Below are positions 1 to 64,000 of a stretch of DNA of 64,000 nt, piece after piece. Under the pieces are notes generated by a model. The model was not told the origin of the DNA, did no database searches, and was given only the letters and a program-made list of their open reading frames with translations. The stretch is from Paludibacteraceae bacterium. GTDB taxonomy: Bacteria > Bacteroidota > Bacteroidia > Bacteroidales > Paludibacteraceae. Position numbers and translations under genes: made by a program. Position 1 is the first letter of the stretch. Every line of letters starts with the position of its first letter. Location: positions 1 to 64,000 of the forward strand of contig JAFUVS010000013.1 in assembly GCA_017471175.1 (NCBI GenBank), in the 5' to 3' direction.

Positions 1-276
1 AAATGCAAACTGAATGGTTGGGATATATGCTATTTCAAAGACCGTGGAAGCGAGTGCGATTTCTTGGTTTGCAAAGGTAATCAAGTGCAGCAATGCATAC
101 AAGTATCTTATGACATATCCTCAGAGAAAACGCGCAAGCGGGAACTAAAAGGACTGAAAACAGCGGCACAGATAACAGGCTGCAAGAACCTGCTTTTACT
201 TACCGACCACGAATATGAGGATACCACATTTGAAGGGTTTGACATCCTGATCCGCCCTGTTCACGAGTGGCAGTAA
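1..276 (+). CDS. DUF4143-type AAA ATPase, C-terminal fragment (5' end outside window)
   Basis: The frame is open from base 1 and ends at a stop at 274-276, leaving about 91 residues. The visible part has an alternating strand/helix pattern with the segments CYFKDRGSECDFLV and NLLLLTDHEYED. This is the C-terminal nuclease-like DUF4143 portion typical of Bacteroidetes AAA ATPases: an acidic residue in a GxECDFLV strand, then a TD.E strand. The complete gene at 7634-8932 on the other strand carries the equivalent ELDFLIRE strand. The Walker motifs would lie upstream of the window. Its cellular role is not established; these ATPases are scattered, rapidly exchanged accessory genes. The family call is fairly sure and the function is unknown. 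Confidence 0.7.
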   Translation, partial: KCKLNGWDICYFKDRGSECDFLVCKGNQVQQCIQVSYDISSEKTRKRELKGLKTAAQITGCKNLLLLTDHEYEDTTFEGFDILIRPVHEWQ

Positions 277-342
277 TTTTATCACGATTGCTGCGAGATA
301 TGCTAATAAAATTTTGATTTTCAAGTGAAATGAATTGTTTTT

Positions 343-383
343 TTGCGTTGTTTTGTGAGTTGATTTGTGAGCTGCGTTGTGAG
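343..383. repeat. Degenerate 12-bp tandem repeat
   Basis: The heptamer TTGTGAG starts at 353, 365 and 377, exactly 12 bp apart, and a degenerate TTGCGTT precedes it at 343. It lies in the 228-bp gap between the truncated ATPase and the gene at 505, about 60 bp before that gene's -33 box. The rest of the gap is T-rich and shows no gene. It may be a regulator site array or simple slippage. Confidence 0.5.
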
Positions 384-443
384 TTACTTTTTGCGTTTGC
401 CTCTGTCTTTGCCTCTGCATTTCCGCCTAAATCGGAATATTTA

Positions 444-475
444 TTTGCCTATGTCAAAAAAATGTTGTAACTTTG
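444..475 (+). promoter_or_regulatory. Bacteroidetes-type promoter for the gene at 505
   Basis: TTTG at 444-447 and TAACTTTG at 468-475 are separated by 20 bp, matching the Bacteroidetes -33/-7 consensus. A run of seven A lies in the spacer. The predicted transcription start is near 482, just ahead of the ATG at 505. The same 33-bp block recurs at 1522 with two differences. Confidence 0.85.
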
Positions 476-504
476 CATTGCAATTTAGAAAGATACATTA
501 GAAT

Positions 505-1398
505 ATGAATACAACACAGATTCCAACTTATCAAATAACCCCGAGTGATAAGTTATTTCGACAACTCATGGGTTACTATCCGGCAAAAGCAGGGGCTTCT
601 TTTGAGTTGATAGCAACTGCAGTAACAAATATTTTACAAAAAGGAGAAAATGCTCAACACGACAAAAAGATAGAGGGATTAACTTCAGCTATACATCAAA
701 TTGATGGTGTCGTAGATGGTGTTGCTGTTGAGGCGAAGGATCATGCTGCCGGTCAAAAGATGCATGCTGTTGGTATTGGTGAAATTAGAAATTTTGAGGC
801 CGCTATTTGCGATATAAAAGAAATAGGAGCAGGTAAATTTTGGACTTCCACTCGATTTACTATCGATGCCCAAAAATATGCGCATGGACTTTCTACGGAT
901 TATAATCAAAAATTAATCCAACTTTTTCAAAGTCGCCCTTCAACTGAAGAAGACAGGAAAGGAAGAATCGAAACAATTGTGATAAACATTACCTTATGTA
1001 CTCCGAAAGATGAATATCAATTATGCATAAAATCAGCTTATGTTGATATTGTTAATTTTTTATCCCCCCAAGGGTATTTTCCAGTTTTATACGATAAAGA
1101 TGGAAACCGAACCCGTACATTTGATGAGGCAATATGCAGAAAATATGGTTCTTTTAATGATGTGGAGGATGGCAAGATTAAGTCAGAAGATGAATGTGTA
1201 ATAATAAGCAATCATTTGATTCCCATTGATGGTTTTGTCTTTAAACGTGAAATTATTAAAGAGGTTGAGAAAGTAGAGATTAAAAGTGAAGGTGAAGGTG
1301 AACCTGTTTTATTAGTGATATGCGAAGAAGAGAAAGTAAATAAGCTATTCACAGATAAAGAATTGGTAAGAGAGATTAACAGAGTGTTAACAAGGTAG
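505..1398 (+). CDS. PD-(D/E)XK nuclease-like protein
   Basis: This is a 297-residue soluble protein with no signal peptide. Residues about 30-85 carry a pattern of restriction-type nucleases: FELIATAVTNIL helix, then HQIDGVVDG (candidate metal-binding Asp), then VAVEAKDHA, which supplies an E-x-K pair spaced as in PD-(D/E)XK cores. After it comes a helix with IGEIRNFEAA. The C-terminal half (DEYQLCIKSAYVDIV, ECVIISNHLIPIDGFVF) is not recognised. It is transcribed alone from its own promoter, with a near-copy of that promoter driving the next operon. It could be a solitary restriction or Mrr-like endonuclease, or the nuclease part of a defence module with the following genes. The fold assignment comes from motif reading only. 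Confidence 0.55.
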   Translation: MNTTQIPTYQITPSDKLFRQLMGYYPAKAGASFELIATAVTNILQKGENAQHDKKIEGLTSAIHQIDGVVDGVAVEAKDHAAGQKMHAVGIGEIRNFEAAICDIKEIGAGKFWTSTRFTIDAQKYAHGLSTDYNQKLIQLFQSRPSTEEDRKGRIETIVINITLCTPKDEYQLCIKSAYVDIVNFLSPQGYFPVLYDKDGNRTRTFDEAICRKYGSFNDVEDGKIKSEDECVIISNHLIPIDGFVFKREIIKEVEKVEIKSEGEGEPVLLVICEEEKVNKLFTDKELVREINRVLTR

Positions 1399-1520
1399 AG
1401 ATGATGTTTATTATATATATATTACAACATGTGCGGATATATGCAATATGATTATAAGATGAGAAGATATATGTGTTATTGTGAAAAATCATAAAAAATA
1501 TGCAAAAAAATAGCAGAAAA

Positions 1521-1552
1521 CTTGCCTATGTCAAAAAAATGTAGTAGCTTTG
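1521..1552 (+). promoter_or_regulatory. Promoter of the TIGR04255 operon (copy of the 444 promoter)
   Basis: CTTG at 1521-1524, 20 bp, then TAGCTTTG at 1545-1552. The block from the first box through the -7 box matches the promoter at 444-475 at 31 of 33 positions, including the spacer with its seven-A run. The operon start codon follows at 1582. The shared spacer points to duplication or co-regulation rather than chance. Confidence 0.85.
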
Positions 1553-1581
1553 CAGGCTAATTTGGTAAAGTGTGTAAAATT

Positions 1582-2328
1582 ATGTGGCAAACACTTCAAA
1601 ACTCTCCAGTAGTTGTCGCGTTAGCACAATTGAAATTTAATGTCCCCAATTTTAAGATGGAGGATGTCGTAAAGCAGTGCGATGTTCAATTAAAACACAC
1701 ATTGCCGATACGTCGCAATAATATTCAGGTTGGATTGAATTTCGGTCGTACGGCTATCCCTCTTGGAGAATCTAAAGTAAGTGGTGTTTCTAATGCAGAA
1801 ATAGGTAGCTATATCTACTATACTAAGTCACAGAAAATTAAGCTTGAAATTTCTAAAGACACCATCACTTTCATAGATGAGAATCCGTATTTAAGTTGGG
1901 AAAACTTCAAGAGTCAAGCAATAGATTATTTAAAGATATTATCTCCTGTGTTTGCAAATGCAGAAGTATCACGAATTTCTATTCGTTTTGTAAATCGCTT
2001 TACTCTTGACGATTTTACTAATCCTGAGGAGTATATTAATACCCTCATTACTTCTAAAGAAGGTGAAACTACATATCCTCTTAGCCAGTATGGATTCCGT
2101 TTGATGATGGATGTCCCTCAGACAGATATCTACACGATAGTTAATCATAATGTTGAAAATGCATCTCAAGGGAAGTATCTCTATACATTGGACATTGATG
2201 TGTTAGATAGACAAAAATTAGTGTTTGATATAGACACAATTTCTGATAGCCTTGAAAATCTCCGTAACATTAGGAATAAAATATTCTTTGATACAATTAC
2301 CAATAAAACAATAGAGTTATGCAATTAA
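1582..2328 (+). CDS. TIGR04255 family protein
   Basis: The start chosen is the ATG at 1582 rather than the in-frame GTG at 1570, because the family begins with a short segment before a P-V-V-x-A-L-x-x-x-F strand, seen here as NSPVVVALAQLKFNV. The product is 248 residues. The middle shows YIYYTKSQKIKLEISKD, and the family hallmark VSRISIRFVNRF follows (R-x-S-x-R-F-x-N-R-F). TIGR04255 proteins are sporadically distributed, usually co-occur with small partner genes, and have no settled function. A role in anti-phage or stress modules is inferred from context only. The 3' end overlaps the next gene by 10 bp, so translation is probably coupled. Confidence 0.8.
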   Translation: MWQTLQNSPVVVALAQLKFNVPNFKMEDVVKQCDVQLKHTLPIRRNNIQVGLNFGRTAIPLGESKVSGVSNAEIGSYIYYTKSQKIKLEISKDTITFIDENPYLSWENFKSQAIDYLKILSPVFANAEVSRISIRFVNRFTLDDFTNPEEYINTLITSKEGETTYPLSQYGFRLMMDVPQTDIYTIVNHNVENASQGKYLYTLDIDVLDRQKLVFDIDTISDSLENLRNIRNKIFFDTITNKTIELCN

Positions 2329-2762
2329 CTCCTATAAAACAAGCTTTTAAGCCAATCACAATTGCAGCAGGAATGATTGCTGCTGTACCAACATTTGCAT
2401 ATTCGGATATTGATGCATATAATAATATCATCAATAGTGAAAAAACTATGCAATATATGCAACTAGTAGATACAAGAGAAACTGATTATTTTTCAGCAAA
2501 ATTTCACTTTCAGTTGCATTTGCAACGCTGGGAGCAAAAAACAAAATTCCAGTCATCCGTATATCGAATAATTGGGGATGAAGACTTTAAGGCAATAGTT
2601 GGCATGGGGGAGGTCGCAACCCCTCTTATTCTCGCAGAAATACAGCAAAGGCCATCAACCTTAGTATGGGCTTTAAACTTTATCTATGGTAAAAAAATCT
2701 CGAATAATAGTAACCTTACTATTTCTGAGGCTTGCAAATTATGGATAAAAGAGCTGTCATAG
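2319..2762 (+). CDS. Small TIGR04255-partner protein, unknown function
   Basis: A 147-residue protein starting inside the last codons of the TIGR04255 gene (10-bp overlap). The N-terminal 28 residues (PITIAAGMIAAVPTFA) have a mildly hydrophobic, signal-like segment without a strong positive start, so export is uncertain. The remainder is mixed helix with YFSAKFHFQLHLQRWEQKT and GMGEVATPLILAEIQQRP. The latter resembles one HEAT-type helical repeat. No catalytic motif is visible. The overlaps on both sides (10 bp before, 22 bp into the next gene) make it the middle member of a tightly coupled three-gene unit. I do not recognise a named family. Confidence 0.6.
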   Translation: MQLTPIKQAFKPITIAAGMIAAVPTFAYSDIDAYNNIINSEKTMQYMQLVDTRETDYFSAKFHFQLHLQRWEQKTKFQSSVYRIIGDEDFKAIVGMGEVATPLILAEIQQRPSTLVWALNFIYGKKISNNSNLTISEACKLWIKELS

Positions 2763-3214
2763 CATCATTTCCCAATCTTGCAAATGATGATAAATTTGAT
2801 ATCACGAGTCCAGAAACTCCGGATTACAACTGCATAGCATGGGCATATCAGATGTATAATAATCGTTGGATGCAACCGCCCAAAGGAATGTATATCCCAC
2901 AACTCGATGCGGTTACGTGGTGGCCAGATGGAGTAACAGAAGGAGTCGATATCTCATGTTTAGTGGAGGCTTTTGCTAAAAAGGGATTTGAAAAGTGTGA
3001 TACATGGGAACATGAACAAGGATATGTAAAAGTGGCATTATATTACGATCCAAGTACAAACGAATGGACACATGCCGCACGAGAAAGTAGAATCAATAAT
3101 TGTTGGATGAGTAAACTAGGTCCAAAAAATGATATACACCATGGTTCTCCTTATACGATAGAGGGAGACTTGTATGGGGAAGTATATTGTATAATGCGAA
3201 TGGTAGATAAATAA
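2741..3214 (+). CDS. DUF7689-like protein, putative Cys/His hydrolase
   Basis: The ATG at 2741 (MDKRAVIASFPNL) is preferred over the upstream TTG at 2732. The product is 157 residues and overlaps the preceding gene by 22 bp. The early motif DYNCIAWAYQ and the later EWTHAARES put a conserved Cys before a helix and a His in a downstream strand, the order seen in NlpC/P60- or transglutaminase-like hydrolases. Several Trp and Cys residues (WWPDGV, NNCWMSKLG) suit a small enzyme. Similar proteins (DUF7689) are known beside TIGR04255-type genes. The Cys/His catalytic pair is my inference from the pattern. The protein lacks an obvious signal peptide. Confidence 0.6.
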   Translation: MDKRAVIASFPNLANDDKFDITSPETPDYNCIAWAYQMYNNRWMQPPKGMYIPQLDAVTWWPDGVTEGVDISCLVEAFAKKGFEKCDTWEHEQGYVKVALYYDPSTNEWTHAARESRINNCWMSKLGPKNDIHHGSPYTIEGDLYGEVYCIMRMVDK

Positions 3215-3370
3215 TTTCAGGTACCTCATTGTAGGCACTTTTTTATTTATCTATTTGCAACAAGGTGTTCTTATATCACTTCGTTTGAATGATTGTTGCA
3301 CTTCGTTCACGGTTTTATCTTTTTTGCTTTTCCCCCCTTAATAAGGTGCTCTCTACGCTCGCGGGCTTGT

Positions 3371-4663
3371 TTAATTTTCGCTTCGCGTGATTAACCACCC
3401 GGAGCGCTCTTTTTCTTCCTTGATTTTCTGTTGTTCTTCGTCCAAATGGTAGGTATGGGTGTACCATTTACGGAATCCGTCGGGGTCGGTATAGCCCCAA
3501 TGACAATAACGGTTGAACAACAAGGCTTTGAGTGAGAGATCTACACCGTCATACGGGTAGAATTCAGCTAATCCGTATATGTTGTAATCCTGAATCTGTC
3601 CGCTCCAGTCCGTACCTTCAAGGCTTTTATGATACCAGATGTCTTCGTATTTCCATGCTGTGCCGGAACATTCCAAGCGGTTAATTTCTTCTGCGGAAAG
3701 TCCCTGATATTCGGTGTGCATACATTCGGGCGGCGGAAGATGTGATTTGTCCACTTCGTGCGCCTCCAGTTCCTTCCAATATGGATTTTCGTCCTCGCCT
3801 TTGTAGAATCGGCAGGAAGCAAGCAAAGCTGCTCTTTTCTCACGGGCTTTAATCATCTTTGACAGTTTCCACGGACAGGCTTTGCGGAAAGCGGAAAGGA
3901 CGTCGCGCATGTCTTTTGGCAGATAGGAAATGGCTTTCTTCTTCATCCATTCGGGAATACCCCAGATGGCTTCGGCTATACTGCCGACGATAGCGCCAAG
4001 AGTGTCTGCGTCCGCCCCGAGAGAGACGGATCGACGGATGGCGTCCTCAAAAGATGTACTTTGCAGAATAATCCAATAAGCGACAGGCACCGTGCCTTGA
4101 CAGGTCTCGTCAAAACGGTTCTGCACTTCGTTGAGGGAGAAATCTATCCGGTAACCGAATGATTCTACGGCTCGTTTGAGTCCGTGCTCGTAAATAGTGT
4201 CGCGGTCTATGGTGTCAAAAGAAAAATGCAGTTGCAAGCAGTCATGAATCGCCGTGCAAACGGATTGTGCTCCTTTGATGCCTTCGGGATGGTTGTGCGT
4301 GCAAGCGGTGGCTCGTTCAACCACATACATCTGTCCGATAGCATTGAGCGAGAACCACGCAATAGGGCTGACGCGCATAGCCGCTCCGTTGCCGAAACTG
4401 TTGTAGGGTTGCGGGTTGGGGCTATGCACCCATTGGGCAAACGAGCCGCCATAACCGCCCATGGGATGCGGGTAACGATTGCACCAATCATGCAGGGACT
4501 CGCCGAAGTCACGGTCTTTGAGAAGGGCATCGGCTATGGCAATCGTGCAGATGGTGTCATCCGTAAAACTGCATTGAGGCGAGAACAACTCAAAGTTGTA
4601 ATCGTTGGTCGGATTGAACTCAAAACGGCTGCCTACAATATCTCCTATAATGGCGCCTAACAT
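3371..4663 (-). CDS. ADP-ribosylglycohydrolase with C-terminal extension
   Basis: Residues 1-260 form a DraG/ARH-type ADP-ribosylglycohydrolase. The start MLGAIIGDIVGSRFEF, the metal-binding FTDDT (T34-D35-D36-T37), GNGAAMRVSPIAWF, HNHPEGIKGAQ and SLGADADTLGAIVG are all family signatures; the two Asp clusters bind the Mg2+ pair. Such enzymes remove ADP-ribose from proteins, nucleic acids or small molecules. Family members are usually about 260-330 residues; here about 170 more follow (PPECMHTEYQGLS, GLAEFYPYDGVDLS), rich in Trp and Tyr and unrecognised. The gene starts 1 bp after the stop of the upstream restriction-modification gene, so the two form one operon. That suggests reversal of ADP-ribosylation in the same defence context, which is inference. 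Confidence 0.85.
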   Translation of the reverse strand: MLGAIIGDIVGSRFEFNPTNDYNFELFSPQCSFTDDTICTIAIADALLKDRDFGESLHDWCNRYPHPMGGYGGSFAQWVHSPNPQPYNSFGNGAAMRVSPIAWFSLNAIGQMYVVERATACTHNHPEGIKGAQSVCTAIHDCLQLHFSFDTIDRDTIYEHGLKRAVESFGYRIDFSLNEVQNRFDETCQGTVPVAYWIILQSTSFEDAIRRSVSLGADADTLGAIVGSIAEAIWGIPEWMKKKAISYLPKDMRDVLSAFRKACPWKLSKMIKAREKRAALLASCRFYKGEDENPYWKELEAHEVDKSHLPPPECMHTEYQGLSAEEINRLECSGTAWKYEDIWYHKSLEGTDWSGQIQDYNIYGLAEFYPYDGVDLSLKALLFNRYCHWGYTDPDGFRKWYTHTYHLDEEQQKIKEEKERSGWLITRSEN

Positions 4664-4664
4664 C

Positions 4665-7466
4665 TTATTTGGTCAAGGATTGGTACATTTTGAATAGTTC
4701 GGCGACACACTCGGATTCGGTCATCTTGGTAGAGAAACCATAGGCAGCCATGACTGCACGGTCGTTCTCTTGGTGGGCTCGGCGGAGTTCGGGCGGCATG
4801 GTGACTTCATCGTAGAGGTCAGCCAAAGAGCAATCCGGATATTTGGCACGGGCATCCAAGATGGCTTGGGCGGTGCGGGTGATAAGGACCGTAGGGTCTT
4901 TAGGGTCAGTAGGGTCTTTAGGGACGGCAGGAATGTTCGGCCATGGGAAGTTGTTATAGACGATGTCTTTCGAATAACGGTACCGCATCTCCAGACGACC
5001 ACAGACTACTCTCATCCAAGCCATGTGGACATTGGAAGTGAGAACACCGAAATGGTAGAGAGAGGCGTCTGTAATTGTAAACACAAGATTACTCGCTATG
5101 GTATTCTTATCCATGAAACCCATTGGGACATAGCGACGTTTTTCAGAAGAGACACTTGGAACTATGATAAATTCTTTACCAAGAGGTTGAGTTATTTGAG
5201 CAAATAATGTTGGTGTTTCTGCCATTTTACGTGTAGATGCCGCAGTACTTGCCAAACGCATTTCGCGAACACTATTAACACGTTGCAAAACAGTCGGGCA
5301 TTGCCTAATCTCGGCAGGGCTTGCGCCTTGCAGCCACAAACAATAACGCTTCTTATTATTGATAAACTCGTGTGCACCTAGAAATAAATGTACCCATTTT
5401 GCAGCCAGTGGCTCTTTCTTCAGTAACTCATCCTTTTCTTCTTCGGAAAGGATAAATCCTCCACCGTCTCGTGGCATATTACCAAAGTTCATGGCAGGAG
5501 CATCGCAAAGAGGTGTTCCTCTATTCTCAATAAACACATCTGGTGCGTCACTTAGGTAGCCGTTGATATTCTTAACAGAGAGGGTTTGAGAATCAGATAA
5601 GAATAAGCGTTTGGAAGGAGTATCTACTTTTGAGAACCCAATTATAACACAATGCACATGTGCCTTAATATCAGCCTCGCTATCCCAACGGAAGGTTCGA
5701 TAAGCAAAGTTAAAATGGATACCATGATCTTCAAAAAGTGGTTTCCAGAGAATAGCAACTTGTTCACCTTGCGTGATAGAGTTTGTACTTACAAAAGCCG
5801 CCTTTATAGAAGCGTTATTATCCATCATTTCTGCCGCTTTCTTATACCAAGCGCCGACGTAATCTAATTCTCCTATACCTTTTGTTTTCGCTTCAAATAT
5901 GTCAAGCATGTCTTGCTTTTGTTCACGGCTCATTAGCATACCTCCTACAAACGGCGGATTGCCCATAATATAGTTGAGCTTTTCGGGCGCAATGACCTCG
6001 CTCCAATCCATGCGGAGGGCGTTGCCTTCGTGGATATAGGCGTTGGTTTTAAGGGGGAGGAAGTCAATGGGTCTGCCGGCAATGGCAGATGTTTCTTTGA
6101 GCGTCTGGCTCTCGGCTATCCAAAGGGCGGTCTTGGCGACCGTACAAGCAAAATCGTTGATCTCTATACCGTAGAACTGAGATATATTGACTTTGATGAG
6201 AATATCGAACGTGAGTACATTCTCTCCGCCGAACATGGCTTGTATCACTTTGTTCTCCAAACGACGGAGAGACAAGAATGTTTCCGTGAGGAAGTTACCA
6301 CTACCGCAGGCTGGGTCGAAGAACGTGAGGGAAGCGAGTTTGTCTTGGAACGCCGCAAGGGCTTGTTTTTTCTTCGCGCTAACGCCCGAAGCACCAAACG
6401 AAGAGAGAATAGAATCAAACTCGGCTTTGAGGTCGTCCAAGAAAAGCGGGTCAATGACCTTGTGGATGTTCTCAATAGAGGTGTAGTGCATACCACCCGA
6501 ACGGCGTGTCTCGGGGTTGAGGGTCGATTCAAAGACTGCACCGAAGATAGTAGGCGAAATCTCCGACCAATCGAAATCGGCAGAAGCATCCTCCAAAAGG
6601 AGTTGCTTGAGTTCGTCGGTGAACTGCGGAATCTCTATCGTCTTATCCGAGAACAAACCACCGTTGACATAAGGGAAGGCTGCCAGATCGTCCTCCAAGT
6701 ATTTATCTCGTTCGGCAAGCGGCGTATCGAGGACGGCAAAGAGATCCACCAGCGCACGGCGGAGTTTCTGCGCAGGATAAGCTTTGAGGTAGTCATGGAA
6801 AGAGGTGCGGCTGTTGAAAAGCCCTGCGTCCTCGGCATAGAGACAGAAGACCAGACGCACGCAGAGGATATTTAGTGAACGGAGCGTTTCGGGGTCATCG
6901 GCACCGTACTGCTCTATCAACTTATCATAGATGATACCGACCAGATTACCGGCTTTGACGGAGACTTCCATCTCCCGTTTCAGGTGCTCGTTTCCCTCGT
7001 CCACAAGGAACTGCAAACGGTAATACTCTTTTTCGAGGTCTTTGAGGAGAATTTTCTGCGGTTCACCATTCGGCTGCTCCATATCATAGACCCAGAACTC
7101 CGCGAAATTGCAGGTCACGATCCACCGTGGGCGTTGGCTGTACGGCAGTTCGGCAGCATAGCGCTTGGCTTGCTGGAAGGGGTTGAGCACAGAGCCGTCG
7201 GATTGCTTGATACCTTCGGCGAGGTTCTTGCCGAGCGACTTCTGCTCTATCATCACTTTGGTGGTCGGGATGAAGCCGTCGATGAAAGAGGTGTGGTCGA
7301 GCTTGACTTGGTGTTCGTAGATGATGAAAGTCTCGGGGTGCTCAATACCGAATACTTGGTTGAGGAGCGTGGTCCAGAAAATCTGGCTCTCGCCTTTCTC
7401 ATAACCTTTGCCCTCCCAGTGGGCGGCAAAGTCGCGTGCGGCTTTCTGTTGTTGTATCGGGGTCAT
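4665..7466 (-). CDS. MmeI-type (Type IIL) restriction-modification enzyme
   Basis: A 933-residue single-chain enzyme. The N-terminal nuclease has FIDGF (D63) and IEQKS (E74, K76), a PD-(D/E)XK set. A helical connector (about 170-340) follows. The methyltransferase has motif I DPACGSGNF (384-392) for S-adenosylmethionine and motif IV NPPF (503-506), typical of N6-adenine methylation. Residues about 620-830 would be the target-recognition domain, and the C-terminus (PPELRRAHQENDRAVM) matches the usual end of the family. Enzymes of this type cut about 20 bp from their site and protect the host by modifying one strand. Length and domain order are complete. A possible -7 box (TACTTTTG) lies at 7569-7576 on the minus strand without a clear -33 partner. 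Confidence 0.88.
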   Translation of the reverse strand: MTPIQQQKAARDFAAHWEGKGYEKGESQIFWTTLLNQVFGIEHPETFIIYEHQVKLDHTSFIDGFIPTTKVMIEQKSLGKNLAEGIKQSDGSVLNPFQQAKRYAAELPYSQRPRWIVTCNFAEFWVYDMEQPNGEPQKILLKDLEKEYYRLQFLVDEGNEHLKREMEVSVKAGNLVGIIYDKLIEQYGADDPETLRSLNILCVRLVFCLYAEDAGLFNSRTSFHDYLKAYPAQKLRRALVDLFAVLDTPLAERDKYLEDDLAAFPYVNGGLFSDKTIEIPQFTDELKQLLLEDASADFDWSEISPTIFGAVFESTLNPETRRSGGMHYTSIENIHKVIDPLFLDDLKAEFDSILSSFGASGVSAKKKQALAAFQDKLASLTFFDPACGSGNFLTETFLSLRRLENKVIQAMFGGENVLTFDILIKVNISQFYGIEINDFACTVAKTALWIAESQTLKETSAIAGRPIDFLPLKTNAYIHEGNALRMDWSEVIAPEKLNYIMGNPPFVGGMLMSREQKQDMLDIFEAKTKGIGELDYVGAWYKKAAEMMDNNASIKAAFVSTNSITQGEQVAILWKPLFEDHGIHFNFAYRTFRWDSEADIKAHVHCVIIGFSKVDTPSKRLFLSDSQTLSVKNINGYLSDAPDVFIENRGTPLCDAPAMNFGNMPRDGGGFILSEEEKDELLKKEPLAAKWVHLFLGAHEFINNKKRYCLWLQGASPAEIRQCPTVLQRVNSVREMRLASTAASTRKMAETPTLFAQITQPLGKEFIIVPSVSSEKRRYVPMGFMDKNTIASNLVFTITDASLYHFGVLTSNVHMAWMRVVCGRLEMRYRYSKDIVYNNFPWPNIPAVPKDPTDPKDPTVLITRTAQAILDARAKYPDCSLADLYDEVTMPPELRRAHQENDRAVMAAYGFSTKMTESECVAELFKMYQSLTK

Positions 7467-7633
7467 AATGAAATATATTCTTCTTTAATCAAAACAACAT
7501 TCGGGGTTGAGGTCTTTTGGGCTGCGCCAGAAAAAGAATTACGGGTTACTACTTTTTCAAATCCGATGCAAAAGTACTGCTTTGGAGTGCAAAGATGTTG
7601 CACAGGTAGCAGAAAAATGGTTCAGTAGCAATA

Positions 7634-8932
7634 TTATAGCCACATCGCCATATAAAGCGGCAGATAGGTAATGTCATCGACTTGTTTGTATTGTTTTTTA
7701 TTCAGGACAACACTTCTTTCCACAAACTCCGATTGCTCATCCAGCACATTGTCCAATGCCGCATGTTGCTCGTAGTTATTGCCTGATTTAACTTCTATGA
7801 TGGTCACTTTCTTATCCTCGCGAATTAGAAAATCCAGCTCATTGCGGCTTTTGCGGTCGTAATAGTGCAGGGTATGTCCATGCTTGTTCAACTCGACAGC
7901 TACGAAATTTTCCGTAAGCGCGCCCTCATTGATATCAATTTCTCCGTTAAGCACTTGCCATTGAATCTTGTCGCCCCACATAGCACACAACAAGCCGGTA
8001 TCCAATAGATACACTTTGAAAAGATTGCGATTTTCATACTGTTCAAACGGCAGGTTAAGCGCGTGGGTATTATAGCAGAATAACGCCACGCCGGCATCTT
8101 CCAACCATTGTGCAGAGTCGCCGTACTTCTGCATATTGCCCGTCTTTTCCAAATCGCTTAATATAAATCGTTTATGCGATTTGCTCAGCTCTGCAGGAAT
8201 AGCATCAAAGAATCGTTTGGCACGTGCTTTGTCCTTGCCGGCATACTTGGCAATATCCAGTCGGTAACTGTCAATAATCAAGCGTTGCTGCCGCAGGGTC
8301 TGCGAAAAATCGGGGTTGGACAAATAGGTTGTTACCACCTTCGGCATCCCACCAACGATGAGAAATGCGCGATAGTGCTTCATCAATTGTTCGTGCATGA
8401 AGCCATCCAAGGGTTTGTGTCCTTCGTATGCAGCACGTATTTGCGCTATTGCATCTTCACTCACGTTGTTTGCCCATAGCCATTCTTCAAAATCCAGTGG
8501 AAACATCTGAATCTGACTCTCATAGCCGACAGGGAAACTGCTTACTTCACCATAATTGATCCCCAAAAGCGATCCCGATTCGATATAGTCAAAGCGTCCG
8601 TCTTCTGCCAGAAACTTAATAGCTGTCCGTGCATTGGGACAGCTCTGTATCTCATCGAAAAACACCAGTGTCATGCCGGGAACAAAAGGCCCATATCCCA
8701 TGGCACTTAGGCGCGAGATAATCGTTTGTGTATCTCTTGCTCCGGAAAAGGCCTCTTGTGCTTGCGGATCTTTCTCGAAGTTGATTTCTACAAAGTGCGT
8801 ATAATTATCTTTCGCGAACGCTCGCACAATGGTCGTTTTACCGACCTGTCTGGCTCCTTTAATAAGCAGTGCCTCGTGGAAGTGGTTGTCCTTCCATTCT
8901 TCCAACTGGCTTATAATCTTACGTTTGAGCAT
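7634..8932 (-). CDS. AAA ATPase with DUF4143 C-terminal domain
   Basis: A 432-residue protein with Walker A GARQVGKTT (26-34), Walker B LVFFDEIQ and an arginine-rich sensor region. The C-terminal DUF4143 part ends with a nuclease-like core: RNELDFLIRE then VTIIEVKSG, an (E)xD...ExK pattern. The family is frequent in Bacteroidetes accessory regions; its biological role is poorly defined. It is the same family as the truncated gene at the left window edge. It has its own promoter (8998-9029), so it is not part of the restriction operon despite lying just upstream of it. Confidence 0.88.
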   Translation of the reverse strand: MLKRKIISQLEEWKDNHFHEALLIKGARQVGKTTIVRAFAKDNYTHFVEINFEKDPQAQEAFSGARDTQTIISRLSAMGYGPFVPGMTLVFFDEIQSCPNARTAIKFLAEDGRFDYIESGSLLGINYGEVSSFPVGYESQIQMFPLDFEEWLWANNVSEDAIAQIRAAYEGHKPLDGFMHEQLMKHYRAFLIVGGMPKVVTTYLSNPDFSQTLRQQRLIIDSYRLDIAKYAGKDKARAKRFFDAIPAELSKSHKRFILSDLEKTGNMQKYGDSAQWLEDAGVALFCYNTHALNLPFEQYENRNLFKVYLLDTGLLCAMWGDKIQWQVLNGEIDINEGALTENFVAVELNKHGHTLHYYDRKSRNELDFLIREDKKVTIIEVKSGNNYEQHAALDNVLDEQSEFVERSVVLNKKQYKQVDDITYLPLYMAMWL

Positions 8933-8997
8933 ATATTTAGTGTGTTATTGCAGTTGTATTTTATTATCCATAGTGCGTTATTGCACTAAATTTGCTG

Positions 8998-9029
8998 CAA
9001 AGATAGTATAAAATTTCGATATATGCAAA
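8998..9029 (-). promoter_or_regulatory. Promoter of the DUF4143 ATPase gene
   Basis: On the minus strand TTTG (9026-9029), 20 bp, TATCTTTG (8998-9005). The -33 box continues as TTTGCATAT, shared with other promoters in this window. The start codon is at 8932. Confidence 0.8.
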
Positions 9030-9126
9030 TAATTATGCAATTATTTATACTTTGTAATAGGTCTTCTTAGCCCAAATAGGCACGATTACCTATAAAATTT
9101 ATTTAGCGTCTTGACATGGTCGCGCA

Positions 9127-10026
9127 TCATATCGCGAACGATAACCAGCATTGGACTCCATGTGGTTGAGATCGAGGAAGATATGATGACGACTGACGCG
9201 AGATATTCTTTGTGTAAACAACCGCTTCCACGCCTTTGTTCCGCTTATCCAACATGGTCAGCACGCTATCATCCACATAGTTATCAATCAGCACAATGCG
9301 TTTCTTGACTTCACGTATACGCTCGGCAACAAAAGTATAAGCGTCGAAAATCTGACCGTCATAGAAGATACCCTTCTCCGGCTTCTCCGAATTGTCATCC
9401 AAGCGACGGAAGACCTCTTCAATCTTCCTGTCTGTGTCTATCTGATGTGCATTTAGCGCCAACACGTTTTTCTCTATATTTTCCATGCGTTGGAACACCT
9501 GCGCGTGCGACCCAATAAAATGGCGCATCGCATTGAACGCGAGCATAATATGGATATTAGTGGCAATCGCCATCGGCGAACGGAGAACGCTACTAAGCAT
9601 GGCTATCCCGTTTTCAGTAAAGGCGTAAGGTAACTTGCGAGCACCCATCTTTATAGAATTGGATATCACAATTTGTGATTTCCATTTTTCTTCTCCACTT
9701 GAGGTCACAATTTGTGACCTTAAAAATTCATCACTTGAGGTTGCAATTTGCGAGGACATGTCTTCATCGTAATTGGATATCGCAAATTGCGACTTGCAAT
9801 TTTCAAACTCTTCCTTTGTAAGTTGGAACATAAAGTCCTCAGGAAAGCGTTCCATATTACGCCTTACCTGTTCGTTCAAACGTCGTGTTTCCACACCATA
9901 CAAACGTGCCAAGTCGCGGTCAAGGATAACCTGTTTTCCACGGATGGTAAGGATGAGGTTTTCTATTTGCTCCACCGACAGAATGGCGGCTGCCTCTGCT
10001 TTTGCTATGTCGTTCTTTTTTGCCAT
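9127..10026 (-). CDS. ORF6N-domain protein, C-terminally truncated
   Basis: Residues about 18-105 form the ORF6N domain: ILTIRGKQVILDRDLARLYG, then RRLNEQVRRN and FPEDFMFQLTKEEF. The domain is phage-derived and DNA-binding. Residues about 108-150 repeat a short unit (SQFAISN, SQIATSS, SQIVTSS, SQIVISN). Then come the usual YAFTENGIAMLSSVLRS segment and a coiled region. The C-terminal domain begins normally (VEAVVYTKNISRQ) but then leaves the expected frame: the next residues are unlike the family, while LDLNHMESN resembling the expected continuation reads in another frame. About 80 residues of the usual C-terminus are therefore lost by a frameshift or small deletion near 9185. DNA binding may survive. 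Confidence 0.8.
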   Translation of the reverse strand: MAKKNDIAKAEAAAILSVEQIENLILTIRGKQVILDRDLARLYGVETRRLNEQVRRNMERFPEDFMFQLTKEEFENCKSQFAISNYDEDMSSQIATSSDEFLRSQIVTSSGEEKWKSQIVISNSIKMGARKLPYAFTENGIAMLSSVLRSPMAIATNIHIMLAFNAMRHFIGSHAQVFQRMENIEKNVLALNAHQIDTDRKIEEVFRRLDDNSEKPEKGIFYDGQIFDAYTFVAERIREVKKRIVLIDNYVDDSVLTMLDKRNKGVEAVVYTKNISRQSSSYLPRSQPHGVQCWLSFAI

Positions 10027-10045
10027 ATCTCAGTTTATCAGCGTG

Positions 10046-10076
10046 TAAAGATACTGCTTTTTTTGAGATATGCAAA
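10046..10076 (-). promoter_or_regulatory. Promoter of the ORF6N gene
   Basis: On the minus strand TTTG (10073-10076), 19 bp, TATCTTTA (10046-10053). The spacer contains CATATCTC followed by a run of seven A, nearly the same as in the promoters at 10305 and 61614. Confidence 0.75.
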
Positions 10077-10249
10077 TTTTTAGGGGAGAAATATGCCGGA
10101 ATAGGCAGATTTAAGGTTCTTCCGGGAAATCGAGAGAGCGAGTTATCGGGTTATCGAAAGAGGTGATGTGGTGTTAACGTGTTAATTACAGGGTGTTAGC
10201 AGTCTGTTCTTTCGGTGTGAAGTGCTTAGTCACTAACGTATAACTAAAT

Positions 10250-10280
10250 AATCACTAATGAATCACTAAAGAATCACTAA
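10250..10280. repeat. Three direct repeats of AATCACTAA at 11-bp period
   Basis: AATCACTAA begins at 10250, 10261 and 10272, one helical turn apart, and a related TCACTAA lies at 10229. The array lies in the 515-bp gene-free stretch 10027-10541, between an outward minus-strand promoter (10305-10336) and the ORF6N promoter. The periodicity suits a protein-binding iteron array. No gene was found in this gap; short open frames in it overlap the promoters. Confidence 0.65.
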
Positions 10281-10304
10281 TGTTTAGTGGCTGCTTTTCG
10301 GTTG

Positions 10305-10336
10305 CAAAGGTACTGCTTTTTTCGGAGATATGCAAG
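10305..10336 (-). promoter_or_regulatory. Second minus-strand promoter upstream of ORF6N
   Basis: CTTG (10333-10336), 20 bp, TACCTTTG (10305-10312) on the minus strand, with the same CATATCTC and A-tract spacer as the promoter at 10046. Its transcript would run through the AATCACTAA repeats toward the ORF6N gene. Confidence 0.65.
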
Positions 10337-10396
10337 AAAAATCGCGGAAAAGAATGATTGGCAAAGTTCAACTTGGAAGAGAAAAAAGAAAGAAAG

Positions 10397-10428
10397 TTTG
10401 TGCAATGCAAAAAACAGCCGTACCTTTG
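10397..10428 (+). promoter_or_regulatory. Promoter of the phosphofructokinase operon
   Basis: TTTG (10397-10400), 20 bp, TACCTTTG (10421-10428). The predicted start is near 10434, giving a leader of about 105 nt before the ATG at 10542. Confidence 0.8.
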
Positions 10429-10432
10429 CCAA

Positions 10433-10470
10433 CCTCTGCGGAGGGAATGTTATAACCTGCGGAGGGAATG
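10433..10470 (+). repeat. Tandem leader element before phosphofructokinase
   Basis: The string GCGGAGGGAATG occurs at 10438-10449 and 10459-10470, each copy preceded by CCT or CCTCT, so each could fold as a small CCT..AGG hairpin. The pair sits at the very start of the predicted transcript. It could be a protein-binding or mRNA-stability element. Confidence 0.55.
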
Positions 10471-10541
10471 CAATAAGGTATAGGAAGAGACGGCAATACA
10501 ATTACCGTGTTTATATAAACGAGAAATAAAAACTATACGAT

Positions 10542-11525
10542 ATGGAATACAAGATACAGACAGTTGGTGTGCTCACCTCGGGGGGGGATGCACCGGGAAT
10601 GAATGCAGCCGTTCGCGCCGTAACACGTGCGGCATTGTCGAACAACATACGCGTGAAAGCCATCTTCCGGGGCTACAAAGGTCTGATGGACGGCGAGGTA
10701 GCGGAGTTCAGCAGCCAAGACGTGAGCGGCATCATCCAACGCGGCGGCACGATCCTGAAGTCGGCTCGCAGCGAGGAGTTCAAGACGCCGGAAGGTCGCA
10801 AGCGCGCCTACGACACATTAGTGAAAGAAAAGATCGATGCGCTGATAGTCATCGGGGGTGACGGTACATTCACGGGGGGACGCACATTGGCACAAGAGTA
10901 CAACGTACCCGTAATCGGCATCCCGGGTACGATAGACAACGACCTATGGGGAACGGATGCGACCATCGGCTACGACACGGCGTTGAACACGATAATGGAC
11001 TGCGTGGATAAGTTGCGCGACACGGCTACGAGTCACGAGCGGGTGTTCTTGGTGGAAGTGATGGGTCGTGATGCCGGTTTTTTGACGCTGAACGCCGCCG
11101 TGGCAGCCGGAGCGGAAGCCGCCGTGATACCCGAACGCGCCACGGTATCCGAACAGATAGAGACCGCCATCGGACAAGGCAGGCGCAAATCGAAGAACAG
11201 CAGTATCGTGCTGGTACAAGAACACGCCGTGGAAGGCGGCGCGCTTGCCGTGCAACAGGAGATAGAGAAGTACCATCCCGAATACAATGTGCGGACGACT
11301 ATTTTAGGTCACCTGCAACGCGGCGGCAGACCGTCAGCCAAAGACCGTATCCTTGCCTCGCGTATGGGTTGCGCAGCCATTCAAGCGTTGTTAGACGAGC
11401 AACGAAGCATCATGGTGGGCATACAGAACGATGAGATCGTCTATGTACCGCTCTCGAGAGCCATCCGCACAAAGAAAGATATTAAAGCCGATACTTGGCA
11501 CGCGATGCAGATATTGAGTATATGA
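10542..11525 (+). CDS. pfkA: ATP-dependent 6-phosphofructokinase
   Basis: This enzyme phosphorylates fructose-6-phosphate to fructose-1,6-bisphosphate in cytoplasmic glycolysis. At 327 residues it matches the bacterial PfkA length. Visible motifs are GGDAPGMN (14-21), the nucleotide loop IGGDGTF (104-110; the Gly after Asp107 is typical of ATP rather than PPi users), the catalytic PGTIDND (D132 as base) and [10 protein letters not shown] for substrate binding. [13 protein letters not shown] near the end completes the fructose-phosphate site. Its TGA stop overlaps the ATG of the next gene (ATGA), implying translational coupling. The leader carries a duplicated element and the promoter lies at 10397-10428. 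Confidence 0.97.
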
Positions 11526-12601
11526 TTCATTTTGAGTGCGATTATGAGGAGGGTTGCGCGCCGGAGATCTTAGAAGCCCTGACGCAAACTAACCTCGAAC
11601 AGACGGTGGGCTATGGTCTTGACCCCTACTCGCAGGAAGCCAAGCAACGGATTGCCGACCTATGCGGGTTGACAGACCGTCAAGCGGGCGAGACACAGCG
11701 GGAAGCTCTATGGCGCGAGAAGGAGACGGCAGGTGCGGTACATCTTTTGGTAGGCGGAACACAGACTAATACCGTAGTTATCAATTACCTACTCCGCCCT
11801 CACCAAGGCGTGATAGCTGCCGACACGGGACACGTCAATGTCCACGAGACGGGTGCGATAGAGCATACGGGACACAAGGTGTTGGCGCTGCCTACCGCAG
11901 ACGGCAAACTGACAGCCGGACAGGTACAAGACGCTATTCTGGGGCATCTCTATGACCCGAATATAGAGCATACGATACAGCCCGGGATGGTGTATTTGAG
12001 TTACCCCACCGAGACAGGTCTGCTCTACACGAAAGGCGAGTTGGAGGGCATCTCTGCCATCTGTCGGCAGTATCGTGTACCTCTCTACGTGGACGGCGCG
12101 CGGATAGGCTACGGACTGATGTCGCCGCAAGCCGACCTGACGCTGCGCGATATAGCCGAGCTGACCGACCTCTTCTATATCGGCGGCACGAAGCAAGGTG
12201 CACTGTTCGGGGAGGCGTTGGTCATCTGTAATCCGCTGTATCGTAAGGATTTCCGTTACTTTATCAAGCAAGGCGGCGGTATGCTCGCGAAAGGTAGGCT
12301 GTTGGGGCTGCAGTTCCTGACGCTATTCAAGGATGACCTCTATTGGCAATTAGCGCGACATGCCGTTACGCAGGCTTTGCGGATACGTGAGGCATTGGTA
12401 GCGAAGGGCTATCCGCTGTATATGGACAGCTATACCAATCAGCAGTTTACCGTATTGAGCAACGAGCAATTGGAGCGGCTGCAAGAGCGGTTCTTGCTGT
12501 CAGTGATAGAGCGCACGGATGCCGACCACACGGCGGTGAGGATATGCACGAGTTGGGCGACGAAGGCGGAAAACGTATCGTTGCTGATTGAAGCATTATA
12601 A
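11522..12601 (+). CDS. Low-specificity L-threonine aldolase family protein
   Basis: A PLP-dependent beta-eliminating-lyase-fold enzyme of 359 residues; the likely reaction is L-threonine or L-allo-threonine to glycine and acetaldehyde. The ATG at 11522 overlaps the pfkA stop and gives the normal family start ([17 protein letters not shown]); longer in-frame starts inside pfkA were rejected. Key features are the LVGGTQTN phosphate loop (77-84), HETGAIE, the PLP-stacking DGAR (181-184) and the Schiff-base lysine in [11 protein letters not shown] (K214). Coupling with phosphofructokinase by a 4-bp overlap is a local operon arrangement with no obvious metabolic link. Confidence 0.9.
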
Positions 12602-12656
12602 CGACTGTGGGACTTTGCTATCTGAAAGTTTCATTTTTCACTTTTCGCGGTGTTTA

Positions 12657-12688
12657 ATTGGTCACGCGGTGCAAATCCGGTACTTTTG
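12657..12688 (+). promoter_or_regulatory. Promoter of the DUF4105 gene
   Basis: ATTG (12657-12660), 20 bp, TACTTTTG (12681-12688). It lies 275 bp upstream of the ATG at 12963, so a long leader is predicted. Confidence 0.65.
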
Positions 12689-12962
12689 TGCGCTCAAATG
12701 TAGCAGAGCATTCTATTACAACCGGGAGGCAACAAGAAATGGATGAAGTAATCGAAGAAGTCATTACCCCCCTCACAAACAATGTGTTAGTAAGGGGGGG
12801 GGTAAAACGCTTAAAATCAATATATTACAATCGCTTTCAGGTAAAAGCGAGATTTGTTAAGATGGATAAAAGTGTATGTAGTACGCTGGTTCCGTCTTTT
12901 TTTTGTGTGCTTATTGTGGTTGCGGATACAGGATATCTGTTTAACAATGTCAGTTTGAATAG
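12689..12962 (+). other. Long leader or intergenic stretch with a C/G-run hairpin
   Basis: No convincing gene lies in the 361 bp between 12601 and 12963. TTACCCCCC (12764-12772) pairs with GGGGGGTAA (12797-12805), forming a hairpin around 24 nt. The nine-G run is also slippage-prone. A 75-codon frame from ATG 12739 runs through the hairpin and ends overlapping the next start codon (TGA 12964-12966), but its translation resembles nothing known. I treat it as leader, possibly an attenuator. Confidence 0.45.
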
Positions 12963-14183
12963 ATGATAAAGAAAATAGGGATCATATTATGGTTTGTATG
13001 TTTGTCTGTGGTTGCGTTTGCTCAATCAGATTCTTTGTCGGTGACGGAAGAGAATACCTTGCCGGGTTTCAACGATACGATAGACAGGACCGCTGACGAT
13101 TTCATATCTGCGAGCCTTGTGATAGCCGAGCCTGGAGAGGTACTGTATAGCGTTCTCGGTCATGCCGCCTTGCACATGCAATGTCCTTACTATCATCTCG
13201 ATTGCGTTTTCAGTTACGAAAGTGAAGGAGTGCAAGGCAAAGTGCTCCGTTTCCTGCTTGGCGACCTGAAGATGGGAATGGAAGCGATGCCATTGGACGA
13301 CTATTTATCGCTGTATCAAGAAGAAGGCAGGGGCGTAAGAGAATACCCGCTCAACCTGCCTGCAGAAGTAAAGTCGGAGCTATGGCGTATGTGCGATGAG
13401 CTGGTAGATGAAGGCATCTATCTGCCATACGACTACATCAAACGCGGATGCGCCGTATCTATCGTGCATAGCGTAGATAACGCCATCCGCTCTGCTAATA
13501 AGATATATGGCACCCACTACCAAATAACCTATCCGGATTGGGGCGAGCCCTTTGACAGAACACTTAGAGAGATTTTCTATGATAATGCACCACACGGATG
13601 GAGTTTATTCTATTGTATGACACTTGTCGGCGGACAAGTTGACAACCCTGACCTGCCTAAAAAAGAGAAACTTATAGCACCAAAAGAACTTGTCCAGACA
13701 TGGCAACAGGCAACCATCGCCGGCAAGCCTATAATAAGCGATGGAAGGGAGTTGCTGCCAAATGTAAATGAGTATAAAGGCGACAAGTTCACTCCGCTTC
13801 ATGCCTCACTGATTTTATTGTTATTAGCTATTTTCGGCCTGTTCTGGAAGCGTGAGTACATCAGTTGGTTGCTGTTGGCACTGCAAACGGCTTTAGGCTG
13901 CCTGATGGTGTGGCTGCTCTTTTCGCCCCTGCCCGGGTCGGAATGGAGTTGGCTTATCATCCCCTTCAATCCTCTACCTGCCATCTTTTGGAAATGGCGT
14001 GATAAATGGGGGATATATTATGCTGCGCTGGTTCTTGCATGGAGCATTGGTATGCTTTGTGCACCGCATCGGTTAGTGGAATATGCGCATATCGTATGGG
14101 CTATAGCGTTTGCGTTAGTGGCTATGAAACCGTGGATACATTCTTTAATAAAGAGCATCATCAACGCCAATAAAATTGACTAA
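12963..14183 (+). CDS. DUF4105 membrane protein
   Basis: A 406-residue protein with an N-terminal signal or anchor (IGIILWFVCLSVVAFAQS, cleavage after about residue 20). The DUF4105 domain lies at about 40-265: ASLVIAEPGEVLYSVLGHAALHM, then FSYESEGVQGKVLRFLLGDLKMGM and LPYDYIKRGCAVSIVH, with the His, Asp and Cys positions reminiscent of a papain-like fold. The C-terminal 130 residues contain four or five hydrophobic helices (SLILLLLAIFGLFW, YISWLLLALQTALGCLMVWL, YYAALVLAWSIGML, IVWAIAFALVAM). It is thus a periplasmic domain tethered to the inner membrane. DUF4105 is widespread in Bacteroidetes and of unknown function. The giant surface-protein gene follows 33 bp downstream. Confidence 0.88.
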   Translation: MIKKIGIILWFVCLSVVAFAQSDSLSVTEENTLPGFNDTIDRTADDFISASLVIAEPGEVLYSVLGHAALHMQCPYYHLDCVFSYESEGVQGKVLRFLLGDLKMGMEAMPLDDYLSLYQEEGRGVREYPLNLPAEVKSELWRMCDELVDEGIYLPYDYIKRGCAVSIVHSVDNAIRSANKIYGTHYQITYPDWGEPFDRTLREIFYDNAPHGWSLFYCMTLVGGQVDNPDLPKKEKLIAPKELVQTWQQATIAGKPIISDGRELLPNVNEYKGDKFTPLHASLILLLLAIFGLFWKREYISWLLLALQTALGCLMVWLLFSPLPGSEWSWLIIPFNPLPAIFWKWRDKWGIYYAALVLAWSIGMLCAPHRLVEYAHIVWAIAFALVAMKPWIHSLIKSIINANKID

Positions 14184-14216
14184 ATATAAAGATTTTATAA
14201 ATACAAAGATTTTACG

Positions 14217-17200
14217 ATGAAAAAGATTTTTAATTTATTCGTTAAATTTGCAGTAGTATTTGTTGTATTTACTACATTATCAAGCAACTTATGGGCGGGT
14301 AGTAGTAATTATGCCCGAGGAAACGCTATTAAGTCATCTTCATCTGCTGACAATAGTGGAAAGGTGTATGTCAATTGTACGTCGGCAGGAGGAACACAGC
14401 CTGCTACCCCTGCTTCAAACAACAGTGGTTGGAAAACAAGTACCTCAAAAACTTCGGAAGATGCTGCCAAAACGAGTTTCGATTTTTATTTTTACTCATT
14501 GCCGTCTTCAGGTTATGCACTTGAGGGATGGTCAGAGACGGATGGAGCATCTGACTATTCTACATCATCGGTTGCTAAACATACAATAACGACAAGTAGT
14601 TCAACATTAAACACTGCTTATACGGATTTTACATTATATGCTCATTTTGTACCAAATCCTACAGTTACAGTCACATTCCTCACTCCCGATTCCAAATGTT
14701 CATATACCGCGAAGTGCAATGGCGCGAATGTGCCCGTTGGGTCGTCCATAACAACAAACAAGTCTTTTGATCTTGCTGCTACAGTAAATGATGCCAACTA
14801 TAAGTTGCTTGGTTGGTACACAACAACAAATGGTGGTTCTACTAAGTCTTATTTCAGCCCGAATAGTACATATCTAAACAAGTATTTTTCTCAAACCTGC
14901 TCTGTAGGAGTTGACTTAGTGGAAGCAAGTAAGCCGGTATTCATGGTCGGCGACAAGTTATTCACAGACCTCAATGCTGCCAACTCTGCCGCTTCGTCGG
15001 GTAGCAATAAAACTATTGTTCTCGTGAGCGATGGGTTATTAGATGCCGGCAACTACACGATAAGCAGTGGCAATACTCTGCTGATTCCTCACACCATAGG
15101 TTCTACCTTCGTAAATTCAAAGAGCGTAATCACAGAGCCTTATATAGTAAAAACAGCCGCTGCATTGTCTGCTTTCAGGAAGCTCACATTACAAGATGGC
15201 GTTAATATAACAGTCAATGGCAAACTCTGCGTGGCAGGAAAGATGATGAGTGCCGGCGGAGGAAAGGCTTCGGCTTATCCTACCGGCGAATGTGGTATGA
15301 TAGATATGTCTCGTGGAGGGCATATCGAACTCAATAACGGTGCTATACTGTATGCTTGGGGCTTCATAAAAGGTCAGGATATGGATCAGGGTAATAACAC
15401 CATTGGTGCTGGTACCATTACTGCCAATTCTGGAGCTGTCATCTGGGAGGGATTTGCTACCGGAGACTGGCGTGGCGGTTCTGCCAGTTCTACCATATAT
15501 AGTAATGCTGATAGTTGGAAATTCTTCCCTTTCCAGAGTTATACCATCCAGAATATAGAAATACCGGTTACCTATAATTACGGATCTAAACTTTCAAACC
15601 TGATGAGTATCTTCGGAGACGGTCAGGTTTATAACGGAACATTCGATTTGGTAGGAAGCACTAATACATTATTTTTGCTAAAAGACGGCAACTCGAAACT
15701 GAAAAAATGGTACGACCCGACAACCGACTTGGTTTGCTACGAAATGTCCGGTACAACCCAACTGGATGCATTGAATGTGGATGCCGCAGGAGAAACAGTA
15801 AGTTCTAAAGACTATAATCTGCCGGTTTCTACAAGCATGCATATTATATTAGCCAGCTCCACAACCATCAGCAAACCGGTTGAGATACAAGCCGGCGCTG
15901 TGATAGAGGTTAAGAGTGGAGCAACACTCACATGCTCGTCGAATATCTACTTGTTTGACAAAGATAACTGGGGTGCGTATTGCTACAAGAAATATTACTA
16001 CACAATGGCGAATCTTACCAACCATAAGAATCGTGGTAACGGGACATCGAATGAACTAATTGATGATGCTAAGTTTATTGTGGATGGCACATTGAATGTG
16101 ACCGGTAAGATATACACTACTGAAGGGGGTGCCGATATTATGGGTAATGGTGGTGGTAGTGTCATATTTAAAAGTACGGGAGGGGCTGCCAATTTGGTGA
16201 TGTGTACCGGTACGGCGGACAATGAAAATGTTACTATCAATCAAGCCAATCTGCATAACGAAGATGGTACCTACACAAAGGCTGCTGCCAATACTTTCTA
16301 CAATGTTAACGGACGTTGGTTCGTGGCTGCCGACAAGGACGAGAAAGAAAACCACACATATAATTTTACCTATATCACCAGCGGCGCAGTTAGCGGAACT
16401 ACCGGACCTACTACAACCACTCCTGCTGTCTATTCTTGGGACAAGACGGGCTTGGTACTGCAACAGAAATGGCACAATGTATCAGCAGACGCTTGTCCGA
16501 ATTGGTGGGTAGGTACGGATACCTATTTCTACAACTGGACAGAGAACTCCGCTTGGCATCAGTTTATGCCTACCGCTACAGAAGGCATGTATAGCGGCTC
16601 CAACAACAAGATTTACACCAAGACTGATTGTGCTTGGGAAGAACTCGGAGAGACAGACGTAAACTGCTTATATGAGATCGGAGGAGTGAAGAAAGCTTTG
16701 GTAGATGGTCAGTTTGTTGCACTGGAACCCAATAACAACGACCCGGCATACCACGCAGCGGATGATGCCACCAAGTATTATATCTGCTTCGAGGGATGTA
16801 ACTGGCATGCGGCAGATAAATACACTGAAGCGGAAAAGGCGTATGTTGTAGGCGAAGACATCTTTATCTGGTACAATGGAGTATGGATGAAAGCCGAATG
16901 GAAAGATCCGTTCTTCTACACTTTGAGCGAAACTGATGTGCCTATCTACTACGAATATCTCAACGGCGAGTGGGTATTGGCAGAACCATACGTAAGTGTC
17001 GTGGATGGCATAGAAAGCCGCAACTATTGGTTCTTGGAGGATGCCTTTACCTTTGCTTCGGGAACACTGCGTAAAAACCCGACTATTAAAATCCTACGTG
17101 ACATATCCGGTATCACTACTGCAGTAACTTACACAGGAACAAACAAGATTTGCACATTGGATTTGAACGGACATACCATCACAGGAGATGTAAATGGTCT

Positions 17201-20200
17201 GATAACGGTCAATCTCGCTGGATGTACATTCACTATTGTGGATAATACGGCAGAGAAAGATGGCAAGATTAGTTTGGTTTTCTCGGCTAACAATTCACGT
17301 CGCTATGCGCTCAATGTTAAAAACGGCCATGTAATACTCAAGAGCGGAACCATCTCCGCTACCTGCGCATTAGCTTACAACAAGACTTCTGCACCGAAAC
17401 CATTGACCGGATGTGTGGCAGTGGCATCTGGCAAACAATTCACTATGGATGGCGGTAAGGTAGAGGCGGTAGCTCCTTATAATCCAATAGCCATAGTGGG
17501 TAGTGAGGGAACTCCTACTATAACCATCAATGCCGGTACGGTAGAAGCGGTAGCTCAAACGATTGACTCTCCTTATGGTATCCAATCCTATGGAACAATC
17601 AATCTCAATGGAGGAACGATAAATGCCACGGCTGAGAAATCATCTACAGCAGTAGGTATATATGTGCATGCAAGTGCTAAAGCACAAGGCACATTGAATA
17701 TGATAGGCGGTACCATTAATGCGACATCATACGCAAAAACCTCAAGAGGTGTGATAGTGAATAGAGCATTAGCCTATGATACCAACGAACCGCGAAGTAT
17801 TACAACTTTCTACCCTGCCTCTGCTAATATTTCAGGCGGTGAGATAAATGCTGTAAATACTACAAATACCGATGCTCAAGGTGTGTACTCGTTAGGTAAT
17901 ACTACCATCACTGGCGGTGAAATAAATGCACAATGTAGTGCTAATACGACTGCTTTTGGTGTTAGAGTATATGCCGGAGAAACGCGGGTAAGCGGTTCTA
18001 CGGTTATCAATGCAACCGCCACTGGCACTGTTTATGGTATACGTGTGTCAAAGGAGACACCTGCTATTGCCGGAACGGTATATAATTCGACACTGCAAAT
18101 GGATGGCGGAACAATAAATGCTTTGGCAACAACAGGAGCTAAAGCGTATGGCATCTATGTAGGTGCTGCCACATTGGCAAATACCGCCACCCATGCCTCA
18201 AACTCCAAGTCCTATGCAGGTAACTATGCTAATGCCGGTACTGCAACTATTACAGGAGGAACAGTCCACGCGACAGCACATACTAACACCGCCTATGGGG
18301 TGTTTGTAGATGCGGAAGTAACTGAATCAGATGCAGCCGGTTATGCTACAGCATCAGCGACCCCGAAATGTACCATCAACGGAGGGTACTTTACTGCTGA
18401 GGCAGCTGCACCTGCCGCAGCAGTACAACCTATAGATGCTACTGTCCTTGCAGAAAACTTCAAAATAGCCGGTGGTTATTATAGTCATGACGACAATCTC
18501 AATATCTATGCCGTTTCGCCCAAACATTCAGTAGCACTGCAGGAAACGGATGCTAACTACGACCCCTACTTTTACAAGGTAGCCGAATCGTACAGCGTCA
18601 CCTTTAAGAACGGCGATGAGGTACTGCAATCGAGCTATCAGGAGAAAGGCAAGACTCCCGTTTATAACGGCGATGCACCCACCAAAGCAAGTACCTCCAC
18701 CACTTCATATATCTTCGACGGCTGGTCAACATCTGACGGAGGTGCAAAAGTGTCACCGCTGCCTAATGTAACCACTGCCGGTGCAACTTACTATGCGCAC
18801 TATACAGAAACAGCGTTAAAATATATAGTTACATTCGATGTTAAGACCAATGGTGGCGCAGAAGAAAATCAAGTTATATACGTTGAGCCGGATGCTGCGA
18901 TCGGTACACTGCCTACTGCTACCAAAGAAGGTTACACCTTCAGCGGGTGGTTTACTGCTGCTTCTGGAGGTACTAAGATAACCACTGCTACTGTACCTAC
19001 AGGCGATGTGACATACTATGCACAGTTCACCGTCAATAAATATACCCTTACATGGGAGTTGGGGGATGGTGTCGTTAGTGCAGTCGGTAAGTATGGTAGC
19101 ACCTCATGGCCTGCCAAGAAAGCCACAGGCACTCAAAGCAAGGCTGTTTCATACGGTCTTACTCTTACCGCGCCCACTGTCACTCGAACAGGTTATACTT
19201 TCCATAGTTGGGCGCCACTCGTAGCCGCTACGATGCCTGCAGAAGCGGTTACCTACACTGCGCAATGGACTCCCAAGACCAACACCGCATACACCGTCAA
19301 ACACTATCAGCAGAATGCGGACGGCACATACCCGGAAGAACCGGTAGAGACGGAAGCGCTTACAGGAACGACAGGCGAAAGCGTTACGCCGGAAGTGAAG
19401 GAATACGAAGGTTTCGTCTCACCGGAAACTGAGACAAAAGAAATTGCTGCCGACGGCACGATGGTGATAGAATACAAATATGAGCGTATGCACTACACTA
19501 TCACGCTTGATGCTACTACCAATGGCGGAACAAGCGAACAGCCGACGATTGAGGTGATACACGGTGCTACAATAGGAACAGTACCGCCTGACGCAGAGAA
19601 GGGATGTAACGACTTCACCGGGTGGTACACCAAACCCGTAGGTGGCGTTAAGATAACCTCCGACTTCACGATAGAGTATAACCTCAAGACACTCTATGCC
19701 CAGTTCTCTGATGACGTACGTAAATATACCATTACATATTCAGCCGGAGCCAACGGTACAGGTTCTGTGGCTGCTGGAACGAAGACGTGCGGCGTGAATA
19801 CGACTCTTTCGAGCAGCACGTTCACCCGCGATGGGTACACCCAGACAGGCTGGAGTCTGACCGACGGCGGCACGAAAGCGTACGAGCTTGGTGCTGCCTA
19901 TACCGACAACGATGCCCTTACGCTGTATCCGGTCTGGACAATAAATTCATATCAGATTAAGTTCGTGGATGAGGACGGTACAACCAACCTTGGCGATTAT
20001 CCAAAGACCATCAACTATGGCGAAACGGTTACGGCTCCCGCAGAACCGACCAAGGATGCCGATGCTACGAATGTATATATCTTCGCCGGTTGGTCGGATG
20101 GAACGAATACATACGCCTCGGCAGATATACCGGTTGCTACCGCGGCGGTTACCTATACGGCTACGTATAGTACTGAACCTACTGTGGCATCCGTCATCGT

Positions 20201-23200
20201 TAGCGGTGAAACAACTTACTACACTACTCTGCAAAAGGCATTTGACTATGCTGCCGACAAGACTACTCCGACATTAAAATTGTTGCGCGATGTGTCAGGT
20301 CTGACAAAACAACAGAAATATACCAACACATCCCATACGACAGTAACATTCGACTTGAACGGACATTCAATCGAAGGAAATGTAAACGGGTTACTCTACC
20401 TTACGTCTGATGCCAATTCCGGGACTTTCAATATCGTTGACAACTCTGCCGAGCAAACCGGTATGGTTAAAAACGTAATGAGTTACAACGGAACAAGGTA
20501 TTGTATGTATGCCTATCAAGGTACTGTAAACCTGAAAGGCGGCACCATATATATGCAAAATACCAATACCGGCACAAGCGTATGCGCTGAGGCGGTAGTG
20601 GTCAGAAGCTCTCGCAATTTCAATATGACAGACGGAAAAATAGAAGTTCATTCCACCCGTTCTGCGTATGCCGTCTATACAAATGGTACCACTAAGCTCT
20701 CAGGTGGCAAAATTATTGCAAATGAGACATCAAGAGGCAATTGTGCTGCTGTATATACAGTTAATGGCACTACGACCATATCAGGCGATATCGAATGTGA
20801 AGCAACAGGAACAAATAATGTATATGGTGCTATGGTCGGAGGTGCTACTCCCGGAACGGATGGGACTCTGTATAAAGGTACATTGGTAATCGATGGAGGT
20901 TCGTTTGCCGTTGAAGCGACGGGTGCTTCCGGCGTAGCCTATGGCGCATATTGTACCGCCAATACCAGACCCATTGACTATGCTACCAATGCCACAAAAG
21001 CCGGAAACTATGCCGATGCCGGCACACTGACTATCAAGAAAGGTGAATTTACAGTAAAAGGAGCTACTACATACGGTGTCGGAACGAAAGCTGCTGTCTC
21101 GACTCAGGATGCAAAAGATGCCGATGGACTGACAACCACGTATGCAAAAGCGACTGCAACACCAAAAACCACAATCACCGGCGGCAAGTTTGATATACAA
21201 GGTACAACCAAAGCGGCTGTTAACACAACAGCCACCGCTGCCAATCTACTTATTCAGGGCGGTTGGTATAGCGATGCGACTAACCTTGCAACCAAGTACA
21301 CCGCTCCGGCGAAAGACTGCAACTACCATGTACTGCCGCTGGAAGAAGAAGCCCCGTACAAGTACGAAGTGGCGGAAGCATATATAGTGACCTTCAATGC
21401 CAACGGATATGGCACGGCACCGGAAGCGCAAGCGGTAAAGGACGGACAGAAAGCAACCGAGCCGACAGCACCTACTGCTGATGGATACACCTTCAGCGGA
21501 TGGTACAAAGAGCAAGCATGCACCAATCAATGGGACTTCGCTACTGCAACCGTAACAGCCGCTCAAACCCTCTATGCCAAGTGGACACCTACCGTGGTTT
21601 CCGTCACTGTCGGCGGCGAAACAACGTACTATGCAACCATCGCAGAGGCTTGGGAGTTTGTTAATGACCAGACAGCCAACACGACTATCAAACTGCTGCA
21701 AGATGCCACCGCCACTGAGTCATTAGTCTTCACACCGGCTGCGGCGATGACCTGCACGCTGGACCTGAACAACCATACCCTCTCCGGTGCTGTCAGCAAG
21801 TTAATTAACATCAACCTTGCCAAAAGTACCTTCATCATTACCGACAGCTCCGATGACAAGAACGGTAAAGTCCTTGCTGAATACAATGTCAATGCACGTC
21901 TGTACGGCGTTTACCTTACTGCAGGTACGCTCAATCTCGAAGCAGGTACTATTCATACCAAGAATGCAATAGCCTACTCTTCCAACAAAAGTGCTGCCGC
22001 TACCGGTCTGTACGTAACTGCAGGACAAACCTTTACAATGGATGGTGGAACGATAGAGAGTGAATCGCAATATAGTGCTTATGGTCTTTATATTGCCAAG
22101 AGTACAAGCTCAAAAGTTACTATCAATGACGGATTGATTAAGGGACACACTACATCAACAACAACGGCATACGGTATTTATAACTATTGTACAAAATTGA
22201 CCATTAACGGCGGTCATATTATCGGTCATGCATGGACGAACACATCATGCGGTCTGTATCAATACGGAAAAGCAACCATCAATGGCGGTACTATAGAGGC
22301 TACTAATGATACAACCCAAAGCAAGGGATCTACAAAAGCCTATGGCATTTATGGGGTTTATAGTACTACTACCTACAATGGGGCTGTCACTATTCCTTCT
22401 ACATCCACAGTCAAAGTCTTGGCGAAAGCGCGCACCAGTACAGCGTATGCCGTTTATATTACTGCCAACTCTAACGGTAACACGATTGACGGCGGAACAT
22501 TCACGGCTATCGCTAAGACAGGCAAAACTGCGATAGGACTTTGCAACCTTGGAGAGACTACCGTCTCTGGAGGAACATTCAATGTGACAACCAAAACAAC
22601 TACGGCTTATGGCCTTTATGCTACGAGAGGAACTATTACCGTAAATGACGACCCGACCTTCAATGTTACCGCCGGTTCTACAACGGCGTATGGTGCATTT
22701 GCATATGGAACGATAAATGCGAAAGGAGGAAGCAAATACTCAGGAACGATTAACATTAACGGTGGTACATTCAATGTAACTTCCACTACCTCTACCGCTT
22801 ATGGTGCATACGCAGGCCTGTATGGACTGAATATAGAACAAAAGACGGAAACTGTGGGTGATACAATCTTTGGTCAGCACTATATGCCCGGTATCATCTC
22901 TATTACCGATGGCACTTTCAATGTCAAGGCGAAAACTACTGCTGCTTACGGTATAGTGGTAGCCGGAGGTAAGAAAGAATCAGGGGCAGTCGGGACAACA
23001 GCGAGATATCCGGAAGCGACCGTTACCGGCGGTTACTTCAAGGTCGAGAGCGAAAGCGATGATAACGCCACCGCATACGCCACAAACTCCTCGACAACGG
23101 CTACGTATCTCGTAGTGCAAGGCGGTAAATATAGCACCAAGCGGACAAATGCATCTTCCACATCCAATATTGAAGACAAATATACCGCTCCGACAAAAGA

Positions 23201-24233
23201 CTGCAACTACCACGCTCTGCCGCTGACGGGGGAAGCCCCCTACAAGTGGGAAGTAGCGGAAGCATATACCGTGACCTTCAAGAATGGTGAAGATGTACTC
23301 CAAAGCACCATCATGAAGAAAGGCGCAACACCTTCCTACATCGGCGTAACGCCTACTAAGACAGAGGACGAGAATTACACCTATACCTTCTCTGAATGGT
23401 CGCCTGCAATTACTGCTGCAACCGCCGATGCTATCTATACGGCTACTTTCACTCAAACCCAAAAGCAAAAAGACATTACCCTCAAAGAGAACGGCGATAA
23501 CGACTACTACGATACGTTCAAAGCCGCCTACGATGGCAAGACGATGAACGTAACGTATAAACGTCAATTCGCCGAGGGTCGTTGGTCCACGATGTGCCTG
23601 CCCTTCAATGTGAACTACGCCACAATGAAAACTTTCGGTATGTACGGTTGCGTGTATGAGTTCAAGTATGCAGAGGGTAACGCTAACGTAGGCAGCGGCG
23701 TGAACTTGTACTTCTCCAATGCCAAGAGCATCGAAGCGGGCAAGTGCTATATCGTGAACGCCAACTCAACCTTGGCAGGCAAGAAATCGTTCGAGTTCAG
23801 CGGCGTAAAGATAGACCTGTCGAAGGACAATGGTACAGCCTTGGACTCGGAGGATGCTTACGATAATCTGCCGGGCTACAAGTCGCAAGGCACGATTGAG
23901 TTGGTCGGCACACTACGCAACGGCACACTACAGGGTACGGCTACAGGCAATACGTATATGGGCCTGAAAGAGAATAAGATCTACTATCCGAATACCGACC
24001 AGGGTAGCACGATATGGGCTTATCGCGGTATATTCCGTTCGACTTCGGCTCTGAACATCGAGAAGATGCGCATCGTGGTGGACGGCGAAGATATAGGTGA
24101 ACTGATTCTTGATGCGGACGGGGATGTCCGCGCTCCAAGCGGTGCAGCAAGCCGTAAGTTCATTGAGAACGGCGTGCTGTACATCGAACGCGAAGGTGCG
24201 GTATATGATGCTACCGGTCGGAAAGTGGAATAA
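14217..24233 (+). CDS. Giant modular surface protein (beta-helix and InlB-type repeats)
   Basis: A 3338-residue exported protein with a signal peptide at 1-27 (KFAVVFVVFTTLSSNLWAG). After an N-terminal beta-rich region come three large modules that begin with similar motifs (KILRDISG, DLNGHTI, FTIVDN) near residues 970, 2030 and 2505. Each continues as a parallel beta-helix with many ITGGEINA or INGGTF rungs. The modules are separated by Listeria/Bacteroides (InlB) repeats: six plus a MucBP-like unit at about 1455-1990, and single units after modules 2 and 3. Residues about 3085-3280 form a Bacteroidales domain with GRWSTMCLPF. The end is the shared tail FIENGVLYIEREGAVYDATG. An adhesin or glycan-binding role is inferred. 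No catalytic residues are recognised. Its 3' end faces the GH3 gene, 20 bp away. Confidence 0.85.
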   Translation: MKKIFNLFVKFAVVFVVFTTLSSNLWAGSSNYARGNAIKSSSSADNSGKVYVNCTSAGGTQPATPASNNSGWKTSTSKTSEDAAKTSFDFYFYSLPSSGYALEGWSETDGASDYSTSSVAKHTITTSSSTLNTAYTDFTLYAHFVPNPTVTVTFLTPDSKCSYTAKCNGANVPVGSSITTNKSFDLAATVNDANYKLLGWYTTTNGGSTKSYFSPNSTYLNKYFSQTCSVGVDLVEASKPVFMVGDKLFTDLNAANSAASSGSNKTIVLVSDGLLDAGNYTISSGNTLLIPHTIGSTFVNSKSVITEPYIVKTAAALSAFRKLTLQDGVNITVNGKLCVAGKMMSAGGGKASAYPTGECGMIDMSRGGHIELNNGAILYAWGFIKGQDMDQGNNTIGAGTITANSGAVIWEGFATGDWRGGSASSTIYSNADSWKFFPFQSYTIQNIEIPVTYNYGSKLSNLMSIFGDGQVYNGTFDLVGSTNTLFLLKDGNSKLKKWYDPTTDLVCYEMSGTTQLDALNVDAAGETVSSKDYNLPVSTSMHIILASSTTISKPVEIQAGAVIEVKSGATLTCSSNIYLFDKDNWGAYCYKKYYYTMANLTNHKNRGNGTSNELIDDAKFIVDGTLNVTGKIYTTEGGADIMGNGGGSVIFKSTGGAANLVMCTGTADNENVTINQANLHNEDGTYTKAAANTFYNVNGRWFVAADKDEKENHTYNFTYITSGAVSGTTGPTTTTPAVYSWDKTGLVLQQKWHNVSADACPNWWVGTDTYFYNWTENSAWHQFMPTATEGMYSGSNNKIYTKTDCAWEELGETDVNCLYEIGGVKKALVDGQFVALEPNNNDPAYHAADDATKYYICFEGCNWHAADKYTEAEKAYVVGEDIFIWYNGVWMKAEWKDPFFYTLSETDVPIYYEYLNGEWVLAEPYVSVVDGIESRNYWFLEDAFTFASGTLRKNPTIKILRDISGITTAVTYTGTNKICTLDLNGHTITGDVNGLITVNLAGCTFTIVDNTAEKDGKISLVFSANNSRRYALNVKNGHVILKSGTISATCALAYNKTSAPKPLTGCVAVASGKQFTMDGGKVEAVAPYNPIAIVGSEGTPTITINAGTVEAVAQTIDSPYGIQSYGTINLNGGTINATAEKSSTAVGIYVHASAKAQGTLNMIGGTINATSYAKTSRGVIVNRALAYDTNEPRSITTFYPASANISGGEINAVNTTNTDAQGVYSLGNTTITGGEINAQCSANTTAFGVRVYAGETRVSGSTVINATATGTVYGIRVSKETPAIAGTVYNSTLQMDGGTINALATTGAKAYGIYVGAATLANTATHASNSKSYAGNYANAGTATITGGTVHATAHTNTAYGVFVDAEVTESDAAGYATASATPKCTINGGYFTAEAAAPAAAVQPIDATVLAENFKIAGGYYSHDDNLNIYAVSPKHSVALQETDANYDPYFYKVAESYSVTFKNGDEVLQSSYQEKGKTPVYNGDAPTKASTSTTSYIFDGWSTSDGGAKVSPLPNVTTAGATYYAHYTETALKYIVTFDVKTNGGAEENQVIYVEPDAAIGTLPTATKEGYTFSGWFTAASGGTKITTATVPTGDVTYYAQFTVNKYTLTWELGDGVVSAVGKYGSTSWPAKKATGTQSKAVSYGLTLTAPTVTRTGYTFHSWAPLVAATMPAEAVTYTAQWTPKTNTAYTVKHYQQNADGTYPEEPVETEALTGTTGESVTPEVKEYEGFVSPETETKEIAADGTMVIEYKYERMHYTITLDATTNGGTSEQPTIEVIHGATIGTVPPDAEKGCNDFTGWYTKPVGGVKITSDFTIEYNLKTLYAQFSDDVRKYTITYSAGANGTGSVAAGTKTCGVNTTLSSSTFTRDGYTQTGWSLTDGGTKAYELGAAYTDNDALTLYPVWTINSYQIKFVDEDGTTNLGDYPKTINYGETVTAPAEPTKDADATNVYIFAGWSDGTNTYASADIPVATAAVTYTATYSTEPTVASVIVSGETTYYTTLQKAFDYAADKTTPTLKLLRDVSGLTKQQKYTNTSHTTVTFDLNGHSIEGNVNGLLYLTSDANSGTFNIVDNSAEQTGMVKNVMSYNGTRYCMYAYQGTVNLKGGTIYMQNTNTGTSVCAEAVVVRSSRNFNMTDGKIEVHSTRSAYAVYTNGTTKLSGGKIIANETSRGNCAAVYTVNGTTTISGDIECEATGTNNVYGAMVGGATPGTDGTLYKGTLVIDGGSFAVEATGASGVAYGAYCTANTRPIDYATNATKAGNYADAGTLTIKKGEFTVKGATTYGVGTKAAVSTQDAKDADGLTTTYAKATATPKTTITGGKFDIQGTTKAAVNTTATAANLLIQGGWYSDATNLATKYTAPAKDCNYHVLPLEEEAPYKYEVAEAYIVTFNANGYGTAPEAQAVKDGQKATEPTAPTADGYTFSGWYKEQACTNQWDFATATVTAAQTLYAKWTPTVVSVTVGGETTYYATIAEAWEFVNDQTANTTIKLLQDATATESLVFTPAAAMTCTLDLNNHTLSGAVSKLININLAKSTFIITDSSDDKNGKVLAEYNVNARLYGVYLTAGTLNLEAGTIHTKNAIAYSSNKSAAATGLYVTAGQTFTMDGGTIESESQYSAYGLYIAKSTSSKVTINDGLIKGHTTSTTTAYGIYNYCTKLTINGGHIIGHAWTNTSCGLYQYGKATINGGTIEATNDTTQSKGSTKAYGIYGVYSTTTYNGAVTIPSTSTVKVLAKARTSTAYAVYITANSNGNTIDGGTFTAIAKTGKTAIGLCNLGETTVSGGTFNVTTKTTTAYGLYATRGTITVNDDPTFNVTAGSTTAYGAFAYGTINAKGGSKYSGTININGGTFNVTSTTSTAYGAYAGLYGLNIEQKTETVGDTIFGQHYMPGIISITDGTFNVKAKTTAAYGIVVAGGKKESGAVGTTARYPEATVTGGYFKVESESDDNATAYATNSSTTATYLVVQGGKYSTKRTNASSTSNIEDKYTAPTKDCNYHALPLTGEAPYKWEVAEAYTVTFKNGEDVLQSTIMKKGATPSYIGVTPTKTEDENYTYTFSEWSPAITAATADAIYTATFTQTQKQKDITLKENGDNDYYDTFKAAYDGKTMNVTYKRQFAEGRWSTMCLPFNVNYATMKTFGMYGCVYEFKYAEGNANVGSGVNLYFSNAKSIEAGKCYIVNANSTLAGKKSFEFSGVKIDLSKDNGTALDSEDAYDNLPGYKSQGTIELVGTLRNGTLQGTATGNTYMGLKENKIYYPNTDQGSTIWAYRGIFRSTSALNIEKMRIVVDGEDIGELILDADGDVRAPSGAASRKFIENGVLYIEREGAVYDATGRKVE

Positions 24234-24253
24234 CGCGAATTGAGAAATTTGAA

Positions 24254-26491
24254 CTACCGAATACACAGTGTATCAGCCAAGGCTTGACATCTCGAATCGG
24301 GGGCAATCCAGACTTGGAAAAGTGCCGTGTCGGTAGCAAGATAAACAGTGGATTGGCAGTCGTTTTTCCGCTCGTGCCAATAGGCTAACTGCTCAGGCGC
24401 GAGCGGGAAACGGACGGTTCGAGTTTCGCCTGCAGGGATGAACACTCTTTCAAATCCTTTGAGCTCGCGGATAGGACGAACAAGGTCGCCGCTGAGTTGG
24501 CGGGTATATAACTGAACTACTTCGTATGCGTCCCATTCACCTGTGTTGGTGACGGTGCAGGATACGAGGTAGTTGTTTTTTTGTCCGTCAGTGGGTGTAA
24601 CCACTGTTTTTCCGTATTCGAAAGTGGTATAAGATAGTCCGTAACCAAATGGGAAGAGCGGTTCGGTGGGTGTTTCCAACCAATAGGAGGACTGACCGAT
24701 GGAGAACTGCGGGCACCCGATGGGGATAGAGTCAATGAGCATAGGCGGGTCGTAGGAAGGTCGCCCTGTGTTGTGGCGGTTGTAGTAAAGCGGCACTTGT
24801 CCGACCATCTTGGGGAAAGTGACAGGGGTCTTGCCTGATGGTACGGTTTTGCCTGTCAATAGATTATAGATAGCAGGTCCCGCCATTGTTCCTCCGTGGA
24901 AGGTATATAAGACAGCATCGGCTTGCTCCACTTGTCGTCCGATGGTAAGCGGTCTTCCTGCCATCACTACCATCACGACGGGTTTGCCGGTAGCGGCGAG
25001 ACGGTCCATCATTTGGGCTTGTGCGCCTGGAAGGTTGAGGTCGGCGCGGCAGCGTGCTTCGCCCGACAGGATGGCTTCTTCGCCGCAGAAAAAGAGGATG
25101 ACATCGGCTTGTTGAGCCGCTTGCTCCAGTTCCTTGAAACGGGAGGTGTTCTTATCGCGCGAATAGGATAGTCCGGGCAACATTCGGATGTAGGCAAACC
25201 GGCTGTCTGTTGCGCGGCGGAAAGCGTCATAGGGCGTAACGGACCGAGCGGGTTCGCCGTCAAAGACCCACGTACCGAGTTGCTCTTTGCGTTGGTCAGC
25301 CATTGGTCCGCAGATAAGAAGGCGCAGGTTATTTCCTTGCAGGGGCAAAATGCCGTTGTTCTTGAGAAGGATAGCCGACTGCTCTGCTAATTGCGTAGCC
25401 GTAGCGAGGGCTTGTTCGGAATAGGGCTCGGGAGTGTCCTCCGATACGTAGGGATGGTCAAAAAGACCGAGACGGTACTTCATACGCAGAATAGAGCGCA
25501 CGCAGTCGTCTATTTGCTTCTCACTCACTTTCTTTTCGCGGACAAGCTCTGCGAGGTAGTCGGTATAGATATTGCCTTGCATATCCATCTCCATACGCGC
25601 ATTGATACAGCGTAGGGCAGCCTCCTTTTTGTCGGCACACAATCCGTGGGGTACGAGGTCGGAGCCTGAGCCCCAGTCGCTGACAAGCAGGGCATCGGAT
25701 TGCCATTCGTGTCGCAGTATATCCACATTAAGATGATGATTAGCCGAAGAGGGCAGTCCGTTGAGGTCATTGAACGAACACATCAGGGACATCGCTCCGG
25801 CATCGATTGCAGCCTTGAACGGCGGCAGATAGACATCACGGAGTTGCGTTTCGGGAATCCATGTGGTGTTGTAGTCGCGTCCGCCTTCGGAGGCTGAATA
25901 GCCTGCGAAATGCTTGACGCAAGCGGCTATGGTAGGTTGATACCCGCGCGTGGCAGCCGCAGCAAAGGAAGAAGCGAGGTAGGTATCTTCGCCGTAGCCT
26001 TCGGCTATGCGCCCCCATCGCGGGTCACGCGCCACGTCCACCATCGGCGAGAACGTCCACCGTATGCCTTCGGCGGCAGCCTCCTCGGCGGTCAGTCGGG
26101 CAGCCTGCTCCACCAAGCCGGGATTCCACGAAGCGGCTTGCCCTAACGGAATGGGATAGATGGTACGGAAACCGTGAATAACATCGCGTGCCGCCACAAG
26201 GGGTATGCCCAAGCGCGTCTGCTCAACAGCTATGCGCTGGAGACGATTGACCTGTTTTGCTCCAACGATATTGAAAACAGACCCTACTTTGCCCTCACGA
26301 ATCAGTTGCTCCTTCATCTCCGCGTCCCAAGAGGGGTCGAGTTGGTTCAGCTGACCGATTTTCTCCTCCAAGGTCATACGCGATAGGAGGTCATCAATAA
26401 ACCGGTCTTCCTCGCTTTGGGGCGTACATGACCAAAAAACAGGCAGCATCACAGACAGAACTATGATGCGAAAGATAGCATTGTTTCTCAT
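24254..26491 (-). CDS. GH3 beta-glucosidase lipoprotein (BglX-like)
   Basis: A 745-residue glycoside hydrolase family 3 enzyme that releases glucose from the non-reducing end of beta-glucooligosaccharides. The lipobox VFWSC (Cys22) indicates membrane anchoring. The TIM barrel has EKIGQLNQ, ARDVIHGFRTIYPIPLGQAASWNP, FSPMVDVARDPRWGRIAEGYGEDTYL and CVKHFAGYSA; the nucleophile is Asp272 in LLVSDWGS. The alpha/beta sandwich (AILLKNNGILPLQG) and C-terminal FnIII-like domain (FPFGYGLSYTTFEY) are complete. It is the last gene of the glucan locus, 4 bp after the GH30 stop. It probably trims imported oligosaccharides in the periplasm. Confidence 0.93.
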   Translation of the reverse strand: MRNNAIFRIIVLSVMLPVFWSCTPQSEEDRFIDDLLSRMTLEEKIGQLNQLDPSWDAEMKEQLIREGKVGSVFNIVGAKQVNRLQRIAVEQTRLGIPLVAARDVIHGFRTIYPIPLGQAASWNPGLVEQAARLTAEEAAAEGIRWTFSPMVDVARDPRWGRIAEGYGEDTYLASSFAAAATRGYQPTIAACVKHFAGYSASEGGRDYNTTWIPETQLRDVYLPPFKAAIDAGAMSLMCSFNDLNGLPSSANHHLNVDILRHEWQSDALLVSDWGSGSDLVPHGLCADKKEAALRCINARMEMDMQGNIYTDYLAELVREKKVSEKQIDDCVRSILRMKYRLGLFDHPYVSEDTPEPYSEQALATATQLAEQSAILLKNNGILPLQGNNLRLLICGPMADQRKEQLGTWVFDGEPARSVTPYDAFRRATDSRFAYIRMLPGLSYSRDKNTSRFKELEQAAQQADVILFFCGEEAILSGEARCRADLNLPGAQAQMMDRLAATGKPVVMVVMAGRPLTIGRQVEQADAVLYTFHGGTMAGPAIYNLLTGKTVPSGKTPVTFPKMVGQVPLYYNRHNTGRPSYDPPMLIDSIPIGCPQFSIGQSSYWLETPTEPLFPFGYGLSYTTFEYGKTVVTPTDGQKNNYLVSCTVTNTGEWDAYEVVQLYTRQLSGDLVRPIRELKGFERVFIPAGETRTVRFPLAPEQLAYWHERKNDCQSTVYLATDTALFQVWIAPDSRCQALADTLCIR

Positions 26492-26495
26492 ACTG

Positions 26496-28112
26496 TCAAA
26501 ATTTCACAATAATGGTTTTGACCGAGTTGGCGGGCATATCCACAGTAGCCGCATAATCATCTATTTGCAGCGGGAATGCGAGGGATTGACCTGTATTGAG
26601 GATATTGACCGCTATTTGTCCGGCGGCGTTCTGCGTTGCACAGACATAGATTTGATTGCTGACAACGGACGGCTGACATTCCAATACTACATCGCCCGGG
26701 CGCATCGAGCGGGAGAACTGCTTGAGGACGTAGTAATAGGGGGTGAAGTAGAGGATGTCGTTCTGATAATCCACCATCAGCATCGCGCCGCAATGGTTCA
26801 GAACATGAGTTGGTCCGCCGATAGAGTCTAAGACGGCGTTCCAGTCGATATAGCCTGTCAGGTGGTGGTTGAGCCCTTCGATGATATACGATGCGTAACG
26901 GTGAACCACCGCATATTTGGGATGCCAGTCGGGCCACCACGGCGTGGAGTATGCCCAGTCCGTTGCGTTCGCATTCCACCAGAAAGAGTCGTTGTTGAAC
27001 CAGCAGCACTCCTTATATCCCTCGTAGTCAGAAACGCCCGGCCAACCGTCGCGACCGAGGTTGTCCACGCAGCCTTCGGTATGAATAAGTCTTTTATCAG
27101 GATGGGCAGCGTGGAGCGAATCGAGTACATCGGGGAAGCAACTGACGGTGGAGCCATACCAATGGAGAGCCGCTCCATCGGTATAGCGATTAGAAAGCGA
27201 GTCACCATAGACGGCTGCAGTATAAGGTGCCGCCTCGAAGGTGTTTTGGTCAAAACAGAGGATTTTCACGTCCTCCAATCCGTTGGCGTGCAGTGCCGGA
27301 CCGAGGTGTTTGCCGATAAGTTCCGCCTCGGCGGCAGGCGAGAGGTGCATCGACTCCCAACTGCCATCGTTGCCCATCGGTTCGTTCTCGGGCGTGATAG
27401 CCCAGAAACGGATACCCGACTGCTGATAGGCACCCAAAAAGCGCACATAGTAACGGGCAAAAACATCGTAGTATTCAGGCAAGAGCGTTCCTCCGTAGCG
27501 GTTTTGACGGTCGAAGAACTGCTTGTTGTCTTTCATCCACGCGGGTGCAGTCCACGGTGAGGCGACAATGCGCCATTCGCTATCCGATTGACCTGCCTTG
27601 ATGTCGGCAATCTCGTGCAGGCACTGCCAAACATCGTAGTTTTCATCCCGTATCTGCGGATATTCGCTACGCGAGAATCCGTCTTGGTGTACCGCCATTG
27701 AAAAATGCGCTAAAGCCGTATCGCCTTCTACGTCATCAAATGAGTAATGACCTTTCAGGGTGAAGTCCGATGCGCCTACCACGGTACGCGAGGCAGAGAA
27801 ATTGGCTCCGTTCTCGCCGTACATCTCTTGCAGCACGGCGTGCCGCTGCTCGGGCGTGAGACAAGCCAAGACGAAAACCGAAGACTCGGTAATGGAGTTG
27901 CCGAAACCGTCAATGGTCTGTTTACGGTCGGAGGTGTTAATCGTAACCGCATCGGCTATCGTCCCCTGACGGAACACTACGGCTTCTTTTTCCGCGCACT
28001 TGTCGCCTGCCTCGTCGGTGAGCCATACTTGAGTAGAACGAACACTACGCGTGCAGGAAGACAAAGCGACTAAAAGAAATAAAATAAATGACCCAATGGT
28101 AAAATGTTTCAT
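26496..28112 (-). CDS. GH30 glucanase lipoprotein (probable endo-beta-1,6-glucanase)
   Basis: A 538-residue glycoside hydrolase of family 30. The lipobox is ALSSC (Cys20). Family hallmarks are QTIDGFGNSITESS, SRTVVGASDF, ASPWTAPAWMKDN, the acid/base Glu244 in TPENEP and the nucleophile Glu346 in LIHTEGC, followed by the C-terminal beta domain (VVSNQIYVCATQNAAGQIAV). Family 30 includes glucosylceramidases and endo-beta-1,6-glucanases. In a locus with GH16, GH128 and GH3 the 1,6-glucanase activity is most likely, acting on the branches of a beta-1,3/1,6-glucan. The start codon overlaps the stop of the upstream phosphorylase gene by 4 bp (ATGA). Confidence 0.88.
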   Translation of the reverse strand: MKHFTIGSFILFLLVALSSCTRSVRSTQVWLTDEAGDKCAEKEAVVFRQGTIADAVTINTSDRKQTIDGFGNSITESSVFVLACLTPEQRHAVLQEMYGENGANFSASRTVVGASDFTLKGHYSFDDVEGDTALAHFSMAVHQDGFSRSEYPQIRDENYDVWQCLHEIADIKAGQSDSEWRIVASPWTAPAWMKDNKQFFDRQNRYGGTLLPEYYDVFARYYVRFLGAYQQSGIRFWAITPENEPMGNDGSWESMHLSPAAEAELIGKHLGPALHANGLEDVKILCFDQNTFEAAPYTAAVYGDSLSNRYTDGAALHWYGSTVSCFPDVLDSLHAAHPDKRLIHTEGCVDNLGRDGWPGVSDYEGYKECCWFNNDSFWWNANATDWAYSTPWWPDWHPKYAVVHRYASYIIEGLNHHLTGYIDWNAVLDSIGGPTHVLNHCGAMLMVDYQNDILYFTPYYYVLKQFSRSMRPGDVVLECQPSVVSNQIYVCATQNAAGQIAVNILNTGQSLAFPLQIDDYAATVDMPANSVKTIIVKF

Positions 28113-31100
28113 AGCTCAATTATTAGCTGTTTGATTTCGCCGTCTCGGGCAAAAATATGTTCACTCTGCTCTCTTGAGAGGGTAATCGGTTTTCTGTCGG
28201 CAGCATTTGATTTGCGGCGATAGATAATCTCCGTGCCGCAATAGGTGAAATGCAGTTCATTATCCAGGAAATCCGATTCGGTCAGCATCTGCGGTGCGAA
28301 CGTGATTTGTCCGTCGTGTACCGAAACGCCTAACTCAAAGAAGCGGTTGAGGATATCCTCTTTGACCTGACCGGTCATACCGGGTTGCTGCACCCCTGCC
28401 ATAGAAGGCGTATGCGAATAAGGGTCGAAGGGGAACGAGCCGTATTCATCGGGACTCTTATGCGAACCGATACCCTCCCGAATGGCTCGGTAATGGGCAG
28501 AGAGACGCAGGAATGTCGGGTCGGACGGAAGCGACTGAAGTTCCTTTTGTCGGGAGTAGGCTGCTATATTCTCTCCTACGGCGAGTAGCAACTTGCTGAC
28601 CATGTGCCAGTAGATACAACCTAATCCTTCGTACTTATAGAAGGTGCCGCTGCGGCCGGTGAAGGCGTGGTGGTTGAAGACCTGTTCGTAGAGGTCTTTG
28701 AGTTCGTCAGGCAGTTCATTCGCATTGCGGTAACGGGCATCAAAATGGATGCCGCCGTCGCAGTCTTGATGAAGAACAGAACCTAAGTATTTCTGCACGA
28801 CCGGTAGATTTTCTGCTTCTTCGGGCAGGTTATTGAGTTCCAAGAAACTCTTGCGCTGTCTGTCGGGATAGAGCATATAAGAGCGTTGGTCTTCACGATA
28901 GAGAGCGGATGCGCGCAGGGCATCCAACAAGTCGGCGACTTCTTCGGCAGACAATATGCCGGAGGAGAGTACAGCCACTTGCCCTTCCAACATGGCGTAG
29001 AGACGGGTGATTTCGATGTCACGGTCGGTAAAGCGAATGAGGTTGTAGGCTTCGTACAGCCCATCGACACGTCGGTTGGCGCGGATGGAATCGTCTATAC
29101 GTGCCAGCGTGTCGCTTAAGAAAGTGTGGAGTAGAGAAACGGTGAGCGTAACCGACTGATTACTTAAACCTGAATAGACTTTCTCGCGATAGCGTTCGCC
29201 TGCCGTGCCGACAGCGTTAATAAACGACAGGCTGTCCGTATCTGTTTTAACGGCTTGATGGATAGCGTGCAGCAGTTCGATTGTCTCGCAGGCGATGGTA
29301 ATGTCCGAAGTAATGAGCCGTTGCATAAAGACTACATAACGACGCATATAACAAAGCGTTACCATCGAAGCACCGTACCCTACAAGGGCGTTGTTAGCAT
29401 CGTTCCATTCGGGGCGGAGGGTGTTCATCCAAATACCTGCTTTCGGAATGAAATTGGTCAGTTTGGCAAGGAGCGTAATGAGCAGTTTGTCCGCCATCGT
29501 GGTATGAAGAATGTGTCCGTTGGCATCGTGCAGCAGTTTGGCATCCGCTCCTTCGGACGGCACGGCAGCCATAATGCGCTTATGCAGTTCGGTATCGAAA
29601 CGAATGGCGTTCTTCGGGTCTGCCACAATCTCCTTATAGGATTTGATCCGGTAGGGGACGTTGGCAAAAGCGAAAATACGTTGATGGAGCAAGGACTGCA
29701 GTTCGACGGGGTTGTGGTCGTAACTGATTTCGAGCAGTTTGAGCAGGTAGATAATCTGATGGTCGCCCCAGTAACCGATGTTCGACCACGGGTTTTCGGG
29801 GTTAATGACCTCCCAGTCAATGCCTTCGTTCGAAATACGGTAGGGGTTATAGCCGTCAGCGGTGGTGGCATTGAGGAACTTGGCTATTATATGGTTGATA
29901 TAGAGCGGATAGGATACGGACAGGGCTTCCCAGTTCTGAAAGATGTCGCGCCAATTGCCCTGGTAGGCTACAACGGGGTTGCCTTGCTCGTCCTGCACGC
30001 GTATGGAAAAGAGATTCCACGGGCGTGAAGGGTCGCCGTGCCGTCGCCCGAAAGTGAGCGGCATGTGTTCGTAATAATGCCTCAATTCATCGCTATCGAC
30101 TTTCAACTTTTCACTTTCAACTTTTTTCGGCGGATAGGTCAGGTAATAGCCACCGCGCATCGTATTGAAGAGGACGTTGGCAAAATGGCGGGTATCGTTG
30201 GCTTCATCGCCTGTCTGCTGGATGCCGTCGTTGAGGGCAACGATACGGCGAAGGGTATCGGTAGAAGCCTGCATTGATGCTTCAATCTGCGGGATGGCAT
30301 CGGGGGCGGCAATGAAATGCATCAGTTGTCTGACTTGTATGGCATCCTGGCTCACATCGCAGACATTGTACCACGTTCGGCTACGCTGCGGGCTTAACGA
30401 GAATGTGGTTTGCGCTATGAATGCACCGCGCACACCTTTCGATTCCGAGGCGGAGTAGTCCGTTGTGTCGGGCAGACCGAGGGCATAAACCGTATTACAA
30501 GTCAGGCTTTCCGAGGGTTCGGCTCTATCTACAAGGATAGCCTCCATACGGAAAAGGACAAGAGAGGTGTCGCGGATATGTTCGGTGCGCTTATAGCCGT
30601 CCACAAGCGTAGATAACTCGTTTTGCGTCTTGCGCTCCACACCTGCGGGAAGGACATTCTGCAAACCATCTGTAAGACGGATCTCCACGGGTTGGTCAGA
30701 GAGGTTCTCCAATGTGGCTCTGCGTACCCAGCCGTGCTTGCCTGCCGGTGCCCACAAGTAGGAGAAACGCAACCCAAGCGTATGATTCTCCTCGCAAAAA
30801 ACGATTTGGTTGCCCACTGCGGACTTGGCAATCTTGCGGGACAGCGAATAGACCGGCTGCTGACGGCGGGAGAAAGGAATCCAGTCGTTGATACGGGTAA
30901 AAGGACCGGTAAACTCGTTGGACTCGGTAATCTTGTCGTCCGTATAATAGGGGAAGAGTGCCTCATCGGGTGAACGTCTTCCTGCAGTCAGTCCGCCCGT
31001 GGAAGAGAGGTACATCCATAGGTCGGTATCGGATGCCAACGAGATGAAGAAAGGTTGCATCTTGTCGTAGTCGGTAATCTCATAAAAACGCTCACCACAG

Positions 31101-31135
31101 ATCGTTATAAATTGTCCTTTTACTTTCTTGTCCAT
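28109..31135 (-). CDS. Cytoplasmic GH94/GH149-type beta-glucan phosphorylase candidate
   Basis: A 1008-residue protein without signal peptide. The N-terminal beta-sandwich (ICGERFYEITDYDKMQPFFI, GLRFSYLWAPAGKHGWVRRA) precedes an (alpha/alpha)6 barrel with the block GNWRDIFQNWEAL, TADGYNPYRI, GIDWEV and GYWGDHQIIYLLKL, which I associate with GH149-like beta-1,3-oligoglucan phosphorylases; the Asp in NWRD is the likely acid. Such enzymes convert beta-1,3-oligoglucosides and phosphate to glucose-1-phosphate. Location right after the symporter and without an export signal supports a cytoplasmic role. GH94 or GH161 remain possible. A charged insert at about 336-348 (KKVESEKLKVDSD) is encoded by a GAAAGT-rich repeat and looks acquired. 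Confidence 0.65.
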   Translation of the reverse strand: MDKKVKGQFITICGERFYEITDYDKMQPFFISLASDTDLWMYLSSTGGLTAGRRSPDEALFPYYTDDKITESNEFTGPFTRINDWIPFSRRQQPVYSLSRKIAKSAVGNQIVFCEENHTLGLRFSYLWAPAGKHGWVRRATLENLSDQPVEIRLTDGLQNVLPAGVERKTQNELSTLVDGYKRTEHIRDTSLVLFRMEAILVDRAEPSESLTCNTVYALGLPDTTDYSASESKGVRGAFIAQTTFSLSPQRSRTWYNVCDVSQDAIQVRQLMHFIAAPDAIPQIEASMQASTDTLRRIVALNDGIQQTGDEANDTRHFANVLFNTMRGGYYLTYPPKKVESEKLKVDSDELRHYYEHMPLTFGRRHGDPSRPWNLFSIRVQDEQGNPVVAYQGNWRDIFQNWEALSVSYPLYINHIIAKFLNATTADGYNPYRISNEGIDWEVINPENPWSNIGYWGDHQIIYLLKLLEISYDHNPVELQSLLHQRIFAFANVPYRIKSYKEIVADPKNAIRFDTELHKRIMAAVPSEGADAKLLHDANGHILHTTMADKLLITLLAKLTNFIPKAGIWMNTLRPEWNDANNALVGYGASMVTLCYMRRYVVFMQRLITSDITIACETIELLHAIHQAVKTDTDSLSFINAVGTAGERYREKVYSGLSNQSVTLTVSLLHTFLSDTLARIDDSIRANRRVDGLYEAYNLIRFTDRDIEITRLYAMLEGQVAVLSSGILSAEEVADLLDALRASALYREDQRSYMLYPDRQRKSFLELNNLPEEAENLPVVQKYLGSVLHQDCDGGIHFDARYRNANELPDELKDLYEQVFNHHAFTGRSGTFYKYEGLGCIYWHMVSKLLLAVGENIAAYSRQKELQSLPSDPTFLRLSAHYRAIREGIGSHKSPDEYGSFPFDPYSHTPSMAGVQQPGMTGQVKEDILNRFFELGVSVHDGQITFAPQMLTESDFLDNELHFTYCGTEIIYRRKSNAADRKPITLSREQSEHIFARDGEIKQLIIEL
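30093..30130. repeat. GAAAGT-rich spacer-type repeat inside a gene
   Basis: On the minus strand the phosphorylase gene contains repeated GTTGAAAGT and GTGAAAAGT units. The same kind of sequence occurs between genes at 38400-38425 and 40090-40130, and near 12625. Here it is in frame and adds about a dozen charged residues. Confidence 0.55.
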
Positions 31136-31171
31136 ACTATAAAAGGTTGTCGTTATCGGTTAATATTCGTT

Positions 31172-32614
31172 TTAGTCTTGTCTTCTTTGTTCCAATTCGC
31201 TTTTCATCTGCTCCATAGTGGCATTATCCAGATTATAGAACGCCAGGAAAATAGCACACGAGGCATAGAGGACACCCGGCACGATACCGAACATCCAATG
31301 GAACGTATTCATAATAAGCGGCGTATGCTGGATCTGGTCGATGGTCAGCAGGTCGGCATTATACCCAATCGCTGACATCACCACGCCGAACAACGCAGCC
31401 CCTATCGACCAGCCTATTTTCTGCGCAAAGACGGCGGCAGAAAGGCACAGTCCGGTTGTGCGGCGGCTGAACTTCCACTCGCCGTAATCGGCGGCATCGG
31501 CTAACATCGTCCATAGCAACGAGATAGCCGGTGCGTAGGCAACCTTGCCCAAGCAGTTGAAGATATTGATAAGAACGAAATTCTTGCCTGCGAAGAAAAG
31601 CATACAGAAGAAGAAACCCGACAACAGAGAGCAAACGATATAGAGTTGTTTCGCCCCGAAACGTTTCACCAACGGCTTGGTAGTAGGAATGGCGATGATG
31701 AGGGCTATCGTACCGAGGATATTGAATATCTGGCTTTTGGACTCTGCCCCCAAGAAGTATTTGAAATAATAGGTAGCCGATATATTCTGAACGGCAAACA
31801 TAATGAACGAAACGATACCGACTAACGTCAGCACGACCCACGGGCGATTCTTAAACAGGTACTTGAAATCCCTGCCAAGATGCGCGTCCTGCCGTTTGGG
31901 CGGTGCGACACGCTCACAGGTGGTGAAGAACGTAATCAGGAAGAGAATCACTCCTACGCACCCGAAAATAGCCACTAAATAGCGGAAGCCGATGATATAA
32001 GAAGAGCGCACAAGAAGGCTATTCGCAGCTGTCTCTTCCATAAAGAGTTTGCGTGCACCATCGTCCGCCATCACAGAATAGTCCATCCCCGTAGCGTGCG
32101 AGCCGAGATAATACACGATATAGAGTGCAAAACCCGAAACAAGCAGTTGCCCGATGTTGGCAGCCACAAAACGGTAGGAATTCAGTCCGGCACGTTCTAT
32201 CGAATCATCGGTCATCACGGCACCGAGCGAAGAATAGGGGATATTGACGATGGCATAGACGATGCGCAAACCGATGAACATCGGCAGGATATAGGCTATC
32301 AGGGCATTCCCCTGCAATGCCGGTCCGAAGAAAGCCAAGAAGGCAAACAGCGCAAACGGTACACAGCCAAAGAGCAGGAAGGGACGGAACTTGCCCCAAC
32401 GCGTGTTAGTACGGTCTGCCCAAATACCCACTATCGGATCCATCACCGCGTCCATAATAGTGCCTAAAATAGCGATCGCGGTGGACCAAGCAGGACTGAT
32501 ACCAAGAACGTCGGTGTAATAGAAAATCAACCAGAAATTGACCAAGTCCCAAACGAAATGAGAGGCGGTGTCGCCAAGCGAGTAACCTAATTTCTCTTTT
32601 ACAGACAGTTTCAT
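31172..32614 (-). CDS. GPH-family sugar:cation symporter (MFS)
   Basis: A 480-residue inner-membrane transporter of the glycoside-pentoside-hexuronide family. The start EKLGYSLGDTASHFVWDLVNFWLIFYYTDVLG and the loop DAVMDPIVGIWADRTNTRWGKFRPFLLFG are characteristic. Twelve hydrophobic segments are visible. The C-terminal half contains ADAADYGEWKFSRRTTGLCLSAAVFAQKIGWS, another family hallmark. In beta-glucan loci such symporters bring short oligosaccharides from periplasm to cytoplasm, here directly ahead of the phosphorylase gene (36-bp gap). Substrate is inferred from the neighbours. Confidence 0.92.
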   Translation of the reverse strand: MKLSVKEKLGYSLGDTASHFVWDLVNFWLIFYYTDVLGISPAWSTAIAILGTIMDAVMDPIVGIWADRTNTRWGKFRPFLLFGCVPFALFAFLAFFGPALQGNALIAYILPMFIGLRIVYAIVNIPYSSLGAVMTDDSIERAGLNSYRFVAANIGQLLVSGFALYIVYYLGSHATGMDYSVMADDGARKLFMEETAANSLLVRSSYIIGFRYLVAIFGCVGVILFLITFFTTCERVAPPKRQDAHLGRDFKYLFKNRPWVVLTLVGIVSFIMFAVQNISATYYFKYFLGAESKSQIFNILGTIALIIAIPTTKPLVKRFGAKQLYIVCSLLSGFFFCMLFFAGKNFVLINIFNCLGKVAYAPAISLLWTMLADAADYGEWKFSRRTTGLCLSAAVFAQKIGWSIGAALFGVVMSAIGYNADLLTIDQIQHTPLIMNTFHWMFGIVPGVLYASCAIFLAFYNLDNATMEQMKSELEQRRQD

Positions 32615-32661
32615 AATGTTCTATCAATAGGTTGATATATCGGGGAAGCAATATATCGAAA

Positions 32662-33651
32662 TTATTTCTTATAAACTCGGATGTAATCCACATACATCTT
32701 GACGGGCGAACCGTCAGCGGGCAATGCTGTAACGCTTTGGAAAGACGGGTCGTCAGCTGTTATGAGAGCCGGATATTTCTCTGCCGCCGGCATACCGGGG
32801 AAGAAACCGCCCACCGACAGGTTGAGGACGAGGTAGAAGGGATGGTTGAAGTAGTGCCCCGGCTCATTGATGTCCTTGTTCCGAAGAGAGAGTTGGAAGT
32901 ATGGCTCTGCATCGGGGAAGACGCTTTCTTCTTTCGACTTTTTACTTTTGTCTAAATCAAGATACATAGCTATTGAGTCTTCCGTCCAGATGAGAGTGAA
33001 GAGGTGGAAGTCGCCTTGTACGGGATAGTCGGAGGTATAGAACCCGCCTACATTGGGATAAGCGCCGTTGTTGAACGACTCGCCCCAATGGGCTGCCCCG
33101 TTGAAGTAGCGGTCTTGCGTACCGTTCTCGATACCCGTATGATGTCCCATCTCGCAGATGTCTATCTCGCCGCACTTGGGCCAAACCACGCGTCCTTCTT
33201 TTGCCAATTCGGCAAGCCGACGGTCCACGTCGTCGTTATCGCCGAGATTGGTGGCAAGGTTATTGCCGAGCATCCAAAAAGCGGGCCACAGTCCGTCTGC
33301 TGTATGAGGGAACGCAATGCGGGCTTCCACCTTTCCGTAGCAGACCGTTATTTTGTCCTGCGTATTGAGACGGGCAGACGTGCAGGGACGGTTCTTATAA
33401 TCCTCCCTTCGGGCGGTCAGCACCAGACAACTCTCGCCCGAAAGCGGATGTTTTTCGATACTGACGTTGTTCGGGCTATAATACTGCAACTCGGCATTAC
33501 CTCCGCCTCGGGCATTGTCCTCCACGTTCCAATAGGCGGTGTTCAGGGCTGAATCGTTGAACTCATCGGACCAGACAAGTTGCCATTCGCTCTTGGTGCA
33601 GGACGAAAAGCCGATTGCAATTGAAAGCAGAAAAAATATCGTTTTTTTCAT
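32662..33651 (-). CDS. GH16 beta-glucanase lipoprotein
   Basis: A 329-residue family 16 enzyme, probably an endo-beta-1,3-glucanase (laminarinase). The lipobox is FSSC (Cys18), so anchoring, probably at the surface, is expected. The single jelly-roll domain spans about 22-329. The catalytic signature is GEIDICEMG: nucleophile Glu162, Asp164 and acid/base Glu167. The substrate-side WPAFWMLG and the ending YVDYIRVYKK are typical. An insertion near residue 235 (LDKSKKSKEESVFP) is low-complexity and charged, encoded by an AAAGTAAAAAGTCGAAAG-type sequence like the one inside the phosphorylase gene. It is the third GH16 gene in the locus, 47 bp upstream of the symporter gene. Confidence 0.92.
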   Translation of the reverse strand: MKKTIFFLLSIAIGFSSCTKSEWQLVWSDEFNDSALNTAYWNVEDNARGGGNAELQYYSPNNVSIEKHPLSGESCLVLTARREDYKNRPCTSARLNTQDKITVCYGKVEARIAFPHTADGLWPAFWMLGNNLATNLGDNDDVDRRLAELAKEGRVVWPKCGEIDICEMGHHTGIENGTQDRYFNGAAHWGESFNNGAYPNVGGFYTSDYPVQGDFHLFTLIWTEDSIAMYLDLDKSKKSKEESVFPDAEPYFQLSLRNKDINEPGHYFNHPFYLVLNLSVGGFFPGMPAAEKYPALITADDPSFQSVTALPADGSPVKMYVDYIRVYKK

Positions 33652-33687
33652 TGTTTTAATTTGATAGAGTCAGTAAGGTGTGATTGA

Positions 33688-34731
33688 CTATGGTATCGGG
33701 ATAATCCGCCCTGTGGCATCGTACAGATTATCATTGCGGCGAATAAGCAATCTGCCATTGTGAAGCAGTTTGCCGCTTTCTACCTTGTCTATGTCAGTCT
33801 GCTCAATACCCACGGTGCCGTTATCGGGTTCAATGTCATCGGATGGCGAGGTGCAATGGAATGACTGATTGGTGTCCCCTCGCTGGTAGATACGAATCCA
33901 GTCAATATACATAGAGCGCGAACCACTTTCCAATGCCGTGACATTTTTGATGTCCCATATCTGCGGAAAATTGCCGCCTACGGCGAGGTTGGCGATAATG
34001 AAATTAGGCTGCCCGAACACCTGTTGGCGATTGTAGTTCGAATCGTCGTTCGGCTCAAGGTCGGCGTGAAAATAGGCACTGTTCTCGGGGTGGGAATCCT
34101 TGTTCATATACATATCCACCGAGGTCGGGGTCCAAATCATCGTAACGATATGGAAGGTGTCTTGCAGCGAATAAGCCCATTCGTGCGCCTGTGCGTCCTG
34201 CCACACCGTGTTCCACGCCGATCCGAGATGCATTGCACCGTTGAAGTAACGGTCTTGCCGCCCGTTATAGCCGTCCTTATGCCCCATCTCAATGATATCC
34301 GTTTCGCCGCAGCGGGGCCAGCCGACTTCATCGATGTTCTCACCTAACTGCCAGAAAGCAGGCCATAGACCATTAGCCGTTTTAGGGAACTTGATACGAG
34401 CCTCTATCTTGCCGTACGTATAGTGCAGGTTGTGCTTGGTATTCACTCTGCCGGAAGTACATTTCTTGCCTTGATAATTTTCTTGGGTAGCGGTCAGAAT
34501 AAGACATTGTTTGCCGGTGGAGGGTTCAATGCCAAGCGACACGCCATTCTCGCAGTAGTACTGCAACTCGTTGTTGCCTCCGCCGTCGCCGTTCACCTCT
34601 ATATTCCAGACCTTGGTATCCAGCGCACCGTCCGTAAAATCCTCATTCCATACAAGGCTGTACTCCTGCGCCTGCACAAGGGCAGTCGTAGCGACTATGA
34701 TGAGCAAAAGCAGTATTCTTTTCATACGCAT
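33688..34731 (-). CDS. Secreted GH16 beta-glucanase with C-terminal sorting-like tail
   Basis: A 347-residue family 16 enzyme with a plain signal peptide (LLLLIIVATTALVQAQ) and no lipobox. The catalytic motif is CGETDIIEMG (Glu143, Asp145, Glu148), and the domain ends at MYIDWIRIYQRG near residue 285. A linker follows, then a tail SGKLLHNGRLLIRRNDNLYD with ATGRI. This tail is shared with four non-enzymatic proteins in the window and resembles the YDxxGR portion of type IX secretion sorting domains. This enzyme therefore probably takes a different export route from the two lipoprotein GH16s. The gene starts 3 bp after the GH128 stop; a start two codons later is also possible. Confidence 0.9.
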   Translation of the reverse strand: MRMKRILLLLIIVATTALVQAQEYSLVWNEDFTDGALDTKVWNIEVNGDGGGNNELQYYCENGVSLGIEPSTGKQCLILTATQENYQGKKCTSGRVNTKHNLHYTYGKIEARIKFPKTANGLWPAFWQLGENIDEVGWPRCGETDIIEMGHKDGYNGRQDRYFNGAMHLGSAWNTVWQDAQAHEWAYSLQDTFHIVTMIWTPTSVDMYMNKDSHPENSAYFHADLEPNDDSNYNRQQVFGQPNFIIANLAVGGNFPQIWDIKNVTALESGSRSMYIDWIRIYQRGDTNQSFHCTSPSDDIEPDNGTVGIEQTDIDKVESGKLLHNGRLLIRRNDNLYDATGRIIPIP

Positions 34732-34734
34732 TAT

Positions 34735-36033
34735 TTAGTCATCTGTTCCGACAATTTGAAATCCCGAGAAGGAGCAAGAGCCGGACAACATTTTGAGGGT
34801 TATGGTATGCGGTCCTTGGGGGAGTCGGATGTCTTCATAGGAAGAGATCCAGTCCGTTGTGCTTCCGTTGCGCGGCAAACTGAGGTGAATCAGCAACTCA
34901 CCATCCGCAAGCACCTCACAGATACAATCCGAATAGCTGCAATAGCGCATTTCAAGTGCCTTGCCGGAACTATCGGTGGAGACATTGATTTGGTAGGAGA
35001 TTTCCTGACCTGCCGCAAAATTAGTAATCATCAGTCCGTCCCGACGGGCTTGCGTGATGGCATAGGTATCGGTGGAGGAACGGAGGAGCATCGAATTGTT
35101 TTTCACCGCCGTGTACTCATGCGCGTGGATAAAACGACCGCTATTGAGCCAAACAGTTGTATCCATCGGCGAGAACAGGCAATAGATTTTCCCCAACTCG
35201 GTCAGTTCGGCAGGAAAATCGTGGGTGAGCAACTGCATAAAAGGTGGCGAATCGACCTTGCCACCGGCACGCGGAATAAACCACGCATAGCGTTCCACCA
35301 ACGAGCAACGTTCCAAATAGTTGAGCGCGGCGCACATATAGTCCATCTGCGTGTTTACGTTGCCGGGTACAGGATCCCAAGCGCAGAACTCTGTGAGCCA
35401 GACGGGTTTGCCGTATTTTGCGAACTTTTCGATAAAACCCTGCAAGCCGGAAACGGAAGTCATATAGCAGTGAACTGAGATAGCATATATATCGTTACTA
35501 TCCACTTCGGGTTGCGCGAAGAAATCGTCAAGCCATCGGATAGGGTCGCTGTAGCCATCGAGGTTGCCGTAGTTCATCGCCGGAGAAACGAGTTTGAGGT
35601 TCAACTCCTTGGCAAGACGGACTACGGGTTGCCAAAGGGCTGCCGCTTCAGCGGGTGTCATACGTGCCTGATTGGTGAGGTTGGGTTCGTTGAAAGCAAG
35701 CAGGTATCGGGTCTTGGGGTGGGCGGCAACAAAAGCGCGAATCCTGTCAGCATTGTAATTGCCGTTCCAGCACATCGGGCAGAAGTCCATCTCATTGGCA
35801 TCGAACCACAAGGCAGCCTCATCGGTGGGCGTATTGCCCCAATTGTAATCCCAACTGATATAGGGCGAGAGCAACGGCAAGTCGGTCGGCTGCGTAAAAC
35901 TGAATGCCACACCGCGCTTGGCAGACTTAGGCATACTATTCACTACCTTATTCTGCTCGGGCGACACTTGCGCTTTTTCGCACCCTAAACACAAAAGGGT
36001 CAAGACGAATACTATAAGCAGTTTACTTTTCAT
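34735..36033 (-). CDS. GH128 endo-beta-1,3-glucanase lipoprotein with CBM6-like domain
   Basis: The start at 36033 is chosen because it gives a clean lipoprotein signal (KLLIVFVLTLLCLGCEK, Cys18); a start nine codons upstream would put extra residues before it. The product is 432 residues. The catalytic domain (about 38-290) matches glycosyl hydrolase family 128: GVAFSFTQPTDLPLL, acid/base Glu116 in LLAFNEPNLT, SVHCY, and nucleophile Glu215 in VWLTEFCAWD. Residues about 300-432 look like a CBM6-type glucan-binding domain (GLMITNFAAGQEISYQINV, PQGPHTITLKML). The gene overlaps the upstream GH16 gene by 11 bp. Endo-cleavage of beta-1,3-glucan complements the GH16s. Confidence 0.85.
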   Translation of the reverse strand: MKSKLLIVFVLTLLCLGCEKAQVSPEQNKVVNSMPKSAKRGVAFSFTQPTDLPLLSPYISWDYNWGNTPTDEAALWFDANEMDFCPMCWNGNYNADRIRAFVAAHPKTRYLLAFNEPNLTNQARMTPAEAAALWQPVVRLAKELNLKLVSPAMNYGNLDGYSDPIRWLDDFFAQPEVDSNDIYAISVHCYMTSVSGLQGFIEKFAKYGKPVWLTEFCAWDPVPGNVNTQMDYMCAALNYLERCSLVERYAWFIPRAGGKVDSPPFMQLLTHDFPAELTELGKIYCLFSPMDTTVWLNSGRFIHAHEYTAVKNNSMLLRSSTDTYAITQARRDGLMITNFAAGQEISYQINVSTDSSGKALEMRYCSYSDCICEVLADGELLIHLSLPRNGSTTDWISSYEDIRLPQGPHTITLKMLSGSCSFSGFQIVGTDD

Positions 36034-37300
36034 CGCGCTGATATACACGTACCCAATCAACGTACATTATACGCGGGGTATTAAAAATAGAATCGTCTAT
36101 CTGTCCGCCCATATTACCGCCAACCGCGAGGTTGAAGATGATAAAGAAGGGCTTATTGAAGGGCCACGAGTCGTTGTTATCTATCTGTTCTTCCCACACT
36201 TCGGCATACTGAACGCCGTCCACGGTGAAGCGAATAACATCTTTTCCGTCTTTCTCCTGCTCTGCCCACTCAATGCCATAGACGTGAAAACTTTCGGACA
36301 GCGCGTAGTCAAACCATTGGGTTTTAGCCCAGTTGTTGCCTCTCGTGCCGTTTTTGAGAACCGTATGCACGGCAAATGAGGCGCGTCTATCCTGATTGCC
36401 GATGTGTTCAATAATGTCTATCTCACCGCAGTTGGGCCAGTTGCCGCTATTGCCCATCATCCAGAAAGCCGGCCACGTACCTCCGCCGCCGGGGAACTTA
36501 ATACGCGATTCTATACGCCCGTAAGTAAAGGTCTTTTTGCCTTTCGACATAATACGGGCGGAGGTATAGTCATTGTTATCGTACTGTTCCTTGCGTGCCT
36601 CTATTTCCAGCATACCGTTCTGAACGCGGATGTTTTCCGGGCGCGAGGTATAGTACTGTTTTTCATTGTTGCCCCATCCGCTGCCGCCGATGTTGTATCC
36701 CCAAACGGACTCATCAAGTGCCGCACCGTCAAACTCATCTGCCCACACGAGCCGATATTCGCCCCAAGTATGTTCTACGGCTACTATGGCGGTGACGGAC
36801 TCTATATTGGTAGATAGCGTAATGGTCGTATTCCCGGGCGCGACAGCTGTCAGGTGTCCGTTTTGATCAATAGTGGCAATCGTAGGATCGGCACTTGTCC
36901 ACGTAAGCGGCAAGTCAAATGTATTGCCGTAACTGAAATCGAATGTTTCCTTCGGGCGCAGCGTAACCACGGGCGGCGAGATGCGCAGCGAGGCACCATC
37001 AGTGCCGGTAACGAACACATTGGCCGTAGCGGAAACGTTGCCGGAGCGTGCAGTTATCTCTGCCTTGCCGATGGCTTTGGCGGTTACCGCGCCGTAATAG
37101 ACTTCAGCCACTTCGGTGTTGGACGATGTCCACTCAACGTTAGTGGCATTGCCTGCATCGATGGTGGCGATGTCGCCTACTTTGAGTTGGAGCGTCACGG
37201 GATTGAGGGTGAGTGAGTTGACCGGCGTTTCTGCCGTCTGCTTCTTCTCGCAGGCGACACACACAACCGCTAAAAGAGCTATTAGAAAGATATTACGCAT
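36023..37300 (-). CDS. GH16 beta-glucanase lipoprotein with two Ig-like (BIG2) domains
   Basis: The start at 37300 (MRNIFLIALLAVVCVACEKK) gives a lipobox with Cys17; the upstream in-frame ATG at 37357 would bury it. The product is 425 residues. Two BIG2-type domains lie at about 27-97 (VEWTSSNTEVAEV) and 105-176 (LTWTSADPTIATI), then the GH16 domain at 180-425 with catalytic CGEIDIIEHIG (Glu293, Asp295, Glu298). The Ig-like domains probably hold the catalytic domain away from the membrane. Of the three GH16s it is the one directly downstream of the SusCD and binding-protein genes, so it is probably a surface endo-beta-1,3-glucanase. Confidence 0.92.
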   Translation of the reverse strand: MRNIFLIALLAVVCVACEKKQTAETPVNSLTLNPVTLQLKVGDIATIDAGNATNVEWTSSNTEVAEVYYGAVTAKAIGKAEITARSGNVSATANVFVTGTDGASLRISPPVVTLRPKETFDFSYGNTFDLPLTWTSADPTIATIDQNGHLTAVAPGNTTITLSTNIESVTAIVAVEHTWGEYRLVWADEFDGAALDESVWGYNIGGSGWGNNEKQYYTSRPENIRVQNGMLEIEARKEQYDNNDYTSARIMSKGKKTFTYGRIESRIKFPGGGGTWPAFWMMGNSGNWPNCGEIDIIEHIGNQDRRASFAVHTVLKNGTRGNNWAKTQWFDYALSESFHVYGIEWAEQEKDGKDVIRFTVDGVQYAEVWEEQIDNNDSWPFNKPFFIIFNLAVGGNMGGQIDDSIFNTPRIMYVDWVRVYQRDEK

Positions 37301-37369
37301 AAGAAGATTTGATTTAGTAACTGTGGGGAAAACCAATTCCCCACAGCTTGTTATCATGAGACCGGATGA

Positions 37370-38353
37370 TTATTTCTTGTAGAAATATACTGCATCAAGG
37401 TTGAGTTGCGCACCGGGAACGCCTTCGGTCAAGACACAGAAGACATTAACGCCTGCAGCACAAGTAGTTTCCGCCAGTCCTGCTACGTAATTGGACATCG
37501 GAATATCAAATTCGTGCCAAGCACCATCGCGCGTGAAGTCCTGATAAACCGTTCCGTCATAGATCACTTTGGAACCAAGAATAAATTTGGTCGTGTTCTC
37601 TGCTCCGAACAGATAGAAGCAGTGGCTGAAATTGTCGGTCGATTTGATAGCGATGTGCAAGAAATAGTCATCGGGAGCTGCTACGATAGCGGCACGCAGA
37701 GCCTCTGCGGCTTTCCAACCTTCGCCGGCATCAGTCAGGCAGAAACCTGCACCCGACCAATCGTTACCGGTAGCCACCCATTCATTTCCTTCATTCACTA
37801 CAAGGGCCGTATAGCCTTCGGTGTTACCATGGAAGTTCAAGCCGGAAGCAGTACCTCCGATATATGTTTGATTCCATACATAGAGGAATTGGTCCACATC
37901 GTTCGGTTGGAACGAAGCTACCACCTTGCTTTCATTGGCGGCATACGTAACGCCGTCTAAAATGATAGGCCATACTTGACTGCCTTTGAGTTGCGCACCG
38001 GTTTGTCCACCTGCTTTCTTTACGGCAACCACACAAGTCTTCGTTTGACCGCCTTTTGACTTAGCGGTAATAACGGCACTACCTTCTGCTACGGCAACGA
38101 CTTTGGCACTCTTGCCGTCGTTAGCGGGCGTAACGGTGGCTGCCTGGGGATTGGAAGTCTCCCATTCAACTGCGATGGTAGCGGCGATGGTTTCTTCTTG
38201 ACCCACTTCAAGATTAAGAGAGGTCTTGTCTAATGCCAATGCTGCCTCGCTGTCTCCATTGGCGGGGGCATCTTTGTCTTTCTGTTTACATGCATTGAAG
38301 CCGACTAAGGTCAGCGCGGACAATGCGATAGCAATCATTTTGTTTGCTTTCAT
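37370..38353 (-). CDS. Surface glycan-binding lipoprotein (SusE/F position)
   Basis: A 327-residue lipoprotein (lipobox GFNAC, Cys22) directly downstream of SusD, the usual place for a surface glycan-binding protein. A BIG2-like domain occupies about 38-112 (AVEWETSNPQAATVTP). The remainder (about 120-327) is a beta-rich module with many aromatic residues (LYVWNQTYIGG, GNDWSGAGFCL, GAWHEFDIPMSNY). No catalytic motif is visible. Sequence conservation in this class is low, so the call rests on position, lipobox and domain style. Confidence 0.75.
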   Translation of the reverse strand: MKANKMIAIALSALTLVGFNACKQKDKDAPANGDSEAALALDKTSLNLEVGQEETIAATIAVEWETSNPQAATVTPANDGKSAKVVAVAEGSAVITAKSKGGQTKTCVVAVKKAGGQTGAQLKGSQVWPIILDGVTYAANESKVVASFQPNDVDQFLYVWNQTYIGGTASGLNFHGNTEGYTALVVNEGNEWVATGNDWSGAGFCLTDAGEGWKAAEALRAAIVAAPDDYFLHIAIKSTDNFSHCFYLFGAENTTKFILGSKVIYDGTVYQDFTRDGAWHEFDIPMSNYVAGLAETTCAAGVNVFCVLTEGVPGAQLNLDAVYFYKK

Positions 38354-38453
38354 AATGGTTGTTTTTTAATTGGTTAATAATATTCTAGTTTAATACTAGT
38401 TTTTACTTTCAACTTTCTACTTCAAACTACACTAAACTCTAAACCCTAAACTA

Positions 38454-40085
38454 TCAATACCCCGGATTTTGGGTCATCGGTGTGGAGTTGAGTTGCATCT
38501 CCTCTTGCGGGATGGGGAAGATTTCGTGCTTGCCTGCCACGAACTCCTGAATATGGTGCTGTGCATCGGCAGTTTCGGTTGCCTTATAGGCATCCATGTG
38601 GGCTTTGAGTCCTGTACCGTTGACACCTTCCCAACGAACGAGGTCAAACCAGCGGTGTCCTTCCATCGCCAATTCGCAGCGGCGTTCGTGGCGCAGAGCC
38701 GCATCATCGGCAACGCTTATTTCAGGCAGTCCGACACGCGCACGCACTTGGTCTATATAGGTCTTGGCTGTTCCGGCATCGCCTGCGCCGAGACATGCCT
38801 CCGCATACATCAGCAGTACATCGGCATAGCGAATCTGCTTATTGTTAAGCGGTCCGCGAGAGGCGTGCAGTTTCCACTTGCCATAACCTCCACCCACATC
38901 TGCGGGGTCGCGATACATACCGTATTTGTTGTTGAGCATATTATTTCCCAAATACGTCTCATCGGACTGCGCCTGATAGCCGGGTAACAAGTCGGAGTTC
39001 GGCACCAGAATAGCTGTTTCACGACGCGGATCGCCTGCTTCGAACTCATCGTAGAGGTTCTGCGTAGGATGGTTGAAGCCCCAACCTCCGCCTACTTCAC
39101 TATTACGGCTACGGGTCAGAATCTGCGTGAAACTGCCGGCGGTGAAACCAAAGCCTTCACCGTAATCGCCCCACGCCACCTCGGCGTACTGAATTTCGAA
39201 GACGGATTCCCTGCCATTCTCGCCTGCTATCGTGAAGTTATCCTCGTAATTCGGGCAAAGACTATATTCGCCCGAAACGATGACTGAATCACCCCACGCT
39301 TTGGCATCTTTGTAGCAATCGGCAACGGATTTAGTCAGCCCCTGTTTCTGCCAATAGGGCGAAGCCATATAGAGATTCACTTTGAGCAGCATTGCCTCGG
39401 CGGCACCTTGGGTGGCTCTGCCGAGATCCGCCTCTGCATACTCGCTTTTCTTGGGGAGGTTAGTCTGCGCAAATTCGAGGTCTGCAAGGATTTGCGTAAA
39501 CATCGCGTCCACCGAAGCGCGAGACATACCCCAGTCGTCAGACGAGCGGAGCACTTTGAGGGGCATCGGTACACCGGCAAACACGCGCAGCAAGCGAAAA
39601 TAGTAGTACGCGCGTAAGAAATGCACTTCACCCAAGAGGCGGTTCTTCATTGACTGTGTGAATTCAGCATCTGTTCCTATTTCCATCTTGCCGATGTACT
39701 CCAACGCGAGGTTGCAGCGACCTATACCTTGGTATTGGGCACGGTAGAAATTCAAGAGCAATGTATTTTGGTCCGTCGTTCGCCAGTTCTCGATGTCGTA
39801 TGCGTCCGCCATATCGGTGGTTGAGCCTCCACCTTTAAGGGCATCATCGCTTGCCACATCGCCTATGAACCACTCCGAGCAGTAGGTATTGTTGTACTCC
39901 CACATAAGGGGCACATAGCAGCCTGTAACGTTCTGTACAGCCGCAGCCGTAGAGGTATAGAAATCCTCCAAGAGCGTTGTCCCCGGCTCTATCTCTGTCA
40001 AGTAATCCTTGCAACCGGTCATAGAAAATGACAAAGTGATGAAGGATAACGTATAAAGGGCTATTTTTCTCATTATTCGTTTCAT
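38454..40085 (-). CDS. susD: SusD/RagB outer-membrane glycan-binding lipoprotein
   Basis: A 543-residue SusD homologue: lipobox SMTGC (Cys25), then DYLTEIEPGT, the TPR-type helices (NLALEYIGKM, EVHFLRAYYYFRLLRVFAGVPM) and the C-terminal RagB/SusD domain (YADVLLMYAEACLGAGD, RHERRCELAMEGHRWFDLVRW). It caps the SusC barrel and helps capture oligosaccharides. It lies 44 bp after SusC; the gap holds a GAAA-rich repeat on the minus strand. The specific glucan is inferred from the downstream hydrolases. Confidence 0.95.
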   Translation of the reverse strand: MKRIMRKIALYTLSFITLSFSMTGCKDYLTEIEPGTTLLEDFYTSTAAAVQNVTGCYVPLMWEYNNTYCSEWFIGDVASDDALKGGGSTTDMADAYDIENWRTTDQNTLLLNFYRAQYQGIGRCNLALEYIGKMEIGTDAEFTQSMKNRLLGEVHFLRAYYYFRLLRVFAGVPMPLKVLRSSDDWGMSRASVDAMFTQILADLEFAQTNLPKKSEYAEADLGRATQGAAEAMLLKVNLYMASPYWQKQGLTKSVADCYKDAKAWGDSVIVSGEYSLCPNYEDNFTIAGENGRESVFEIQYAEVAWGDYGEGFGFTAGSFTQILTRSRNSEVGGGWGFNHPTQNLYDEFEAGDPRRETAILVPNSDLLPGYQAQSDETYLGNNMLNNKYGMYRDPADVGGGYGKWKLHASRGPLNNKQIRYADVLLMYAEACLGAGDAGTAKTYIDQVRARVGLPEISVADDAALRHERRCELAMEGHRWFDLVRWEGVNGTGLKAHMDAYKATETADAQHHIQEFVAGKHEIFPIPQEEMQLNSTPMTQNPGY

Positions 40086-40129
40086 AATCTTTTTCCTTTC
40101 AATTTTCGTCTTTCACTTTTTCATTTTCA

Positions 40130-43100
40130 TTAGAACATTGCGTTCAGTCCGAACGTGAATGTTCTGCTCTGCGGGTAGTTGCCGTAGTCCACACCGCCTC
40201 CCACTTCGGGGTCGTATCCCTTATAGGCGGTGATGGTAAAGAGGTTGCCTGCCGTAGCGTATAGACGAAGCCTGCTGCAGCGGAATGTTTGCGTCCACTT
40301 GAGCGGGAAGGTATAGCCTATCTGCACGTTTTTGAGTCGCAAATAAGAGCCGTCTTCGATGAAGCGGGTAGAGTTCTCGGTGTTGGTAGGCGAGCCGAGC
40401 GGATTGGGGATTGTACCGTTGCGGTTCTCCAACTCATACGGATTTACGCCGTTAGCAATCATAGCGTTCTGCACGGCGGCGGTATAACCTACCCACACAT
40501 CGTTTTTCATATAACTTGCCAGGGCATAGCCACTGCCATCGCTCTCCAACATCTGCCGCTGGGCATTATAAATAGAGTTGCCTGCAGCACCTTGGAAGAA
40601 CAACTGGATGTCCACTCCATAGAAATCGATACCGAAATTCAGACCGTAGGTCAGTTTGGGGAATGGATTACCGATTACCATCTTGTCGTTTTCGTCCAAT
40701 TTGCCGTCGCCGTTCACGTCTTTATAACGTGCATCGCCAGCGTGTACGCCAATCGTACCGGCATCGTAGGTATAGAGTTGCTGCAAAGCCTCTTCATCCG
40801 TCTGATAGACACCTTCGTATTGGTATCCCCAGAAGGAGTTGAGTGCCATTCCCTGGTCGGTTTTGGTACGGTCGCCCCAAAGCGGTGAACCGCCATTGAG
40901 TTTAGTCAGTTCGTTATGCAGGAAACTTAGGTTCGCACCGATGCTATAATGTACGGCACCTACTTTGTTTTCGTGTCCCAACGTAATTTCCACACCTTGG
41001 TTAAGGATATTCCCCACGTTGCGGGCTAACGAATAGCGGTTACCTACTTGCGCGGGTGCGTTCACATGAAGGATAGCATCGATGGTTGAGCGATGGAAAT
41101 AATCGATGGCACCGCTTAACTTGCCATTCCAGAACGCGAAGTCGATACCGGCATCCCATTGCTGGTTGGTCTCCCATTTGCCGTCTTCGTCCACGAGGGT
41201 GAGAACGGCTGCGCCGCCTGTGGCGTTACCCGAGTTCTGCTCCGACCCCAAGGGATAACCGTAGAACACATTGTCGGAAGATCCCATAGCGTATTGGAAC
41301 GAATTGGAGGATATACCATCGTTACCTACTTGTCCGAAACCGGCGCGGAGCTTGATATTATCCAACCAGTCTAACTCCAAGTCACGAAGGAAAGGTTCTT
41401 CGCTCAAACGCCATGCTACAGCGGCGGACGGGAAGAATCCCCACGGGTTCTTGGTAAACTTGGAGGAAGCATCGGCGCGGAAATTGACGGTAACCATATA
41501 ACGGCTGTCGTAGTTATAGAACGCACGTCCGAGGAAGGACAGGCGTCGTGTACGACTCACTTCGTCCGAGGCATAGGTCTGGTCCTCTGTGGCGCGACTC
41601 AGATACCAGTTGCTGGGGATAGGATTGAGTATTTGCGCACCCGACCCGCCGATACCGTAGTAGTTATACTCCGACCAAGTCTGACCTGCCATCACGGAGA
41701 AATTATGCTTACCTATCTCGCGGGCATAAGTTACGGTTACTTCCTCCAAGAGTTGTAAGCCACGGTTGAGACTTGCGTCAATATAGTTCTTATCCGAAGC
41801 GTTATACCCCGTATAGATATTGGGGTAGCCGAAATTGCGTACGCGATTGACTGCGTAGTCCGCCGAGATGGAAGGTCTGATAGTCAGTCCTTTCACGGGG
41901 GTTATTTCGAAGAATACATCGCCGATAGCCCGTTCGCTACGGCTATTCGGTTCGTAGTTATACACCATTTGGTAAGGGTTGGTGACGTTCTTGAAGTTAG
42001 AGCCTGCAGAGTAATAGCCGCTGATGTCCGTACCGTTCTTGTTCACAGAACCTTTCGGATAATACACGGGGTCCCACGGAGCCATCGCCAATGCGCCGGA
42101 GATGATAGACGCACCCGCAGAAGAACTGTTGTTCATAGCAAAACGGCTGTAGGAAGATACAATAGAGAAATGCTCACCTATTTTGAGCCATTCGCGTACC
42201 TTATAGTCGGTATTGAGACGAAGCGTGAAACGGTTGTAGTTGCTGCCGATAATCGTTCCTTCCTGTCCGAAATAGGAAGCGGAAAGGGCGTAATGTCCTT
42301 TTTCGCTGCCTCCGTCAAAAGCGAGGTTGTAGTTATGCATAAAGGCATTGCGGCGGAATACTGCATCCTGCCAATCCGTCTCTTGGGCGGCGTAATTGAA
42401 ATTGATAGGATAGTATTCGCTTATCTTCGTGATGTCGGCATTGCCGAGTTTGTACATATTAAGCCAGGAAGTGAAGCCTTTTTGCTGGTAATAAGCAATT
42501 TCTTCCGCGCCGTTACGCATAGCCTGAATACGCAGTTCGGTGTCCACAAAATCTTTGCTATTGAGCACGTCCATTTTCTTCCAGCGGTTCTGCATTCCCC
42601 AGTAGGCATCGAAACTGATATTCACTTTCCCTTCGCTACCGCTTTTGGTAGTGATGAGAATCACGCCGTTGGCACCGCGACTACCATAGATAGCCGCAGC
42701 CGAAGCGTCTTTAAGGATTTCCATTGACTTGATGTCGGTGGGTGAGAGCCACTTGATGTCACCGGTAATGACACCGTCAACGACATACAAGGGGTCGTTC
42801 TGACCGGTAGCCGAACCTATACCTCGGATTCGGATGGTAGCACTTTCGCCCGGCTGTCCGCTGCCGGACGTTACCGTTACGCCGGCGGCACGCCCTTGAA
42901 GAGCCTGATCCAAACCCGAAACGGGTGCTTTGAGCAACTGCTCGGTACTGACCGACGTGACGGCACCCGTCAGGTCGCTCTTCTTCATTGTACCGTAACC
43001 GATGGCTACCACTTCATCCAACTGCACGTTGTCGGGCTGCAAGGTGATTTTAAGCGGTTGTGTCCCGCTTACCTTTATCTCCTGCGTTTTATAGCCTATA

Positions 43101-43321
43101 TAGGAGATTTGCAGCACACTACCCACCTGCGCCTCTACGGAGAAATTGCCGTCGAAATCCGAGATGGTACCTACCGTCGTGCCTTTGACCATCACGCTGG
43201 CACCGATGACCGGATCCGGCTCGTCTGCCGCCATCACGGTACCCGTTACGGTAATACTTTGAGCCTGCAAACCCAATCCGCACATAAGAATGGCGGATAA
43301 CAAAAAGAATTTTAGTTTCAT
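40130..43321 (-). CDS. susC: SusC/RagA TonB-dependent outer-membrane transporter
   Basis: A 1063-residue transporter. The signal peptide (KFFLLSAILMCGLGLQAQ) is followed by a carboxypeptidase-like regulatory domain (TVTGTVMAADEPDPVIGASV to VGSVLQISYIGYKTQEI). Next are the TonB-box region (LDEVVAIGYGTMKKSDLTGAV) and the plug with IRIRGIGS and DPLYVVDG, with MEILKDASAAAIYGSRGANG before the 22-strand barrel, ending YPQSRTFTFGLNAMF as expected for an aromatic C-terminus. It imports oligosaccharides in partnership with SusD. There is no N-terminal STN domain, so it is not a FecA-type signalling receptor. A strong hairpin lies 47-86 bp upstream of its start. Confidence 0.96.
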   Translation of the reverse strand: MKLKFFLLSAILMCGLGLQAQSITVTGTVMAADEPDPVIGASVMVKGTTVGTISDFDGNFSVEAQVGSVLQISYIGYKTQEIKVSGTQPLKITLQPDNVQLDEVVAIGYGTMKKSDLTGAVTSVSTEQLLKAPVSGLDQALQGRAAGVTVTSGSGQPGESATIRIRGIGSATGQNDPLYVVDGVITGDIKWLSPTDIKSMEILKDASAAAIYGSRGANGVILITTKSGSEGKVNISFDAYWGMQNRWKKMDVLNSKDFVDTELRIQAMRNGAEEIAYYQQKGFTSWLNMYKLGNADITKISEYYPINFNYAAQETDWQDAVFRRNAFMHNYNLAFDGGSEKGHYALSASYFGQEGTIIGSNYNRFTLRLNTDYKVREWLKIGEHFSIVSSYSRFAMNNSSSAGASIISGALAMAPWDPVYYPKGSVNKNGTDISGYYSAGSNFKNVTNPYQMVYNYEPNSRSERAIGDVFFEITPVKGLTIRPSISADYAVNRVRNFGYPNIYTGYNASDKNYIDASLNRGLQLLEEVTVTYAREIGKHNFSVMAGQTWSEYNYYGIGGSGAQILNPIPSNWYLSRATEDQTYASDEVSRTRRLSFLGRAFYNYDSRYMVTVNFRADASSKFTKNPWGFFPSAAVAWRLSEEPFLRDLELDWLDNIKLRAGFGQVGNDGISSNSFQYAMGSSDNVFYGYPLGSEQNSGNATGGAAVLTLVDEDGKWETNQQWDAGIDFAFWNGKLSGAIDYFHRSTIDAILHVNAPAQVGNRYSLARNVGNILNQGVEITLGHENKVGAVHYSIGANLSFLHNELTKLNGGSPLWGDRTKTDQGMALNSFWGYQYEGVYQTDEEALQQLYTYDAGTIGVHAGDARYKDVNGDGKLDENDKMVIGNPFPKLTYGLNFGIDFYGVDIQLFFQGAAGNSIYNAQRQMLESDGSGYALASYMKNDVWVGYTAAVQNAMIANGVNPYELENRNGTIPNPLGSPTNTENSTRFIEDGSYLRLKNVQIGYTFPLKWTQTFRCSRLRLYATAGNLFTITAYKGYDPEVGGGVDYGNYPQSRTFTFGLNAMF

Positions 43322-43367
43322 AGTTGAGTTGTCTGTTCGTTATATAGTTAGGGCTATAGACGAACTT

Positions 43368-43407
43368 CCGCCCATCGGCAACCCGTAAAAGGGCAACCGA
43401 TGAGCGG
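43368..43407 (-). other. Strong hairpin in the susC leader
   Basis: A 17-nt arm at 43368-43384 pairs with 43391-43407 across a 6-nt loop, with only a few mismatches; CATCGG/CCGATG is perfect. On the transcribed strand it is not followed by a U-run, so it looks like a processing or stabilising hairpin rather than a terminator. It separates the two upstream secreted-protein genes and the micro-ORF from susC. Confidence 0.7.
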
Positions 43408-43422
43408 ATAGAACGAAGATTA

Positions 43423-43566
43423 TCAATAGATTTCGATGGGATTGAACGGAGGTTCGTAAGAAAGATCCTTCACACCCAGCAATGAGCCGCCACTAATATC
43501 TGCCATAAGCATATAGGACGCTTGGTAATCTGTTACTTGCGTAACCGGTCTGAAATATGTTTTCAT
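43423..43566 (-). CDS. Small conserved-type protein, 47 residues
   Basis: ATG at 43566-43564 to TGA at 43425-43423. The translation begins MKTYFRPVTQVTDYQ and ends PPFNPIEIY. Small Bacteroidales proteins with the same layout (MK-aromatic-x-P start, then a Gly/Ser-rich and Pro-rich end) are common; no function is known. It lies 20 bp after the stop of the 1374-residue gene and 101 bp before susC, on the same strand, so it is in the operon. A short decoy frame remains possible. Confidence 0.5.
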   Translation of the reverse strand: MKTYFRPVTQVTDYQASYMLMADISGGSLLGVKDLSYEPPFNPIEIY

Positions 43567-43585
43567 TGTTGTAATGGATTAAGAG

Positions 43586-46500
43586 TTACTTACTTTCAAT
43601 GAGTTGTCCTTGCGCATTATACATCTTGCCGTCGCGCAGGATATAGAGTACTCCGCCACGCAATACCTTGCTGCTTGCGTTTTCGCCAAGTACTTGCTCT
43701 ACATCGGTAGGCGTTTCAATCTCTTCGTTCTCGAAGACGACACGTGCACGCGGAGCCAAGCCCGGACCGCTGACGGGGAAGTTAAGAACGAAGTAGCCGC
43801 GCAGTGCGTTCATAGTCTGTTCAGCAGGCAGGTCAGCCGTTTTGTAGAGATAGCGGTCGCTACCCAGTACATAGCCGTTGGTGATATTCAGCAGACTCTC
43901 TCCGGCGCGCGGAGCATATATGCCATAATATGCGGCATAGTTGTCTGCGGGTACAATGGGACGGAGTACATTGCTGATAGTTACATCGGTGAAGATGGGG
44001 TTCTTCACGTCGGCTGACGGCGTATAGAGATACGGTACACCGGCTTCGAGAGAAGAGGCGTTGACGAAGTTCAGACGCAGGTCGCCGTTGTCCTTCACAT
44101 ACGTATTGTTGAGGCGGGTCAATGCACCGGGCAGTTTCTCAGCCAAGGTCGCTTCATCCAGATCAAACGGCAAGACGAGGGTATAGAGATTACCGGCGGT
44201 GAACATACGATTGACGCTTACTGCTGCCACTTCCATATTGTTATGCGCAGCGAGAGCAGACGTATTGTCTTGTGCCTCATAGATAGCCAACACATTCGGT
44301 TCTTGATTTTCAGAACCTACCATATAGGTAAAGTTGAAGTTCTGACCGTATCCTGCACCTCTGACATCCCACATACAGTTGAGATTGATGTTATCTTCAT
44401 AGGTGTCTGTTGTGGTAAACGTAGCCGTATGAGCGGCACCGTAACCGGTCAGTTCGTGGGCAACGCCGGCGATGTTAATGAATGCTACGAAGCCAAGTAA
44501 GTCCTTATCGGTCGTGAGTGAGAAGGTGAGGTGCTGCTCTACGTCACGCGTAACGGTATAGGTGAGCAGGATATTGCCTTCTGTGGACGGGTTGGCGACT
44601 GCGTATCCGTGCCAAACGGTTTCGGTCAGGGCATCCACTACGGTGATGGTGCATGTAGCATAAACCGTGTTGTCGGAAGTCAGGCGCGCCGTAATAGTAG
44701 CCGTTCCGGCGGCTTGAGCGGTTACCACACCATCCACAACCGTAGCCACAGCCGAATTGGTTGTTTCCCACGTCAGAGCCCTGTCGGTAGCGTAAGCGGG
44801 CGTGAAGGTCGGCGTGAGCGTGAGCGTTCTGCCTACCAACAGGTTAGCCGAGTTCTGACTGAGGGTGATAGACGTAACCGAAACGGCATCATCGCAAGCC
44901 ACTGCGTATTCGGGACGAACATTCAGCAATTGATTATAAGTCACTTCGCCAGCACCGGCAAAGACTACATAGAGCGGCGTGCCGAAATACGGTTCACCCT
45001 CCGAGTCCATCGTAACGGTCAGCGTATGGTTGCCATCAGAGAGTACGCCTTCGTTGCGAACGTCTTTGACGCTTATGTTCTCGGGACGATAGAAGACCGT
45101 ACCGCCGAAGTTAGTCAATTCTTCTGCGGAGCGAACAATCATCGTATATTCGTCCACGTCGGAGCGTTTAACGGTCAGATAGATAGTATGGTCGTTAACC
45201 GTCATCTCGGTGTTGCAATAGGTGGTACCCAATGCGCGGAAGTTGGCGGTGAGGTTCATAGAGGCATCAACCGTGGCATTGAAGGTTGCATTGGTGTTGC
45301 CGTTCGACCAATCCACGAAGACATATCCGTCATTAGCAACAGCCGAGAAAGTAACTTCGGTACCGTCAGCCACTGTGCCGCCTTCGGGAGCCAGACCTGT
45401 CTCGGTAACCACTACGGAAGCCGTACCATAGGTGGCGTTATTGGCAGTAGCCGAAACAGATTGCAGACCGGCTGCCGTCTTCCAGAAATAAACATTGTCC
45501 AAAGCCATCTTGCCGGAAATGAAGCTGATACCGTCGAATTTCATCCAACGTACATTATCACTACTGAATGCCGGGTTCTCGGGGTTGAAATTGAAATCAG
45601 ACAAAGCGATGTCATAACTTTGCCAACCGTTGCCGTTGTGCGAGAGACGCAGGGATGCAAGAGCCGCATCGTTGATGTTGATATTGATAGCGTTCGTTCC
45701 GGCTTGGAGCGACCAGATGTCGATGTGGAGATATTCCATTGCGGAAGCATCAATGCCCATACCCGAACCGCGATAGGCTTCTTGGGCAATGATTGCATCG
45801 GCACCATCGTTGTACATACCCCAAGTAACCACATTGTCACCTGCCACATTATAGACGAGGCTATGGTCACCGCTGATGTTCTGCTCCATCATCAAGGTAG
45901 GACCTGCAAAACCGTCCTTGTCAAACTCATGTTCAAGGATGGAAGCAAAAGCGTCACTATAAATAGGTACAATCTCTTTGCCTGTTGCACTCGGCACGGG
46001 AGCGGCTACCAAAGGAATAGACGTATCTTGGGTGGTAGTGGCTGCCACATTGACGCTGTTAGCCGATTCGTTACCGGCAGCATCAAGTGCCGTAATTGTA
46101 AAGGTATAAGAAGTTTCGGCGGTCAGCCCCGTAACGGTGATTACGCCTGCCTCGGCAGCCTGTACTTGATCCACACCGTGAGTGGCATCCACTACGTGGA
46201 ATGAGGCAACTGCGCCGTCTTCTTCGTCCGTTCCGGCAACGGCTATGTTCACTCTGTCATACGAAGTGCCGCTCAGGCTTGCCGTTCCCATAACCGGCGG
46301 ATTGACATCCGAAATGGTAGCACGGTCACCATAGACCTCAAACTCCCACATCGAGAAGCCGTAAGCCATATTGTTGTAGCCTTGACGGGCAAAAATCTTG
46401 ACGTAACGGCCTACCTTGTTTGTGAAATTATATACATTGTAGTTCTCATCGGTATTGCCGACTTGGGGTTGTTCGGTATAAGTACCGATAACCGTCCATG

Positions 46501-47710
46501 ATACGGCATTGTTTGAAATTAGTATATCATAATCCGTCGGAGCGGCTGTCTCAAAGAGGATCTTGACTTGGTCAACGCGGTAAGTTCCGCCCAAGTCCAC
46601 GTACCACCAGTCGCCTGCGCTCTCGCCTACAGCAGCGTAGTGGCTTGCACCGTTAGATCCCCAGCGGGTATCTTTGTTGCCGTCATTAGCAGCGGGTATT
46701 CCGGCTTCTGCCACGTGACCTGCATTAGCGGTTTTGCCTTTGGCAAGGTTAAAACCTGTCAAATCGGCAGGTTCACCATCGGCGTAATAGACATCAAACG
46801 TATAGGTAACATTGTCGCAAACGACAGTGAACTGATTGAGTTGTTGCGTGAAATTAGACAAGGCAAATGTTCTATACGCACCTGCGCCACCGTTGGGTTC
46901 AATAGACATTGCTCCGAAAGCAGCAGAGGGGAAGCCAACCCACAGGTTGTCTCCGTCTTTGCGGATTCCGCCAAATTGGGCACCTATTTCAGGGTCAACC
47001 ACCAATTTGTACTTGTCGCTATTTTGCAGCCAACTGACAGCCTCCCAGTTGATAGGACCTGTAACGGTAACGGTGAGCGTCTTGCTGCCTGCGGCATACG
47101 TAGCCGTTTCAGTCGTGCGAACGGTGATAGTAGCCGTACCGCGACCTACTGCCGTTACCAAACCCGTATTGCTGACAGATGCCACACCGGCGTTACTGCT
47201 CTCATAGGAAACGGCACCGTCGCCGGATTGTGTGGCAACGATTTGGAAGGTCTCACTTGTAGAGGCATCCAAGGTCTCGGCAGTCGAGTTAAGGCTCAAT
47301 TCGGGATCGGTCAGAGCCGGTTCGTCACCGCCGCCTTCTGTCCCGTCTTCATAATACACGGTGAAAACACAAGTCCCCGTGCCGTGAACAACTGTGACTT
47401 CCGTTTCCTTCGCTGTAAAAGCACTAAGATACAAGCACATACCTGCACCTTGAACAGCATAGCCTTCTGCGGGCAATGTACAACTGATAATCCCTGCTGG
47501 GAAAGTGGTGTAGATACCCGCTTCCGCGGCAAACCCGGGAGTTTGAATATTAACTACTCCTTGTCCTTCACCGGGTGCTAATTTATACTTATTGGAATAA
47601 GCGCCGCCTCCGGCACCATCACCTAAATACTCGTAGCCACTCCAGTCAATGGCAAAACTCATCATACTTGCGCACAGGAGCGCAAATAGCAAAGTTAGTT
47701 TGTTCTTCAT
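43586..47710 (-). CDS. Secreted multidomain glycan-binding protein with discoidin domain
   Basis: A 1374-residue exported protein (signal KLTLLFALLCASMMSFA). In order: a beta-domain with YKLAPGEGQGV; a BIG2 domain (YESSNAGVASVSNTGLV) near 145-215; a second copy of the first domain; a discoidin/F5/8-type domain at about 325-470 (DGNKDTRWGSNG, WWYVDLGGTYRVDQVKILFE); fibronectin type III at about 475-560; a CBM-like jelly-roll at about 565-735; an InlB-like repeat (GYVFVDWSNGNTNATF); two beta-modules also found in the 363-residue protein upstream; another BIG2; and the shared tail KVLRGGVLYILRDGKMYNAQ. No hydrolase motif is seen. Its place at the head of the locus suggests glycan capture at the surface. 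Confidence 0.82.
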   Translation of the reverse strand: MKNKLTLLFALLCASMMSFAIDWSGYEYLGDGAGGGAYSNKYKLAPGEGQGVVNIQTPGFAAEAGIYTTFPAGIISCTLPAEGYAVQGAGMCLYLSAFTAKETEVTVVHGTGTCVFTVYYEDGTEGGGDEPALTDPELSLNSTAETLDASTSETFQIVATQSGDGAVSYESSNAGVASVSNTGLVTAVGRGTATITVRTTETATYAAGSKTLTVTVTGPINWEAVSWLQNSDKYKLVVDPEIGAQFGGIRKDGDNLWVGFPSAAFGAMSIEPNGGAGAYRTFALSNFTQQLNQFTVVCDNVTYTFDVYYADGEPADLTGFNLAKGKTANAGHVAEAGIPAANDGNKDTRWGSNGASHYAAVGESAGDWWYVDLGGTYRVDQVKILFETAAPTDYDILISNNAVSWTVIGTYTEQPQVGNTDENYNVYNFTNKVGRYVKIFARQGYNNMAYGFSMWEFEVYGDRATISDVNPPVMGTASLSGTSYDRVNIAVAGTDEEDGAVASFHVVDATHGVDQVQAAEAGVITVTGLTAETSYTFTITALDAAGNESANSVNVAATTTQDTSIPLVAAPVPSATGKEIVPIYSDAFASILEHEFDKDGFAGPTLMMEQNISGDHSLVYNVAGDNVVTWGMYNDGADAIIAQEAYRGSGMGIDASAMEYLHIDIWSLQAGTNAINININDAALASLRLSHNGNGWQSYDIALSDFNFNPENPAFSSDNVRWMKFDGISFISGKMALDNVYFWKTAAGLQSVSATANNATYGTASVVVTETGLAPEGGTVADGTEVTFSAVANDGYVFVDWSNGNTNATFNATVDASMNLTANFRALGTTYCNTEMTVNDHTIYLTVKRSDVDEYTMIVRSAEELTNFGGTVFYRPENISVKDVRNEGVLSDGNHTLTVTMDSEGEPYFGTPLYVVFAGAGEVTYNQLLNVRPEYAVACDDAVSVTSITLSQNSANLLVGRTLTLTPTFTPAYATDRALTWETTNSAVATVVDGVVTAQAAGTATITARLTSDNTVYATCTITVVDALTETVWHGYAVANPSTEGNILLTYTVTRDVEQHLTFSLTTDKDLLGFVAFINIAGVAHELTGYGAAHTATFTTTDTYEDNINLNCMWDVRGAGYGQNFNFTYMVGSENQEPNVLAIYEAQDNTSALAAHNNMEVAAVSVNRMFTAGNLYTLVLPFDLDEATLAEKLPGALTRLNNTYVKDNGDLRLNFVNASSLEAGVPYLYTPSADVKNPIFTDVTISNVLRPIVPADNYAAYYGIYAPRAGESLLNITNGYVLGSDRYLYKTADLPAEQTMNALRGYFVLNFPVSGPGLAPRARVVFENEEIETPTDVEQVLGENASSKVLRGGVLYILRDGKMYNAQGQLIESK

Positions 47711-47767
47711 AGTGTATATGTTTTTAGTTGGTTATTTATATAATAAGGTCATTGGCAAGACGGATAC

Positions 47768-48859
47768 CTATCGGATTACCGTTCCGAGCGCGTTATAGCG
47801 CACACCGTTGCGGATGAAGTAGGGAATGCCGTTCTCCATTACTTTGCGTACACGCGTGTCATCATTGCGATAGACTATCTCTACCGCGCTCGGGTTAGGA
47901 TTGGTATCACCTGCTCCGACCGTATATTCCACATCAATGCGTGCTGCGTTGCCAGTATAAGCAATATAGAAGAAGATAACGGGTGTTTCGCCATCCTCAA
48001 AAGTATTTTCGGTCGTATAGGAGGCCGCATTACCATTGAGAGCCATCTGTGCAAACTGCGTAACTCCAACTGTAACTTGCGGGTTCACTCCCTCTAACTC
48101 TTTATCCCACTCAATAGTAAACGTGAGCGTTTGGTCGGCATTTCGGGTAATGCTGTACGTAAAGAGGGCGCCTGAAACCTCATCGGTGTATGTGCCGCTG
48201 ACGGTAGCGGCAGTGATGTCTGTTTTGTCCTTGAACGTAGCGGTAACGGTAACAGCCGAAGCGGGCATAACGAATGTACCGGCTTTCGAAACGGTGATGT
48301 CGTTATTGGAGGCATCTTTTACGCTCCATTTGTCCAACTGCTTGCCTTCGGCAGGCGTAGCGGTCAGGGTAACCACCGTTCCATAGGTAGCCGTAGCAAC
48401 ATCCGCCGCAATAGTGCCGCCCGTAGCAGGTTGAACGAGGGTGATGGCGTACTCGGTTTGGTCGGTAACACAAGCCTTCCAATCGGCATCCATCGGGATA
48501 GAGAACATATCCTCGCCGTGTCCGTCCAAGACAATGAACAAGGCGTTGGCATAGATACTCGGCACTTCGGTAGAGGTGAACTGCATAGAGAGTGTATTGC
48601 CGTTCTGAACGAGGTACTCGGACATGTGGTAACCGCCCACGCCGTCTTTGTTGCAATAGAGGTTGCTGCCTGCCGCGTTGAACGAAACGATATTGTCGGC
48701 AGTCGTGATGGAAAACTCGTAGATATTCCCGCTCACGAGACTCATCGTAACCGTAGCGGAATGACCGTCACGAGATGTGATCGGTTCATCGCAGTACTGC
48801 TTGGCAAAGCCGGTCAGGGCTATGCCGAAGGAACAGAAAAGAAGAAGAAATTTTTTCAT
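47768..48859 (-). CDS. Secreted beta-rich protein, first gene of the glucan locus
   Basis: A 363-residue exported protein (signal KFLLLFCSFGIALTGFA). Domain 1 (about 20-130, QYCDEPITSRDGHSATVTMS) and domain 3 (about 215-320, YSITRNADQTLTFTIEWDKEL) both have relatives in the 1374-residue protein downstream (TYCNTEMTVNDHTIYLTV; YTVTRDVEQHLTFSLTTDK). Between them is an InlB-like unit (GTVVTLTATPAEGKQLDKWS). The C-terminus is the shared tail (RKVMENGIPYFIRNGVRYNA). Probably an extracellular binding or scaffold protein. As the promoter-proximal gene it should be the most abundantly expressed of the locus. Confidence 0.78.
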   Translation of the reverse strand: MKKFLLLFCSFGIALTGFAKQYCDEPITSRDGHSATVTMSLVSGNIYEFSITTADNIVSFNAAGSNLYCNKDGVGGYHMSEYLVQNGNTLSMQFTSTEVPSIYANALFIVLDGHGEDMFSIPMDADWKACVTDQTEYAITLVQPATGGTIAADVATATYGTVVTLTATPAEGKQLDKWSVKDASNNDITVSKAGTFVMPASAVTVTATFKDKTDITAATVSGTYTDEVSGALFTYSITRNADQTLTFTIEWDKELEGVNPQVTVGVTQFAQMALNGNAASYTTENTFEDGETPVIFFYIAYTGNAARIDVEYTVGAGDTNPNPSAVEIVYRNDDTRVRKVMENGIPYFIRNGVRYNALGTVIR

Positions 48860-49153
48860 AGTTTCAAAAAATCAAATTGGATATATTTTGCGTTTTTTTT
48901 GTCAAATTTTTGTGGCAAAGGTAGCACATATAAAGTACACGTGAAGACTACCAAAAAACGGAAATATACAAAAAGTACGAAAAGTATATAAATTATCGCT
49001 GATTAACATTATGTTATAAATTTTTCACACTAAAAAAAGTACGGATTTTGTACCTATTTTGCAAGGTGCAGTTTGCAATTTTTACAAAAATATGGTGTAT
49101 AATCGGAATAAATACGATACTTTTGCCGCGATTTCAATCAGAAAAATGAAACG
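48860..49153. promoter_or_regulatory. Divergent control region between the glucan locus and the aldo/keto reductase
   Basis: This AT-rich 294-bp stretch must hold promoters in both directions. On the minus strand TACCTTTG (48916-48923) is a good -7 box but no TTTG lies 19-21 bp upstream of it. On the plus strand TACTTTTG (49118-49125) is a good -7, again without a clear -33. The element AAAGTAC recurs (48932, 48972, 49037), making it a candidate regulator site. Missing -33 boxes suggest activator-dependent expression. Confidence 0.45.
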
Positions 49154-50110
49154 ATGGATTTGAAAGGAATTTATACAGCTTCGCCTTCGCGATATGCGCA
49201 GTCGGAGCAACTATATGTCCGCTGCGGTCGTAGCGGTGTGTTGCTACCGAAAGTGAGTTTGGGCTTTTGGCATAACTTCGGCGGAGGCGACCCATACGAG
49301 CGCAGTCGTGCCATCACGCATTACGCCTTCGACCACGGCATCACGCATTTTGACTTGGCCAATAACTACGGACCTCCCTACGGCAGTGCCGAAGAGACAT
49401 TCGGTCGCTTGATGGAGGACGATTTTCGTCCATATCGGGACGAACTGTTTATCGCCACGAAAGCGGGCTACGATATGTGGGAGGGTCCCTACGGCAACTA
49501 TGGCAGCCGTAAGTATCTGATGGCGAGTTTAGACCAGTCGTTGCGGCGAATGAAATTGGATTATGTGGACTTGTTCTACTCCCACCGATTTGATCCGGAT
49601 ACGCCCATCGAGGAGACGTTGCAGGCGATGGTGGACATCGTGCGAGCGGGCAAGGCTCTGTATTTAGGTATCTCCAACTGGCCGTTAGAGCCTTTGCGGC
49701 AAGCCGTACAGTATCTTCGCGAACACGACGCGCCGCTGCTAATCTATCAAGGGCGACTCAATCTGCTTAACCACGAGCCGATAGAGGAAGGCATTGTCCG
49801 TTTCTGCCGTGAGCAAGGGATTGGCTTTATTGCGTATTCGCCTTTGGCACAAGGACTGTTGACCGACCGCTATTTGGAGGGCATCCCTGCGGACAGCCGA
49901 ATGGCAAAAGACAAGTTCCTGCATCCCTGTAACCGTACCGACCAACTGCTGGCTTACCTGCACGAGTTGCAAGCGCAAGGGCAGGCTCACGGAAAGACGA
50001 TTGCACAAGAGGCACTCGCTTGGATTCTTGCCCAAGAGGGCGTAACGTCCGTATTAGTGGGAGCCAGCAGCGTGAAACAGTTGGAAACGAACCTGCAAGC
50101 CGCTCTATAA
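49154..50110 (+). CDS. Aldo/keto reductase (YghZ/Gpr-like)
   Basis: A 318-residue cytoplasmic NADPH-dependent reductase of the YghZ/Kv-beta branch, which reduces small aldehydes such as L-glyceraldehyde-3-phosphate and methylglyoxal. The catalytic tetrad is visible: Asp67 and Tyr72 in HFDLANNYGPPYGSAEE, Lys103 in IATKAGYDMW, His144 in FYSHRFD. The cofactor region GIGFIAYSPLAQGLLTDRYL and the C-terminal GVTSVLVGASSVKQL are typical. It is divergent from the glucan locus and 15 bp ahead of the DUF6377 gene, so these two are probably co-transcribed. Confidence 0.92.
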   Translation: MDLKGIYTASPSRYAQSEQLYVRCGRSGVLLPKVSLGFWHNFGGGDPYERSRAITHYAFDHGITHFDLANNYGPPYGSAEETFGRLMEDDFRPYRDELFIATKAGYDMWEGPYGNYGSRKYLMASLDQSLRRMKLDYVDLFYSHRFDPDTPIEETLQAMVDIVRAGKALYLGISNWPLEPLRQAVQYLREHDAPLLIYQGRLNLLNHEPIEEGIVRFCREQGIGFIAYSPLAQGLLTDRYLEGIPADSRMAKDKFLHPCNRTDQLLAYLHELQAQGQAHGKTIAQEALAWILAQEGVTSVLVGASSVKQLETNLQAAL

Positions 50111-50125
50111 TCATTATCCCCGTCT

Positions 50126-51649
50126 ATGAAACGATTGCTACTATTTATTGTATCTGCCGTCAGTTGCTTGGCACTTCGAGCCGACATCATCGACTCGTTG
50201 CTACAGGTGTATGACAAGGAGATTAAGCGCGCTGAGGTCTATACATCCCAACGGCAAGACTTTATCGACTCCCTCAAATCGATACATCCTATGACGGATA
50301 CGTTAAGGCTACAGATTGCGCGTGCGTATCAGCATTTTCAGTCCGACTCATCGCGAGCCTACTACCTGATGTTGAGCGAGGCGGAAGAACCGGTTCGTTC
50401 GGAGGCTTTTATCGGTCTGCTGCAACTACTTACCTATTCGGGACACTTTGCAAATGCCTTTGAACTATTGGCTAACCCTCAACGTCCGTCTATTCGCAGT
50501 GTGGAGGGCTATAAGGCAGTTTGGCTGCTGTACAAAGAGGCAGTAACCACCACACTGATGCCGCAATTCGGAGCCACGAAATGGGAGCATCTCGCCCTCC
50601 AATACTACGATTCGCTTGAAATGGCATTGGAGGCGGACAAGCTGCATACCGTGGAAAGCAGACTATGGTTAGAGCAGTACCACGCGCAGGATCGCGCCGA
50701 CTGGGAAACGGCGGGTCACTATAATCAACTCCTGCTCAATCGTACCACGCCCGATGAGCATCTGTATGCCATTCTTTCCTATGGTCATGCGATACTCTAT
50801 GAACAAGCCGGCAATCCTGTGAAACGCACGGAATGGCTGCTGCGCTCGGCCATTACCGATGTGCGGTGCGGCATTACGGACAACGGTGCATCGTGGCTGA
50901 TAGCCCGGGAGTGCTACGACAAGGGGGACATCAAACGCGCTTCCCGCATCAGCAATTACACGCTGACCAATGCATCCTTCTTCAATGCACCTACGCGCTA
51001 TGTACAGACTTATGCGTTGGGGCATACCATCGGCGAGAAGTATGAGAATAGTCTGCTACAGGACAACAGCAACTTAGTGATAGCCTTAACGGCGTTAGCA
51101 ATCTTGCTTTTTGTTCTCGCATTATTAGTAATATACTCGCTGCATCAGAATCGCCGTCTGTCCGTACTCAACGGGCAGTTGTCGGCTATCAACAACCAAC
51201 TGACGATTGCCAATCAAGTCAAGGAGCAGTACTTGTGTCGCTACTTGGAGGTGTACAGCGATTATATCCGTCGCCTGACCACGATGGCGCGGAAGGCGGG
51301 AGAGAAAGATACAACGGCGTTTATGAACCGCGAGATGGAGAATTTCTATCGCTCGTTTGACGATACGTTCCTTTCGCTTTACGGCTCGTTCGTGGAAGAT
51401 TTCAACGCTTTATTGAAGCCGGAGGCGCGCCTGACACCCAAACCGGGCGAACGGCTGACGGTGGAGATGCGCATTTTCGCGCTTATTCTGCTGGGTATTG
51501 ACAGTAGTGCCAAAATAGCCGAGTTGCTCTGCTACAGCCCCAACACCATCAGCAACTACCGCGTCAAGGTAAAGAACAACGCACTCGGCAACCGCAACGA
51601 CTTTGAGCGGCAGATTCACGCTTTGGCGACAAGAAACAACGCGACATAA
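50126..51649 (+). CDS. DUF6377 membrane-anchored TPR/HTH regulator
   Basis: A 507-residue protein: signal peptide (LLLFIVSAVSCLALRA), periplasmic helical repeats of TPR type (about 25-305), one membrane helix (about 313-337, NLVIALTALAILLFVLALLVIYSL), a coiled-coil (LNGQLSAINNQLTIANQVKEQ), and a cytoplasmic domain ending in a LuxR-like helix-turn-helix (RIFALILLGIDSSAKIAELLCYSPNTISNYRVKVK). This is the DUF6377 architecture of Bacteroidetes. It resembles a sensor whose periplasmic part controls a DNA-binding end. No SusR, hybrid two-component or ECF sigma/anti-sigma gene is present, so it is the leading candidate regulator of the adjacent glucan locus. That link is inference. Confidence 0.85.
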   Translation: MKRLLLFIVSAVSCLALRADIIDSLLQVYDKEIKRAEVYTSQRQDFIDSLKSIHPMTDTLRLQIARAYQHFQSDSSRAYYLMLSEAEEPVRSEAFIGLLQLLTYSGHFANAFELLANPQRPSIRSVEGYKAVWLLYKEAVTTTLMPQFGATKWEHLALQYYDSLEMALEADKLHTVESRLWLEQYHAQDRADWETAGHYNQLLLNRTTPDEHLYAILSYGHAILYEQAGNPVKRTEWLLRSAITDVRCGITDNGASWLIARECYDKGDIKRASRISNYTLTNASFFNAPTRYVQTYALGHTIGEKYENSLLQDNSNLVIALTALAILLFVLALLVIYSLHQNRRLSVLNGQLSAINNQLTIANQVKEQYLCRYLEVYSDYIRRLTTMARKAGEKDTTAFMNREMENFYRSFDDTFLSLYGSFVEDFNALLKPEARLTPKPGERLTVEMRIFALILLGIDSSAKIAELLCYSPNTISNYRVKVKNNALGNRNDFERQIHALATRNNAT

Positions 51650-51690
51650 CCAACCAATATAAACAAACTTTATTAACTTTGCCTTTTTAC

Positions 51691-51725
51691 CCTCTCTTCT
51701 CGGGGGAGAGTTGGAGAGAGGTTTT
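51691..51725 (+). terminator. Intrinsic terminator after the DUF6377 gene
   Basis: CCTCTCT (51691-51697) pairs with AGAGAGG (51715-51721), with an inner CTC/GAG extension, followed by TTTTC. It lies 42 bp after the DUF6377 stop and before the LRR gene. Confidence 0.65.
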
Positions 51726-51768
51726 CAAAACCCGACGGGGCGATGGGATATAACCGCCTAACACGAGT

Positions 51769-54700
51769 ATGAAACACAAATTTTATCTCTTTTTAGCAGT
51801 AATGCTGCTATCATTAATGCCTGTAGGAAAAGCAAGTGCCGAGGTCGTCAAAGACGGTATTCATTATATCGCCGAATATGTTGATAAACATGGGCAGGCG
51901 AAAGAGACAGATTATTATATGGTAACAGATGACCGCTTTCTTTCAAGTGAGAATTACAACTATTTATCCGGCAATGTGTATCTCAAGGATAAACTGTATG
52001 GAAAAAGAGTGGAAGTAATCCTTAGCAACGCTTTTAGTAGCATGAAAGCGAATGTCAATATTTTCTGTCCAAACACCTTAAAGAGAATAAAACAGGATGC
52101 ATTCCTTCATGCAGAGGGATTACAATCTATCCGACTAAATGAAGGTTTGGAGAAAATAGAAAGCAACTCTTTTCTAGGTTGCTCTAATCTTACTTCAGTA
52201 AATTTCCCTACAACATTACTAACCATTCCGAAACAAGCCTTCTTGGGTTGTTCTCTCTTACCCTCCGTCACATTTACGAATGTCAAGAGTATCGAAGAAC
52301 GGGCATTTAAGAACTGTACCAGCCTGGTCTCCATCAACGGCGGTAATCTGTCATGCACTGTACAAACTATAGGAGATGAAGCATTTTATGGATGTACTCA
52401 GTTACAGACGATCAAATTCGCGTCCAACAAACTTATTAGCATCGGAGCGTCCTGCTTTGAAAATTGCACGCATTTGACCAACATCATTCTTCCTGCCTCC
52501 TTGACAACTATCGGTCAGTTTGCTTTCAAAAAATCAGGTTTGAAAGTGGTAACCAACAATAGAACTTCTCCGCAAACGATAAAAGCAAATGTGTTTCAAG
52601 GAGTGGACCTGTCGCAATGTATTCTCTATGTGCCAAAAGGCTGCAAAGCGGCTTATCAAGCAGCTGACGTTTGGAACAAGTTCGGCTATATCCTGGAACC
52701 GGGAGAACAACCTGTTGATATCCAACCGGGCGAAGAGAAAATAGGACCCGTTCCAACCGGACTACATAAAATAGGCGATTTAACCTATGAATTGCATGCT
52801 GACCAGACGGCTACGCTCGTTCAAAACAAGGCATATAAAGACATCAGCGGTGCGCTCGTTATTCCCGCTTCCGTCAAATATGGCAGTTACATCTATACCG
52901 TTACAGCAATGAAGGATTTTGCTTTCGCTTGGTGCGATAAAATAACTTCTGTTTCTATCCCCAATACTATTACGGAGATTCCCGATCAAGCTTTTGATGA
53001 ATGTAGTGCATTGAAGAGTGTGACCCTTCCCGCCGCACTAACCAAAATGGGAATCAGAGCATTCGCAGGGACCGCATTGACCGCTATTAACATTCCGAGT
53101 ACAGTGACCGAATTCGGAAATGGTGCATTCTCTTTGTGCGAGGCACTCACTTCCGTCACTGTTCCCGCCGGGGTAAAAGTAGTACCAGATGATTGTTTTT
53201 ATGGATGTAGCAACCTGAAAACCATTAAATTGCAGGAAGGATTGGATGAAATTAAAGCGCATGCTTTATGCAATACAAATATCACTTCACTCATCATTCC
53301 GGAAAGTGTGACTTCAGTGCGTAGTGGTTTACCATCTTCATTGACTTCTATCCGGACTCTGAGCGAGACTCCGCCTGCAACTACTCTGGCGGGTACTTTC
53401 CAATATATCAACAAATCCACGTGTGTTCTTTATGTGCCGGCAGGCAGCCTGAGTGCCTATCAAACCGCTGACGGATGGAAGGAATTCAAGAACATCCAGG
53501 AAAAAGGCGTAAACGAGAAAATCAAATACGGCAAACTCTATTACCAACTCAATGAAAACCTCACGGCATATGTGACCTGCGAGAAGAACGAACCTGGCAA
53601 CTACGCCGCCCTTAATGGCGAAATTACAGTTGAAAAGACCGTTACATACCAAGGACTGGATTACACCGTGAATGATATCGGGTCCAATGCGTTCCGATAT
53701 GCTACCGGCATCACCAAAGTGAACCTGCCTGCTATCATGGACGAGATACGGTCCATGGCATTCAACGGATGTTCCAACCTCGCACAAATCAATATCCCGG
53801 CTACGCTTACATGGCTGGACGATGACGCATTCGGTGGCACCAAACTGTTCAATGACAACAAAGATGCCAACGGTGCGGTGTACTATGACGGCTGTCTCTT
53901 GGCGTTGACTGAGAAACTCTCAGGCGATTATACTGTTAAGGAAGGTACTTGGCTCATTGCTTCCAACGTCTTTATGGACCAAGACAATCTCACTTCCATC
54001 ACCCTGCCCGAAGGACTGCAAGTGCTATGCAACAGTGCACTCTCGGATATGCTCAACTTAGAGACCGTTACATTGCCCTCATCGCTTCAATATATCGGCG
54101 GAGGATTCTTGCATAACTGTTATATGTTGGGTACGATATACAACTATGCCGAGGTGCCATACAACTTGTCGGATACCTATTGCTTCGACGGGGTGAATCA
54201 GGCGATGTGTACGCTCTACGTGCCCAAAGGCAGCAAGAACGGTTATTCCAATGCTGCCGAGTGGAAAAACTTCCCGATGATGGAGATGGAGCCTAAGTCC
54301 TTTACCGTTACCTTTGTGGACTACGACGGTACGGAACTGAAGACGGAGACCGTCGAGGTGGGAAATGCTGCAATTGAACCCTATGACCCGACACGGGAGG
54401 GATACACCTTCACCGGATGGGACAAAGAATTCGACAATATACAAGCCGACCAGACCGTTACCGCTCAATATGAGCAAAAGAAATATATTGTCATCTTCCT
54501 TGACTGGAACGGCAATCCGATAGATACGCAGGAAGTGCTGCACGGCGAGAGTGCCGTGGCACCTGCCGACCCGACACGAGAGGGACACACTTTCATCGGA
54601 TGGGACAAAGAGTTCGACATCGTCAACGGCAGCATGAACGTGACAGCACAATACGCCGCCAAGGTATGGACTGTCACTTATCTCAACTGGGACGACTCGC

Positions 54701-55986
54701 TCATCGGCACCGAGCAGGTCGTCAACGGAGAAGATGCCAAGGGTATGGTGGCCACGCGCGTCGGATGGATCTTCGGACAGTGGTACAATACCAAGAACTT
54801 CGAATATGTGGACCTGAAGAACATTACATCTGACTTGACCGTCAAAGCTGAATACAGCGGAGAAATCCTGTTCGACGTCACCTACCGCGTCAATGGGGAG
54901 ACGACATTCCAGATTCAGGCTGTCTATGGCTTCGATGCACGCACCATCTATTATAACCCGACCGAGTATCCGAAGATTCCTGAAAAAGAGTCCGACGACA
55001 TGTACGACTACACTTTTGCCGGCTGGGAACCCGAAGTGACTTACGTCACGGATAACATCGTGCTCACGGCCGTCTTCGAGGCTACACCGCGCAAATTCAC
55101 CGTCTCCTTCTACGACTGGGACGACAGCCTCATCGAGGAGCAGGAAGTGGCGTACGGCTCGGCAGCCGAGGCACCGACCCCCGAACGCACCGGCTACACC
55201 TTCACCGGTTGGGACAAGTCCGTTGGTTACATCACCGGCAACCTTATCGTCAAAGCGCAGTACACCATCAACAGCTATTCCGTCACGTTCGTCGATTGGG
55301 ACGATGCCGTACTGCGCACAGCGCAGATAGTGGAGTACGGCAGTGCCGCCGTTCCGCCTGCCGACCCTGTTCGCACAGGCTACACCTTCACCGGCTGGGA
55401 TCAGGACTACAAGAACGTCACAGGCGACATGACCGTCAAAGCGCAATACACCATCAACCAATACACTGTCCGTTTCCTCAACTGGGACGGCACGGTGCTG
55501 CAGAGCTCCGAATGGGAGTATAACAGCACGCCGGTCTATAGCGGCGAGACACCCGTCCGCTCTGAGGACGAGGAGAATACCTACGCCTTTGCCGGTTGGG
55601 ACAAGGAGATAGCCGTTGCCACCGCTGCCGCCGACTACACCGCACAGTTCACCGCTACGACGAAAGCCGTCTATTTCACCGTCACCTACTATGACTGGGA
55701 CCTAACCATCCTCGGCACGGAGCAAGTGGAGGAAGGGCATGACGCGCAGGGCTTGAACCCCGAACCGACCCGCGACGGCTATATCTTCACCGGCTGGTCC
55801 AAGCCGCTGACGAACATCACCTCCGACCTCAACGTACAAGCCACCTACAAGGAGAACCCTGTAACGGGCATTGACGAAGCCGAAGCTGCCAAGATTGGCT
55901 GCTCCATAAAGGTACTCCGCGACGGCGTGCTCTACATTCTGCGCAACGGAAAGACCTACAACGCCCAAGGACAAGTAGTGCAGTAA
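51769..55986 (+). CDS. BspA-type leucine-rich and InlB-repeat surface protein
   Basis: A 1405-residue exported protein (signal YLFLAVMLLSLMPVGKASA). Residues about 25-310, 340-620 and 640-835 are BspA/LRR_5 repeats (AFLHAEGLQSIRLNEGLEKI, AFDECSALKSVTLPAALTKM, AFNGCSNLAQINIPATLTWL), closed by short ILYVPKGCK-type segments. From about 845 to 1365 eight Listeria/Bacteroides (InlB) repeats follow (VTFVDYDGTELKTE, EGYTFTGWDKEF). The protein ends with the shared tail IKVLRDGVLYILRNGKTYNA. Such proteins act as adhesins or bind host and bacterial partners. The 5' half is AT-rich and the InlB half clearly richer in G+C with different codon choice, suggesting separate origins. A strong terminator follows 13 bp later. 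Confidence 0.87.
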   Translation: MKHKFYLFLAVMLLSLMPVGKASAEVVKDGIHYIAEYVDKHGQAKETDYYMVTDDRFLSSENYNYLSGNVYLKDKLYGKRVEVILSNAFSSMKANVNIFCPNTLKRIKQDAFLHAEGLQSIRLNEGLEKIESNSFLGCSNLTSVNFPTTLLTIPKQAFLGCSLLPSVTFTNVKSIEERAFKNCTSLVSINGGNLSCTVQTIGDEAFYGCTQLQTIKFASNKLISIGASCFENCTHLTNIILPASLTTIGQFAFKKSGLKVVTNNRTSPQTIKANVFQGVDLSQCILYVPKGCKAAYQAADVWNKFGYILEPGEQPVDIQPGEEKIGPVPTGLHKIGDLTYELHADQTATLVQNKAYKDISGALVIPASVKYGSYIYTVTAMKDFAFAWCDKITSVSIPNTITEIPDQAFDECSALKSVTLPAALTKMGIRAFAGTALTAINIPSTVTEFGNGAFSLCEALTSVTVPAGVKVVPDDCFYGCSNLKTIKLQEGLDEIKAHALCNTNITSLIIPESVTSVRSGLPSSLTSIRTLSETPPATTLAGTFQYINKSTCVLYVPAGSLSAYQTADGWKEFKNIQEKGVNEKIKYGKLYYQLNENLTAYVTCEKNEPGNYAALNGEITVEKTVTYQGLDYTVNDIGSNAFRYATGITKVNLPAIMDEIRSMAFNGCSNLAQINIPATLTWLDDDAFGGTKLFNDNKDANGAVYYDGCLLALTEKLSGDYTVKEGTWLIASNVFMDQDNLTSITLPEGLQVLCNSALSDMLNLETVTLPSSLQYIGGGFLHNCYMLGTIYNYAEVPYNLSDTYCFDGVNQAMCTLYVPKGSKNGYSNAAEWKNFPMMEMEPKSFTVTFVDYDGTELKTETVEVGNAAIEPYDPTREGYTFTGWDKEFDNIQADQTVTAQYEQKKYIVIFLDWNGNPIDTQEVLHGESAVAPADPTREGHTFIGWDKEFDIVNGSMNVTAQYAAKVWTVTYLNWDDSLIGTEQVVNGEDAKGMVATRVGWIFGQWYNTKNFEYVDLKNITSDLTVKAEYSGEILFDVTYRVNGETTFQIQAVYGFDARTIYYNPTEYPKIPEKESDDMYDYTFAGWEPEVTYVTDNIVLTAVFEATPRKFTVSFYDWDDSLIEEQEVAYGSAAEAPTPERTGYTFTGWDKSVGYITGNLIVKAQYTINSYSVTFVDWDDAVLRTAQIVEYGSAAVPPADPVRTGYTFTGWDQDYKNVTGDMTVKAQYTINQYTVRFLNWDGTVLQSSEWEYNSTPVYSGETPVRSEDEENTYAFAGWDKEIAVATAAADYTAQFTATTKAVYFTVTYYDWDLTILGTEQVEEGHDAQGLNPEPTRDGYIFTGWSKPLTNITSDLNVQATYKENPVTGIDEAEAAKIGCSIKVLRDGVLYILRNGKTYNAQGQVVQ

Positions 55987-55999
55987 CCTTGGAAGGACT

Positions 56000-56050
56000 A
56001 AATCAATCAGCCCTGACGGAAAATGTTTTGCTGTCGGGGCTGATTGATTT
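56000..56050 (+). terminator. Strong intrinsic terminator after the LRR protein gene
   Basis: An 18-nt arm (56000-56017) pairs with 56033-56050, with a single G-U-type mismatch, around a 15-nt loop, and the stem closes with AAATCAATCAG/CTGATTGATTT. It can act in both directions. Its right arm runs into the stop codon of the fossil ATPase end (56049). Confidence 0.85.
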
Positions 56051-56159
56051 ACATAAACAGGTCGTCAAGCACCACCTCACTTTGTACATCTCCTGCATAC
56101 TCGTTAGGTAGCAGTCCGAACGTGGTAATCATCGTCAGATACAGTGCTTTTTTTATGAC
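56049..56159 (-). pseudogene. Fossil 3' end of an accessory ATPase gene (left copy)
   Basis: Read leftward from 56159, 36 codons remain open to a TAA at 56049: [20 protein letters not shown], then YAGDVQSEVVLDDLF and M. The T-M-I-T-T-F-G-L-x-x-N-E-Y...V.LDDLF ending is, to my recollection, the C-terminus of a Bacteroidetes accessory AAA ATPase family. Just before it lies an in-frame TAA and no further homology, so only the end survives. Confidence 0.55.
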
Positions 56160-56169
56160 TTACGGCGCA
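56067..56169. repeat. 103-bp direct repeat, left copy
   Basis: This matches 61703-61805 in the same orientation at 99 of 103 positions. It includes most of the fossil ATPase end and 10 bp beyond its in-frame stop. Confidence 0.9.
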
Positions 56170-56177
56170 ACACTACT

Positions 56178-56635
56178 GTCCACTAAAAAATGGACGATTA
56201 AAAATTTAAGTCAGACAATAACGGTTCACTTGAATCAAGACGTTCTTTGTCATTTTGAAAATTAGTTCTGTTGAGCAACTCCGTAAGGTGCATTTTGTTC
56301 GTCAGTGATACACTCAAAACGTGTAAAAGTTCATACGTTGTCAGCTTAAGTTTCATATCGTGTTGCACAATCGCCACCAAACAATAAGCGTAAGTAACTG
56401 ATTCCAACAGGTATAATGCTTGATATAATGGTCACCGTTATACCTGGCTACTATACGTCTGAACTTATCCTCGTTGATAAACTCTATAATTTGTGAGAAG
56501 ATGTATTTGACTTGATTCATAAGTAGATGTGATTTTATCTACAAGATTACAAAATCAAATCGTCGCGCACAAATTATCGCTGTAACAAACTAATTTTCAA
56601 TACGTCAAAGAACAATGTCTAAATTTTTAGTGGAC
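56178..56635 (-). mobile_element. Internally deleted IS4-family (DUF4372-type) insertion element
   Basis: TGTCCACTAAAAA (56177-56189) is repeated inverted at 56624-56636, and ACT flanks GTCC..GGAC on both sides, a possible 3-bp target duplication. Inside, the transposase start is intact from ATG 56520: MNQVKYIFSQIIEFINEDKF, RRIVARYNGDHYIKHYTCW, the N-terminus of IS4-type DUF4372 transposases. Then the frame changes and only the C-terminal end remains (AYCLVAIVQHDMKLKLTTYE ... FQNDKERLDSSEP, 56388-56198). About two thirds of the gene is missing. It cannot encode an active transposase but its ends could still be mobilised in trans. Confidence 0.85.
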
Positions 56636-56659
56636 ACTAATGATATTACTAACATAATG

Positions 56660-56693
56660 AAAGAACGCGTGTAAATGTGTACGCGCGTTCTTT
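56660..56693. terminator. Hairpin, possible bidirectional terminator
   Basis: AAAGAACGCG (56660-56669) pairs with CGCGTTCTTT (56684-56693), perfect over 10 bp, followed by TCGTTTT on the plus strand. It sits between the IS remnant and the fossil tail gene, whose reading direction (minus) it would terminate. Confidence 0.6.
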
Positions 56694-56722
56694 TCGTTTT
56701 GCCCTGTATGTATCCAATTAGA

Positions 56723-56860
56723 TTATTTCACCTCTTGTCCTTGTAGCGTGTAGGTCTTGTCACCACGGAGGATGTAGATTTGACCGTCACGGACAAGTTT
56801 GTTTGTCATGTTGTGTGCATTCCCACTATTGACTATCTCTATTGCCTCGCTTGCTTCCAA
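56723..56860 (-). pseudogene. Fossil 3' end of a tail-bearing surface-protein gene
   Basis: Read leftward from about 56860 the frame gives LEASEAIEIVNSGNAHN, then NKLVRDGQIYILRGDKTYTL and QGQEVK before TAA at 56723. This matches the shared C-terminal tail of the proteins ending at 55986 and 43586. No start, signal peptide or upstream domains remain, so it is the decayed end of a lost gene. Confidence 0.75.
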
Positions 56861-56886
56861 CGGCCACACAACAGACAAAACAAGAG

Positions 56887-56982
56887 CGGCAAATCAGATT
56901 TGCCGGGAAAGGAAAAAGACTCCAACCTGCTCGGTGGTGGAGCAGGCTGGAGAGAAGAATGTGGCTCGGCAAATGTGCCGAG
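56887..56982. other. Cluster of three hairpins in gene-free sequence
   Basis: H1 is the 19-nt palindrome at 56887-56905 (CGGCAAATC/GATTTGCCG). H2 is a 13-bp stem at 56920-56932 with 56940-56952 (one mismatch, 7-nt loop). H3 is CTCGGCA/TGCCGAG at 56965-56982. H1 and H3 share the CGGCAAAT sequence. No good protein match is seen in the two open frames that cross them. It may be a structured RNA, a mobile-element end, or debris. The wider 55987-57071 stretch holds only the remnants listed here. Confidence 0.5.
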
Positions 56983-57071
56983 AGTTAAACCGACACATCG
57001 GGTTATCGATAGAGCGAAAGGGGGATCGAAAAATCCAGAGAGTTTTGACAGCTGGCACTAATCCAAAAGAT

Positions 57072-57665
57072 TTAATGAGTTCCTATTAAAGAAGGGTGAA
57101 TTTCTGCGAGTGAACGCTCAAATAGTTCCATAATTGGTTTGCATTCTTGCGGAAAAACATACACATGTAGTTTAAATACCATCTTATGGTTTCCAGCCCA
57201 CATATCAAGATGTAAACCATGTTGGTCTGTTTGTTCATGATACCCAAGATGATTCATTATTCTACTAACTATATTATCAGATTTACCCACATACAAAGTA
57301 TTGTCTTTAGGGAAAGCATATTTGACAGTTCTCGGTGTTTGAATAGTTGTATTTTCTTTTATGCTCTTGACCTCATTTTTAATAGTTTCTACCAATTCTT
57401 TCGACAGAATATCTGGCGATATGATTTCCCAACGATATAGACATGGAAAAGCATCATAATGTTTCAGCCATCCAAACATATCTTTGAATGGGGCAGCTGT
57501 CCGCACATCAATACCGTCCGTTAGATTAGGTAGATATTGGTGATTTAGATTCTCACTCTTTATTTCAAATGTATTAGTGTCTACGATGCCGCATTTAGCG
57601 ACCAATTGAAATAAAGTGCTGTAATATTCAGCATTGATTTTGAAGATTTCTTCCGGTGTTTTCAT
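57072..57665 (-). CDS. GIY-YIG-like nuclease, partner of the membrane gene upstream
   Basis: A 197-residue soluble protein. The core pattern of GIY-YIG nucleases is present: FPCLYRWE (73-80) in place of the first GIY strand, then after a long insert NTLYVGKSDN (122-131) for YIG, Arg135 and His139 on the following helix, and Glu183 in ELFERSLAEIHPSLIGTH, the usual metal-binding Glu before a P-x-L-I/N end. The insert between the two strands (about 81-118) is unusual. Its ATG overlaps the stop of the upstream gene (ATGA, 57662-57665), so the two are translated together. Nuclease activity is inferred from motifs. Earlier residues 1-70 are unrecognised. Confidence 0.65.
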   Translation of the reverse strand: MKTPEEIFKINAEYYSTLFQLVAKCGIVDTNTFEIKSENLNHQYLPNLTDGIDVRTAAPFKDMFGWLKHYDAFPCLYRWEIISPDILSKELVETIKNEVKSIKENTTIQTPRTVKYAFPKDNTLYVGKSDNIVSRIMNHLGYHEQTDQHGLHLDMWAGNHKMVFKLHVYVFPQECKPIMELFERSLAEIHPSLIGTH

Positions 57666-59101
57666 ATTAAAATCCTTTCTATTTCTTCTGGCGTTGGGAA
57701 ACTCTGCAAATCATTTTCGTCAAGGAACAATACTTTGGTGTTTTTTAAGTTTGTCTGTTCCCGTTCAATGTTGATACGGTCTGTTTTATTAGAATTATCT
57801 ACTATGCGTGAGAATTCATGAGGAATAATTGCGGAACAAGTCAAATATCTATACCCCATCCATGTGTATTCCGGGAGTTTTCCGAAATATGCCCATGTGT
57901 CTTTATTGAGAATAATGATTACTTTAGGTCTAATCACTTCTTCAATCATATTTTGGGATAGACACACTTGCTCTATAATATAGTTAAACATTTGCGGATT
58001 CAGTACTACTTGTTGATTAGCTATTTGATGGTTACTTTCTCTAAAACTGAACAAATCAATATATGCAGCCCTATCACGCAGATCTGTTTGAGAAGAGACT
58101 AACATCTTTTTAATAGCCTCTCTATCAGGCAATTGGTATACTTGCTGATTTCCTACTTTTTCACCTTTATCGAAAGAAGGGTTATAGCCAACAAGTAAAA
58201 TGTCCTTTTGTGTTGAATTGTGGCATATATGATATCCACGTCGCATAATTTCATTAGAGTTACCATATTTATCCCACAAGTAATCATGTTCAGTTTGCAT
58301 AATTTCATTGGGATCTATAGTGGCTTCTTCTTCGGATGTTTGTGTCTCAACAGCTATAGCAGGTGCTATTTCTCCCGATTTCTGTACCATTTGCTGTTTT
58401 TTCTCTTTCCGTTTTTTATGCACATTAGAAATTAAGGCGTTCACCTGGTAAAAGAATGCGATATATATTCTTAAGGCTATTACACATATAACACCGAACC
58501 AAAACAAACAAATATACAGATAATTATCATATGTAATTTGATCTTGATACCATTCGTATGCAGATTCTATTCCTAAATAAATTAATCCTATTACTATCGG
58601 TAGTATCATTAGTAGGAGAAATGATAATTTTCCAATAATTTTGCGCCAGGTAGCAATGTATTGCACCCATTTGAAATACCATATGTCACGATGGAATGGA
58701 TTTTGACGTTCCAGCAATGTAACACCATGCTTGAATTTGGAAAAGAGAGTATCAGTGAATTGATTTCGCATTCTATTTTCTTTCCCTTCTTCATCAGATG
58801 CAATAATAGTATTCCAACTCTCCGCTTTTAACTGGATAGCCATATCGTGTAATTGTTCCACAAGATTTTTCTCATCTTCAGCAAACTCAACACTACGTAC
58901 AGAATCGGCATTTCCTAATATGGCGGAATGTAGAGAATTCAATTGTGCCTCTTCAGCGAGGTGTTGACGACGACTTGCAGTCTCTGCACGAATGTGCTTA
59001 ATCGGTCTTGCCCAGTTCTCTCCAAAAACTGCATTACTTAATCTGTCTGCTGTGTTCTGACCTGCTCTGCGCCAGAAACCGCGTGAAAAACTATTACTCA
59101 T
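57662..59101 (-). CDS. Two-helix membrane protein with uracil-DNA-glycosylase-like C-terminal domain
   Basis: The start at 59101 (MSNSFSRGFWRRAG) is preferred to 59128, whose extra residues form an unlikely hydrophobic stub. The 479-residue product has an Arg-rich helical N-terminus, two membrane helices (about 158-180, LSFLLLMILPIVIGLIYLGI, and 202-218, YICLFWFGVICVIALRIY), a basic linker, and a soluble domain from about 290. That domain has DILLVGYNPSFDKG (301-314), like the GxNP loop of the uracil-DNA-glycosylase superfamily, then IIILNKDTWAYFG and a late PHEF that could replace the glycosylase HPS loop. Coupling to a GIY-YIG-like nuclease suggests a membrane-linked nucleic-acid defence unit. 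Function is otherwise unknown. Confidence 0.55.
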   Translation of the reverse strand: MSNSFSRGFWRRAGQNTADRLSNAVFGENWARPIKHIRAETASRRQHLAEEAQLNSLHSAILGNADSVRSVEFAEDEKNLVEQLHDMAIQLKAESWNTIIASDEEGKENRMRNQFTDTLFSKFKHGVTLLERQNPFHRDIWYFKWVQYIATWRKIIGKLSFLLLMILPIVIGLIYLGIESAYEWYQDQITYDNYLYICLFWFGVICVIALRIYIAFFYQVNALISNVHKKRKEKKQQMVQKSGEIAPAIAVETQTSEEEATIDPNEIMQTEHDYLWDKYGNSNEIMRRGYHICHNSTQKDILLVGYNPSFDKGEKVGNQQVYQLPDREAIKKMLVSSQTDLRDRAAYIDLFSFRESNHQIANQQVVLNPQMFNYIIEQVCLSQNMIEEVIRPKVIIILNKDTWAYFGKLPEYTWMGYRYLTCSAIIPHEFSRIVDNSNKTDRINIEREQTNLKNTKVLFLDENDLQSFPTPEEIERILI

Positions 59102-59118
59102 ATTGATTATTAATAAAA

Positions 59119-59209
59119 GTGTGAACACTCTGTTTATTGGTATATTCGGGCTTCGACTCCCATGGTTTCCAATATATGCAGAAAGTCCACACTCACGGTG
59201 TGAACATTC
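59119..59209. repeat. Two GTGTGAACAYTC direct repeats
   Basis: GTGTGAACACTC (59119-59130) and GTGTGAACATTC (59198-59209) lie just upstream of the membrane-protein gene. The second is part of a CACAC/GTGTG inverted repeat (59188-59202). These are candidate operator sites. The surrounding 59129-59401 gap shows no convincing gene. Confidence 0.45.
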
Positions 59210-59343
59210 GCTATATTAGGAAAACCATTACAATGTGTCGAAGATTGAATATATCCTTAATAAAGCAAATGCTTATTTTATATGTTGTTTGTCTTTTGTT
59301 TTATGCCATAGGCAGATTTTTGTTTGTTGTATATTTGTTTTTA

Positions 59344-59363
59344 ATCGACCAAATGTGGTCGAT
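59344..59363. other. Perfect 8-bp inverted repeat downstream of the DUF1016 gene
   Basis: ATCGACCA (59344-59351) and TGGTCGAT (59356-59363) with loop AATG, 38 bp beyond the stop of the minus-strand DUF1016 gene. No clear U-run follows on that strand, so terminator function is uncertain. Confidence 0.4.
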
Positions 59364-59401
59364 ACTTTCTCTGTCGGTGTTTGTCAGAGAGGGACGTGTA
59401 T

Positions 59402-60487
59402 TTAGTTATCTTGTTGCAGGCGATAGATTTCTTTCTGCCGTTCGATCTCACGACGGAGTTCTTCTTCTGTTGGCATATAGGTCAGATATTTCGCCGCATA
59501 CAGCTGTTTGCTGTCATTCAAAATGGAATACCGCGCAATATCTTTACTTGTTTCCGCACAAAGCAATAAACCAATTGTAGGATTGTCACCCTCCGTGCGC
59601 CGCAAGTCATCAAACATACGGATGTACATATCCATCTGACCTATATCTTGGTGCGTAATAGTGGTCGTTTTCAGGTCCACAAGGAAATAACATTTAAGAA
59701 CCACATTGTAGAACACCAAGTCCACATAATAATCTCCGGTATCGGTTGCTATATGATATTGCTCGCTCATAAACGCGAACCCGCGTCCCATCTCAAGCAG
59801 AAACTCCTTTAAGTGCTGAATGATTGCTCGTTCAAGATCTGATTCAGTATAGTTCGTATTTGCCGGCAGTTGCAGAAATTCAGCCACCATCGGGTTCTTG
59901 ATAAACTCGTCTTTATCTTGCTGAAACGGTGCTGTCAGTTGCTGCATTTCCGCTATAACATCGTTTTTCGTCGGAGCTTGCAGCAGACGGTAGTAATACT
60001 GCGAACCGATGTTTCTATCCAACGTGCGCGTACTCCACATTTCTTGCGAGGCTTCTCTCAAATACCAATAACGGGCATTCTCATCCGCTACCCGCAACAG
60101 GCTTCGGAAATGTGTCCATTTTAGATTTGGTACGCGTGCGTGCCAAATTTCCAAATCGCTGAAATACAGATATAATTGCCGATAGTTACGCAAGTCGCGT
60201 GCCGTAAACCCCGACGCATACTCAAGCGACAAATCTTTTGCCAATGAATTCAGCAGTTGCGTTCCGTACTCGGCGCGTTTTTCTCCGTGTTGTTCCTCCT
60301 CTACAATGCGCCTGCCGATCTGCCAATAGGTATTGACCATCACCATATCTACCTCTTGGTACGCCTTGCGTAATCCGTCTTCTATAATACGGCGGACATC
60401 CGTAAGCAAGGCTTCGAAAGATTTGGTACGCGTGTGTGCCAAATCTTGGAGAAGAGGTGTTTGATTGGATATGTCTGATGATTTCAT
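59402..60487 (-). CDS. DUF1016 (YhcG-type) PD-(D/E)XK nuclease-domain protein
   Basis: A 361-residue protein of the YhcG family. The N-terminal DUF1016 part (about 25-180) has VNTYWQIGRRIVEEEQHG, FTARDLRNYRQLYLYF and LKWTHFRSLLRV. The C-terminal nuclease domain has HLKEFLLEMGRGFAFM, YYVDLVFYN and CYFLVDLKTTTITHQDIGQM, supplying the D...(D/E)xK set, then PTIGLLLCAE. Family members appear in restriction and mobile-element contexts; some associate with Type I systems. No such system is next to it. It follows the inactivated antitoxin-like gene by 22 bp and probably shares its promoter. Confidence 0.9.
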   Translation of the reverse strand: MKSSDISNQTPLLQDLAHTRTKSFEALLTDVRRIIEDGLRKAYQEVDMVMVNTYWQIGRRIVEEEQHGEKRAEYGTQLLNSLAKDLSLEYASGFTARDLRNYRQLYLYFSDLEIWHARVPNLKWTHFRSLLRVADENARYWYLREASQEMWSTRTLDRNIGSQYYYRLLQAPTKNDVIAEMQQLTAPFQQDKDEFIKNPMVAEFLQLPANTNYTESDLERAIIQHLKEFLLEMGRGFAFMSEQYHIATDTGDYYVDLVFYNVVLKCYFLVDLKTTTITHQDIGQMDMYIRMFDDLRRTEGDNPTIGLLLCAETSKDIARYSILNDSKQLYAAKYLTYMPTEEELRREIERQKEIYRLQQDN

Positions 60488-60509
60488 AGGCGGTAATTGT
60501 TTTCGTTAT

Positions 60510-60806
60510 TTATTTGTTCCTTGTATTATCTGCATCATATTGTTGTCTTTCTTGCCGTGCTTGACGGATTTCATCATTGATGTCCTCAAGCGTCATTTCG
60601 GAATTACCGTTTAACTCACTTATACGCCTCATTGAAGCGACAGCTGCACGCGCGTTGCGTCTGACTGTCTGTTGCGCCGTGTTGTACTCAATCAACAATG
60701 CCTCGACTTGTCTTTGCAGTCAAGCCGTCATATCCGTCTCGTTCGCAAACGACCGGCGTGTGCGCTGAACGAGTTCGTCGTCTAATGATAGATTGTACAT
60801 ACACAT
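60510..60806 (-). pseudogene. Antitoxin-like gene interrupted by a nonsense codon
   Basis: From ATG 60806 the frame reads MCMYNLSLDDELVQRTRRSF then ANETDMTA, a TGA at 60720-60722 (codon 29), and continues in frame LQRQVEALLIEYNTAQQTVR ... SEMTLEDINDEIRQARQERQ to the stop at 60510. The layout is that of short Bacteroidetes type II antitoxins: a ribbon-helix-helix-like start, then MTxWLQ, where the TGA replaces the expected TGG Trp. The second half could be restarted internally. No toxin gene lies beside it. TGA acts as a stop elsewhere in the window. Confidence 0.7.
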
Positions 60807-60839
60807 ACGTTATTTCCTCCTATTTAGATAATTACGCTG

Positions 60840-60871
60840 CAAATGTACGACTTTTTTGGCATATTTGCAAA
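60840..60871 (-). promoter_or_regulatory. Promoter of the antitoxin-like/DUF1016 operon
   Basis: On the minus strand TTTG (60868-60871), 20 bp, TACATTTG (60840-60847), with a six-A run in the spacer. The start codon at 60806 follows. Confidence 0.8.
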
Positions 60872-60914
60872 TAATTAGTTAATTTTCTTGAATTTTTAAT
60901 GGTTTAAGTCGGTT

Positions 60915-61478
60915 TTATTGTTGCTGAGTTGTTTTTAACTCTTGGTAAATCATGGCACGTATGAAGGCTGGGAGTTGGAGGTAACGCTTGGGGTTGCCTG
61001 TTTGAGGGTCGATGGGGGCTTGCGGGTCGGGGTGTCTGCCACGGATATTGGGGAGCTGTTGCGTGTAGCGAGCACGGAAGTCGTTGTAGAGTTGCAGGGC
61101 TTCTTCGGGAGTGTAGTAGTCGGGAATATGGCTGGTCAGTTTGATAACGCGTTCCACTTCGGCATGGGCTTGACGTTCCTCGGGCGTGAGGTCCGGGTCT
61201 TGGCTTGTGCCTTTGACGCTCTTGGGCTGACCGGCGGCGAGTATCTGAGAGGTGCGGTGGCACGCTTCACGCCAGCGGTTGTGGTGCTTCAGTTCTTCGC
61301 CCTTGGGTGGGTTCTTCTTGAAATCGCGAGGATGACGGACAGCATACGCTTCTTGCTTGCCTTCGTGTATGATTCTGCCTTTTTCGTCCCGGTACTTCTT
61401 CTGACGGCTGATAATGCCGTGTTTTTCAATCGCTTCGTGAATCTCGTCGAACGGAATTTGTAGTTTGACTTCTGCCAT
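60915..61478 (-). CDS. Basic protein of unknown function, 187 residues
   Basis: A soluble, strongly charged protein without signal peptide or membrane helix. It starts MAEVKLQIPFDEIHEAIEKH and has YRDEKGRIIHEGKQEAYAVR and HPRDFKKNPPKGEELKHHNR, then WREACHRTSQILA and a helical segment PEERQAHAEVERVIKLTSHI, and ends RYLQLPAFIRAMIYQELK. I do not recognise a family. The two KxYRDEKG/HEGKQEAY strands and Arg/His-rich spacing would suit a nucleic-acid-binding protein, but no catalytic set is evident. It has its own promoter (61614-61645) and a leader with two 22-bp-spaced repeats, so it is probably regulated. Confidence 0.65.
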   Translation of the reverse strand: MAEVKLQIPFDEIHEAIEKHGIISRQKKYRDEKGRIIHEGKQEAYAVRHPRDFKKNPPKGEELKHHNRWREACHRTSQILAAGQPKSVKGTSQDPDLTPEERQAHAEVERVIKLTSHIPDYYTPEEALQLYNDFRARYTQQLPNIRGRHPDPQAPIDPQTGNPKRYLQLPAFIRAMIYQELKTTQQQ

Positions 61479-61549
61479 ATTGATAGGTTGTTTGGGTTTG
61501 TCGGATGCTATTCTGTCGGTATGGTGGAGTGTCGGTGTGATTAGCCGAG

Positions 61550-61583
61550 TAACATACGAATATCATAGGAATAACATACGAAT
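61550..61583. repeat. TAACATACGAAT direct repeats at 22-bp spacing
   Basis: TAACATACGAAT at 61550-61561 and 61572-61583, two helical turns apart. They lie between the promoter at 61614 and the start codon at 61478, i.e. just downstream of the predicted transcription start, as expected for an operator. Confidence 0.6.
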
Positions 61584-61613
61584 CACATAAGATATGTTGC
61601 TGCAATATGGCTG

Positions 61614-61645
61614 CAAAGATACTGCTTTTTTGCGAGAGATGCAAT
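61614..61645 (-). promoter_or_regulatory. Promoter of the 187-residue protein gene
   Basis: ATTG (61642-61645), 20 bp, TATCTTTG (61614-61621) on the minus strand. The spacer (CTCTC, then AAAAAA and GCAG) closely resembles those at 10046 and 10305. Confidence 0.78.
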
Positions 61646-61702
61646 AGGTTTGGCGGAGTTTTGTGCTTGATTGAGTGATTTTTGTGTGGATTTGTTATAG
61701 AA

Positions 61703-61805
61703 AAGCACCACCTCACTTTGTACATCAACTGCATACTCGTTAGGTAGCAGTCCAAACGTGGTAATCATCGTCAGATGCAGTGCTTTTTTTATGACTTACG
61801 GCGCA
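61703..61805 (-). pseudogene. Fossil ATPase end / 103-bp direct repeat, right copy
   Basis: 99 of 103 positions match 56067-56169, including the in-frame TAA before [20 protein letters not shown]. Here the ancestral end is cut off after SEVV: the LDDLF ending is replaced by unrelated codons. The repeat ends 6 bp before the T-run of the tRNA-Ser terminator. Confidence 0.8.
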
Positions 61806-61810
61806 GGTAT

Positions 61811-61843
61811 AAAAAAAGATGTGCCTTTGGTTGGCACATCTTT
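61811..61843 (-). terminator. Intrinsic terminator of tRNA-Ser
   Basis: On the minus strand AAAGATGTGCC (61843-61833) pairs with GGCACATCTTT (61825-61815) around a 7-nt loop and is followed by a U-run. The stem is perfect over 11 bp. Confidence 0.9.
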
Positions 61844-61844
61844 G

Positions 61845-61929
61845 CGGAAAGAGAGGGATTCGAACCCCCGGACCCGTTAAGGTCAACGGTTTTCAAGACC
61901 GCCGCGATCGACCACTCCGCCATCTTTCC
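61845..61929 (-). tRNA. tRNA-Ser (anticodon UGA)
   Basis: An 85-nt class II tRNA. The 7-bp acceptor stem GGAAAGA/TCTTTCC closes 61929-61923 with 61852-61846, and G at 61845 is the discriminator. The anticodon loop is CUUGAAA within GCGGU..ACCG, giving UGA. There is a long variable arm and a T-loop GGTTCGAATCC. CCA is not encoded. It reads UCA and UCG-class serine codons. Confidence 0.96.
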
Positions 61930-61930
61930 C

Positions 61931-61966
61931 TAAAGAAGGATTGCCGGACGGGCAATCACTTCTTTA
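61931..61966 (-). terminator. Long hairpin between the lipoprotein gene and tRNA-Ser
   Basis: TAAAGAAG (61931-61938) and GATTGCC (61939-61945) pair with GGCAATC (61951-61957) and CTTCTTTA (61959-61966), with one bulged base and a 5-nt loop. Read on the minus strand it ends UUCUUUA, right before the tRNA 5' end at 61929. It probably terminates the lipoprotein transcript. Confidence 0.75.
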
Positions 61967-62010
61967 TTCAATTCAGCATAGAAACTGAAGATTGGTGTAA
62001 AAACCGAAGA

Positions 62011-62238
62011 TTATTGAGCAACAGCTTCTTGAACAGCCTCAGCAGCCTCAACGGTTTGCTCTACGGCGTTAACGACAGCGTTCTCTTCTTCAGCGGGTTG
62101 TTCCTCAACAGGAGCAGCAACTTCTTCCACTTGAGCAGCCTCTTGTTGGCAAGCTTCGGTGTTCTCCGTGTTTTCAGCCTTCTTACCGCAGCTCATAACG
62201 CACATTGCGATAGCTGCAACGAATAACAATTTCTTCAT
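62011..62238 (-). CDS. Small Glu/Ala-rich lipoprotein
   Basis: A 75-residue lipoprotein with signal KKLLFVAAIAMCVMSC (Cys17). The mature part is very acidic and Ala-rich (QQEAAQVEEVAAPVEEQPAE), probably extended or helical. Similar short lipoproteins are common in Bacteroidales and have no defined role. It has a textbook promoter (62301-62332) interleaved with that of the divergent PASTA gene, and a hairpin terminator at 61931-61966, so it is monocistronic. Confidence 0.8.
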   Translation of the reverse strand: MKKLLFVAAIAMCVMSCGKKAENTENTEACQQEAAQVEEVAAPVEEQPAEEENAVVNAVEQTVEAAEAVQEAVAQ

Positions 62239-62300
62239 TGTTTTGTTATTTTTAATGGGTTAATTATGTTGTTTTTCAAGTATCTTCTCAAAAAACCGCG

Positions 62301-62332
62301 CAAAAGTACGCTGTTTTTTTATCGTGTGCAAA
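62301..62332 (-). promoter_or_regulatory. Promoter of the small lipoprotein gene
   Basis: On the minus strand TTTG (62329-62332), 20 bp, TACTTTTG (62301-62308), with a seven-A run in the spacer. It overlaps the divergent promoter at 62317-62348. Confidence 0.85.
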
Positions 62333-62348
62333 AAAAAATGTACTTTTG
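62317..62348 (+). promoter_or_regulatory. Promoter of the PASTA/rluD operon
   Basis: TTTT (62317-62320; consensus TTTG), 20 bp, TACTTTTG (62341-62348). The -7 box is part of GTACTTTTGC (62340-62349), an exact inverted copy of GCAAAAGTAC (62300-62309) in the opposite promoter. Confidence 0.7.
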
Positions 62349-62396
62349 CCCGATTTTTGACGTTTTGACAACTCTACATTTAATTTTCCTGACTAA

Positions 62397-63239
62397 ATGG
62401 CTACAAAACAGACTTATAAGACCGACAAAGAGGGTATGCCCTTTTGGAAGGTCATTCTCATTAACCTTGGTATAGCCCTTATCATAGTGGTTGTGCTGTT
62501 GGTTGTGCTCAAGGGTTGGCTCAACCGTTACACGGAGCACGGGGTGGAGGTGGAGGTGCCTCAAATCACGGGGTTGACCGTGGAAGAGGCGCAGATTCTG
62601 CTGCAAGGCGAATCGCTGCGGATAGAGGTGATTGACTCCACGTACTCATCGAAGGTGCCGCTCGGCACGGTGGTAGAGCAGTCGCCCGCGCCGGTGAGCC
62701 ACGTGAAAAAAGGACGTACTATTTATGTGGTGATGAATGCCCGCCAGCGTCGGAAAGTGGCTGTGCCTCAACTTGCGGATGTACCTTACCGTCAGGCAGA
62801 AAGCACATTGCGCCAAGTAGGTTTGATTCCCACCGGACTGGTTTATCAGCCTTCTGCTTACCGCGACCTTGTACTTGATATTCTCTCGGAAGACAGCACA
62901 TCTATTCCTGCCGGAACGATGCTCACGGAGAACACGCCCGTCATCCTTGTAGTAGGTCAGGGTTTGGGTACGGCGCAGGTCATCACGCCTGATTTGAGAG
63001 GATTGAGCCTGCAAGACTGCCGTTCACTGCTTTTGGCTGCACATCTGACGCTCGGCACCGTCACTTACGACATTGAGCCTACGGACGAGAACAGGAACTT
63101 GTACGTGGTCTATGACCAGCAACCGGCATCGGGCAGTCGGCTGACGGAAGGAGAAACGGTGAACATCAACCTCTCAACCGACCGCGATAAAGCCGCCACC
63201 GTCAAACCGGCGGAGGACTCGGAGGAAGAGTTTTTCTAA
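62397..63239 (+). CDS. PASTA-domain membrane protein
   Basis: A 280-residue inner-membrane protein: short cytoplasmic start, one membrane helix (about 18-42, VILINLGIALIIVVVLLVVL), then three periplasmic PASTA domains (about 50-117, VEVPQITGLTVEEAQILL; about 118-190, VAVPQLADVPYRQAESTL; about 193-263, VITPDLRGLSLQDCRSLL), and an acidic tail. PASTA domains bind peptidoglycan stem peptides or related cell-wall ligands. No kinase domain is attached. In Bacteroidetes this gene is regularly followed by an RluD-type synthase, as here (38-bp gap). Confidence 0.9.
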   Translation: MATKQTYKTDKEGMPFWKVILINLGIALIIVVVLLVVLKGWLNRYTEHGVEVEVPQITGLTVEEAQILLQGESLRIEVIDSTYSSKVPLGTVVEQSPAPVSHVKKGRTIYVVMNARQRRKVAVPQLADVPYRQAESTLRQVGLIPTGLVYQPSAYRDLVLDILSEDSTSIPAGTMLTENTPVILVVGQGLGTAQVITPDLRGLSLQDCRSLLLAAHLTLGTVTYDIEPTDENRNLYVVYDQQPASGSRLTEGETVNINLSTDRDKAATVKPAEDSEEEFF

Positions 63240-63277
63240 CCGCTTATTTTACATTTCTACAGACAGAAAGAGAGACG

Positions 63278-64000
63278 ATGGACGACTTGTGGGAGCGCTT
63301 CCATATTGAAGTGGACAAGGGGCAGACCCCTGTGCGAATCGACAAGTACCTGACCGAACACATGGCAGGTACTTCGCGCAACCGCATCCAAGCCGCAGCG
63401 GAGAGCGAGCATATCACCGTGAACGGTACGCCCGTGCGCTCCAACTACAAGGTGAAGCCGTTTGACGACATACGCATATTGTTAGACCACGAGCCGATAG
63501 ACCCGACCATCACGCCCGAAAACATACCGCTCACGGTCGTCTATGAGGATGACGATGTATTGGTCATCAACAAGCAGGCGGGGTTGGTGGTTCATCCGGG
63601 ACACGGCAATTACGAGCATACACTGCTGCACGCGTTAGCCTACTATTTTGAGCAAAAGAACGCATCGCTTGACATTAACAATCCCGAAATAGGTCTGGTT
63701 CACCGTATCGACAAGGACACGTCGGGTCTGTTGCTGATAGCCAAGACACCGGATGCGAAGACACGGTTAGGGCAGCAGTTCTTTGACCATACGACGGAGC
63801 GGACGTACCAAGCGCTTGTATGGGGGACATTCCGCGAAGAGGAGGGGACGGTGAGCGGCGCGTTGGCACGGGATTTGAGTGATCGTACACGATACCGTAT
63901 CTACAGCCTTGAAGATAATCCGGAAGCCAAAGCCGCTGTAACACATTGGCGCGTGGCAGAACGCTTTCCATACGTTACATTGGTCGAATGCAGGCTTGAG
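63278..64000 (+). CDS. rluD: RluD-family 23S rRNA pseudouridine synthase (3' end outside window)
   Basis: 241 codons are visible, open to the window edge. An S4 RNA-binding domain (about 15-75, PVRIDKYLTEHMAGTSRNRI) is followed by the catalytic domain with VINKQAGLVVHPGHGN and HRIDKDTSGLLLIAKT, whose Asp (D in HRIDKDTSG) is the catalytic residue of the family. ERTYQALVWG follows. The enzyme isomerises uridines in large-subunit rRNA. RluC/RluA-type relatives share these motifs, so the exact target sites are not certain. It is downstream of the PASTA gene in one operon. Confidence 0.92.
   Translation, partial: MDDLWERFHIEVDKGQTPVRIDKYLTEHMAGTSRNRIQAAAESEHITVNGTPVRSNYKVKPFDDIRILLDHEPIDPTITPENIPLTVVYEDDDVLVINKQAGLVVHPGHGNYEHTLLHALAYYFEQKNASLDINNPEIGLVHRIDKDTSGLLLIAKTPDAKTRLGQQFFDHTTERTYQALVWGTFREEEGTVSGALARDLSDRTRYRIYSLEDNPEAKAAVTHWRVAERFPYVTLVECRLE

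Follow-up and report, generated by a model that had tools for sequence, protein, structure and literature searches.

A two-gene membrane locus of gut Bacteroidales with a GIY-YIG superfamily protein, a glycosylase-like domain and a structured leader RNA: a possible modular immunity system

Introduction

What does a membrane protein ending in a glycosylase-like domain do in one operon with a protein of the GIY-YIG superfamily? The question is raised by a Paludibacteraceae bacterium, a member of the gut Bacteroidales (assembly GCA_017471175.1; 1.81 Mb in 21 contigs, 78% complete), in the 64,000-nucleotide stretch of contig JAFUVS010000013.1 that was analyzed here and is called “the window” throughout. 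The original prediction was that a base-removing or base-sensing domain, held at the membrane and paired with a nuclease, would make an unusual defense layout. How much of that picture survives a comparison with relatives of both genes? A search of the open-access literature, with subscription journals mostly outside its reach, found no paper on the pair or on the leader RNA described below.

Architecture of the locus

Both open reading frames of the predicted pair are present on the minus strand and overlap by the 4 bp of an ATGA, and the two membrane helices foreseen in the first gene coincide with two hydrophobic segments. The features are as follows:

57662..59101 (-), gene P0001, 479 aa from its ATG, made of an N-terminal helical or coiled module, two membrane segments and a C-terminal glycosylase-like domain
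58556..58645 (-), membrane segment 1 of P0001, residues 153-182, by hydropathy
58430..58528 (-), membrane segment 2 of P0001, residues 192-224, by hydropathy
57665..58309 (-), C-terminal glycosylase-like domain of P0001, residues 265-479, homologous to stand-alone proteins
58163..58204 (-), the DILLVGYNPSFDKG motif of P0001, residues 300-313
57662..57665 (-), 4-bp ATGA overlap of the P0001 and P0002 genes
57072..57665 (-), gene P0002, 197 aa, a GIY-YIG superfamily protein
59113..59276 (-), 5′ leader RNA of the operon, structured, with an antiterminator and a terminator hairpin predicted as alternatives; its end lies 11 nt from the ATG (other copies: L116-L155)

An alternative GTG start would extend the P0001 gene to 59128. 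At 57-59 kb the GC content is 35.5-35.7%; the remaining 1-kb bins between 50 and 64 kb have 40.2-58.1%. Just upstream of the leader, on the same strand, lies a DUF1016/YhcG-type PDDEXK gene (59402-60487 (-); PF06250, PF17761) which matches the PADLOC candidate PDC-S02. P0001 and P0002 themselves match none of the PADLOC models (E up to 1).

The C-terminal domain of P0001 is also encoded on its own, by genes of about 220-255 aa, and this stand-alone family aligns with the fused domains at a probability of 100 and an E of 4.9e-42 (hhalign). At one locus (L047) two neighboring genes encode the membrane module and the glycosylase-like domain separately, which supports a functional link between the two parts. 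Four stand-alone glycosylase-like genes (L015, L017, L018, L029) sit directly behind WYL-type regulators, the L029 regulator sharing a single ORF with its glycosylase-like part; the L015 regulator is recognized by a WYL model, and the other three by eye.

P0002 belongs to the GIY-YIG superfamily

In GIY-YIG proteins a first-strand tyrosine is followed by a YxG motif, an arginine, a histidine and a catalytic glutamate, and this is the order found in P0002. The predicted series of LYVGKS (residues 124-129), Arg135, His139 and Glu183 holds, with its original numbering: Y77, Y125, G127, R135, H139, and E183 are invariant in all 14 aligned relatives. By profile-profile comparison (hhalign), the P0002 family matches 30 GIY-YIG segments from related genomes with a probability of 86.5 and an E of 4.5e-6. 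In the same matrix, seven other families give E 0.089 or worse; the closest control, from a later comparison, is a single UDG protein (L038) at E 0.0059, three orders weaker than the GIY-YIG match. Taken alone, P0002 falls under the Pfam GIY-YIG (PF01541) gathering cut-off (16.8 vs. 22.6 bits, E 0.0088), and a PDB sequence search with it gave no relevant match. By its residues and its family profile, P0002 is a GIY-YIG superfamily protein, and a candidate nuclease.

A glycosylase-like domain with a variable motif

The C-terminal loop of P0001 had been likened to the uracil-DNA glycosylase (UDG) superfamily, a resemblance much weaker than that of P0002 to GIY-YIG proteins. The DILLVGYNPSFDKG motif is present, with GYNPSF retained in the window's protein, and its G-x-N-P core is found in 12/12 aligned stand-alone relatives (ten by script, two read by eye); L055, a weaker stand-alone relative outside the alignment, has L-N-P without the glycine. 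A sister fusion group with the same N-terminal motif carries G-x-N-P in 7/7 members, read by eye (L013, L016, L022, L023, L028, L053, L054). Sequence searches do not recognize the domain as a UDG: P0001 has no match to Pfam UDG (PF03167) up to E 1. There is no UDG among the matches of a PDB profile search, hhalign comparison of the domain with the PF03167 set yields E 0.12-0.24, and nothing significant appears against Ung-type references. UDG motif 2, of the H/N-P-S type, is not seen in P0001, where its equivalent position is uncertain without a fold.

The domain has some likeness to E. coli Mug, a UDG-superfamily protein that also carries a G-x-N-P motif, with a profile E of 0.0074 located at the motif (hhalign), a level similar to the E 0.0059 of an unrelated pair, the GIY-YIG profile against L038. 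None of 200 Mug shuffles reaches the real score of the stand-alone family (23.1) or that of the merged family, while 5/200 do so for the fused domains alone, 51/200 for UDG2 (an uncharacterized family, described below) and 145/200 for the GIY-YIG control. A score of 23 against Mug is not unusual in itself, since with two other profiles shuffles scored as high as 23.0 and 25.1. Because controls attain similar levels, the likeness to Mug is treated as suggestive only, and a UDG fold of the domain, although conceivable, is unproven.

The motif itself varies in the window's own fused subfamily. G-x-N-P is kept in 3/8 proteins (the window, L040, L041), changed to GFNN, that is N-N, in L045, and absent from L042, L043, L044, and L046, of which L043 and L046 are near-identical; with the motif lost in 5/8, the subfamily departs from Mug and PF03167. 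Base excision is thus unlikely as a function shared by the subfamily, which counts against the base-removing half of the original suggestion as a common role. P0001 is not a demonstrated glycosylase.

Recurrence of the pair and exchange of partners

Is the pair found elsewhere? Among 250 genomes of the family, the window's included, any part of P0001 occurs in 17, P0002 relatives in 8, and both halves of P0001 in five (G000, G451, G478, G561, G599); three of these five also have a P0002 relative, adjacent every time. The hypergeometric p for this co-occurrence is 2.1e-4, or 0.0040 without the window's genome, and it rises to 0.067 in a broader count that takes in all 16 genomes, besides the window's, in which any part of P0001 occurs.

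Eight membrane-protein loci are available, the window and seven from a scan of the genome collection. The GIY-YIG gene adjoins the membrane-protein gene in three of them: in L045 it lies downstream with a 4-bp overlap, as in the window, and in L042 the order is reversed, the GIY-YIG gene being upstream with a 26-bp gap. In the other five (L040, L041, L043, L044, L046), the gene directly downstream is UDG2. The two genes do occur together in two other genomes, though not as a fixed pair, since 5/8 membrane-protein loci have another second gene, and a modular family describes them better. The survey of neighborhoods qualifies conserved pairing from the other side as well, for no membrane protein was found within about 1.5 kb in 13/15 GIY-YIG loci, some of which reach contig ends.

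UDG2 is an uncharacterized family with the motif GxGNP...IG(K/Q)E (L041 9502-10377, L040, L043, L044, L046, L053, L054), and the members scanned have no Pfam, NCBIfam or PADLOC match. Its G-x-G-N-P...G-K/Q-E pattern presumably recalls that of family-4 UDGs; as an identification this was rejected, the resemblance being one of motif, with no support from hhalign. A WYL regulator (PF13280) and an uncharacterized gene of 305-329 aa lie upstream in L041 and L044; L040 has the latter gene and no WYL regulator. L042 and L044 come from Paludibacteraceae MAGs.

The window and L045 can be compared along their length. DNA identity is 90.0% over 57070-57697, the nuclease gene plus about 30 bp before it, and 94.4% over 59108-59317, the leader. 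Just outside the nuclease gene, identity drops to about half or less, and between the two blocks there is no blastn match; P0001 and its L045 counterpart share about 36% of their amino acids (171 of 479). Such divergence beside a nuclease gene that is 90% identical is as expected of a fast-changing sensor. The leader, however, is of a dispersed kind, and its high identity therefore says less about a shared ancestry of the locus than does the identity of the nuclease gene.

Neighbors of the GIY-YIG family

Besides the window, 15 GIY-YIG loci were examined, mostly over about 1.5 kb on each side, the weak matches L008 and L061 being left out. A restriction or Abi gene adjoins the GIY-YIG gene or lies within about 1 kb of it in 6/15:

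L006, putAbiC
L038, HsdM
L039, AbiJ_NTD4
L058, HsdS
L059, HsdR and HsdM
L060, HsdM

In L059 the GIY-YIG gene lies between HsdR and HsdM, and in L060 the GIY-YIG-like stretch shares its ORF with an FRG domain, beside HsdM. These type I restriction and Abi loci with an inserted GIY-YIG gene (L058, L059, L060, L039, L006) hold the same family as P0002; the partner there is HsdS, HsdR or HsdM, AbiJ or putAbiC, and not a two-helix membrane protein. In L038, the GIY-YIG relative is followed by a protein that passes the Pfam UDG cut-off (PF03167, E 1.7e-8). A membrane protein is beside the GIY-YIG gene in 2/15 loci (L042, L045), and nothing was recognized beside it in 7/15 (L005, L007, L034, L036, L037, L056, L057). 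A role in defense is suggested by this neighborhood. One family of secreted protein, with the start ...VQTKTEKINDETTRT..., occurs behind the membrane protein in L031 and behind the GIY-YIG gene in L036 and L037.

The leader RNA

The region upstream of P0001 would encode a strongly structured RNA. Its folding energy is -56.2 kcal/mol against -34.8 for shuffles (z -5.7), and for 20 copies RNAalifold predicts 45 pairs, 15 of them with compensatory change. When 41 copies are placed on a covariance model, 96.8% of cells pair (82.7% when shuffled), and the covariation score is 0.417, against 0.146 for shuffled and at most 0.073 for slid alignments; the 41-copy alignment behind these figures is fitted to the structure. 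By a plain count, the middle arm can pair with the 5′ arm at 8/8 pairs in 18/20 copies, or with a 3′ arm that precedes a T-run at 8/8 pairs in 17/20. The arms thus have the layout of an antiterminator and a terminator, and attenuation may be their action in the cell.

No Rfam 15 family matches the leader, either in the window (56000-62500, E up to 1) or in 12 loci (E up to 0.1), these searches returning nothing but tRNA and obvious chance hits at other positions. An integron attC site or another DNA hairpin element was considered and rejected, since the copies are scattered, G-U cells far outnumber A-C cells on the sense strand (133 vs. 17), and a sense gene follows 36/41 copies. The attC features used in this comparison are general background. 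The leader is a candidate for a new attenuator or riboswitch-like family.

Which genes does it precede? The leader matches 41/66 genomes of the genus, the window's included, with up to eight copies each, some of the matches being short. In 36/41 copies an ORF in sense orientation begins no more than 250 nt away, vs. 15/41 in antisense, and 29 of those 36 genes have hydrophobic, signal-peptide-like N-termini. In eight further copies read by eye, such a start is found in the first gene of seven and in the second gene of the eighth. Since the leader mostly precedes genes of this kind, its regulon is not a defense regulon.

A sense leader is nonetheless found upstream in 9/45 family loci at E < 0.05 (L012, L014, L022, L023, L034, L036, L037, L043, L047). 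The two weakest of these matches have E 0.014 and 0.037, and four duplicate places are among the 45 sources. Eight of the nine are independent of the model; the exception is L012, which coincides with L045, a member of the model. At 53 control loci around UvrC-, Ung- and similar genes there is none up to E 1 (Fisher p 5.6e-4, or 2.7e-3 minus two near-duplicates), a contrast that may partly reflect accessory vs. core genes, as the controls are mostly housekeeping loci. At a threshold of E 0.001, G514 has a single copy, immediately before the GIY-YIG gene, and G478 has none; G607 and G556 have copies that pass, but those preceding their GIY-YIG genes are not among them. In L034, L036, and L037, the GIY-YIG gene lies between the leader and another gene, without the membrane protein. 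Between the leader and the membrane-protein gene of three loci (L022 2040-2220, L023 795-976, L043 7504-7672) is a small ORF which, by eye, resembles an XRE-type helix-turn-helix protein.

Comparison with known systems

SNIPE (PD-lambda-1) is described as a membrane-bound GIY-YIG defense nuclease, a single protein with one N-terminal membrane helix, a DUF4041 and a GIY-YIG domain, in the passages on its architecture (PMC13190303). The likeness lies in the membrane anchor joined to a GIY-YIG nuclease domain, with direct cleavage of incoming DNA as a candidate action; contrary to SNIPE, the present locus has two genes, two membrane segments and a glycosylase-like domain instead of DUF4041, which is not among the Pfam matches of P0001 or P0002 up to E 1. 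Having no DUF4041 and two genes, the pair is not itself a SNIPE.

Brig1 and Brig3, according to the relevant passages, illustrate that UDG-superfamily glycosylases can defend against phage (PMC11078745, PMC13160076), and P0001 shares with them a UDG-superfamily-like domain in a possible defense setting. The Brigs are presented there as glycosylases sufficient or tested alone, whereas catalysis is unsupported in the window's subfamily, and those passages mention neither a membrane segment nor a GIY-YIG partner.

What the locus may do

We tentatively favor a modular, horizontally moved module of the immunity type, in which a membrane-held sensor and a nuclease would act like a SNIPE split between two genes. 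P0001 would be anchored in the inner membrane by its two helices, holding the glycosylase-like domain there on the cytoplasmic side, and this domain would act as a sensor or docking platform, in most members without removing bases. P0002 would be the exchangeable effector, a GIY-YIG nuclease cutting incoming DNA once the platform engages it, and the leader RNA would regulate the operon through transcription attenuation. Physical interaction of the two proteins and phage DNA as the target are conjectures that this reading entails. It draws on the invariant catalytic residues, the co-occurrence, both gene orders and the presence of either GIY-YIG or UDG2 beside 8/8 membrane-protein genes, together with the restriction and Abi neighbors (6/15), the WYL regulators of L041 and L044, the low GC, the divergence of P0001 against the conservation of the nuclease, and SNIPE as a precedent (PMC13190303, in the passages cited above). 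Against it stand the p of 0.067 in the broad count, the 13/15 GIY-YIG loci without the membrane protein, the lack of PADLOC matches, of plasmid matches and, for P0002, of phage matches, and the signal-peptide-like starts of most genes behind the leader.

Some of these points suit other explanations. The GIY-YIG gene may be an independent mobile passenger, homing-endonuclease-like or restriction-associated, which enters many operons and whose neighbor is incidental; this is possible, if on the unlikely side. Its neighbors are indeed diverse (HsdS, HsdR/HsdM, HsdM, putAbiC, AbiJ, a Pfam UDG, or nothing recognized), the block of 90% identity between the window and L045 is confined to the nuclease gene and about 30 bp ahead of it, and in L034, L036, and L037 the gene sits between leader and another gene without the membrane protein; yet it is ATGA-coupled in two loci, stands in reverse order in L042, and co-occurs with P0001 beyond chance in the strict count. 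An operon outside defense, related to the envelope or to DNA uptake and grouped with secreted-protein genes under the same leader, appears improbable: the signal-peptide-like N-termini after 29/36 leader copies, and 7/8 further ones by eye, speak for it, but the occurrence is patchy (17/250 for any P0001 part, 8/250 for P0002) and accompanied by restriction or Abi neighbors and low GC.

Quite improbable, finally, is a Brig-like activity with an added nuclease, in which foreign DNA would lose a modified or wrong base to the P0001 domain and then be cut by the nuclease at the abasic site. GYNPSF in the window's protein, G-x-N-P in 12/12 stand-alone relatives and in 7/7 sister fusions by eye, the Pfam-recognized UDG behind the L038 GIY-YIG relative, and the defensive glycosylases Brig1 and Brig3 (passages of PMC11078745 and PMC13160076) agree with it; however, the motif is kept in 3/8 of the subfamily, L042, which shares the partner, lacks it, and L045 has only GFNN; P0001 shows no second motif of the His-Pro-Ser kind, and the fold is unproven.

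The membrane-held sensor and nuclease can be set in a broader proposal, which we regard as rather doubtful: a new modular Bacteroidales membrane immunity family, with a two-helix anchor bearing a glycosylase-fold sensor plus a GIY-YIG or second glycosylase-like protein, the sensor gene being replaced or fast-changing between conserved flanks, and the whole switched on by a previously undescribed RNA attenuator common to a secreted-envelope-protein regulon. Should this hold, the one-protein SNIPE design would not be the only form of membrane-held nuclease that cuts phage DNA on entry, and glycosylase-like domains might act as sensors instead of enzymes. The leader, which matches nothing in Rfam and covaries far more than its shuffled and shifted controls, would represent a new family of regulatory RNA and open the control of envelope-linked genes in gut Bacteroidales to direct testing.

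Relatives on mobile elements

Plasmid relatives were found for neither P0001 nor P0002, phage relatives of P0002 were likewise not found, and viral_contigs scans returned no relative. P0001 has one partial match in phages, at L032 4998-5684 (MT835917.1), an unannotated gut phage contig. The protein there is of the stand-alone glycosylase-like kind, 37.7% identical to the P0001 domain, and its gene lies downstream of large ORFs which, by eye, resemble structural genes.
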